Assembly: GCA_902511425.1 (NCBI GenBank)
Contig: CABXFE010000009.1
Span: 1 to 37,560 of the forward strand
Reading direction: 5' to 3'
DNA: 37,560 nt
DNA from: an uncultured SAR86 cluster bacterium
GTDB lineage: Bacteria; Pseudomonadota; Gammaproteobacteria; Magnimaribacterales; D2472
A model generated the notes under the pieces. It did not search any database, was not told the DNA's origin, and saw nothing but the letters and a program-made list of their open reading frames with translations. Of this stretch, positions 1-37,560 are shown in pieces; the first letter of the stretch is position 1; each line of letters starts with the position of its first letter. The position numbers were made by a program, and so were the translations under genes.

Positions 1-7
1 CATCCAT
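1..7 (-). CDS. Start of the next arginine-operon gene (partial)
   Basis: The TAA stop of the kinase/synthase gene is followed without any gap by an ATG on the minus strand (bases 7 to 5), and a second ATG sits at bases 3 to 1. Only two codons lie inside the window, so no product can be read. In Xanthomonas-type arginine clusters argC is the usual next gene; that identity is inference only. Confidence 0.25.
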
Positions 8-1318
8 TTAAATCACGCTTTTTGGTTTTCTGATGGCATATTCGATGCAATCTTTTAAAGAGCCATAATCTGATATGCCAATCCAAAAAATATGCCACTC
101 ATCTTGTTTTTGGCATCCTTCACATATAGATGTGTAAAACTTATTTATGGGATTATTTGGGCGTGATCTCCAAAATACCTGAGGATACACTTTGCGCATC
201 TCATGCCAAATACCTGCGCCTAACCCCTCGCCCTTTGCCTCGGGAATAACTCCGAACTTATCCATATATGGAATACTGAACTCATGTGAAATTGCTATGG
301 TAGCTCGCTTACATGAAGTCATAAAAATATCTAAATTTTGAGGATTAGCAAAAAAACTATCGATCAAATTTCCACTAAATGAAGACTCTATAATTGTTTT
401 AAAATTTTTCTGAATTTCAGCATCTGGAAGCTGATATTGGGAAACATTATATCCGTACTTTATTAATGTACCTGATCCAGAATCTGTAAATAATTCTTTA
501 GGAAGATTAATTGGTTCTGTGATTGAAACAGAAGCTGATTTAGGCAAATGATTTAATAGAGATGTGATTTGCTCAAGTTTTAATTTCATCCCGGAATGAA
601 GCCACTCTTCTTGCATAAGCTCCTCATATTCAAGAGCTAGATTAATATTTGGAATTAACTCTCCAGCTTTATTGAAAATACCACCAGTCTCTGACAAGAA
701 AATAGCTTTATAGGGATTGATAGCTTTAACTAATTCTACAGTTGCAATATCAGCGTTGATATTTAACATTTCACTATCTTGAAATCCAATAGGCGCAATG
801 ACTGGGATGGAATCTGATTCTAAAACTTCATTTACACGCTGAACATTTACTGACTCAATTGAACCAACATATCCTAACTCTGGATCCTTTATTGAACATT
901 GAAATATTTCTGATACTAGGCCCTTAGCAGATGCTCCTTGAGCTTCTAAGGCTGCCACAATTTTAGTATTAGTTTCTTCAAAGACACCTTGAGCAACATC
1001 TCTGACTTCTATAGAGGTAACTCTCTGACCATTAATAAATGAAAAATCAATTTTCTTCTCCTCAAGAGCCGCAGAAAGCATTGGGCCTGCGCCATGAAGG
1101 ATCACAGGCTTTAGGCCAACTTGATTTAAAAATACCAGAGATGAAATGAGATTCTCTAAATCATTTTCAATCACAGATCCGCCTACTTTTATAACAGCAA
1201 AGCGTTGCTCAGGAGAGGAAAATTTTTCAATGTACTTATTTATTTCTTTCTCAGAACCAATAGCACCAAGAAGTCTTAAAATGGTATTTTTTATAAACTG
1301 ATTTGATGAATTGCTCAT
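8..1318 (-). CDS. argB: Bifunctional N-acetylglutamate kinase / N-acetylglutamate synthase
   Basis: This 436-residue protein should catalyse the first two steps of arginine synthesis, acetylating glutamate and then phosphorylating N-acetylglutamate, in the cytoplasm. Residues about 35-285 form an amino-acid kinase domain, with the phosphate-binding VIKVGGSVI near residue 43 and HGAGPML near residue 75. Residues about 300-436 form a GNAT domain of the vertebrate-like NAGS type, with DKFGV, GEGLGAGIW, VFWRSR and NPINKFY. The length and domain order match the NAGS-K fusion described from Xanthomonas. It is the last complete gene of a four-gene minus-strand operon, overlapping the deacetylase by four bases, and the following gene starts directly after its stop. 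The family call is firm; which of the two activities dominates cannot be read. Confidence 0.93.
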   Translation of the reverse strand: MSNSSNQFIKNTILRLLGAIGSEKEINKYIEKFSSPEQRFAVIKVGGSVIENDLENLISSLVFLNQVGLKPVILHGAGPMLSAALEEKKIDFSFINGQRVTSIEVRDVAQGVFEETNTKIVAALEAQGASAKGLVSEIFQCSIKDPELGYVGSIESVNVQRVNEVLESDSIPVIAPIGFQDSEMLNINADIATVELVKAINPYKAIFLSETGGIFNKAGELIPNINLALEYEELMQEEWLHSGMKLKLEQITSLLNHLPKSASVSITEPINLPKELFTDSGSGTLIKYGYNVSQYQLPDAEIQKNFKTIIESSFSGNLIDSFFANPQNLDIFMTSCKRATIAISHEFSIPYMDKFGVIPEAKGEGLGAGIWHEMRKVYPQVFWRSRPNNPINKFYTSICEGCQKQDEWHIFWIGISDYGSLKDCIEYAIRKPKSVI

Positions 1319-2382
1319 TGGATAATTTTTTTAAAATCAATCAAGGCTTGATTTAATTCACTAAGTTCTACGGACTCATTTGGCTGATGAGCATTAGCAA
1401 TGTCTCCTGGTCCATAAACAATAGAGCTATAGCCTGCTTCACTAAATAATGAAGCCTCTGTCCAAAAATTTACCGGCGCGGATAAATTAATATCTAGCTC
1501 ATCAGCCAGCAATTCTAAATCTTGAATACTTCCTGAGGCCGGCAGTGCAGGAGCAATAAATCCAGGTGTAAATTTTGAATTACCCTCAATTGTTTCTGTA
1601 TTAAAGACTTTCAATAGCTCATCAAAAGATTGTCCAGGTAGAGGCCTCATGCCAAATTTAACTTTGGCATGATCAGCAATAATGTTTGGCTTAATTCCAC
1701 CTTCAATTAACCCTAAATTAAATGCAATACCTCGAAGATCTTTAAATGATTTTTCATTGTATGATTCAGCAATTTTCAAAGCAGCATTAGACCATCGTGT
1801 TAGTTTATGAATTGCATTATCAGTCAAAGCTCTATGTTCTGAGCTATGACCGGCTAAACCAAAAAATTCTTGAGTGCCGGTCAGAATACCTCTGTGACAT
1901 GTTACTACTTTATTTTGAGTAGGCTCAGCAACTATTACAGCTTCAAAGTTTGGTTTTGTCTTAATATATTCCTTAATGCAGGTGCTTTGGCCAGCCTCTT
2001 CATCAGTCGAAAACAATATTGCATAATCATCAATCCCGCTCTCTAATAATGTTAATAAACATGCTGCGGCTCCTTTAATGTCACAGGCACCAAGCCCAAT
2101 AGCCCTTCCATCTTCAATAATTAAATCATAGGGATCAGACTCCCATGCGTCTCCAGGCGGTACAGTATCTAAATGAACATTAACCAAATATTTAGGTGAG
2201 CCCTTAGCAAGAAATATATTAAAAGATCCCTCCCCTAAATCTGATACCTGAGGATCAAGGAAGTCTAATGAACATAAGTAGCTAATAAGTCCTGATTGTT
2301 CTATATTTCTAGGCGGATTTGACGTGTTACATGCAACTAGAGCTTTGAGGTGTTTTAAAGTTAGCTCTAGATCTGCGTTCAT
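1315..2382 (-). CDS. argE: M20 metallopeptidase, acetylornithine/acetylcitrulline deacetylase
   Basis: This 355-residue M20-family zinc hydrolase is expected to remove the acetyl group from N-acetylcitrulline, the product of the neighbouring carbamoyltransferase; acetylornithine is a possible alternative substrate. The metal and catalytic residues are visible: H70 and D72 in VNVHLDTVPPG, D101 in GACDIKG, and the E128/E129 pair in STDEEAG. The C-terminal metal ligand region contains NAHQPNE. It overlaps the downstream kinase/synthase gene by four bases and the upstream argG by four, so the three are probably translationally coupled. The N-terminus MNADLELTLKHLKALVACNT is normal for the family. 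The exact acyl substrate is inferred from context, not read from the sequence. Confidence 0.9.
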   Translation of the reverse strand: MNADLELTLKHLKALVACNTSNPPRNIEQSGLISYLCSLDFLDPQVSDLGEGSFNIFLAKGSPKYLVNVHLDTVPPGDAWESDPYDLIIEDGRAIGLGACDIKGAAACLLTLLESGIDDYAILFSTDEEAGQSTCIKEYIKTKPNFEAVIVAEPTQNKVVTCHRGILTGTQEFFGLAGHSSEHRALTDNAIHKLTRWSNAALKIAESYNEKSFKDLRGIAFNLGLIEGGIKPNIIADHAKVKFGMRPLPGQSFDELLKVFNTETIEGNSKFTPGFIAPALPASGSIQDLELLADELDINLSAPVNFWTEASLFSEAGYSSIVYGPGDIANAHQPNESVELSELNQALIDFKKIIQ

Positions 2383-3575
2383 TTTTTCTTGTGAATGGAA
2401 GACCAGGTGGATGTACTTTGACCAATCAGCTTAATAAACCCTTTTGATTCTGCCTCTGACCATGTTGCAGATTGAGCATATGAACCCTCTGGACTCTTAA
2501 GAATATTTTTTGATTTAACAGCAACTGCATCAACACGCCCGGGTGTAAGTTTAAGAGTGACTTCCCCAGAAACAGTTTTTTGAGAATCCAGCAAAAACGC
2601 TTCAAGATTTTCTCTTAAAGGCTCAAAATAAAACCCTCTGTAGACTAGATTTACCCATTCTTGGCCAACTTGTGTTTTTACAGCATTTTGTTTATCAGTT
2701 AAAACAGCTTCTTCTAAAGCCCTATGAGCCGACATTAAAATTTCAATACCAGGAGCCTCAAAAACAAACCTTCCCTTCAATCCAATAATCGTATCACTTG
2801 AAAAAACGGAGCGACCGATGCCAAAAGAGCCTCCAAGAATATTTAAAGTTCTAAGAAAATCAGCCCCTTGCATTTTCTTGTTGTTTATAGAAACGACTTT
2901 TCCCCTCAGGAACTTTATATTTAGAGTTTTTAATTTCTTAGGATATTGATGAGGTAATTTACAAAGTACAAAACTTTCACTTGATGGTTCTTCCCATTCA
3001 TCAATCTCACTTCCCGATATTGTCGCTCCCATAAGATTTTCATTAATGCTATATTTTTTATGCAATGAAGAAACCTTGAAGCCCCTTTCTTGTAAATAAT
3101 CCTCTTCATAACCTCTAACATTCTTTGTAATATTTTGAATTTCTCTAATTGGGGTAATGATGTTGTAATTTCCGTGCGCTCTTATAGAAAGATCAAACCT
3201 AATCTGATCATTTCCCATGCCTGTGCAACCATGAGCAATGTCTTTAGTTTTTAATTTTTTACATAATTTAATTGATTCCTTAACGATTAAATATCTATCA
3301 GAACATAACGCAGGATATTTGTTTTGATAGAGAGCTCCAGACTGAACTAAAGGAATGAGAATCTCAGACCATAGGCTTTTTTCAACATTAATATTAATAT
3401 GTTTTTTTGCACCTAGTTCATTAGCTCTTTTTGTGATTGCCAGTTCTTCTTTTGTTGAAATGCCGCCAGTGTTCACAAACAAAGTATGAACTTCATAACC
3501 TTGATCAATTAAATATGGGATGCAAAAACTGGTATCAAGACCCCCTGAAAATGCTAATACAACTTTTTTATTCAT
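2379..3575 (-). CDS. argG: Argininosuccinate synthase
   Basis: This 398-residue cytoplasmic enzyme joins citrulline and aspartate with ATP hydrolysis to give argininosuccinate. The N-terminal P-loop of the PP-ATPase class is clear (VVLAFSGGLDTSFCIPYL, residues 5-22). The citrulline/aspartate region HGCTGMGNDQIRFD lies near residue 115. Length is typical of the short bacterial ArgG class, about 400 residues. It lies between the carbamoyltransferase, ten bases upstream, and the deacetylase, which overlaps its 3' end by four bases. In the acetylated pathway it acts after deacetylation, so operon order does not follow reaction order. I see no disrupted motif. Confidence 0.95.
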   Translation of the reverse strand: MNKKVVLAFSGGLDTSFCIPYLIDQGYEVHTLFVNTGGISTKEELAITKRANELGAKKHININVEKSLWSEILIPLVQSGALYQNKYPALCSDRYLIVKESIKLCKKLKTKDIAHGCTGMGNDQIRFDLSIRAHGNYNIITPIREIQNITKNVRGYEEDYLQERGFKVSSLHKKYSINENLMGATISGSEIDEWEEPSSESFVLCKLPHQYPKKLKTLNIKFLRGKVVSINNKKMQGADFLRTLNILGGSFGIGRSVFSSDTIIGLKGRFVFEAPGIEILMSAHRALEEAVLTDKQNAVKTQVGQEWVNLVYRGFYFEPLRENLEAFLLDSQKTVSGEVTLKLTPGRVDAVAVKSKNILKSPEGSYAQSATWSEAESKGFIKLIGQSTSTWSSIHKKK

Positions 3576-3584
3576 TATTACTTC

Positions 3585-4577
3585 CTATAAAATTTTACTA
3601 AGCATAGATTTTTGAACATGCTTTCTATTTGCTGCCTCTTTAACTGCTATGCAGTAATCAGCATCCATAACTGCATCGGTTGCTTTGACATTCCTTCGTA
3701 AAGGGAGGCAGTGACTAAAAACAGCATTATTAGTGAGGCTCATCTTTGATTCATCAACAATAAAATGTTTATATTTGTTGTTGCTAGCCATCTGATCATC
3801 TGGTTTTCCATAGTTCTGAAGACTGCCCCAGCTTTTTGCATAGACAATTTCTGCATTTGAATAAGCGCTTTCTATATCATAAGACACCTCAAAAGAAGTT
3901 CCTTCGTAGTCGCAGTTATCTTGAGCAGCTTTAAGATATCTATCATCCAAGTGATAGTCTTCAGAAGGACATAATAATTTAACATTCATGCCAAACTTAC
4001 TTGCAATTAAAAGACTTGAATTAGCAACGGCTGTATTTAATGGCTTAGGATGATAAGTCCAAGTTAGCAAATAATTTTTACCTTGAAGATCTCCGTAATG
4101 TTCTTGCAAAGTTAAGATATGAGCAAGTTCTTGACATGGGTGCTCGATTGTCTCCATGTTTACGACCGGCACAGAGGCATATTTTGCGAAGCTGTTGATA
4201 ACTGAATCTGTTCTATCAAAATCCCAATCATGAAATTTAGGAAACGCTCTAATTGCGATGCAATCGCAATATGAGGATAGAACTTGCGCAACCTCTTTGA
4301 CATGCTCTTCTGAGTCTCCATCCATCACAATATTTTCTTGAAATTCAATGGGCCATGCATCCTTTCCAGGTTGAAGGATAACTGCAGTTCCAGAAAGCTC
4401 ACTTATGCCCACTTCAAAACTAGTTTTTGTTCTAAGAGATGGGTTGAAAAATAACATCGCAATTGATTTATTTTTTAATATGGGTTGAAAAGGATTGCTT
4501 TTAAGTTCCATAGCAAAATCAATAATGGCCTGAAGTTCTGATCGGGACCATTTTTGGGTTGTAATAAAATTCTTCAT
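3585..4577 (-). CDS. argF: N-acetylornithine carbamoyltransferase (AOTCase)
   Basis: This 330-residue enzyme transfers a carbamoyl group to N-acetylornithine, giving N-acetylcitrulline. The carbamoyl-phosphate loop FFNPSLRTKTSFEV (residues 43-56), HPCQELAH (146-153) and HCLPLRRNVKATDAVMD (289-305) are intact. The motif MDGDSEEH near residue 90 has glutamates where succinylornithine enzymes carry proline, and AFPKFHDW and LTWTYHPKPLNTAVANS are hallmarks of the Xanthomonas AOTCase rather than ordinary ornithine carbamoyltransferases. K298 aligns with the lysine reported as carboxylated in that enzyme. It heads the arginine operon, and the acetylated substrate fits the NAGS-K and deacetylase downstream. 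Its 249-base upstream region holds a candidate leader ORF. Confidence 0.93.
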   Translation of the reverse strand: MKNFITTQKWSRSELQAIIDFAMELKSNPFQPILKNKSIAMLFFNPSLRTKTSFEVGISELSGTAVILQPGKDAWPIEFQENIVMDGDSEEHVKEVAQVLSSYCDCIAIRAFPKFHDWDFDRTDSVINSFAKYASVPVVNMETIEHPCQELAHILTLQEHYGDLQGKNYLLTWTYHPKPLNTAVANSSLLIASKFGMNVKLLCPSEDYHLDDRYLKAAQDNCDYEGTSFEVSYDIESAYSNAEIVYAKSWGSLQNYGKPDDQMASNNKYKHFIVDESKMSLTNNAVFSHCLPLRRNVKATDAVMDADYCIAVKEAANRKHVQKSMLSKIL

Positions 4578-4613
4578 CTTAATTTATAAAGCCGCAACAT
4601 AGCTGAAGGGCTA

Positions 4614-4736
4614 TTAGATAGATCTAGATCTTCTGTTGATTAAAGTTGGATATGAGGCAAAAAAATCTGTGCTAACTAGTTTATTTAGCATGGGTGCCTG
4701 AGAGAGAAGCCCGGTTGATTTTCTTACTTTGTACAT
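4614..4736 (-). CDS. Candidate arginine-operon leader peptide (40 codons)
   Basis: An ATG-started 40-codon ORF ends 36 bases before the carbamoyltransferase start. Its last residues are INRRSRSI, with three AGA arginine codons within four codons, six to three codons before the stop, and another AGA at codon 5. Position, length and codon content resemble an attenuator leader peptide. Against it, there is no clear Shine-Dalgarno sequence, and the hairpins around it are weak: TGCTAA/TTAGCA followed by a T7 run inside the ORF, and AGCC/GGCT just after its stop. The AGCCC after the stop could instead pair with GGGCT near codon 9. No known family was recognised, so this is a candidate, not an established gene. 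Confidence 0.25.
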   Translation of the reverse strand: MYKVRKSTGLLSQAPMLNKLVSTDFFASYPTLINRRSRSI

Positions 4737-4784
4737 AGTGATTGAAGTATGCAAGAAAAAATCTACAAATCCAAGATTAATTAT

Positions 4785-4812
4785 AAAAAAAGGGAGCAAT
4801 TGCTCCCTTTTT
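4785..4812 (-). terminator. Rho-independent terminator of the PAN-like gene
   Basis: GGGAGC and GCTCCC form a stem around AATT, flanked by seven A residues on one side and five T residues on the other, so the minus-strand transcript ends in a U7 run. It lies 15 bases after the stop of the minus-strand secreted-protein gene and separates that gene from the arginine operon. The symmetric flanks would also allow termination in the plus direction. Confidence 0.85.
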
Positions 4813-4826
4813 AAAACAAAGATATA

Positions 4827-5099
4827 TTACTTAGTGCCAGAAACATGACCTTTTTTTGGTTCAACATTTCTTATTTTCTTATAAAGAGTACATTTTTGGG
4901 TACTAGATTCAAATGTAAATCCTTTTACCTTATTTTTAGAAAGAGCAATCTTTGAACACCCTTCAACTGATGAGTATTTTTTTGCAGTTTTAACAGCAAA
5001 GATTTTTCCTTGAATTGCATAACCATCCTGAATATCCAATTGAGCACTTGCTGTAAAGGGTAATAGCAATAAAGACGTAACCATTAGTAGTTTTTTCAT
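4827..5099 (-). CDS. Small secreted PAN/apple-like domain protein
   Basis: This 90-residue protein has a clear signal peptide (MKKLLMVTSLLLLPFTASA, cleavage before Q20) and so is periplasmic or secreted. The remaining 71 residues resemble the C-terminal half of a PAN/apple domain: C48 in SVEGCSKIA, the core KGFTFESSTQKCTLYK with C70, and an ending HVSGTK like the SGxK end of bacterial PAN domains. Only two cysteines are present, enough for one disulfide. PAN domains bind proteins or carbohydrates; the ligand here is unknown. The start is supported by AAGGAAA nine bases upstream. A good promoter with a palindrome in its spacer lies 40-70 bases upstream, and a strong terminator follows, so it is a single-gene unit. 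Confidence 0.75.
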   Translation of the reverse strand: MKKLLMVTSLLLLPFTASAQLDIQDGYAIQGKIFAVKTAKKYSSVEGCSKIALSKNKVKGFTFESSTQKCTLYKKIRNVEPKKGHVSGTK

Positions 5100-5141
5100 T
5101 ATAAGTTTCCTTGATATTATTATTATTTTTTATACATATTT

Positions 5142-5169
5142 TTTATAATGTTTACAGTGTAAACATCAA
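5142..5169 (-). promoter_or_regulatory. Sigma-70-type promoter of the PAN-like gene
   Basis: On the minus strand TTGATG (5169-5164) and TATAAA (5147-5142) are separated by 16 bases. The spacer is filled almost entirely by a perfect palindrome, so a bound regulator would block RNA polymerase. The predicted transcript starts about 35 bases before the ATG. Assignment is by eye from consensus only. Confidence 0.5.
5149..5165. promoter_or_regulatory. Palindromic operator candidate TGTTTACAGTGTAAACA
   Basis: Perfect 8-1-8 inverted repeat, TGTTTACA and TGTAAACA around one G, located between the -35 and -10 boxes of the minus-strand PAN-like gene and upstream of the plus-strand rhodanese. The size and symmetry fit a dimeric helix-turn-helix repressor. 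I cannot name the regulator. Confidence 0.55.
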
Positions 5170-5180
5170 AAGCTATCATA

Positions 5181-5197
5181 TGTTTACAGCGCTTACA
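5181..5197. promoter_or_regulatory. Second, imperfect copy of the operator
   Basis: TGTTTACAGCGCTTACA repeats the first nine bases of the perfect palindrome exactly and keeps its final ACA. Its start is 32 bases away, close to three helical turns. Its TTTACA could serve as a -35 element for the plus-strand rhodanese, so one regulator may control both divergent genes. Confidence 0.4.
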
Positions 5198-5284
5198 TTA
5201 CAACAAATATATAAGCTTTATTAGTAAATTAATGCAATTAATATGCCAATTGCAGGAATTATCATTTATGAAGATAATAGAAAC

Positions 5285-5635
5285 ATGACTCTAAAAGAAT
5301 TAATTGCTGAGGCCCATTCCATTGTCCCAAAAATATCATGTGAATCTTTTGCTAAAGATCCTGATAATTTTATTATTATAGATGTAAGGGAAGGAACAGA
5401 GATCGCTGAAACTGGTAGCATTCCCAATGCCGTCAATATACCTAGAGGTTTAATTGAAATGAAGATCTCACCCAGCAGTGATGATCAAGGTTTCAATGCT
5501 AGCACGCCTATAATTGTTTATTGTGGAGGTGGAAGCAGAGCTTCACTTGCTGGTAAGACATTAATAGACCTTGGATTTAAAAATGTCCAAAATCTTGCAG
5601 GTGGTTTCAGAGGTTGGAAAGAGTTTTCAAATTAG
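5285..5635 (+). CDS. Rhodanese-like domain protein
   Basis: This single rhodanese domain protein probably handles protein- or thiol-bound sulfane sulfur in the cytoplasm, as there is no signal peptide. The active-site loop CGGGSRAS contains the catalytic cysteine, residue 94 when counted from the upstream ATG at 5243. Other family signatures are FIIIDVREGTEIAETGSIPNA, NIPRG and the closing LAGGFRGW. I chose the internal ATG at 5285 because related proteins start at an MTLKELIAEA-like sequence, giving 116 residues; the in-frame ATG at 5243 would add 14 unconserved residues and has no ribosome-binding site. The 3' end overlaps the convergent hydrolase gene by four bases. It is divergent from the PAN-like gene across the paired palindromes. 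Confidence 0.85.
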   Translation: MTLKELIAEAHSIVPKISCESFAKDPDNFIIIDVREGTEIAETGSIPNAVNIPRGLIEMKISPSSDDQGFNASTPIIVYCGGGSRASLAGKTLIDLGFKNVQNLAGGFRGWKEFSN

Positions 5636-6624
5636 TCTAATTTTGATAGCAATGAGGCTAGGTGTTCGTGAGCTGCATTCTTGTACTCAGGACTGGCACC
5701 GGCCATAACCTCACCCTTTTTTGCACAACTTTCATATGCAGCCCTCCTAAGTCTTGGATTAGAAAAATCCAACTCAGTATTTTCGGGGTCATATACCTTT
5801 TTTGTTGTAGCGTTAAGCTTTAATTTACAATCGGCCCAGCTATAGGCATCTGGAATGAGTCTGAGAGGTTGTGGACCATCGAATGAATGAAAAGAATTAG
5901 GGTATATCTCAATAAATGCATTTCCTCCTTGAGAATTAATGTCTGAAACCAATTCCTTGCAGGGTTGAGGCGGAGTCCAGTTATCTTCTTCGCCAATATA
6001 AATTTGCATCAAATCTTTATCCCATTTATTTAAATCAGGTAATGCTAAACAGCCCGGATACCACATAAGATAGCCAGAATATGATGCGCCATTTTTATTT
6101 AAAGAATTTTGAAGAGGCAGCCAGCTATTAAACAATGTTGCAGTTCCGCCTAGGCTCCAGCCTGCTGCATAAATTTTTTGATTATCGATTCTGGGATCAT
6201 CCCACAATAAATTAAGGCTCATTGCCATGTCATAGATCACAGTTTCGCTAGTAACATTGATTTGATTCCCAACTGTACTATTCACCCCTCTTGAATCAAA
6301 AGGATGCATAGCAAAAACAATAAAACCAGCTTGCCGCATTTGCTCTAGATACTCTAAATGATGAGCTCTCCAGTTTGAGGAACCATGAGATGCGATAATA
6401 GCTGGATATTTTTTTTCTAAATCGTAGTTTTCGGGGAAATGCAGAATTCCAAATACTTCCTTGTCTTTTTGTGATTTCAAACCCTCACCAAACAAGTTTT
6501 CAAAACCCAATATATTTTTAGAAATATATTCAACTCTCTCAGTTTGGTAGGTGGCTTCCTGTAGATCTGATTGAGAGCAAGTAAAAAGGGTTAAGGAAAG
6601 TAAAAAAATAGAAAAGAATCTCAT
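5632..6624 (-). CDS. Exported alpha/beta hydrolase (dienelactone-hydrolase-like)
   Basis: This 330-residue protein begins with a hydrophobic export signal, MRFFSIFLLSLTLFTC; the cysteine could be lipidated, although LFTC is not a perfect lipobox. The hydrolase core has the nucleophile elbow GWSLGG with S157, an oxyanion region PAIIASHGSS, a probable acid D214 in IYIGEEDNW and a probable histidine H246 in YPNSFHSFDG, a complete Ser-Asp-His triad in the usual order. The DLH-type fold suggests cleavage of an ester or lactone in the periplasm; the substrate is unknown. It ends convergent with the rhodanese, overlapping by four bases, and lies downstream of the terminator of the TonB receptor gene, so it probably has its own promoter. 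Confidence 0.8.
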   Translation of the reverse strand: MRFFSIFLLSLTLFTCSQSDLQEATYQTERVEYISKNILGFENLFGEGLKSQKDKEVFGILHFPENYDLEKKYPAIIASHGSSNWRAHHLEYLEQMRQAGFIVFAMHPFDSRGVNSTVGNQINVTSETVIYDMAMSLNLLWDDPRIDNQKIYAAGWSLGGTATLFNSWLPLQNSLNKNGASYSGYLMWYPGCLALPDLNKWDKDLMQIYIGEEDNWTPPQPCKELVSDINSQGGNAFIEIYPNSFHSFDGPQPLRLIPDAYSWADCKLKLNATTKKVYDPENTELDFSNPRLRRAAYESCAKKGEVMAGASPEYKNAAHEHLASLLSKLD

Positions 6625-6643
6625 GGCATAATTTTAGCAAAAA

Positions 6644-6665
6644 AAAGAGGGCTTACGCCCTCTTT
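6644..6665 (-). terminator. Rho-independent terminator of the first TonB receptor gene
   Basis: AGAGGGC and GCCCTCT pair around TTAC, extended by A/T pairs, and the minus-strand transcript then runs into eight U residues. A second perfect hairpin, CTGGTA/TACCAG at 6673-6689, overlaps the stop codon just upstream and may assist termination. Confidence 0.88.
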
Positions 6666-6682
6666 AAATTTTCTGGTAGTTT

Positions 6683-9610
6683 TTACCAGTAATAACCTAC
6701 TCTGACACCATACTGAGTTGGTGCTGAGAAAGCTCCACTAGGAACGCCTGCTTCAACTGCTCTCCAATATGAAATAACCTCATCGGTTACGTTATATGCA
6801 AAAGCTTGAGCATACCAAGACGCATCACCAGAAGGCTTGTATGTAACTATTAAATCAACCATGGACCAGCTATTTCTTTGATCACCAAATACATCAGTGC
6901 TTTCATTGAAGTACCCAGGAAGATCTATGAAACCATATGCGCATCCATCAGCTGCTCCAAAATTTGTACAACCATAAGTACCATAACCGCCAGCATCATT
7001 AATATGTTTATCGGCATTCCAGATTGTAAGATAATCTTCTGCCTGCCAATGATAATTAATAGATGGAATTAATTGACCCATAGAGCCTAAATTAAATGTA
7101 TGCTCATATTTAATTGTAAGAGCTAAATTAGGTGAGTAAGGAGCTTCGTTGCCTTTCAAGTTGACATAGTTTTCTGGAACATTTGCTACTGAAGCATCGT
7201 ATCCATTTCTACCTAGATAAGCATCCTGACCATAATACCATTGAGTATTGAAATCCTCGGTGACTTCTGTATCCATAGTTGTGATCCAACCACTTACACG
7301 CCCACCTTCATATGGAAGATAGTCAAACTCAACCTCTAGACCCTTCATCTCTTGCTCGCCGAAGTTTTGCGTACCCCAGAAGGTAACTACTTGCTCTACT
7401 GGATCTAACTCACCAGTATCAATGTTGTACTCAGTGGTGGCAACCACATCAAATGGAACGTTACCAGTAAACTGCTTGCCGTCATATACGGTGTGGAAGT
7501 AGTTAGCTGATAGTGAAAGCCTGTTCTCAAGAAATTTACCTTTGTAACCCATTTCAAAAGTTGTCGCTTCTTCTGGGCCATATGAGGTATTCACTGATGA
7601 GCCAGGGCCTTCAGGATGAAGTGTATTAGACGCTCGAACCGCTTCGTCAGCGATACTGCCTGCCTTAAATCCTGTTGCAACATATGCATATAAAAATGCA
7701 TTTTCAGCAACATCCCAATCAAGACCTATTCTCCAATCCGTTGAACTATATGATTGCGATGTGGCATTGTTAGCTGTTTGAGTCATACAGCCTGTTCCAC
7801 CAAAATATGGACCGCCTCCGTATGGGCCGCCTTGTGCAGTACAGTTAACACCATTGTACAAACCTCCAGCAACGTGGAAATCTGGAGCTAATGCAGCTAA
7901 GTTAGGGATGAATAATTGTCTGTTACCCCAAATTTCAGTAGATGGATAACAAGAATTCCAAACACTACATTCCCAGTTCTTTCCACCAACATCAGATTTC
8001 TCATCCTCTGAATGTCTAATACCTAATGTTAGGTATAAATCATCTTGAAGCTTCATAGTGGCCTGACCAAATAAAGCTTTTGACTCGATTGTTCTATCTG
8101 GTTGAATAAATATATTATCGCCATTAAATGTTGCATGGAAAAATGCTTCCATGTCATTCTCTTCTTCTAAGTAGAAGGCTCCAACAACCCATGACATGGT
8201 ATCTGTTGCGCCAGTAAACTGAACATCAATAGTGGTTGAGTCAGCCTTATAATCGTTAAGGACCATAGCCATTTGCCATTCATTTCTTCCACCATCGATA
8301 TCAAATTGAGAGTACTGCTCTAATGCTTGCAGTCCAATCTTAGCGACCATTTGAACGTCACCAAAATCTTTATTATAAATAGCTCTGATAGACTCAATAC
8401 TTAAATCATTGACACCAGGAACATTTACAAATGCAGTATATTCACTACTACCTGCACCTAAAATATCTGCACAAGTGTTAGCTGGTTTCGAAGGTGCGCC
8501 ACCAAAAGTTCTACCAGTTCTATTTTTGATCATGTCGCAATCAAATCCGTTCATCCAGCCTGCGCCATCGTCTTGAAAGACTTCATACTGGAGGTTTAGA
8601 TCGCTAGTATCATCAATCACCAATAGTGCACTAATTCTGTATGCATGATTATCTACATTATTATAAAAAGTTGATGGATCGGCAGGAATGGCTTTGTATG
8701 CAGATGCATACTGATATCCTGGATCAAATCCTGGAGCAGCATCATCGGCTCGCTCAGGATTGTTACATCCTAGGAACCAAGCATATGCTGAATTACCTCT
8801 TCTTTGTCCACATGTATCAACAGCTGAAGCTTGGCTCAGAACATTATCTGGCAACCATCTGTGATCAATTCCATTAGGATCATAGTAGCCGTCCAAATAC
8901 GAATCTTTTGACTGATCTGAAAAGGCTAAACGGATAGCAAAATTTTCTGTTAAAGGTAAATTATAATGACCTTGAACACCTCTTTCTTCAAAACGACCGG
9001 CATTAACTGTAATAGAGCCTCCCTGCACTTCAAGATTAGGCTTTGCTGTAATAATATTTAAAGATCCAGCAATGGAGTTTCTTCCAAATAAAGTCCCTTG
9101 TGGGCCCCTGGCAAGCTCAGCTCTCTCGAGGTCAAACATTAAAGCTTGAGCGCCTTGAGGTCTTGATTGATACAGTCCATCAACATGTACACCTACCGCA
9201 GGATCACCTACCTCAGTAACATTATTAGACCTAATACCTCTTAGTGTAATTATTGGAGCATTGGTATCTGAGTTTTGAATTGCAAGACCAGGAAGTGAGT
9301 AACTTAAGTCCTTAATATTAGTAATACCAAAACGCGTTAACTCTTCTTGAGTTACAGCAGAAATAGCTAATGGAGTTTCCATAATGCTAGTTTCTCTTCG
9401 AGTGGCAGTAACGATAACATCCTCAATACCTTGAGATTCTGAATATGAACTTGAAGTTTCATACTGAGCAACCTCAACAGATCTTTCTTCGACCTGGGAA
9501 GTTTGATTGGATGAGTCTTGTTCCGCGGAATCAACATCCATAGGAACTATAGGATTATCAGCCATTACCATGAAAGGTAATACCAATAGTGATAGTTTGA
9601 TAAATTTCAT
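6683..9610 (-). CDS. TonB-dependent outer-membrane receptor, cysteine-rich
   Basis: This 975-residue receptor should import a ligand across the outer membrane using TonB energy. A signal peptide (residues 1-17, MKFIKLSLLVLPFMVMA) is followed by about 50 low-complexity acidic and serine-rich residues, then the TonB box region IEDVIVTATRRETS, a plug with RGPQGTLFGRNSIAGSLNI, and a long beta-barrel ending in GYYW. Its barrel loops carry ten cysteines that fall into five close pairs. The ATG at 9610 is preferred over an upstream in-frame TTG because GGGGAAAA precedes it at the right distance. It has its own promoter and terminator, and thus is a single-gene unit. Ligand is unknown; the plug/barrel type occurs for siderophores, B12, glycans and other substrates. 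Confidence 0.92.
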   Translation of the reverse strand: MKFIKLSLLVLPFMVMADNPIVPMDVDSAEQDSSNQTSQVEERSVEVAQYETSSSYSESQGIEDVIVTATRRETSIMETPLAISAVTQEELTRFGITNIKDLSYSLPGLAIQNSDTNAPIITLRGIRSNNVTEVGDPAVGVHVDGLYQSRPQGAQALMFDLERAELARGPQGTLFGRNSIAGSLNIITAKPNLEVQGGSITVNAGRFEERGVQGHYNLPLTENFAIRLAFSDQSKDSYLDGYYDPNGIDHRWLPDNVLSQASAVDTCGQRRGNSAYAWFLGCNNPERADDAAPGFDPGYQYASAYKAIPADPSTFYNNVDNHAYRISALLVIDDTSDLNLQYEVFQDDGAGWMNGFDCDMIKNRTGRTFGGAPSKPANTCADILGAGSSEYTAFVNVPGVNDLSIESIRAIYNKDFGDVQMVAKIGLQALEQYSQFDIDGGRNEWQMAMVLNDYKADSTTIDVQFTGATDTMSWVVGAFYLEEENDMEAFFHATFNGDNIFIQPDRTIESKALFGQATMKLQDDLYLTLGIRHSEDEKSDVGGKNWECSVWNSCYPSTEIWGNRQLFIPNLAALAPDFHVAGGLYNGVNCTAQGGPYGGGPYFGGTGCMTQTANNATSQSYSSTDWRIGLDWDVAENAFLYAYVATGFKAGSIADEAVRASNTLHPEGPGSSVNTSYGPEEATTFEMGYKGKFLENRLSLSANYFHTVYDGKQFTGNVPFDVVATTEYNIDTGELDPVEQVVTFWGTQNFGEQEMKGLEVEFDYLPYEGGRVSGWITTMDTEVTEDFNTQWYYGQDAYLGRNGYDASVANVPENYVNLKGNEAPYSPNLALTIKYEHTFNLGSMGQLIPSINYHWQAEDYLTIWNADKHINDAGGYGTYGCTNFGAADGCAYGFIDLPGYFNESTDVFGDQRNSWSMVDLIVTYKPSGDASWYAQAFAYNVTDEVISYWRAVEAGVPSGAFSAPTQYGVRVGYYW

Positions 9611-9644
9611 TATTTTCCCCAAATATAGATATATCTACTTTAGG

Positions 9645-9672
9645 ATTATCAATAAATTGACAAGGTTGTCAA
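9645..9672 (-). promoter_or_regulatory. Strong sigma-70 promoter of the TonB receptor gene
   Basis: On the minus strand a consensus -35 TTGACA (9672-9667) and a near-consensus -10 GATAAT (9650-9645) are 16 bases apart, about 35 bases before the receptor ATG. The -35 box is the first arm of a perfect palindrome, so the promoter is probably repressed by a DNA-binding dimer. Confidence 0.65.
9657..9672. promoter_or_regulatory. Perfect palindrome covering the -35 box
   Basis: TTGACAAGGTTGTCAA is a perfect 7-2-7 inverted repeat. It contains the whole -35 hexamer of the receptor promoter and half of the spacer. The position is that of a classical operator. It does not resemble a Fur box that I can recognise, and the cognate regulator is unknown. 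Confidence 0.5.
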
Positions 9673-9756
9673 GAATAATTACGGCCATCTCGAGACATCA
9701 AGAAAATGAGATCTTTTTATGTATTTTAAATAAACTCAATAGGTAGATTTTTGGCT

Positions 9757-9784
9757 AAAAAAAGAGGAGTCAAAGCCCCTCTTT
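9757..9784 (-). terminator. Rho-independent terminator of the methyltransferase-like gene
   Basis: AAAGAGG (9761-9767) pairs with CCTCTTT (9778-9784); the minus-strand transcript ends in a run of seven U residues. It lies 43 bases after the stop of the exported methyltransferase-like gene. Nothing else is seen between here and the promoter of the receptor gene. Confidence 0.8.
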
Positions 9785-9826
9785 ACTATATTTATACTCA
9801 CATATATATTTAAATAAAGATAGTTC

Positions 9827-10633
9827 CTATTTTTTAAACAATAATGTCATTCTGTCTGATTCTCCTATTGCCGCATATTTCGCTCTATCTTGATCCTTCA
9901 AGCGAAATGAGGGTGGAAGAGTCCACACTCCTCTTGGGTGATCAGCCGTATCCTTTGGGTTAGCATTAATTTCTGATGAAGCAATAAGCTCAAATCCAAC
10001 TTCTTTTGCTGTTTTAATTGCAAGTGATTGGGTTACATAGCCACTCTTTTGCATGTATTCTAAACTAGACCCCTCAGGCGCTCTATGCTCTACCACACCA
10101 AAATGCCCGCCTTTTTTTAAAGAATTATATGCTTCTTGCATTATGGCCTGCATGGCGCCTTGTCCCAGCCAATTATGAAGATTTCTAAATGTTACAACCA
10201 AATCTTGTGTTGCGGGTTTGGTAAATGGCTCGGTTGGAGGTACGTCTACAGTAATTACTCTTACGCCCTCAAAGAGAGGATTAGACTGAACTTTATCATC
10301 GTAAGCATTTCTTGAGCGCTTGTAATATCCCCCTTTATTAGGATTGTGATGGGTAACAGATAGTTTGCCGGCAGATTTTAAATAAGGGGCTAATATTTCT
10401 GTATACCATCCGCCTCCAGCAGATAATTCCAAAACATTCATCGTGGGTTTAATTTGAAAAAACGATAATGTTTGATAGGGATTTCTGTAGGCGTCTCTTG
10501 AAGAATATTTAATATTTCTGTCTAAATTATTTATCGCCTCGAGCAAAGGGTCTGCATGATGCGCTGTTTGTATGTTTGCAGAAAAGATTGCTGTAAAAAG
10601 TAGCAACCCTAAAAATTGATGGATATTTTTCAT
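9827..10633 (-). CDS. Exported SAM-dependent methyltransferase-like protein (COG4798 type)
   Basis: This 268-residue protein combines a signal peptide (MKNIHQFLGLLLFTAIFSANIQTA) with a class I methyltransferase fold. Motif I is VLELSAGGGWYTEIL (residues about 67-81); DLVVTFRNLHNW follows at about residue 145 as motif IV, and LKKGGHFGVVEHRAP as the following strand. It matches the group of predicted methyltransferases with export signals (COG4798). SAM is not known in the periplasm, so it may bind another ligand or have lost the reaction; this cannot be settled here. The start has AGGAG at a good distance. The gene is divergent from the DoxX gene across 62 bases with a small inverted repeat, and has its own terminator. 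Confidence 0.8.
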   Translation of the reverse strand: MKNIHQFLGLLLFTAIFSANIQTAHHADPLLEAINNLDRNIKYSSRDAYRNPYQTLSFFQIKPTMNVLELSAGGGWYTEILAPYLKSAGKLSVTHHNPNKGGYYKRSRNAYDDKVQSNPLFEGVRVITVDVPPTEPFTKPATQDLVVTFRNLHNWLGQGAMQAIMQEAYNSLKKGGHFGVVEHRAPEGSSLEYMQKSGYVTQSLAIKTAKEVGFELIASSEINANPKDTADHPRGVWTLPPSFRLKDQDRAKYAAIGESDRMTLLFKK

Positions 10634-10661
10634 GACAAGCTCCTGTTATAGATAATCATTT

Positions 10662-10680
10662 TAGTCTAGCATTAAGACTA
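10662..10680. promoter_or_regulatory. Inverted repeat between divergent methyltransferase-like and DoxX genes
   Basis: TAGTCT and AGACTA flank AGCATTA in the middle of the 62-base divergent gap. The matching AACAGGA sequences further out are simply the Shine-Dalgarno sites of the two genes. A shared operator is possible; the arms are short. Confidence 0.25.
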
Positions 10681-10695
10681 GCAACAGGACATTAA

Positions 10696-11085
10696 ATGAA
10701 TTTGTTAAAAAAATTAGATAATCTATTTTTTATTGTAGGCAGAACTCTGCTTGGATTATATTTTATAGGGCCTGGATTGAGCAAAGTATTTGAATTTACT
10801 GCAACACTTGCACTAATGAGAATCAAAGGTGTTCCTTTTAGCTCAGTGTTACTTCCTTTAACAATTTTTATTCAATTGATTGGCGGTATTTTTTTAATTC
10901 TAGGAAAGAATATAAGGCTTGCTTCATTCATACTGTTTGGTTTAACTATATGTATAAATATCTTTATCCATAATTTTTGGGCACTAAATGGGGATCCTTC
11001 GCAAGCGCATGAAACTCAAAATTTTATTAAAAACCTAGCTATTGCCGCAGGATTATTAGTGCTTGCAACTAAAGATAAAAACTAA
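10696..11085 (+). CDS. DoxX-family inner-membrane protein
   Basis: This 129-residue protein has four predicted membrane segments: about residues 10-30, 45-67, 72-92 and 108-124. The N-terminal pattern VGRTLLGLYFIGPGLSKVFEF, followed by a short loop and a second helix rich in G and L, is typical of the DoxX family. Members act with partner oxidoreductases or in redox and thiol balance, but a specific role cannot be assigned. AGGA lies eight bases before the ATG. It is divergent from the exported methyltransferase-like gene and its last 17 bases overlap the convergent small membrane protein gene. Confidence 0.8.
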   Translation: MNLLKKLDNLFFIVGRTLLGLYFIGPGLSKVFEFTATLALMRIKGVPFSSVLLPLTIFIQLIGGIFLILGKNIRLASFILFGLTICINIFIHNFWALNGDPSQAHETQNFIKNLAIAAGLLVLATKDKN

Positions 11086-11344
11086 TGGTCTGCAGAACTC
11101 CAATCAATCCTAGGCAACCAAGATAGGCCAATCTAGCTATTTTTTTATTCTGATGATTCCAAACACCCAAAGCGCCAAAGGCTCCACAGGCTCCAAGAGG
11201 AGGAATCCAAAAGCCAACCAAGCCTAGAAATCCTAAAAGTCCCATTAATCTAATTAGACCACCGGATTGGCTTGGATGAACTTTATTAAGAAGACCTGTT
11301 AAACCGATAAGACCAAATAATCCAACCAGTCCCAGGTAAGTCAT
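11069..11344 (-). CDS. Small membrane protein with glycine every third residue
   Basis: This 91-residue protein is nearly all hydrophobic, with three likely membrane helices. The first two show a striking period: LGLVGLFGLIGLTGLL and LMGLLGFLGLVGFW have glycine at every third position. That spacing would line glycines along one helix face for close packing. It begins three bases after the RRM gene stop, so the two are probably one transcript. Its 3' end overlaps the convergent DoxX gene by 17 bases. A resemblance to glycine-periodic DUF3796-like proteins is only an impression. GAGA lies nine bases before the ATG. Confidence 0.5.
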   Translation of the reverse strand: MTYLGLVGLFGLIGLTGLLNKVHPSQSGGLIRLMGLLGFLGLVGFWIPPLGACGAFGALGVWNHQNKKIARLAYLGCLGLIGVLQTISFYL

Positions 11345-11347
11345 AGA

Positions 11348-11587
11348 TTAATCTCTTGGACGAGACTCGTTAACAACTAATTTTCTGCCTTCTACTTCAG
11401 CATCATTTAATGCTTGGATGGCATTTTCTCCGCCATCAGACATTTCTACAAAACCGAACCCACGGGAGCGATTAGTTTGACGATCGGTGATGACTTTAGC
11501 TGATGTAATGGTGCCATGCTCAGCAAAAATTTGTTCAAGACTTGCATCATCGATACTCCAAGGGAGGTTTCCAACATAGATATTCAT
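11348..11587 (-). CDS. Single-RRM RNA-binding protein
   Basis: This 79-residue protein is one RNA-recognition motif and little else. RNP2 is IYVGNLPW (residues 3-10) and RNP1 is RSRGFGFVEM (40-49). The C-terminal tail is only SRPRD, without the glycine-rich extension seen in many eukaryotic and cyanobacterial homologues. Such bacterial RRM proteins bind single-stranded RNA and several are cold-induced, but no target can be read here. AAGGAA is well placed before the ATG. It is followed after three bases by the small glycine-periodic membrane protein, and lies 66 bases after the patatin gene, so it may have a separate promoter. Confidence 0.9.
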   Translation of the reverse strand: MNIYVGNLPWSIDDASLEQIFAEHGTITSAKVITDRQTNRSRGFGFVEMSDGGENAIQALNDAEVEGRKLVVNESRPRD

Positions 11588-11653
11588 AAAATTCCTTCTT
11601 AATGAAAATAAAAAATGAAGTGTACAGTATTTTTCTAAATAAAACTTAATATA

Positions 11654-12589
11654 TTAAACATTTAAAAAATCAGTTGTCTCATGACCAAATTCAGACCACC
11701 ATTCCATACCCATAAGGTGGATACGCTCTAAATTTGCATCAGATGTATCATCCATTCTTCGATTGACCAATCCAGTGGGCGAATTAATTCTTAGATAGTC
11801 TTTACCAATTAAATCTGTGGCCATTTCATCAAACATGCTAGACTCAAGCATGATTCCTAAAATATCATGACGAAACCAATTCAAGGCGCCCCATTTCGCA
11901 GAGTTTTGCCCATTAATTTTTCTTCTATTGATTCCAGTTCCAATGCTCAACACTTTTATATTACATCCTGGAAAAAGTTTTTTAGCCTCAGAATATCCAA
12001 GTAAAGATGGATTATTAGCTACAATCCCCCCATCTATTAACCAACTTCCATCATCAATTTCTTGGGTGGAGTAATAGATTGGCGCAGCGCTAGTAGCACT
12101 TGCTGCACTTACCATTTTGATTCCAGGTGAGTCATAAGAACTCAATAACCGAGGTTTCCTACTCTCAACATCATAGGCTAAAACAGCTACGGGCTTCTTA
12201 GCTTCTCCTAGGGATTGATCATGGAAGTACTCTAACAATAATTCGCGTTTTCCCTTTCCATCATATTTGGGTTTCGTTTGCAGGAAAGAAGCATTATCCC
12301 AAAATGATTTAGTCATTGTTTTAGCCAAATTTTCTTTTGACCAAAATTCCTCTAATTCCAGACTGGTTGCTTCTAAACCAGCAAGATTTAAAGCATTAAT
12401 ACCCCCAGCGCTGGTACCAATAAAAAAATCAAATATATCAAAAATTTTTTTTCCTGAAGCGACCTCTAATTGCTTAAGAAAAACAACCGCTGCAATTGCC
12501 CGCACACCACCACCATCAAATGATAAAACTAACTTTGTTTTTTTGGCTGGGGTAAGGTATTTAAAAAACGTCGAATATCCAATGATCAA
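11654..12589 (-). CDS. Patatin-like phospholipase
   Basis: This 311-residue patatin-family acyl hydrolase probably cleaves phospholipids or neutral lipids. The oxyanion-hole motif DGGGVR (residues 25-30), nucleophile GTSAG with S60, and dyad aspartate D186 in IDGG are all intact. No signal peptide is evident, so it is probably cytoplasmic. The start is TTG at 12589, supported by AGAGAG a few bases upstream and by a TTGA overlap with the stop of the nuclease gene; no ATG lies before the conserved core in a better position. It is the last gene of a four-gene cluster (SDR, beta-lactamase-fold hydrolase, S1/P1 nuclease, patatin). Confidence 0.88.
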   Translation of the reverse strand: MIIGYSTFFKYLTPAKKTKLVLSFDGGGVRAIAAVVFLKQLEVASGKKIFDIFDFFIGTSAGGINALNLAGLEATSLELEEFWSKENLAKTMTKSFWDNASFLQTKPKYDGKGKRELLLEYFHDQSLGEAKKPVAVLAYDVESRKPRLLSSYDSPGIKMVSAASATSAAPIYYSTQEIDDGSWLIDGGIVANNPSLLGYSEAKKLFPGCNIKVLSIGTGINRRKINGQNSAKWGALNWFRHDILGIMLESSMFDEMATDLIGKDYLRINSPTGLVNRRMDDTSDANLERIHLMGMEWWSEFGHETTDFLNV

Positions 12590-13380
12590 TTGCTCTCTAT
12601 ATTCATAGTGTTTAAAGTATTGCTGAGCCTGATTGCCCCCAAGGCAATTCTCTCTTGAACAATCTCAAAATGCCTTTCCATGTATTCCTTTGTAACAATC
12701 TCTAACTCATTATTGCGGTAACCAACTGATTGTTGCATTGCAATATCTCGACTTTCTTGCGCCCAAGATTCAAATTCTGAAGATTGAGGATTTTTTAAAA
12801 ATTTATCTATTTTTATGGAAACGTTATTGTAAAGATATTCCTCACCATACAAGAAGTCCATGTGCTCAATAATTTGCCCATCCCAAACACTATGCATATT
12901 GGTTAAAGTCTTGTCTGAGAATTTAAGCTTATGATCATTTCCTCCTTTGTCTTCAGGATAGCCAACATGCATGGGCTGATGAACATCTCCAACAAAATGA
13001 CCCACAAACCAAAGAGCCTCAGCTCTTTTGCTAGCTGTTTTATTGGGATCATTTAAAATTTTCATTTGTTTGTGAAAAGCATCAATTAGACATCCATTTT
13101 CTGGGCATGAGGCCTTATATGTGTTTTGTTCTGAGTCAGGTAAATTAATGTAATGCCAGTTCCTGGTATCTTTTCTGTCTCCATTTTTAACCCAATCTGG
13201 CCAAAGACATGCAACACCAAAGGATCCGTGCTCTTGGATCAAAGGATCAACGAACTCTTTTGCTTTAAGAGTCAGTAACTTATATGCCTCGTCGCAAACT
13301 ATTTTATGGCCCTTATCCCACCAAGCATTTGCATCTAATGAAAAAATCAACAGGAGTATAATAACAAGCTCTTTTTTCAT
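12586..13380 (-). CDS. Secreted S1/P1-family nuclease
   Basis: This 264-residue zinc nuclease should degrade single-stranded DNA or RNA outside the cytoplasm. The signal peptide ends at ANA, leaving W20 as the mature N-terminus, as required because the terminal Trp of nuclease P1 is itself a zinc ligand. The other eight P1 ligands are present with matching spacing: H25, D62, H76, H128, D132, H138, H163 and D167, seen in WWDKGH, WPDW, WHYI, GHFVGDVHQPMH and MHSVWD. It begins eight bases after the beta-lactamase-fold hydrolase stop and overlaps the patatin start by four. Released nucleotides would supply phosphate and nucleosides; that role is inferred. Confidence 0.93.
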   Translation of the reverse strand: MKKELVIILLLIFSLDANAWWDKGHKIVCDEAYKLLTLKAKEFVDPLIQEHGSFGVACLWPDWVKNGDRKDTRNWHYINLPDSEQNTYKASCPENGCLIDAFHKQMKILNDPNKTASKRAEALWFVGHFVGDVHQPMHVGYPEDKGGNDHKLKFSDKTLTNMHSVWDGQIIEHMDFLYGEEYLYNNVSIKIDKFLKNPQSSEFESWAQESRDIAMQQSVGYRNNELEIVTKEYMERHFEIVQERIALGAIRLSNTLNTMNIESN

Positions 13381-13388
13381 GATTGCAG

Positions 13389-14585
13389 TTATTGCACTAC
13401 AGCTTTAGCAATTGCTCTAAACATAGCGACATGAGCATCTTTGGAATACTGGCGCTCTTGATTAAATTTAAAATTTGATGATGTTTTAGCAATAACAACC
13501 TTGGTTACAGGGTCAATGTAAATGTACTGATTGTAAATTCCAGCAGCCAAATAATCAGAAGAAGGAAAACCTGGAACCCACCACTGATAGCCATAACCCC
13601 AGGTGCTTGAGGATAAACTATTTTCACCGGGTTGAAGGTGAGGTTCATCTGGGACATGAGATGCTTGAACCCATTGCTCTGGAACAATTTGCTCGTTATT
13701 CCATCTACCATTATTAAGGTAGAGCTGACCAAATTTGGCATAGTCACGCAACGTAGCATTTAAACCCCCAAGAGCCCATGCGGCTCCAGTATCATCCACC
13801 ATATAATAGGCATCATGCTCCATGCCTATCTTTGTCCAGATTTTTTCTTCAAGATTTTTTGCAACTGGTTGGCCTGTCACCTCTTCCAGAAGCATTGCTA
13901 ACATCTGAGTATCAATGCTTACATAATGATTAAATGTTCCTGGCTTCTTTCCATTTTTTAAGTTTTTTGCAAAATCTCTCATAGATGTTCCCTGCGCCAA
14001 AGCACGAGCAAATTTATTTATGTCTGAGTTATAGTCTGCATAATCTTCATTAAAAATAATTCCTGATGACATTTGTAAAATATCTTTTATAGGCACATTC
14101 GCATAGCCCGTGTCATTAAAATCTTTTAAGTACTTGGTGATGGGGTCGTTCAAGTCATCAATGAGCCCGTCATGATAGGCTATACCAATTAAAGCTGAGA
14201 GAAATGACTTAGCCATAGACCACGAAATATGTTGTTGATCTTTTGAATTGCCCTGCCAATAATTTTCATATAGCAAAGTCCCATCATGCAAAATAATCAA
14301 GCCATCTGTTTTAAAATAATCTAGCGCATCAGTAAGATCATGCTCCTTACCATCCATTGAATAAGACAAAGGAAGCTCAAAAGCTTTTGTTGGAAATAGG
14401 TATGGTTTGTTTGAGGCCTTGATAGGTGTGGTTGGAAAAACTTTATTCATGTTCATAAAATTTTTTACAATCTTGTCTTCATCAAATAGGTGAACAACGT
14501 TGTAAACCCTAATTGCTTTCGGAATATATATTACTGCAGCAAAAAAAACAGCTATAAAAATTCCAATTAAAATTTTATTTAGCAT
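13389..14585 (-). CDS. Serine hydrolase of the class C beta-lactamase family
   Basis: This 398-residue protein has an N-terminal membrane anchor (MLNKILIGIFIAVFFAAVIYIP) and a beta-lactamase/penicillin-binding-protein fold. The catalytic SxxK motif is SMAK with S123, the second motif is YVS with Y221, and the surrounding WSMAKSFLSALIGIA and LQMSSGI are typical of esterase-like members. Substrates of such proteins include esters, amides and peptides; resistance to beta-lactams should not be assumed. I chose the ATG at 14585 rather than the longer ORF from 14636: it has AGGAG eight bases upstream, and it leaves a ten-base gap instead of a 41-base overlap with the SDR gene. Confidence 0.87.
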   Translation of the reverse strand: MLNKILIGIFIAVFFAAVIYIPKAIRVYNVVHLFDEDKIVKNFMNMNKVFPTTPIKASNKPYLFPTKAFELPLSYSMDGKEHDLTDALDYFKTDGLIILHDGTLLYENYWQGNSKDQQHISWSMAKSFLSALIGIAYHDGLIDDLNDPITKYLKDFNDTGYANVPIKDILQMSSGIIFNEDYADYNSDINKFARALAQGTSMRDFAKNLKNGKKPGTFNHYVSIDTQMLAMLLEEVTGQPVAKNLEEKIWTKIGMEHDAYYMVDDTGAAWALGGLNATLRDYAKFGQLYLNNGRWNNEQIVPEQWVQASHVPDEPHLQPGENSLSSSTWGYGYQWWVPGFPSSDYLAAGIYNQYIYIDPVTKVVIAKTSSNFKFNQERQYSKDAHVAMFRAIAKAVVQ

Positions 14586-14595
14586 TGCTGATCTC

Positions 14596-15441
14596 CTACT
14601 GGAACATTGATTGATCAAAAGCTTGAAGATATTCATTCGAGATATCTTCTAATTGCCGTTTGTAACCTTTATGGGTGAATATGTAGAAGTCTTTGTTTTC
14701 AATTCCAGCAAAAATAGCTCGCGCAGCTTCAACTGGGGAGATTGGAAAAGTATTTTGGGCATCTTCTGCTGCAACCTCGAGCATAGCTTTTGGATCCACA
14801 TCTGAATCTTCTGATGCTTCCTTCATTTCTTTATTTGGAGAGCTTTCAAATGTGCTATTTACGATATTGGTTGTTACCTCTCCTGGGCAAACAATGCTTA
14901 CATCAACATTTGAATTAGTTAATTCAGCTCTTAAAGATGTCATCAATCCCCTGATACCGAACTTAGAGGCCGAATATAGCCCTAACATTGGATAAGCTAT
15001 AAAACCTGAGGTAGAGCAAGTCGCAATAATATGGCCCTCCTCTTCAGAAGACTGCATTTTTGGTAAAAAAGCATGCACCCCATTAAAGCAACCACCTAAA
15101 TTAATATTAATGAGCCAGTCGTACATCTCACGATTGACCTGACTTAAAGGGGCCGGGCCAAGGACTCCAGCATTATTAAAAAGTAGGTGACAATTTTGAA
15201 AAGTTTCAAAGGTTTGACTCGCAAGATTTTCCACTTCATCAATGTTGCTGACGTCCGTTACTCTAGCTATCGCTTCAACACCTTTACTTTTTACCAACTC
15301 AAGAGTTTCATTTAACCCTGCTTCATCTACATCTGCTAGCACTAATCGCATTTTATGGGTGGCTGAAATTTCAGCGATACCCCGACCTATGCCACTACCC
15401 GCGCCGGTTATTACAGCTACTTTGTTTTCAAAATTTTTCAT
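14596..15441 (-). CDS. Short-chain dehydrogenase/reductase
   Basis: This 281-residue classical SDR has the Rossmann motif TGAGSGIG (residues 12-19), an acidic D37 after beta-2 (LADVDE), the structural NNAG (89-92), a serine region ATCSTSG and the catalytic Y156-x3-K160 in YSASK. D37 would favour NAD over NADP. The C-terminal 80 residues are extended and variable, as in substrate-specific members. It is the first gene of a tight cluster with the membrane-anchored hydrolase, nuclease and patatin, but no shared pathway is obvious. Substrate is unknown. Confidence 0.88.
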   Translation of the reverse strand: MKNFENKVAVITGAGSGIGRGIAEISATHKMRLVLADVDEAGLNETLELVKSKGVEAIARVTDVSNIDEVENLASQTFETFQNCHLLFNNAGVLGPAPLSQVNREMYDWLININLGGCFNGVHAFLPKMQSSEEEGHIIATCSTSGFIAYPMLGLYSASKFGIRGLMTSLRAELTNSNVDVSIVCPGEVTTNIVNSTFESSPNKEMKEASEDSDVDPKAMLEVAAEDAQNTFPISPVEAARAIFAGIENKDFYIFTHKGYKRQLEDISNEYLQAFDQSMFQ

Positions 15442-15493
15442 TCATCCCCCAGATTAAAATGCATAATCAAAGATTATATTAACTTAAATGTAA

Positions 15494-16402
15494 TTAAAAA
15501 TATTTAACTAAAAAATATGCCGAAGGTATGACAAGAGCCCATAGTGTCAAGGCTAATACTAATGGTTTGCCACTTATTGAATTTAGCTCATTAGAATCAA
15601 ATTGACTTCCAATACAAAATAAACCTATTAATAGAAAGGCCTGGCTAGATATTTGGAGAATATTGATTATCTGTTCATTGAAAGTAAATACAGTATTAGC
15701 AGCAATAGCTAAAATAAAAAATAATATAAATCTAGGAAATTTCGTTGCTTGAGCCTGCTTATTAAAAATCCAATTTGCAATGAGTATTAATGGTATTAAC
15801 CATATAGTTCTCCCCAATTTTAATGTAGCTGCAACTTCAGCAGACTCATTGCTAAAAGTGAGAGCTGAACCAATCACTGAGCCTGTATCATGAATGGCAA
15901 GCGCAGCCCATGCGCCAAACTCAAAATTATTCATTTCTAAATAATTACCAACAAGAGGAAATACAATAATTGCAACAGCGTTAAGCAAAAAAATAATGGT
16001 CATAGCGATTAGCAACTCTTGGGGTTTTGCCTTTATGATTGGTGCAACAGCTGCCATAGCAGTTCCTCCACAAATGGCTGCTCCTGACGATAATAAAAAA
16101 GCTACACGATGATGAATTCCAAGAAGTTTTCCAAGGATCAACCCTGCAACAAATGAAACAATTACAAAGAGTGCAATCCAAGGTAAATATACCGAGCTAA
16201 CAGCAAGTGCATATGGCAAACTAATGGTTGCTCCCAGCAAGACAATACCAATCTGCAATGGCATAGTCCCAATACGCCGCGTAATGAATGTTGTTGGAGG
16301 CTTTAAAAAATAGGCAAAAAGAATCCCAGCAAATATCGATAAGGCTGCGTTACCTATATAGACACAAGCTAAAACAAGAAATGCAAATATAAAATAAAGC
16401 AA
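15494..16402 (-). CDS. YeiH/UPF0324-type membrane transporter
   Basis: This 302-residue inner-membrane protein has about nine hydrophobic segments. Family signatures are LLSSGAAICGGTAMAAVAPI (residues about 102-121), AIHDTGSVIGSA and the LQIGIVLLGATISL region. The family is annotated as putative sulfate exporters, but direct evidence for the substrate is limited, so transport specificity is left open. It starts 89 bases after typA and ends 52 bases before the SDR gene, with no terminator visible on either side. It could be read through from typA or have its own weak promoter. Confidence 0.82.
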   Translation of the reverse strand: MLYFIFAFLVLACVYIGNAALSIFAGILFAYFLKPPTTFITRRIGTMPLQIGIVLLGATISLPYALAVSSVYLPWIALFVIVSFVAGLILGKLLGIHHRVAFLLSSGAAICGGTAMAAVAPIIKAKPQELLIAMTIIFLLNAVAIIVFPLVGNYLEMNNFEFGAWAALAIHDTGSVIGSALTFSNESAEVAATLKLGRTIWLIPLILIANWIFNKQAQATKFPRFILFFILAIAANTVFTFNEQIINILQISSQAFLLIGLFCIGSQFDSNELNSISGKPLVLALTLWALVIPSAYFLVKYF

Positions 16403-16491
16403 TTAAGATACCCCACAGCTTAGTAAATGATTAGATTCTAATATTAAGGGTAATTGAGCTAAAGAAACAGTATTTGATGCTTAGAATTATT

Positions 16492-18276
16492 TTAACGAAT
16501 AATTTTCTTTCTGAGTCTTATGCTTGCAGGGGTAACTTCTACCAACTCATCATCTTCAATAAACTCAAGTGCTTGCTCTAGTGTATGCTGAATGTGAGGA
16601 GTTAGTATGAGATTCTCATCTGTTCCAGCTGCTCTTATATTGGTTAATTGTTTAGCTTTAGTTGGATTAACAGGTAAATCATTGTCTCTAGAATGCAGTC
16701 CAACTATTTGACCTTTGTATATCTCAAGTCCATGACCAACAAACATACGTCCTCTATTTTGCAGATTAAACAATGCATAGGCTAGGGTTTTTCCAGTTAT
16801 CATTGAGACCATTACGCCATTTTGACGAGTGGCTATCTCACCCTTTTTAGCAAGCCCATAATGATCAAAGACACTCGTTAAAATCCCACTTCCACTTGTG
16901 AGAGTAAGAAATTGTGATCTAAACCCGATTAGTCCTCTTGATGGAGCCATAAATTCGAGCCGCATCCGCCCATTTTCTGTTATTACCAGTGACTGTAAAT
17001 CTGCTTTTCTGTTACCCATCTCTTCCATGATTGCACCTTGATGCTCCTCTTGGATGTCTATTACAACAACTTCAAAAGGTTCATGAATTTCTTCTCCAAC
17101 CTCTTTTTGGATAACTTGAGGTTTAGATACAGCCAATTCATAATTTTCCCTTCGCATAGTTTCAATTAATACCGAAAGGTGTAATTCGCCTCGTCCTGAA
17201 ACCTTAAATTGATCTGGGCTATCGCCTTCTTCAACCCTCAAAGCAACATTGTGAATTAGCTCTTGGTTTAATCGATCTTTGATATTTCTTGAAGTCACAT
17301 ATTTACCCTCTTTTCCGCAAAAAGGAGAGTCGTTGACTTGAAAAACCATGCTAACTGTGGGCTCATCAACGGATAATGCTGGCAGAGGATTGATGTGCTC
17401 AGGATGACACAATGTATCAGAAATATTTAATGCTTCCACCCCAGTAATACAAACGATATCACCTGCTTTGGCTTCCTGCGTTTCGACTCTTTCGAGCCCA
17501 TGATGCCCTAGCACTTGGAGAACTTTAGCTTTTCGCTCAACTCCATCTTTATCTACCACTACAACACGATCGTTTGGCTTAACGCTTCCGCCAGTGATTC
17601 TACCGATACCAATGACTCCCACATAGCTATTGCTGTCCAACGCTGAAATCTGCATTCTAAATGGAGCATTTTGATCAACATTTGGCGCATCAACCTTCTC
17701 GGTGATCATATCCAGTAGCGGAGTCATGTCATCAGCAAGCTCATCAGGTTCATGCCCTGCTAGCCCATTAATAGCAGAAGCATAAATTACAGTGAAATCT
17801 AGCTGCTCGTCAGTTGCTCCAAGGTTATCGAATAATTCAAACACTTGATCCAGCACCCAATGAGGTCTTGCTTCTGGACGGTCAACCTTATTGATCACCA
17901 AAATTGGATTCAGTCCTTTTTCAAATGCCTTTTGAGTAACAAATCTTGTTTGAGGCATGGGTCCATCTACAGCATCAACAAGCAATAATACTGAATCGAC
18001 CATAGATAGAACTCTTTCAACTTCTCCACCAAAATCAGCGTGTCCTGGAGTATCAACTATGTTAATCCTATGATCTTTCCAATTAATAGCAGTATTTTTA
18101 GCCAGAATAGTAATCCCTCTTTCTCTTTCCTGATCATTGGAATCCATGATCCTTTCAGTTGCCATATTTTTTCGATCTAACGTTCCGGATTGTTGCAACA
18201 ACTTATCAACTAAAGTTGTTTTGCCATGATCGACATGGGCAATGATTGCTATGTTTCTTAGATTTTCTTTATTCAT
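16492..18276 (-). CDS. typA: Translational GTPase TypA/BipA
   Basis: This 594-residue ribosome-binding GTPase helps large-subunit assembly and stress or low-temperature growth. GTPase motifs are intact: G1 AHVDHGKTT near residue 15, G2 RGITI, G3 [10 protein letters not shown] and G4 NKVD. The EF-G-like domains and the BipA C-terminal domain follow, ending RLRKKIIR; length is close to the family norm of about 600. It is divergent from the DEAD-box helicase. A consensus TATAAT lies only about 20 bases before the ATG and there is no Shine-Dalgarno sequence, so its 5' leader may be very short. Confidence 0.96.
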
Positions 18277-18297
18277 GATGGGTAATTATTGAGGGGG

Positions 18298-18303
18298 ATT
18301 ATA
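18298..18303 (-). promoter_or_regulatory. -10 box of typA
   Basis: A consensus TATAAT on the minus strand lies 21 bases before the typA ATG; the -35 region is poor. The predicted 5' leader is about 15 bases and lacks a Shine-Dalgarno sequence. Identified by eye only. Confidence 0.35.
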
Positions 18304-18367
18304 CGAGAATAATAAAAAAGAAATACCCCACATAACGACTAATATTAAATATATATTTACTGCTTCA

Positions 18368-18394
18368 TTGACCCTAGCTCAGTAAGTCTATACT
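18368..18394 (+). promoter_or_regulatory. Promoter of the DEAD-box helicase gene
   Basis: TTGACC (18368-18373) and TATACT (18389-18394) are near-consensus hexamers on the plus strand, but with a 15-base spacer that is shorter than optimal. The start codon lies 45 bases downstream. Confidence 0.4.
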
Positions 18395-18438
18395 CTGCAG
18401 TCATCTGGTTGATATCAGACAGACTTATTTAAACCAAA

Positions 18439-19761
18439 ATGTCATTTAAAGAACTCGGATTATCCGATCCTATTTTAAGATCTCTAGAAGACCTTAAGCA
18501 TTCTAAACCCTCAGAAATTCAAAAACAGGCAATTCCTATAGTCTTATCAGGCAAAAATCTAATGGCGGCAGCACAAACTGGAACTGGTAAAACAGGCAGC
18601 TTTGTTTTACCGATGATTGAGCTTTTGCAAAATCAAGCTAAACCATACCGCAAACATGTGCACGCATTGGTCTTAACCCCTACTCGCGAATTAGCCGCGC
18701 AAGTTAGAGAGAGTGTTTACACTTATGGAAAATTTACCTCTATCACGTCTGCAGCAATATTTGGTGGAGCTAAAATTTTTCCACAAAAATCTAAACTCAA
18801 AAAGGGATTAGATATTCTTGTTGCTACTCCAGGAAGATTGTTGGATTTGCATAATCAAAAATCAGTAAAATTGAACCAAATACAAATCCTTGTTTTAGAT
18901 GAGGCTGATCACATGCTTGATATGGGATTTATTCATGATATCAAAAAAATTATTTCTCTAACCCCTCCAAACAGACAAAACCTTCTCTTTTCAGCAACTT
19001 TTTCTCCGGAGATTAAAAAGCTTGCACAGTCATTAGGGACAGACCTAGTAGAAATTGCTGCTGACTCACCCAACAGTACTGTAAGTGCAATTAAACAAAT
19101 TGTTTATAAGGTTGATAAAAATCAAAAATCTAGCTTATTAAGTCACCTGATTCATTCAGAACAATGGCCGCAAGCACTTGTTTTCTCAAGAACTAAACAT
19201 GGTTCAGAAAAAATTGCTAAAAAACTAAATGCTGCGGACATTCAAACTGCAACCATTCATGGTGATAAAACTCAAGGTGCGAGAACACGTGCGCTTAGAG
19301 AGTTTAAGGAAAAGGATGTAAGAGTTTTGGTTGCAACTGATGTTGCCGCACGAGGGATTGATATAAGTAATTTACCTTATGTTGTTAATTTTGATATGCC
19401 TACATACCCCAATGATTATATTCATAGAATAGGAAGAACTGGTCGAGCAGGCAAAGAAGGTACTGCGATATCTTTTTTAAGCATAGATGAACAAAAGTTC
19501 CTTAGAGGAATTGAAGAGTTAATTGATAGCAAGATACCTCAAAAAATAGAAGAAGGTTTTAAACCATCGGATAAACCAGAAAATAGCTCAGGACAAAAAA
19601 GATCCAAAGGCAAAAAATTTGGATTTCAAAAAAGACAGGTTGCAAAAAAAGGTAAAGCAGATTTTAAAAAATCCACTACTGGGCCAAAGAAAAAACCAAG
19701 TCAAAATAAAAAGAAAGGATCTAAGGCTAAAACTCGCTGGAAAAAAGGCAAAGGTACTTAG
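18439..19761 (+). CDS. rhlE: DEAD-box RNA helicase, RhlE-like
   Basis: This 440-residue ATP-dependent RNA helicase contains all core motifs: a Q motif around PSEIQKQAIP, Walker A AQTGTGKT (45-52), PTRELA (81-86), DEAD (154-157), SAT (185-187) and HRIGRTGR near residue 330. The last 65 residues are a very basic lysine-rich tail typical of RhlE-group proteins, likely to hold RNA or ribosomal precursors. It is divergent from typA, another ribosome-assembly factor, which suggests a common theme. The stop overlaps the convergent AhpD-like gene by four bases. RhlE is the closest subgroup I recognise; other DEAD-box subgroups are not excluded. Confidence 0.92.
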   Translation: MSFKELGLSDPILRSLEDLKHSKPSEIQKQAIPIVLSGKNLMAAAQTGTGKTGSFVLPMIELLQNQAKPYRKHVHALVLTPTRELAAQVRESVYTYGKFTSITSAAIFGGAKIFPQKSKLKKGLDILVATPGRLLDLHNQKSVKLNQIQILVLDEADHMLDMGFIHDIKKIISLTPPNRQNLLFSATFSPEIKKLAQSLGTDLVEIAADSPNSTVSAIKQIVYKVDKNQKSSLLSHLIHSEQWPQALVFSRTKHGSEKIAKKLNAADIQTATIHGDKTQGARTRALREFKEKDVRVLVATDVAARGIDISNLPYVVNFDMPTYPNDYIHRIGRTGRAGKEGTAISFLSIDEQKFLRGIEELIDSKIPQKIEEGFKPSDKPENSSGQKRSKGKKFGFQKRQVAKKGKADFKKSTTGPKKKPSQNKKKGSKAKTRWKKGKGT

Positions 19762-20357
19762 GCATGCTTACCAGGAACCCAAGAAATTCCTTTCAACAAA
19801 TCTTCGCCTGAAGTCTTTGCATCCCATTCCAACGAAGTTGCCATAACATCATTCCATCGATTTAAATATCCGAATAAAGCTATCACGCCCATAATTTCAA
19901 CAATATCATCATCAGACCAATAAACATGTAGTTGCTTTTGTGTATCCTCAGCTACATTTACAGGAACCATGCTAGCCTCTTGCGCAAACTGTAAAGCTGC
20001 TTTTTCAGCATCAGTAAAAGCATCTTGATTCTTAAAATCCCACACATTCTCCAATCTCTTGGATGTCGAACCAAAGCGCTCTGCAGCTCTAATTGTATGC
20101 GCCTGACAATATCTACATCCAGCAGTATTGCTGCTTACAAAAGCAAGCAAACGTTTGAATTCCGAGGTTAATTGACCATGGTTCTCCATTACTGCCATAT
20201 TGAGCTCTATAAATGCTTTTGCAATATTTGGTCTTCTTTGCATAGTCAAAACAGAATTAGGGCAAAAACCCAATGTTTCATTAAAAAACTTTACTAATTC
20301 TTTAACGCTTGGATCTGAAATATCTATCGGGGTAACTAGCGGCATATTAAAAACCAT
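19758..20357 (-). CDS. Carboxymuconolactone decarboxylase / AhpD-like protein
   Basis: This 199-residue helical protein has the AhpD-type redox site CRYCQAH (C81, C84, H87) preceded by E66 in LTSEFKRLLAFVSS, the proton-relay pattern of alkylhydroperoxidases. A role in peroxide or other redox chemistry is plausible; decarboxylase activity is not implied. The ATG at 20357 is retained, but a second ATG at 20345 (MPLVTPID) could be used; neither has a clear ribosome-binding site. It is convergent with the helicase gene (four-base overlap) and divergent from the MetB-like gene across 47 bases. Confidence 0.85.
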   Translation of the reverse strand: MVFNMPLVTPIDISDPSVKELVKFFNETLGFCPNSVLTMQRRPNIAKAFIELNMAVMENHGQLTSEFKRLLAFVSSNTAGCRYCQAHTIRAAERFGSTSKRLENVWDFKNQDAFTDAEKAALQFAQEASMVPVNVAEDTQKQLHVYWSDDDIVEIMGVIALFGYLNRWNDVMATSLEWDAKTSGEDLLKGISWVPGKHA

Positions 20358-20404
20358 AACATAATTTACTTTTAAGGTCTGATGAATAATGATTCAATAA
20401 ATAT

Positions 20405-21559
20405 ATGAAAAAATTTAAAAAAGAAACTATTGCTGCCAAAGCTGGGATTGGATCTGACATGCATCATGGATCAATTGTTCCCCCTCTGTATCTCTCATCA
20501 AATTTTGAGTACAAGGAGCTCGGAAAAGAACAAGAATATGAATATACAAGAGAAACAAATCCTAGCAGAGATCACTTGATAAATGCGCTAACAGATCTAG
20601 AAGATGGCGTAGGTGGTGAAATATTAAGTTCAGGAATGGCAGCTATTACGCTAGTAGCAAATATTTTAAACAATAATAGTAAAGTGATTCTTCCTCATGA
20701 TTGTTATGGGGGAACCCATAGACTGTTTTCATCTCTTGCTGAAAAAGGAATATTGAAAGCCTATTTTATTGATCAAGGTCAAGAATCTTTCTGTAAAAAA
20801 GCTATCAGTGAAATCAACCCAGACTTGATTTGGATAGAAACGCCATCCAATCCCTTATTGCAGGCCGTAGATATTCAAGAAATATCAAAAGAAGCTAAAG
20901 CTTGTAACGCCTTGGTAGCAGTTGACAATACTTTTTTATCTCCATCATTACAAAATCCTCTTAAGCTGGGTGCAGATATTGTCATGCATTCAACAACAAA
21001 ATATATCAATGGCCATTCTGACATTATTGGTGGTGCGTTAATAACAAATAATCATGAGATTTTATTGAAATTAAAATTCTGGGCAAATGCCTTAGGCATT
21101 ACTGGATCGCCATTTGATAGCTATTTAACTTTGCGGGGTCTCAGAACTCTCAGTATCAGAATGGAGAAACATGAAAAAAATGCTACTGCAATTGTAGAAC
21201 TGCTATCAAAACATCCAAAGATAGATAAGATCTACTATCCAGGTTTAACAAGCCATCCATCGCATACAATAGCAAAAAAACAACAAAGTGGTTTTGGTGG
21301 AATGCTGAGTTTTGAGATATTAGGTGGTTTGGCAGAAGTAAAAAGTTTCATCAAAGAAACAAAAATCCTTCCACTCGCAGCATCGCTTGGGGGTTTTGAG
21401 AGTCTAGTTAGTCATCCATACACTATGACCCACGGCAACCTTACACCAAATCAAAAAAAAGAAGTTGGCATATCAGAAAGTTTGATTAGAATTTCTGCTG
21501 GATTGGAAAATACTGAAGATCTTTTGGAGGCAGTAAATCTTGGATTAGAGAAAATTTAG
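20405..21559 (+). CDS. metB: Cys/Met-metabolism PLP enzyme, probable cystathionine gamma-synthase
   Basis: This 384-residue PLP-dependent enzyme belongs to the cystathionine gamma-synthase/lyase family. The PLP lysine is K199 in STTKYINGHSD, with D174 in VAVDNTFLSP contacting the pyridine ring and the phosphate site near SSGMAAI. The N-terminal YEYTRETNPSRD and the C-terminal ESLIRISAGLEN are typical. Length is close to E. coli MetB (386). Expected reaction: acyl-homoserine plus cysteine to cystathionine, for methionine synthesis. A gamma-lyase or direct sulfhydrylase activity cannot be excluded. The ATG lacks an obvious Shine-Dalgarno sequence. Confidence 0.85.
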   Translation: MKKFKKETIAAKAGIGSDMHHGSIVPPLYLSSNFEYKELGKEQEYEYTRETNPSRDHLINALTDLEDGVGGEILSSGMAAITLVANILNNNSKVILPHDCYGGTHRLFSSLAEKGILKAYFIDQGQESFCKKAISEINPDLIWIETPSNPLLQAVDIQEISKEAKACNALVAVDNTFLSPSLQNPLKLGADIVMHSTTKYINGHSDIIGGALITNNHEILLKLKFWANALGITGSPFDSYLTLRGLRTLSIRMEKHEKNATAIVELLSKHPKIDKIYYPGLTSHPSHTIAKKQQSGFGGMLSFEILGGLAEVKSFIKETKILPLAASLGGFESLVSHPYTMTHGNLTPNQKKEVGISESLIRISAGLENTEDLLEAVNLGLEKI

Positions 21560-21578
21560 CTAATTAAAAAACTTTCAA

Positions 21579-21887
21579 TCATTCTGAATCTTTTTTTATG
21601 CGATTTTCACTCACAGCAATTTCTTGATCAACACAATCAAAATAACTAGATTGTTCGGGTGAATGATCATCAGCAACTACTGTAGCACCATTTTTCTTTC
21701 TTATGATGGGCGGACCCTGGGGTGCCATTCCTAAGCATGAGGTCATGGCCGCACCCATATAACCTTCAACACCAAGATGAGCATATGGATTTTTTGCTTT
21801 TTCATACGGAGTTAACTCTTTGGTTTGACAGGCAGTAAGACCAATTAATACAAAGAAGCAGATTTTAAAGATGATTGAAAAGTGCAT
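21579..21887 (-). CDS. Small lipoprotein of unknown function
   Basis: Starting at the ATG at 21887, this 102-residue protein has a lipoprotein signal, MHFSIIFKICFFVLIGLTAC, with a proper LTAC lipobox and C20 as the lipidated residue. The rest is short and polar, with YAHLGVEGYMGAAMTSCLGM and two later cysteines. I do not recognise a family. A longer ORF from a GTG at 21923 would push the signal away from the N-terminus, so the ATG is preferred. It lies convergent to metB with a 19-base gap and divergent from the oxidoreductase operon. Confidence 0.6.
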   Translation of the reverse strand: MHFSIIFKICFFVLIGLTACQTKELTPYEKAKNPYAHLGVEGYMGAAMTSCLGMAPQGPPIIRKKNGATVVADDHSPEQSSYFDCVDQEIAVSENRIKKDSE

Positions 21888-21927
21888 TTTTTTTAGATAA
21901 ATAATATGTATTTTATAGCACACAACA

Positions 21928-21949
21928 TTTCTTACTTAAAGGTAAGAAA
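21928..21949. promoter_or_regulatory. 8-bp-arm inverted repeat upstream of the oxidoreductase operon
   Basis: TTTCTTAC and GTAAGAAA are perfect inverted arms separated by TTAAAG. It sits 18 bases upstream of the -35 box proposed for the 2-oxoacid oxidoreductase operon. There is no U-tract on either strand, so a protein-binding site is more likely than a terminator. Confidence 0.4.
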
Positions 21950-21966
21950 AACACTCAGGTATTAAG

Positions 21967-21995
21967 TTGCATATTATTTGTTATATGTTTATTGT
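21967..21995 (+). promoter_or_regulatory. Possible promoter of the 2-oxoacid oxidoreductase operon
   Basis: TTGCAT (21967-21972) and TATTGT (21990-21995) are spaced by 17 bases. The transcript would have a leader of roughly 65 bases containing two hairpins. Hexamer matches are moderate. Confidence 0.3.
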
Positions 21996-22009
21996 GAACT
22001 AAGTGATTC

Positions 22010-22065
22010 CTATAAGATAAGGTTTTTTCCTGTACCTTATAGCTAATTTGGAGGGGAGCCAAATT
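22010..22065 (+). promoter_or_regulatory. Structured 5' leader with Shine-Dalgarno in a hairpin loop
   Basis: Two hairpins precede the first oxidoreductase gene. In the first, CTTATAG (22036-22042) can pair with CTATAAG (22010-22016), or ACCTTAT (22034-22040) can pair with ATAAGGT (22017-22023); the two forms exclude each other. In the second, AATTTGG (22045-22051) pairs perfectly with CCAAATT (22059-22065), presenting AGGGGAG, the core of the ribosome-binding site, in the seven-base loop just before the ATG at 22068. A translational switch is possible but not shown. Confidence 0.45.
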
Positions 22066-22067
22066 AT

Positions 22068-24071
22068 ATGGATACAAAATACTTATTTAAAAGACATAAT
22101 ACCTATTGGGTAAAAGTTGCCGTTCCAAAAGATCTTCGTAAGGAGCTAGGTTTTGATCTGAGAACTTCCTTGCATACCCACGAATTATCTGAGGCTCAAA
22201 AATTAAGAGAAGCGGTGGTAGAAGATTTTAAATCTCAAATATTTGCTGCCAAAGAAAACCTCAGACAGTCAAATGGAAAAAATCCTGTAAAAACTTTTAT
22301 GCCAGTCACTGATACCTCTGACCCTCAGTATTATCATAAAGTTGTAGATTGCCAATATGCATGCCCAGCTCATACACCTGTTCCAGAATACATTAGAAAA
22401 ATATCTCAAAATGAATACACAGAAGCCTATATGATTAATTGGGAGTCAAATGTATTTCCTGGAATTCTAGGTAGGACATGCGATAGGCCTTGTGAACCAG
22501 CTTGCCGAAGAACCAGAACTCATGAAAAACCTGTAGCTATATGCAGGCTAAAAAGAGTTGCGGCTGATTTTAAAGACGATGTTTCAGATCTATTGCCGAA
22601 AGCTCCTAAAAAATGCAATGGGAAAAAAATTGCTCTTATAGGTGGTGGGCCTGCATCCTTAACTGTTGCTAGAGATCTTATCGTGATGGGATATGAGTGC
22701 ACGCTTTTTGAAAAAGACCCTCAAGCTGGTGGATTAATGAGAACTAATATCCCATCATTCAGACTTCCAGAAGAGGTCTTGGATGCTGAGGTTGATCAAA
22801 TTCTTAATATGGGATTAAAAACAAAATTTAATTCTGAGATCACTAGCCTGAAAGATTTCTTAAAAGAAGATTTTGATGCTGTTTTTATTGGAACTGGGGC
22901 TCCAAAAGGTAAAGATTTAAATATTGAAGGTCGTAAAGATGCTGAGGCTAACATTCATATAGGCATAGATTTTTTAACAAGTATTGCCTTTGAGCATATT
23001 GACTCTATAGGAAAAAAGGTAATTGTACTGGGGGGTGGAAACACAGCAATGGATTGCTGTCGATCTTCCTTAAGATTGGGTGCTGAAGATGTAAAGGTTG
23101 TTGTTAGAAGCCCTTTCTCTCAAATGAAAGCTTCTGAATGGGAGATAGAGGATGCGATGGAAGAAAATATTCCAATTCTTGAAAATCACGTTCCTAAAAA
23201 GTTTATTCATGAATCTGGCAGGCTAACTGGAATGGAATTTCAGAAAGTCGAAGCTGTTTTTGATGAAAAAGGAAATCGATCGCTGGTACCAACAGATGAA
23301 AAGCCAGTCATCCTTGAGTGTGATGATGTATTAGTGGCCATTGGCCAAGATAATTCATTTGAATGGATAGAACGAGACATAGGTTTAGAGTTTGGAGAAT
23401 GGGATATGCCCGTTGTTGATCCTGTAACATTTCAATCAACTCATCCAAAAGTCTTTTTTGGTGGAGATGCTGCATGGGGACCTGAAAATATAATCTGGGC
23501 TGCTGCTCACGGACACCAAGCTGCAATTTCCATTCATAAATTCTGTCAAAATGAAGATATCAATGAAAGGCCGTCTCCTGGAACGAATCTATTAAGTCAA
23601 AAAATGGGGCTGCATGAATGGTCCTATGACAATGATATTTCTCAAGCTAAAAGATTTCTAGTACCTAAAGCAGATCAAGATACAGCACTGAAAAGCTTAA
23701 AAATTGAAGTTGAAAAAGGCTTTGATGCAGATCTGGCCATGGAAGAAGCTCAAAGATGCTTAAACTGCGATGTGCAAACCGTCTTTTCTGAAAGCTTATG
23801 TATTGAGTGTGATGCTTGCGTAGATATTTGTCCCACAGATTGTATTAATTTTATGTTTAATGCGCCTGAAAATGAGGTTAGGCAAAATACCAGAATTCCT
23901 GCCTTAAACATTGAACAAGATTTATTGGTTTCTAAAATCTTACCAACTAAAAGAACGATGTTTAAAGATGAAGATGTTTGCCTGCATTGTGGTTTGTGTG
24001 CAGAAAGATGCCCGACTGGTGCTTGGGACATGCAAACATTTCTTTATGAAGAAGCTAAGGTCTACTCATGA
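22068..24071 (+). CDS. GltD-like NADPH/FAD/Fe-S flavoprotein with integrase-type N-terminal domain
   Basis: This 667-residue protein is probably the electron-transfer subunit of the 2-oxoacid oxidoreductase encoded next to it. Residues about 1-60 (KYLFKRHNTYWVKVAVPKDL, then LRTSLHTHELSEAQKLR) look like the DUF6538 domain normally at the N-terminus of tyrosine recombinases. Residues about 90-500 are GltD-like: Fe-S cysteines C95, C99, C138, C142 and C146, FAD site IALIGGGPASL (188-198) and NAD(P)H site VIVLGGGNTAMD (318-329). Residues 575-652 hold two 4Fe-4S sets (C578/C581/C584/C588 and C638/C641/C644/C648). The ATG at 22068 has a strong AGGGGAG, so the extra domain is really translated. The stop overlaps the next gene as ATGA. 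No recombinase catalytic domain is present. Confidence 0.9.
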   Translation: MDTKYLFKRHNTYWVKVAVPKDLRKELGFDLRTSLHTHELSEAQKLREAVVEDFKSQIFAAKENLRQSNGKNPVKTFMPVTDTSDPQYYHKVVDCQYACPAHTPVPEYIRKISQNEYTEAYMINWESNVFPGILGRTCDRPCEPACRRTRTHEKPVAICRLKRVAADFKDDVSDLLPKAPKKCNGKKIALIGGGPASLTVARDLIVMGYECTLFEKDPQAGGLMRTNIPSFRLPEEVLDAEVDQILNMGLKTKFNSEITSLKDFLKEDFDAVFIGTGAPKGKDLNIEGRKDAEANIHIGIDFLTSIAFEHIDSIGKKVIVLGGGNTAMDCCRSSLRLGAEDVKVVVRSPFSQMKASEWEIEDAMEENIPILENHVPKKFIHESGRLTGMEFQKVEAVFDEKGNRSLVPTDEKPVILECDDVLVAIGQDNSFEWIERDIGLEFGEWDMPVVDPVTFQSTHPKVFFGGDAAWGPENIIWAAAHGHQAAISIHKFCQNEDINERPSPGTNLLSQKMGLHEWSYDNDISQAKRFLVPKADQDTALKSLKIEVEKGFDADLAMEEAQRCLNCDVQTVFSESLCIECDACVDICPTDCINFMFNAPENEVRQNTRIPALNIEQDLLVSKILPTKRTMFKDEDVCLHCGLCAERCPTGAWDMQTFLYEEAKVYS

Positions 24072-25900
24072 GTAAAATTACCTCAATTAATGAATTTGTT
24101 ATTAAATTTGCTAATGTTAATGGCTCAGGCTCAGCAAGCGCTAATCAAATGTTTGCAAAAGGCATTTTTAGATCAGGCATACCCGTCAGCCCAAAAAATA
24201 TTTTTCCATCTAACATTCAGGGCCTTCCAACATGGTTTGAAATAAGGGCTAGTGAAAAAGGATATCTAGGAAGAAAAGCTGGTATTGATTTCATGGTTGC
24301 AATGAACCCACAATCCTATCTTCAAGACGTTGCTGAAATTAATCCAGGTGGATATCTTTTGTATGATTCATCGTGGAAAAGAGAATTTCATAGAGATGAC
24401 ATAAATATTATAGAGGTGCCGCTAACTTCATTATGTGTTGATGAATTTCAAAACCCCAAAACAAGGCTTTTATTTAAAAACCTTGTGTATGTAGGAGCTT
24501 TGTCATATTTGATGAGCATGAACAAAGATATTTTTATTGAGCTCATTGAGGAGCAATTCAAAGGCAAAGAAAAACTTATTGCGCCCAATGTACAGGCGCT
24601 GGAAATGGGCTTTAACTATGCAAAAAAACATCTAACTGATGTCTGTAATATAAAAGTAAATCAAAAAAATCTTACAGATGGGATGATCCTTACGAACGGA
24701 AACAATGCCGGAGGGCTGGGTTGCGTCTATGGTGGAGCAACGGTTTGCGCTTGGTACCCTATCACTCCGTCAACATCTTTGGCTGAATCATATAAAAAAT
24801 ACTGTGACCAATTTAGGGTTGATGATAAAACAGGTAAAAATAAATTTGCCTTTGTGCAAGCTGAAGATGAGTTGTCATCTATTGGCATGGCAATTGGTGC
24901 AAATTGGAATGGAGCAAGAGCATTTACAGCAACAAGTGGACCAGGAATTTCACTCATGACAGAATTTGTTGGCCTAGCCTATTTTGCAGAAATCCCAGTA
25001 GTGATTTTTAATATTCAAAGGGGAGGCCCATCTACCGGCATGCCAACACGAACTCAGCAATCAGATATCTTGTCTTGTGCCTATGCCTCTCATGGAGACA
25101 CTAAACATGTGATGCTCATTCCTGCTGATCCAAAAGAATGCTTTGAATTTGCAGCTGAATCATTTGATATATCTGATCGACTGCAGACGCCAGTTTTTGT
25201 GTTATCTGATCTAGATATTGGAATGAATGATTGGACATGCCCAGAATTTGAGTGGGATGATAGTAAGAAGTTTGATCGGGGTAAAGTTTTATCTAAAGAC
25301 GATCTAGAAAATATGGAGTCATGGGGTAGATATCTTGATGTTGATGGAGACGGTATTCCATTTAGAACGCTTCCTGGTACTCATCCCGAAAAAGGTGCCT
25401 ACTTTACTCGAGGCAGCTCACATGATGAGTATGCAAGATATGTTGAAGATGGTGAAGTTAATGCAAGAAATATGTCACGGATCTTAAAGAAATTTGAAGG
25501 TGCAGATAAATTTTTACCTAAACCAATTTTCAAGCAAGAAACCAATGCTAGCTCAAATGGATTAATTTATTTTGGTAGTACAGAGGCAGCAATGCAAGAA
25601 TCCCTTGATCAATTATCAATTGCAGGTTTCCCAATAGATGCAATGAGAATACGGTCTTTTCCATTTGGAGCTGAAGTGTGGGATTTTATAGATCAGCATG
25701 AACGCATCTTTCTTGTAGAACAAAATAGAGATGCTCAAATGAAGACGCTTATAGTGTCTGAAGGAAGTATTAATCCACAAAAATTCATCTCAATATTGTG
25801 TTTCGATGGTGCGCCAATTACAGCTAATTTTATTTCAGAATCAATTTTAGAAATTATCTCTGAAAATAGTGTTTCAAAAACAGCTGAGGAAATGAAATGA
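24068..25900 (+). CDS. 2-oxoacid:acceptor oxidoreductase, fused gamma-alpha subunit
   Basis: This 610-residue subunit has the gamma-type domain first (residues about 10-190, with GSGSASANQMFAKGIF and GYLGRKAGIDFMVAMNP) followed by the alpha pyrimidine-binding domain (about 205-600, with PITPSTSLAE, AEDELSSIGMAIGANWNGAR and TSGPGISLMTEFVGLA). That gamma-alpha fusion order is usual in KorA-type 2-oxoglutarate-class enzymes. The enzyme oxidises a 2-oxoacid and CoA to acyl-CoA and CO2, or works in reverse. It overlaps both neighbours by four bases, so three subunits are coupled in stoichiometric translation. The exact 2-oxoacid cannot be read from the sequence. Confidence 0.92.
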   Translation: MSKITSINEFVIKFANVNGSGSASANQMFAKGIFRSGIPVSPKNIFPSNIQGLPTWFEIRASEKGYLGRKAGIDFMVAMNPQSYLQDVAEINPGGYLLYDSSWKREFHRDDINIIEVPLTSLCVDEFQNPKTRLLFKNLVYVGALSYLMSMNKDIFIELIEEQFKGKEKLIAPNVQALEMGFNYAKKHLTDVCNIKVNQKNLTDGMILTNGNNAGGLGCVYGGATVCAWYPITPSTSLAESYKKYCDQFRVDDKTGKNKFAFVQAEDELSSIGMAIGANWNGARAFTATSGPGISLMTEFVGLAYFAEIPVVIFNIQRGGPSTGMPTRTQQSDILSCAYASHGDTKHVMLIPADPKECFEFAAESFDISDRLQTPVFVLSDLDIGMNDWTCPEFEWDDSKKFDRGKVLSKDDLENMESWGRYLDVDGDGIPFRTLPGTHPEKGAYFTRGSSHDEYARYVEDGEVNARNMSRILKKFEGADKFLPKPIFKQETNASSNGLIYFGSTEAAMQESLDQLSIAGFPIDAMRIRSFPFGAEVWDFIDQHERIFLVEQNRDAQMKTLIVSEGSINPQKFISILCFDGAPITANFISESILEIISENSVSKTAEEMK

Positions 25901-26952
25901 CCTACATTGTTAAACCTGTTAATCATCACCCTAATTTAGAAAAAAATGCCCTTGGATTAACAAGAAGAGATTATGAGGGAACCATATCAACTTTATGTGC
26001 TGGATGTGGGCATGATTCTATTAGTGCTGCGGTAATAGAAGCATGTTATGACCTAAGTCTTGCATCGGATCAAATTGCTAAACTCTCAGGAATTGGATGC
26101 TCATCTAAATCCCCTTCTTATTTTCTAAATCAAGCGCATGGCTTCAATTCAGTGCATGGCAGAATGCCATCAGTTGCAACAGGAGCAAATCTTGGAAATC
26201 AAGACTTAATGTACTTAGGTGTCTCAGGTGATGGAGATACTGCAGGAATAGGCATAGGACAGTTTATGCATGCAGCTAGGCGGCAGCTTAACATTACATA
26301 CATCGTGGAAAATAACGGCACCTATGGTTTAACTAAGGGCCAATTTTCTGCAACCAATGACCAAGGTTCAAAAAGTAAGTATGGAGAAGAAAATGTATTA
26401 GCTCCGATTGATCTTGCCGCGATGGCCATTCAGCTTGGAGCGGGGTTTGTAGGCAGAAGTTTTTCAGGAGATAAAGATCAATTAGTTCCTTTATTAAAAG
26501 CAGCAATGAAATTTAAAGGATTTTCATTGATAGATATTATTTCTCCATGTGTAACCTTTAATAACCATGTGGGATCAACCAAGAGCTATGATTATATTAG
26601 AGAACATAATGAATCTGTATCCAGTCTAGATTTTGTTCCAATAGAGCAAGAGATAAAGACAAGCTATAACAAAGGGTCCAAGGTCGAAGTGCCCTTGCAT
26701 GATGGAGCGATACTGACCCTGGAAAAACTTTCAAAAAAATACAATCCACTCGATAAAGGCTTGGCGGTGCAGAGTTTAAATGAGGCTGAGAAAAATGGAA
26801 AAGTGCTTACTGGATTATTGTATATAAATCCTGAAGTAAAAGATCACGCAGAGATATTAAATATTTCAGACACTCCACTCAATGAGTTCTCTGATAAGGA
26901 GTTGTGCCCAGGATCAGACAAGCTTGCAAAGGTTAATGCAAGCTTGAATTAA
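25897..26952 (+). CDS. 2-oxoacid:acceptor oxidoreductase, beta (TPP) subunit
   Basis: This 351-residue subunit binds thiamine diphosphate and the proximal iron-sulfur cluster. The TPP/Mg site is GDGD (111-114) with the asparagines at 139-140 in VENNGTYGLTKGQ. Cysteines C34 and C37 in LCAGCGHD, C68 in GIGCSSK and C218 in ISPCVTF match the four ligands of the [4Fe-4S] cluster in beta subunits of this family, including their spacing. Electrons from the 2-oxoacid would pass from this cluster to the fused flavoprotein upstream and then to NADP. It ends the three-gene operon; no strong terminator is seen before the convergent SnoaL-like gene. Confidence 0.93.
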   Translation: MTYIVKPVNHHPNLEKNALGLTRRDYEGTISTLCAGCGHDSISAAVIEACYDLSLASDQIAKLSGIGCSSKSPSYFLNQAHGFNSVHGRMPSVATGANLGNQDLMYLGVSGDGDTAGIGIGQFMHAARRQLNITYIVENNGTYGLTKGQFSATNDQGSKSKYGEENVLAPIDLAAMAIQLGAGFVGRSFSGDKDQLVPLLKAAMKFKGFSLIDIISPCVTFNNHVGSTKSYDYIREHNESVSSLDFVPIEQEIKTSYNKGSKVEVPLHDGAILTLEKLSKKYNPLDKGLAVQSLNEAEKNGKVLTGLLYINPEVKDHAEILNISDTPLNEFSDKELCPGSDKLAKVNASLN

Positions 26953-26986
26953 GTTTTAGTCTGCGTAGAGCTCTTATCTATTATTT

Positions 26987-27430
26987 TTATTTCACCACGG
27001 CGGCTGCCATAGATCCCGTGTCATCAAATGCTGTGAAACTTTGAATTATTCCATTCTCTACCCTAAACATATGAAGCGTCTCAGTATCTAGCCCATCGGC
27101 AGTCATATCAGAATGCACAAAAACCATATTTCCATCTGAATACATTGCTTTATGCTGAATGTTAAAATTTGGCCAATGATTTGCAATTGGTTCAAAAACA
27201 TTTTTGATAACAGCATTTGGACCAATATGCTTTCCAGTGGTTGGAATATCACCGAAAACTGTAAAAGTTAAATTATCTGCATGTAAAGCTGTCCAGGCTT
27301 CAGTATCGCCCGCTGCAAATGTTGCATAAGCTTTTTTAACTACTGACTTTGCATCATCATCTTTCTCATGATGGCCAGCTTGAATAGATATTGCTGTTAT
27401 AAAAGCTAGAGATAATATAATATTTTTCAT
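26987..27430 (-). CDS. Secreted SnoaL/NTF2-like protein
   Basis: This 147-residue protein has a signal peptide (MKNIILSLAFITAISIQA) followed by GHHEKDDD and an NTF2/SnoaL-like cone fold: AYATFAAGDTEAWTALHADNLTFTVFG, then IKNVFEPIANHWPNF and ETLHMFRVENGIIQSFTAFDDTG. Such exported members bind or turn over small molecules; most lack a known substrate. The double histidine after the signal peptide recurs in the methyltransferase-like exported protein of this window. AAGGAGCAACCC lies before the ATG. It is convergent to the oxidoreductase operon. Confidence 0.8.
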   Translation of the reverse strand: MKNIILSLAFITAISIQAGHHEKDDDAKSVVKKAYATFAAGDTEAWTALHADNLTFTVFGDIPTTGKHIGPNAVIKNVFEPIANHWPNFNIQHKAMYSDGNMVFVHSDMTADGLDTETLHMFRVENGIIQSFTAFDDTGSMAAAVVK

Positions 27431-27489
27431 GGGTTGCTCCTTGGTTATTAATAAAATAATACTAGCTTGTAAATATTCAAAAGTAAAAA

Positions 27490-27732
27490 CTAAAGTTTAT
27501 TTTGATCATGGGATTTATGACGACCCACACTGAAACTCCTTTTAGCCAAATGTTTGGTTGACCTGCCCTGCACTCGTTTTCGCCAAGATTGATAAGAAGA
27601 AGACTTTAGGTTATCTCTCATCAATTGCTTTACGCCTTGTTCATTTAAACCAAACTGAGCTTCAATAGCATCAAATGGAGTTCTATCCTCCCATGCCATC
27701 TCAATAACTCTAGATATATCAGATTCATTCAT
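27490..27732 (-). CDS. TIGR03643/DUF2805 family small protein
   Basis: This 80-residue protein matches the small TIGR03643 family: ISRVIEMAWEDRTPFDAIEA, FGLNEQGVKQLMRDNLK and SSSYQSWRKRVQGRSTKH are its conserved blocks. The N-terminal half looks like a helix-turn-helix, and the C-terminus is basic (KHLAKRSFSVGRHKSHDQNK), so nucleic-acid binding is plausible but unproven. It is divergent from the YczE-like gene and lies 59 bases upstream of the SnoaL-like gene on the same strand. Confidence 0.82.
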   Translation of the reverse strand: MNESDISRVIEMAWEDRTPFDAIEAQFGLNEQGVKQLMRDNLKSSSYQSWRKRVQGRSTKHLAKRSFSVGRHKSHDQNKL

Positions 27733-27844
27733 TTATTAGATTATATTGGAATTCACTAGATACTAATTTATTTTTTATAAGAAAGAAGTATTTTCTTATG
27801 CCTTAACATAAACTATCAAAAGCTAAATTTAACTTCACCAGGAT

Positions 27845-28498
27845 ATGAAAATTTTTACAGTAAGATCTGTCCCAACTACTCAATGGAGTTCAGATAAGCC
27901 ATTAAACTTTTCACCCAAACCTCTAACATTATTCTTTCTCATTTTAGGTTTATTTCTATTTGGATTAGGTGAGTCTCTTATTATTACTGCGTCAATTGGG
28001 ATGAGTCCATGGACTGTTTTGGCTGAAGGCCTATCTCTAACAAGCGGGCTGAGTATAGGCGTTCTCACTTTTATAATTAGCCTGATTGTATTATTACTAT
28101 GGGTACCTTTAAAACAGAAAGCTGGAATTGGCACTATATTAAACGTAATTATCATTGCAGCAGTGATTGAATGGTCTTTACCCTACCTTCCCCATCCAGA
28201 AACTTATCTCATGCAAACATTGCAAGCCATACTTGGAACTTTAGTAGTAGGATTTGCAAGCGGCATATATTTAATTGCAAATCTTGGTCCAGGCCCAAGA
28301 GACGGCTTAATGACTGGCTGTCAAAGAGTCACAAATCTGCCAATTGCATGGGTTAGAGTATTTTTAGAAATAACTGTTATCTCTATTGGGTGGGTGCTAG
28401 GCGGTACAATTGGTGTTGCAACTGTTATATTTGCTTTTGGAGTTGGTCCAACTGTGTCATTAGGTCTTTATTTTATAGCGTCCATATCTAATAAATAA
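27845..28498 (+). CDS. YczE/YitT-like inner-membrane protein
   Basis: This 217-residue protein has about five to six membrane segments. Signatures are GLFLFGLGESLIITASIGMS near residue 40, the GLSIGVLTFIISLIVLL helix and NLGPGPRDGLMTG near residue 150, which fit the YczE family of integral membrane proteins. A 30-residue polar N-terminus precedes the first helix. Function is unknown. It stands alone and ends at a terminator shared with the convergent TonB receptor. Confidence 0.8.
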   Translation: MKIFTVRSVPTTQWSSDKPLNFSPKPLTLFFLILGLFLFGLGESLIITASIGMSPWTVLAEGLSLTSGLSIGVLTFIISLIVLLLWVPLKQKAGIGTILNVIIIAAVIEWSLPYLPHPETYLMQTLQAILGTLVVGFASGIYLIANLGPGPRDGLMTGCQRVTNLPIAWVRVFLEITVISIGWVLGGTIGVATVIFAFGVGPTVSLGLYFIASISNK

Positions 28499-28509
28499 TT
28501 TTTTTCAAA

Positions 28510-28537
28510 AAAAAGGGTGCTAGATAGCACCCTTTTT
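28510..28537. terminator. Bidirectional rho-independent terminator
   Basis: GGGTGCT (28515-28521) and AGCACCC (28526-28532) pair around AGAT and are flanked by A-rich and T-rich runs, so U-tracts form on both strands. It serves the plus-strand YczE-like gene and the minus-strand TonB receptor, whose stop is 17 bases away. Confidence 0.92.
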
Positions 28538-28553
28538 ATATCTATAAACGGTC

Positions 28554-31073
28554 TTAGAAATTGTATCCAGCTTTAACATACCAGAAAGCTCCTTCAATGC
28601 CGTATGGAGAAGTTTCATAATAAATTCCTCCTAGTACATTTCCAGGAACACCTTCGCCGTTTGCACCGGCTGAACCATCAATTTTAAGAGCTTCAGTATC
28701 AAATAAATTTTGAACACCAGCTGAAAGACTGAAATTATCTGAAACCTGAACACTCACAGAAGCATCGACTGTCCATTCTGCATCTGATGTTGTGCCAAAC
28801 CAATCAGCATGAACTGCATAGTACTCACCATACATGTTTGCTCTTACAAATGAGCTGACCTTGTCGCTCCATGTTTGTGCGACAGTAATAGTCATTCTAT
28901 CTTCAGGCAAGCCTTCTTCTAAACGCTTGATTTTAGAAGCGCCTGTTACAGCTCCTGAGTTAGTAACTTCTGTTTCAGTGTGGTTCCAAGCAGCACTAAT
29001 ATCTGCATCAGCACCAAATAAAACAGTGCTATAACTTGCAACTAAATCGTATCCTGTAGTTTCAGTATCAAAGTCATTTGTGAAGTAATTAACTTGCCCA
29101 ATTAACTCTGGGTTAGGTATTCCCGCTGCGCCCATTGCTGCAACCTGCGCTGCAGTTGGAGCTGCATTACTAGTAAGAGCTACCCTGTCGTCAAGCTCGA
29201 TAACGAAGAAGTCAGCTGTTAATGATAATTCACCTGCGTTGTAAACAATACCAAATGATGTGTTGGTTGCTTCTTCAGGAGAAAGCTGACCAGCACCAAG
29301 TTTGAAACCAGGAAGCGTTTGAGCCTGAGTTAGCTGACCATCAACTAAAGTTGTTTGAGTGTTAACTACGTTAACTTGCCCCTGGGTAGGAGCTCTAAAA
29401 CCAGTACTTGTTGAAAAACGTAATGCTGTTGTTTCGTTGGCTTGATATCTAGCATTAAATTTAAAGTCGTTAGTATCGCCGAATGAAGAGTAATCCTCAT
29501 ATCTGAAAGAACCACCAAGCAACAGCTCATCACTGACTTGATTTTCTAGATCTACATAAAGACCATAACTTCTTCTAGTGAAGGAACCTTGAGAATCTGG
29601 AGAAAATCCAGCAAAACCATGCGAACCAACATTAAAACCTTGAAGCGCATATTTGCCAGCTTTCCATGAAGCTTCCTCACCTGAAATAACTTCAAAAGTT
29701 TCCTCTCTCCACTCAGCACCATAAGATACTGTCATTGAGTCAACAACTCTTGTTAAGTCAAAATTGAAAACTTTTTCAAGCTCAATGTATGAACCTGTTG
29801 TAAAGTTCCTTGGAGTATCAGGTCCCATGGAAGGGTTCACAGTATTGTTAAGACCAAAATCAGCTTCATTTCTACCAACTGAACCACTAAGGTCATATGA
29901 ATGGCCACTTAGGAAGCCATCAGTAATGTCGCCTCTTCTACCAACAGTAAGTGAGGTATCTGTGATATTTCCAACAAACCTTGGTGTATAACCACCAGGA
30001 GCGATTTCATTCATTAAGAAGCAGCTTGGGTCAGCCATAATAGTATCTCTGAGAGCATAATCTGAAGGATCAACCTGCCCAGAAGCTCCTGTACCATAGG
30101 CACAAGTTCCATCTACATTTCCAACAGCTCTGTAATCACCGATTGTGAAAACTCCACTTCTGCCGTCTGGATTACGATAATAGAATCCACCGTCTACATC
30201 TCTCTCGGAGTAGTTACCAAACATATATGACTCAGAACCATCACTATTAGTAACGCCTGAATTCATGAAAAAAGTTACATCATCATCTACTTTAGGAGCA
30301 CCCCAGATTTGTGCAGGATTTGCTACAGCTGTATTACCAGCAGCTATTAAATCAGCAGCATCCGGTCTTTGCTCACTTCTTGAAGTATCATCAGCTTGTC
30401 TAATTTGAAAACTAGTTGTGACAAAACCATCTTGACCTAAGGGCATACCATATTTACCAGCGATCGTAGTTGTTGCACCATCACCTTCTGTGTATTCACC
30501 CATTTTGTATGAAAGACTTCCGCCTTCTGAAATATCATCCAATACAAAGTTAATAACACCGGCAATAGCGTCAGATCCATATTGAGCTGATGCCCCATCT
30601 CTGAGGACCTCTACTCTTTTCAAAGCAATAGCAGGAATCACTGAAATATCAGCACCCTGAGAACCATCATTAACACCGCCACCTTGGAATGCAATAACAG
30701 AAGCGTGATGACGTCTTTTTCCGTTGGTAAAGATTAAAGTACTATCAGCTGACAAACCTCTTAGATTTGCAGGTCTGATCATACTTGCAGCATCACTAAT
30801 AGGTTGGAGGTGAACGTTCAATGAAGGAACGCTGCCCTGAAGCTGCATTAGAAGATCATCAGTACCAGTTTTGCTAATATCTTCAGCACTCAAAACGTCT
30901 ACAGGAACTGGTGAGCTAGAAACTGATCTAGGCTTGCCACGAGTACCAATACTTACGACTTCTTCAACGAACTCGCTGTCTTGTGCAAATGAACCAACTG
31001 AAAGCATTGAGCTTACAGCTATTATTGTAGTTAAGGACAATCTTGAAACAGTCCAAAAAGCTTTATTTAACAT
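28554..31073 (-). CDS. TonB-dependent outer-membrane receptor
   Basis: This 839-residue receptor imports an unknown ligand across the outer membrane. A signal peptide of about 30 residues ends near SFA, followed by the TonB box EEVVSIGTRGKPRS, a plug with LRGLSADSTLIFTNGKRRH and LRDGASAQYGSDAIAGVINF, and a 22-strand-type barrel ending in WYVKAGYNF. The plug type with TNGKRRH and GASAQYGSDAIAG is common in receptors of marine gammaproteobacteria and differs from the other receptor here. AGGGAG lies just before the ATG. It is a single-gene unit with a strong shared terminator at its 3' end. Confidence 0.92.
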   Translation of the reverse strand: MLNKAFWTVSRLSLTTIIAVSSMLSVGSFAQDSEFVEEVVSIGTRGKPRSVSSSPVPVDVLSAEDISKTGTDDLLMQLQGSVPSLNVHLQPISDAASMIRPANLRGLSADSTLIFTNGKRRHHASVIAFQGGGVNDGSQGADISVIPAIALKRVEVLRDGASAQYGSDAIAGVINFVLDDISEGGSLSYKMGEYTEGDGATTTIAGKYGMPLGQDGFVTTSFQIRQADDTSRSEQRPDAADLIAAGNTAVANPAQIWGAPKVDDDVTFFMNSGVTNSDGSESYMFGNYSERDVDGGFYYRNPDGRSGVFTIGDYRAVGNVDGTCAYGTGASGQVDPSDYALRDTIMADPSCFLMNEIAPGGYTPRFVGNITDTSLTVGRRGDITDGFLSGHSYDLSGSVGRNEADFGLNNTVNPSMGPDTPRNFTTGSYIELEKVFNFDLTRVVDSMTVSYGAEWREETFEVISGEEASWKAGKYALQGFNVGSHGFAGFSPDSQGSFTRRSYGLYVDLENQVSDELLLGGSFRYEDYSSFGDTNDFKFNARYQANETTALRFSTSTGFRAPTQGQVNVVNTQTTLVDGQLTQAQTLPGFKLGAGQLSPEEATNTSFGIVYNAGELSLTADFFVIELDDRVALTSNAAPTAAQVAAMGAAGIPNPELIGQVNYFTNDFDTETTGYDLVASYSTVLFGADADISAAWNHTETEVTNSGAVTGASKIKRLEEGLPEDRMTITVAQTWSDKVSSFVRANMYGEYYAVHADWFGTTSDAEWTVDASVSVQVSDNFSLSAGVQNLFDTEALKIDGSAGANGEGVPGNVLGGIYYETSPYGIEGAFWYVKAGYNF

Positions 31074-31231
31074 GTTATCTCCCTAAGAATAGATAAAAAT
31101 ATTTATTTCTAGAGTGATTTATACACTAATTTATCCTTTTAAGCGAATTAAACATGCAAAAATATTAAAAAAACCCTTTAGATATAGGCTTTGAAACACC
31201 TCATGAAGCAAAAAAATAAGAATCTTTAACC

Positions 31232-34200
31232 CTAATGTTCGTTATTTGTATTTATTAGATCTATATTTCCACCAATGGCAACGGTATTGACTGTAATAAC
31301 CTTCTCATCTATGAATTGCAGCAGATAATTAGGGCCTCCTGCTTTAAAGCCTGAGCCTGAAAGGTTTTTTCCTCCAAAAGGTTGAGTCTCAACCACGGCA
31401 CCAACAATGTCTCTATTAACATATACGTTTCCACTTGCAGTTTGCTGTGCTATGTCTAGTGCTCTTGAGTCGATTCTTGTATGAATACCAAAAGTCAGCG
31501 CAAAACCTTTTGCATTAATCTCTTTAATGATGTTACTTAAATTTTCTTCTGTGAATGAAGCTATATGCAAAATTGGTCCAAACTGCTCTTCGCTTGGTAA
31601 AGATCTTGATTCAAGCTCAATAAGAGTTGGGGGAAGATATGATCCATTACTTGGAATGTCATCTTTAGATTGGAAGCATGAATTACCCTCAGACTCCATT
31701 GAAGCAATGTAATTTTTTAATTTCTGCAAAGCTTCAGAACTGATAATTGGCCCAATATCAGTACCCAATTCATCAGGAGCACCAATTGAAAGATCATTCA
31801 TAGCTCCTTTTAGCATTGTAAGAAGCTCTGAATAAATATCATGATGCACAAGAAGCACTCTTAATGCTGAGCACCTTTGACCTGCAGAGTTATATGCCGA
31901 GCGAATGATGTCATCACAAGCTCTTTCTAATAGAGCGCTTGAATCAACAATCATTGTGTTCAACCCTCCTGTTTCAGCAATGAGAGGGACAAGTTTTCCT
32001 GATTTTAAAGATAAGCTTTTATGAATGTCTTTTGCTGTCTGAAGAGAGCCAGTAAAAGCAACTAGGTCTATGGCTTGATTTGATACAATAGCCCGCCCCA
32101 ATTCACCATGCCCAAGAAATAAATGAAGGGCATCATCTGGTAGACCTTGATCAAAAAATAGCTTCATGGCTTCAAAGGCAATGATTGAGGTATGCTCAGA
32201 AGGTTTTGAAATTACTGTATTACCAGCAGCTAAGGCGGCTGAAATTTGCCCAATTGTTATCGCAAGTGGAAAATTCCATGGGCTAATACATAAAACTGTT
32301 CCTTTAGGCTTGAAGTCTAAAATATTATCCTCGCCAGTTGGGCCTCTTTGAGAGGAAGGCGCTAAATTTAATGCGAGATGAGAATAATATCGAAGGAAAT
32401 CAATGGCCTCTCTAATTTCGTCAATAGCATCTTCAAGAGTTTTTCCAGCTTCATGCATTAACAAGTAGACAAACTTAGCCTTCTCATCTTCAAGCCTATC
32501 TGCAACAGAAAGAAGAACTTCATTTCTATATTCCTTTGAACAATTAGTCCACTGATTCGATGGGCAGATAGAATTACTATCAAGGGATTTCAAATTGCAT
32601 GTTTCAATAATTCCGATAGGTGTTCTGTTACATTTGGATAATATTTCAATCGGCGAATTATTTTGAAGATTGTTTGTTGATACGGAATATGCATGAAAGC
32701 TCGTCTCAGAAAATTGATTAACCTTGGTCATTAGAATATTAATCTGCTCACTCTCACTCAAATCTAACCCCTTTGAATTAATGCGCGGAAGGTATAAATT
32801 GCTTGGGAGTGGCACATTTGATATATCAAAATGGTCTATCCTCTCCTTAATTTTATCTCCTGGATTTTGAGCAAGATCAATGTCCGGAATATTATTATTT
32901 AAGTATTTATTTATAAATGAGCTATTAGCTCCGTTCTCAAGAAGTCTTCTGACCAAATATGGTAATAGCTCTTTATGCCTACCTATAGGGCAATAAATAG
33001 CTGTCTCTGGAAATTGCTTATAAGATGCTTGGCAGGCCGAATAGAGTAATTCGCCCATGCCATAAAGCCTCTGAAATTCAATCTTAGTATTGATACTTTT
33101 ACTAAGACTCATGAGTGAAGCTATTGAGTGTGCATTATGAGTTGCAAAGCTTGTATCCAAATTTTGACATTCAACAAGCCGCTTTGCAGTAACAAGATAA
33201 TTTAGGTCAGTAAGGTATTTATTTGTAAAGACTGGATATCCATCAAGCCCTTTGACTTGAGCATTTTTAATTTCATAGTCCCAATAAGCTCCCTTCACAA
33301 GTCGCACATGCATTTTTTCTCTTTGCTGAGATAAATGATCTAGCTTATTGATCACAGCAAGTGACCTTTTGCCATAAGCTTGAACCGCTAATCCAAGCCC
33401 AGGCCACGATTTGATTGCAGGATCTAATGCAAGGGCATAAATCAAATCTAAGCTTAAAGATAAACGATCTTGTTCTTCTGCATCTATTGTTACAGCCACA
33501 TTCTTACTTGCAGCCTCCAGCACAAGGTCTCTTAACCTTGGAAATAAGAACTTCTTTACATTTTTAATATGAAGAGTGTCGTATTTAGAATAAAGTGCAG
33601 AAAGCTTAATGGAGATTCCATTATTTAAATTTCTACCAGAATTAATCTCTGATATTAATTGAATAGATTCCATGTAAGAATCAAAATACTTAATTGACTG
33701 GTCCTCATTTCGAGATGCTTCCCCAAGCATGTCGAAAGAGCATGAATTTTTATCTAGCCATTTCGCACCCTTAAGCCCTTGAATACTTTCAGCACAAACA
33801 AACTCTTTGCTGAGGATTTGCATTGCCATCTGAACAGCTTCTCTTATAGAGGACTCTCCAATTTTCTTGCCAAGAGAAATTAGCCAATTATTGCTTGCGT
33901 AATTAGATGCATTAAGAAATTTTTTAGAAAAAGTAAGCCCCCAAGTCGCGGAATTGACTAAAAAACTTTCAGCCTTGCCTAAATGTTCTGACCACTTTGC
34001 AGAGGTAAGCTTTTCATTTATTAATGCATCTCTAGTCTGAATATCTGGAATACGCATCAATGACTCAGCTAAACACATCAAAGCAATTCCCTCAGAATTG
34101 GATAGCCCATATTGCTCCATGAACGCATCCAATTTTGTGCGTTGACTCTTGTTATCTCGACAATATTGAATGATTGACTGAGTTTGTTGAATTATTTCTG

Positions 34201-34285
34201 GATCATCTAAAAAATATGATTCTCCAAGTAACAATTTTGCTAGTTCTTGCTCATCGGCAAGCTTGCCCTCAATGTCTAAATGCAT
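31232..34285 (-). CDS. putA: Bifunctional proline dehydrogenase / P5C dehydrogenase
   Basis: This 1017-residue enzyme oxidises proline to glutamate in two steps, using FAD and NAD. The PRODH domain occupies about residues 1-480 (RLVKGAYWDYEIKNAQ, SFATHNAHS). The P5CDH domain occupies about residues 500-1010, with LCISPWNFPLAI, LVAFTGS, ETGGLNTMIV and the catalytic C805 in SAGQRCSAL; the C-terminal TVNTVAIGGN is conserved. It belongs to the short PutA type of about 1000 residues and has no N-terminal ribbon-helix-helix domain, so it should not repress its own gene. A perfect inverted repeat lies 112-128 bases upstream of its start. Confidence 0.95.
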   Translation of the reverse strand: MHLDIEGKLADEQELAKLLLGESYFLDDPEIIQQTQSIIQYCRDNKSQRTKLDAFMEQYGLSNSEGIALMCLAESLMRIPDIQTRDALINEKLTSAKWSEHLGKAESFLVNSATWGLTFSKKFLNASNYASNNWLISLGKKIGESSIREAVQMAMQILSKEFVCAESIQGLKGAKWLDKNSCSFDMLGEASRNEDQSIKYFDSYMESIQLISEINSGRNLNNGISIKLSALYSKYDTLHIKNVKKFLFPRLRDLVLEAASKNVAVTIDAEEQDRLSLSLDLIYALALDPAIKSWPGLGLAVQAYGKRSLAVINKLDHLSQQREKMHVRLVKGAYWDYEIKNAQVKGLDGYPVFTNKYLTDLNYLVTAKRLVECQNLDTSFATHNAHSIASLMSLSKSINTKIEFQRLYGMGELLYSACQASYKQFPETAIYCPIGRHKELLPYLVRRLLENGANSSFINKYLNNNIPDIDLAQNPGDKIKERIDHFDISNVPLPSNLYLPRINSKGLDLSESEQINILMTKVNQFSETSFHAYSVSTNNLQNNSPIEILSKCNRTPIGIIETCNLKSLDSNSICPSNQWTNCSKEYRNEVLLSVADRLEDEKAKFVYLLMHEAGKTLEDAIDEIREAIDFLRYYSHLALNLAPSSQRGPTGEDNILDFKPKGTVLCISPWNFPLAITIGQISAALAAGNTVISKPSEHTSIIAFEAMKLFFDQGLPDDALHLFLGHGELGRAIVSNQAIDLVAFTGSLQTAKDIHKSLSLKSGKLVPLIAETGGLNTMIVDSSALLERACDDIIRSAYNSAGQRCSALRVLLVHHDIYSELLTMLKGAMNDLSIGAPDELGTDIGPIISSEALQKLKNYIASMESEGNSCFQSKDDIPSNGSYLPPTLIELESRSLPSEEQFGPILHIASFTEENLSNIIKEINAKGFALTFGIHTRIDSRALDIAQQTASGNVYVNRDIVGAVVETQPFGGKNLSGSGFKAGGPNYLLQFIDEKVITVNTVAIGGNIDLINTNNEH

Positions 34286-34396
34286 AAATTAATCTTATCT
34301 ACTTAAAGCAGATATATGCAAGAACAAATGCCGTTTATAATTTAAGAAAAAATTTTCAAATGTGGTGACTCTCAAAAACTAATTATTGATTATGTG

Positions 34397-34413
34397 CGTT
34401 ACTAGCAGTAACG
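34397..34413. promoter_or_regulatory. Inverted repeat upstream of putA
   Basis: CGTTACT and AGTAACG are perfect seven-base arms around AGC. No U-tract follows on either strand, so an operator or RNA hairpin fits better than a terminator. It lies in the 185-base gap before putA. Confidence 0.35.
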
Positions 34414-34470
34414 AGGATCAGATTTAATTTAGAAGTCTTGAATAAAGCTGAATTTATTGAAAAAGAAAAC

Positions 34471-34731
34471 TTACGCTGATCGTCTTTTTTTATTTTGATA
34501 AAAAATCAGTTCTTGTATCCAGTTTCTTTTATTTGTTTCGTACATAAAAGATGATTTTTCAGAAAGAATGATCCTTCCGCCATCCATATCTACTCTTATT
34601 GAGTCAGTTTTAATAATTGTTCCATCGGCTAGATGAACTTCTCCAGTTATATTTCCAGCTGTATCTTCAGGATGAAGATTGGAAAATATCTCTACTAATT
34701 CTTCTTTTTTCATATTTTGTAACAGCCCCAT
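34471..34731 (-). CDS. Small protein of unknown function
   Basis: This 86-residue protein has no family that I recognise. An initial helix-like MKKEELVEIFSNLHPED is followed by a beta-rich stretch (GNITGEVHLADGTIIKTDSI, then GGRIILSEK) and a basic end, NKKRRSA. The ATG at residue 7 (MKKEELVE) is a possible alternative start, with GGGG about 12 bases upstream. No signal peptide or membrane segment is seen. It lies upstream of putA on the same strand and 62 bases after the ABC permease gene. Confidence 0.45.
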   Translation of the reverse strand: MGLLQNMKKEELVEIFSNLHPEDTAGNITGEVHLADGTIIKTDSIRVDMDGGRIILSEKSSFMYETNKRNWIQELIFYQNKKRRSA

Positions 34732-34793
34732 CTGATAACGTTGTCAATTATATACAAAAAATAGGATTTTAAAAGAACGACTTGATGAATTTT

Positions 34794-35882
34794 TTAAGAA
34801 GCAACTTTTTGCCAAACAAAAAACTTTGTAGCAATAAAAAAGCTAAACAAAAACCAAAATAAGATACCAAGGGAATTAAAATTCATTACAAATAGTCCTC
34901 CGCCATCATTTGCAATGTTGCGCATTGTTGAAGCTATAACGCTTAAGGGCAAACAGTTTGCCAGAGGTTGAATTAATTGAGGTAGTGAAGAAATTGGGAA
35001 AAAAATACCAGATAGAATCAATTGCGGAAAAGTAAACAATAAAACCAACGGACGAATTGATTCTTGAGTTTTAGCTAGACTTCCAAGAAAAAAGCCTACG
35101 CATAAAAAAATAAATGCACCTAATAAAATGACGCCATAAAGTGATATCAGCCCTCCAACTATATTAATTTTTAAGAGCCCTATTGCCAGACCCAAAATTA
35201 CTGAAAGTTGAATCAAAATAATAAACATTCTTGCAAGCACAATTGAAATAATAAAATCCTTGGGTTGAATTGGAGTAACAAAAAGCCTCTTGAGAATACC
35301 TCTTCTTCGATATTCAACAATATTAAATCCACTACCAGCAATACAAAGGTTCATAAGCATGTATGCCAAAATTCCAGGCAAGAGGAAATCAATATACCGT
35401 TGCGGTCTAGATTTCACATCTTCAAGCTCAAGTGAAAACATAGGTTTAATATTTCTTAAATCTCTCTCTATAGAGAGAAGAGTTGCTTCTAAGGAGTCTC
35501 TTATTGCATCCGCCTGCCGAACTTGAGAGGCATCAAGTAATAATCGAAGTTTTCCTGGATTGGGAGATTGATTGAATGTTTCTGGAATAATAATTAAGGC
35601 AGTTTGGTCTGCAAGCATTAATTCGTTAATAAGGGTAGATTCAGCACCCTCTTTAACGACAAAAGTTTTCTCCTTTTTTACTAATTCAACAAATTTGAAC
35701 GATAGTGCATCTTGAGACTGATTCACTAAGCCTAATTTTGTTGGATCTGGTTCTCCGCCAGAAAACATGAAAATTCCTGTAAAAATTAATGGAAAGAGCA
35801 GACTAAAGAAGAGTGATTGTCGATCTCTATAAAATATTTTAATAAAGGTGAAAGCAAGGTGGATTTGAGGCTTAGTTAGCAT
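34794..35882 (-). CDS. ABC-2 type transporter permease
   Basis: This 362-residue permease has one membrane helix near residues 22-42, a soluble domain of about 120 residues, and five helices in the C-terminal half (from LLPGILAYMLMNLCIAG to LFWFLFSFFIATKFF). That is the ABC-2 exporter layout of the YhhJ/DrrB-like group. It begins three bases after the ATPase gene, so the two form an export pair. Substrate is unknown; lipids, antibiotics or polysaccharide precursors are typical. No outer-membrane or adaptor partner lies nearby. Confidence 0.88.
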   Translation of the reverse strand: MLTKPQIHLAFTFIKIFYRDRQSLFFSLLFPLIFTGIFMFSGGEPDPTKLGLVNQSQDALSFKFVELVKKEKTFVVKEGAESTLINELMLADQTALIIIPETFNQSPNPGKLRLLLDASQVRQADAIRDSLEATLLSIERDLRNIKPMFSLELEDVKSRPQRYIDFLLPGILAYMLMNLCIAGSGFNIVEYRRRGILKRLFVTPIQPKDFIISIVLARMFIILIQLSVILGLAIGLLKINIVGGLISLYGVILLGAFIFLCVGFFLGSLAKTQESIRPLVLLFTFPQLILSGIFFPISSLPQLIQPLANCLPLSVIASTMRNIANDGGGLFVMNFNSLGILFWFLFSFFIATKFFVWQKVAS

Positions 35883-35885
35883 GTT

Positions 35886-36650
35886 CTAATCTCTTAACCC
35901 ATGTCCTGTAAGAGCTAAAAATACGTCCTCTATATTTCCATGTAATGGTATCTCTTGTGGCTTGGGGGCATAATCTAAAATAAGTTGCTGAGGTGTATCC
36001 AGTGCAATAATTGAACCCTTATCCATAATTGCAATCCTGTCACAAAGATATTCAGCTTCTTCCATATTGTGAGTTGTTAGGACAATTGTCATTCCCTCAT
36101 CATTTAAATCTTTAGCTAAATTCCATAGATTTCTTTTTGCCTGTGGGTCAAGTCCAGTGGTTGGCTCATCAAGAAATAGTATTTTTGGATTATTGACCAA
36201 AGCGCAGGCTATAGAAAATCTCTGTTTTTGACCGCCGGATAAGTCATCAGGTAGAGCAAATAATTTTTCCTCTAAATTAACCCTAGCAAGCAAAGCCTTG
36301 GGCTCAATGGATGTTGAATAAAGATTGGCAAAAAGAAGCAATAAATCACTTAAATTTAATCTATCAAAATATTCGTTTGATTGCAGCTGAACTCCAATAA
36401 TCTTCTTTACCTGATATGGATTTTTTTTAACATCTATGTTGTCGACTAAAACATCTCCTCCATCAATAACACTCAATCCCTCAAGCATTTCCAATGTAGT
36501 TGTTTTGCCAGCACCGTTTGGGCCTAATAAACCAAAGATCTCTCCGGTATTGATGGATAAATCTATGTTATTTACAGCAGGAAATGTTTCTCCAGATTTC
36601 TCAGGACATGGATAATGTTTCTCGAGGTTTGTTGCTTCAATTATTGACAT
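35886..36650 (-). CDS. ABC transporter ATP-binding protein
   Basis: This 254-residue ATPase powers the adjacent ABC-2 permease. Walker A is GPNGAGKTT (residues 43-51), the signature is LSGGQKQR and Walker B is ILFLDEPTTGLDP, with the switch histidine in TTHNMEEAE. The C-terminal region is short. It is first of the two-gene exporter unit, 58 bases after the sulfotransferase gene stop. Confidence 0.93.
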   Translation of the reverse strand: MSIIEATNLEKHYPCPEKSGETFPAVNNIDLSINTGEIFGLLGPNGAGKTTTLEMLEGLSVIDGGDVLVDNIDVKKNPYQVKKIIGVQLQSNEYFDRLNLSDLLLLFANLYSTSIEPKALLARVNLEEKLFALPDDLSGGQKQRFSIACALVNNPKILFLDEPTTGLDPQAKRNLWNLAKDLNDEGMTIVLTTHNMEEAEYLCDRIAIMDKGSIIALDTPQQLILDYAPKPQEIPLHGNIEDVFLALTGHGLRD

Positions 36651-36708
36651 AAATTTTTAAAACTTAGTTTAAAGAATTGGTTGTATGCTTCAAATGATAT
36701 TCTTTAAT

Positions 36709-37560
36709 TTATTTTATAAGGGAAATATCCTCTGGATGAAGGAGGTCTTCTCCAATGCTCTCAAGCAATGGTTTTAAATTTTTAGCGTAAGGCTTCCATC
36801 TACCCATGCCTTTTTTGTTAATCGGTTGCCTTACTTGCTCTGAGCTTGCTGTTCTTACAGATCTGTCGGTTTCATGGAATGAGATGCATTCCCTCTCAAA
36901 GGGTAGCTCTAGAAAATCAAGCATTCTTTTAACTTGACCTTCAAGATCTTCAATTACATCTTCATTATTTACTCTTAATATTTTACCAGGCAAAACTCGA
37001 TCCCAGTGATCCATAAGCTTTACATAACTTTTGTAATAACTGCCTGCTTCAGCCAGACCATAAGAAAATTCTTGACCTTGAGCGAAGAGTTGCTTAAACA
37101 TACTAAAACAACAGTCCAAGGGATACCTCCTTGCATCAATGATTTTTGCATTCGGCATTATCAAATGGATTAGTCCAATATGTCTAAAGTTGTTAGGCAT
37201 CTTATCGGTAAACATAGGCGCATCTTTTCTATGCATTCTAGTATCTTCAATAAAGCTCTTGCCAAGATTTTCTCTTTGTTCAGAGGTCAAAGCTTTCATG
37301 CTTTTTGGATAATTGCCTAATTTTCCATATATGTCATCACCTCTAAGGCTTTGAGCAATAGACAAGATGTTAGGCAGTTCAAGAGTGCCATCTATCATTG
37401 AATGTGAAGCTAGAATTTGTTCAATCAGCGTTGAGCCTGCTCTAGGCAGACCTAAAATAAATATTGGGTCTTTGGTTGTATGTCCGCCAATGCCCAAATC
37501 CCTGAAAAAACTTTCATCGCAAACATCGATCTGGGCTTGAAGCTCTGCGTCCATTCTTTC
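36709..37560 (-). CDS. Sulfotransferase, C-terminal part (runs off the window)
   Basis: The reading frame is open to the end of the window, and residues E and R precede the first visible ATG (37554), so the start is probably outside. The visible 283 residues have the PAPS-binding 5' loop FILGLPRAGSTLIEQILASH and the 3'-phosphate region DARRYPLDCCFSMFKQLF. Proteins of this type often carry TPR repeats before the sulfotransferase domain, and the sequence ERMDAELQAQIDVCDESFF looks like the linker between the two; that is inference. Substrate is unknown. Confidence 0.88.
   Translation of the reverse strand, partial: ERMDAELQAQIDVCDESFFRDLGIGGHTTKDPIFILGLPRAGSTLIEQILASHSMIDGTLELPNILSIAQSLRGDDIYGKLGNYPKSMKALTSEQRENLGKSFIEDTRMHRKDAPMFTDKMPNNFRHIGLIHLIMPNAKIIDARRYPLDCCFSMFKQLFAQGQEFSYGLAEAGSYYKSYVKLMDHWDRVLPGKILRVNNEDVIEDLEGQVKRMLDFLELPFERECISFHETDRSVRTASSEQVRQPINKKGMGRWKPYAKNLKPLLESIGEDLLHPEDISLIK

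Follow-up and report, generated by a model that had tools for sequence, protein, structure and literature searches.

The window analysed here, a stretch of 37,560 nucleotides from an uncultured bacterium of the SAR86 cluster, carries on its plus strand a three-gene operon. It begins with a gltD-like gene (22068-24071), a single open frame that starts with ATG and encodes 667 amino acids, and continues, with overlapping gene ends, into a korA-like gene for the gamma and alpha parts of a 2-oxoacid:acceptor oxidoreductase (24068..25900; POR and POR_N domains) and a korB-like gene for the beta part (25897..26952; TPP_enzyme_C domain). The korA-like product scores 565 bits with TIGR03710, exceeding the cut-off of 482.75, and the korB-like product 195 bits with TIGR02177, which is under the cut-off of 261.9. 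Most of the gltD-like product is a flavoprotein body (22308..24071), in which Pfam identifies a Fer4_20 domain (residues 94-169, 22347-22574), an FAD/NAD(P) region with Pyr_redox_2 (residues 187-482, 22626-23513) and C-terminal Fer4 and Fe-S regions (residues about 577-652, about 23796-24023). In these three parts, and in the 57-71% identity shared with orthologues outside the order, the protein resembles the PRK12771/GltD-like subunits that stand beside 2-oxoacid oxidoreductases. It differs from them in its N-terminal arm, which the outside orthologues lack, their alignments beginning at about the start of the body, and in its score with the NCBIfam model PRK12771 (NF009410), 409.6 bits over residues 75-656 against a cut-off of 516, by which it is not a member of that family.

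Ahead of the body lie an integrase arm-type domain (residues 1-64, 22068..22259; hereafter the arm) and a linker (residues 65-80, 22260..22307). The initial annotation, made without database searches, had likened the first ~60 residues to DUF6538, and Pfam bears this out for residues 5-57 (E 3e-9 to 2e-10): PF20172 matches the whole 667-residue protein at residues 5-56/57 (22080-22238) with E 2.8e-9 and 36.9 bits, and residues 1-65 alone with E 2.3e-10 and 40.4 bits, which, at a curated cut-off of 27 bits, makes the arm a member of DUF6538. It also matches a profile that we built from 23 arms (E 1.2e-30), in which the window sequence is itself one of the 23 rows. The own genome, which is 56% complete, contains this single DUF6538 match above the cut-off. 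As Pfam finds neither a phage-integrase catalytic domain nor a core-binding domain in the window protein, it is not a tyrosine recombinase itself. That arm and flavoprotein are translated together, as the same annotation had proposed, agrees with the single frame and with the ribosome-binding site GGAGGGGAG at 22050-22058, ahead of the ATG. This site is present in the own-genus upstreams listed and absent from those listed for families f2 and f3 of the order, and it is flanked by a perfect 7-bp inverted repeat (AATTTGG-AGGGGAG-CCAAATT, 22045..22065, plus strand).

A survey of homologues recovered the same fusion, full-length and with the arm, in 19 of the 59 relatives searched (own genome excluded; 67-96% identity), along with one fragment at a contig end. 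Among the best 80 of 581 loci in a broader search, four matches begin at residue 1, three of them SAR86 records and one an uncultured gammaproteobacterium; in the remaining 76, the alignment begins at residue 43-81 (64-71% identity). Likewise, 20 orthologues from elsewhere in the class (57-65% identity) align from residue 62-81. Since outside orthologues align only from residue 43-81, the fusion looks particular to the SAR86 order, with the arm-less enzyme being widespread. Homologues without the segment had been named beforehand as an argument against the fusion; such homologues do exist outside the order, but the order's own homologues have the segment in frame and conserve it.

The arm is also under selection. 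Among 10 distinct own-genus sequences (45 pairs, of which 43, 30 and 43 were usable for arm, linker and body, respectively), arm (codons 1-60) and body have median dN/dS values of 0.026 and 0.030, respectively, and the faster-evolving linker (codons 61-80) has 0.109. In f2 (6 sequences), constraint is weaker on the arm than on the body, with values of 0.187 for the arm, 0.054 for the body and 0.586 for the linker. Given that full-length homologues keep the arm and that its dN/dS is low, it is, as far as sequence comparison can tell, a maintained part of the protein and not a chance reading. One might still suppose that an integrase gene's 5' end merely supplied a start region, which has been kept only since its removal would break translation; after all, outside orthologues manage without the arm, and in f2 it evolves faster than the body. 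We consider such a neutral fossil highly improbable, as own-genus arms are constrained like the body and more than the linker, the arm has been retained on new carriers, and the upstream motif described below has been retained in upstreams that are under 75% alike. Neutral capture is thus disfavoured by the dN/dS values.

The arm-binding domain of tyrosine recombinases has the fold of a three-stranded sheet plus a helix. Compatible with this, the structure predicted for the arm from a five-sequence alignment (pLDDT about 91 for residues 11-60) has the order b-b-a-b-a, with strands at residues 6-9, 12-18 and 30-34 and helices at 21-27 and 40-68. It resembles the attP-recognition structure of a P4-like integrase (3rmp_C) weakly, with a Z-score of 3.9 and an rmsd of 2.7 A over 50 aligned residues at 22% identity; this structure ranks 8, and unrelated folds reach Z 4.7. 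Foldseek gave a best E of 1.9 against the PDB, with no integrase by name among the matches listed (50 of 87), and a best E of 0.02 against BFVD, for an unnamed protein, with one named integrase at E 0.74 among the matches listed (50 of 268). A sequence search for relatives of solved structure returned none that was convincing.

Across the order, PF20172 matches at E<=0.001 in 120 of 203 genomes, and our 23-arm profile gives a strong match (E below 1e-15) in 122 of 202, never two in one genome, the other 13 rows being weaker than E 1e-3. The other 80 genomes are without a strong match; many of the genomes are incomplete, and because of this incompleteness absence is weak evidence. In the 122 genomes, the arm heads a GltD-like subunit in 60 cases, a tail-anchored protein in 40, the cysteine desulfurase IscS in 12, a Rieske protein in nine and a tyrosine recombinase in one; this is a tally of counted rows, in which frame length and family stood in for rows whose sequence was not read. 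Pfam confirms example carriers for the Rieske protein, for IscS (aminotransferase class V) and for the recombinase. All 23 arms in our alignment match PF20172 at E<=1; three scanned IscS arms, at 15.8-26.7 bits, and a tail-anchored arm, at 26.8 bits, are under the 27-bit cut-off. The recombinase (L068) combines the same arm as the window protein with SAM-like and Phage_integrase domains. What had appeared to be a one-off fusion thus does involve a recombinase-type arm, but this arm also sits on other Fe-S related carriers, with one strong match per genome. The tail-anchored carriers (L066, L072-L076, L078, L079, L081 and 1-kb loci among L132-L157) are proteins of 150-210 residues that, judged by eye, consist of the arm and a C-terminal hydrophobic stretch.

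Outside the order, two of 252 genomes of the class have an arm match at E<=1e-6. In the non-SAR86 gammaproteobacterium G368, the arm heads KorA (POR, POR_N; L301:4210-6363), and the gene has one GGTACA upstream, which could be chance on its own. In G338 (L302), an 81-residue arm frame adjoins tRNA-Leu and is followed by other short frames, by eye a remnant; it has two GGTACA copies upstream. In a tree of the arms, those of Rieske proteins are nested in the tail-anchored set (97/93, a starred fork), those of IscS fall among the GltD-like arms of f3 (89/80, not starred), and the KorA arm of G368 is nested in the GltD-like set of f2 (98/81, starred); the tree was computed from 73 columns, has many open forks and came with a long-branch warning. 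As IscS arms fall among f3 GltD-like arms and Rieske arms among tail-anchored ones, the domain has apparently been transferred from gene to gene, and this tree supports a change of carriers. A viral origin of the arm was set aside, with no relative found among the viral contigs searched.

The different carriers have a DNA word in common. Every one of the 58 non-redundant arm genes, which span five carrier types, the integrase included, has GTACA in the 150 nt ahead of it, compared with 23 of 165 control upstreams at these loci, and among 6-mers the excess is largest for GGTACA (47/58 against 14/165); the counts are not independent, since carrier genes share ancestry within groups. The 58 are what remains of 111 arm genes, counted once a record of L132 with a wrong start had been dropped, after exclusion of genes with under 150 nt of upstream sequence or upstreams over 75% alike. 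Removal of four arm genes with misplaced starts and of isc genes whose intergenic region also belongs to an arm gene leaves 13 of 152 controls with GTACA and 5 of 152 with GGTACA. By carrier, GGTACA precedes 56/56 distinct GltD-like, 12/12 IscS, 6/7 Rieske and 24/35 tail-anchored sequences, and the recombinase L068 has two copies upstream. A variant, TG[ACGN]GTACA, is found in 7/7 Rieske and 35/35 tail-anchored upstreams but is absent from those of GltD-like and IscS genes; the two arm subgroups thus use words that differ a little around the GTACA they have in common. The word goes with the arm: f1 Rieske genes have GGTACA in 6 of 6 cases with the arm and in 1 of 24 without it, and arm-less GltD-like orthologues in 2 of 76 (76 of 94 loci being usable), as against the 56 of 56 with the arm. 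The motif association is supported by this sequence evidence.

In the window, the word occurs upstream of the gltD-like gene as a single exact copy, not two: TGTACC at 22031..22036, that is GGTACA on the minus strand, a putative arm-binding site by its position and the motif association. GGTACA has five copies in the 37,560 bases, counted over both strands. An inverted repeat, CCTATAAG (22009-22016) ... CTTATAGC (22036-22043), adjoins TGTACC, spans 22009..22043 and recurs in most of the own-genus upstreams among those listed. Promoter-like matches ahead of the gene sit on the minus strand only (2 found, 1.3 expected), so that an overlap of site and promoter is unsupported at the window gene.

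Site layout differs between carriers. IscS is preceded by an inverted pair in 12/12 listed cases, and tail-anchored genes have direct repeats upstream, with one to several TGNGTACA copies, one of which includes the start codon in most. Overall, the sites occur in both orientations; many lie no more than 60 nt from the start, and the farthest are about 140 nt upstream. Their appearance in either orientation, as inverted or direct repeats, is what sites in duplex DNA would show. The closeness to the start, the copies containing the start codon of tail-anchored genes and the inverted repeat around the ribosome-binding site in the window could instead suggest autoregulation at the RNA level, in which the arm would bind the leader of its mRNA close to the ribosome-binding site. 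We rate this as quite unlikely, given both orientations and the distances of up to about 140 nt, a leader whose folding does not surpass that of shuffles (z -0.03), and the binding of arm-type DNA by integrase N-terminal domains, as described in PMC2951348. The repeat around the ribosome-binding site does form in the RNA-fold centroid; with the leader at the level of shuffles, a regulatory hairpin at this position is unsupported.

A second, different arm-like domain repeats this pattern. It forms the N-terminus of GltD, the glutamate synthase small subunit, in f1 (e.g. L036:3450-5153, minus strand) and has no match in a Pfam scan. A comparison of the profiles of the two arm types gave no significant match, with a probability of 1% over 16 columns around a kSL-T-dl-eA stretch. 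The second profile matched 93 f1 genomes (all 22 loci read have GltD as the carrier), 14 f4 genomes (a Rieske protein in the nine read, L287-L290 and L293-L297), and two own-genus genomes, where it appears as a second match on an indolepyruvate oxidoreductase (IOR) of about 1240 residues (L291, L292). Upstream of f1 GltD, a tandem GTCATAC-N3-GTCATAC is present in 21 of 22 cases in an HMM-placed count, and in a smaller set of 17 such loci one has a mismatched GTCATAC copy. The f4 Rieske genes are preceded by TTTGAACA...TGTTCAAA ending at the ATG in 9/9, and the IOR genes by TATACACA-type repeats in 2/2; four of four arm-less f4 GltD genes are free of such repeats. In G043 (L303), an integrase-like protein with the second arm type adjoins tRNA-Phe and has TTAACACA-type repeats; it contains SAM-like domains and has no Phage_integrase match at E<=0.01. 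As Rieske genes have GTACA sites with the first arm and TGTTCAAA sites with the second, the motif, so far as these upstreams show, follows the arm type and not the carrier.

This also bears on the idea that the arm serves for docking or targeting, recruiting Fe-S enzymes to the membrane or to a partner that they share, with the motif belonging to an unrelated regulator. The enzyme carriers are indeed all Fe-S, Fe-S-assembly or 2-oxoacid redox enzymes, and the Rieske and tail-anchored carriers, with hydrophobic stretches seen by eye, would put the arm near the membrane. But the carriers of the first arm never co-occur, with one strong match per genome, the motif tracks the arm on Rieske proteins as just described, and the recombinase L068 has the same sites, which makes docking an unlikely explanation. 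The initial annotation had offered nucleic-acid binding or subunit contact as a second use of the domain. The former fits best, with the recombinase arm family and the upstream word. Since the fusion is not a one-off and the word lies upstream of every carrier checked, self-regulation is to be preferred over a role in electron transfer or subunit contact.

We regard it as probable, from comparative sequence evidence, that the arm is a DNA-binding module of recombinase origin, which was captured together with its sites and makes the enzyme an autoregulating 'trigger enzyme'. The N-terminal ~60 residues would correspond to a tyrosine recombinase's arm-site-binding domain, retained for its DNA binding, and would most likely bind GGTACA-type sites just upstream of the own gene. 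The GltD-like Fe-S flavoprotein may thereby repress, or otherwise tune, its own gltD-like/korA/korB operon. As to the origin, an integrase gene's 5' end was probably captured with its binding sites, and the domain probably moved between carrier genes later on. If sites and arm were taken over together, the downstream enzyme would have been autoregulated at once, and such a capture would account at one stroke for fusion, constraint, sites and carrier changes. According to PMC2951348, the N-terminal domain of integrases binds arm-type sequences, and an integrase can repress its own gene via sites that overlap the promoter. The autoregulated tyrosine recombinases treated there, KplE1 IntS and P4 Int, resemble the window protein in their N-terminal arm-type domain and in repeated sites just upstream, and differ from it in that the window protein has neither a core-binding nor a catalytic domain and its body is an oxidoreductase.

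Trigger enzymes include PutA, BirA and NadR, and in PutA and BirA the DNA-binding part is an RHH or HTH domain. The window protein would be a PutA-like trigger enzyme with a recombinase arm in this place: a metabolic enzyme and a domain of DNA-binding type, as judged by its family, share one polypeptide, and candidate operators lie by the own gene, in some relatives within a divergent intergenic region. Unlike in PutA, the presumed DNA-binding part comes from a recombinase, the carriers are Fe-S or 2-oxoacid enzymes, and different SAR86 lineages have the arm on different carriers. That binding responds to the flavin or Fe-S state is a guess, attractive in view of the carriers: each enzyme among them is of the Fe-S, Fe-S-assembly or 2-oxoacid redox kind. 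A literature search of listings and abstract openings, with subscription journals mostly outside its reach, returned no description of the fusion and no mention of DUF6538, and integrase, IscR and recombinase do not occur in the accessible part of PMC11582366. If the proposal is true, streamlined ocean bacteria control core genes of electron transfer and Fe-S assembly via a reused piece of a mobile element and its sites, DUF6538 gains a function outside recombination, and we see a DNA-binding domain that changes its enzyme yet keeps its target word. SAR86 would then offer a natural series of cases for the origin of trigger enzymes, and the predicted sites make the proposal directly testable.

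In some relatives, the operon is divergent from iscR or iscS, and the arm-enzyme may act on the isc operon there, too. In one f2 genome and a set of f3 genomes that were examined, purC and a divergently oriented isc operon neighbour the kor operon, whose gltD-like gene bears the arm; iscR separates the two operons in the f2 example. All eight gltD-like/isc gaps checked (seven f3, one f2), counted from 40 nt before to 60 nt after each gap, contain 3-6 exact GGTACA/TGTACC copies. The 250 nt ahead of iscR in the own genome are free of GGTACA, and control of isc via this word is thus unsupported there. An IscR model matched in 109 of 202 genomes, 82 in f1, 26 in f2, one in f4 and none in f3; no match reached the curated cut-off, and a diverged IscR may have escaped the model. 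The IscR-like gene of G036 belongs to the Rrf2 family by Pfam. The arm-enzyme would resemble IscR in acting at the isc operon, and may replace it functionally in f3, where IscR has no match; it differs in being of another domain family. IscR loss is not special to f3 or to families with arms at isc, since f4, where the first arm is not on an isc-adjacent carrier, gave one match only. In other f3 genomes, a TPP-enzyme and aldehyde-dehydrogenase pair replaces the kor operon, and the arm heads IscS. A wider scenario, which we find somewhat doubtful, is that SAR86 repeatedly built redox- or Fe-S-responsive regulators from arms on Fe-S enzymes, that the f3 regulator replaced a lost IscR, and that, when kor was replaced, the DNA-binding domain shifted to IscS and the regulatory role persisted.

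The alternation of the kor operon and the TPP-enzyme/aldehyde-dehydrogenase pair in f3, with the arm at the boundary, could also mean that sites and arms serve an ongoing exchange of cassettes between purC and iscS by a recombinase acting in trans. An integrase with this arm, however, is found in one of the 122 genomes, and the sites are retained at Rieske and tail-anchored loci as well, which leaves this exchange with very little probability next to autoregulation by the arm-bearing enzymes. The alternative purC-iscS cassettes of f3 are represented by loci L032, L034, L088 and L090 on the one side, and by L082-L085, L087, L089 and L091 on the other.
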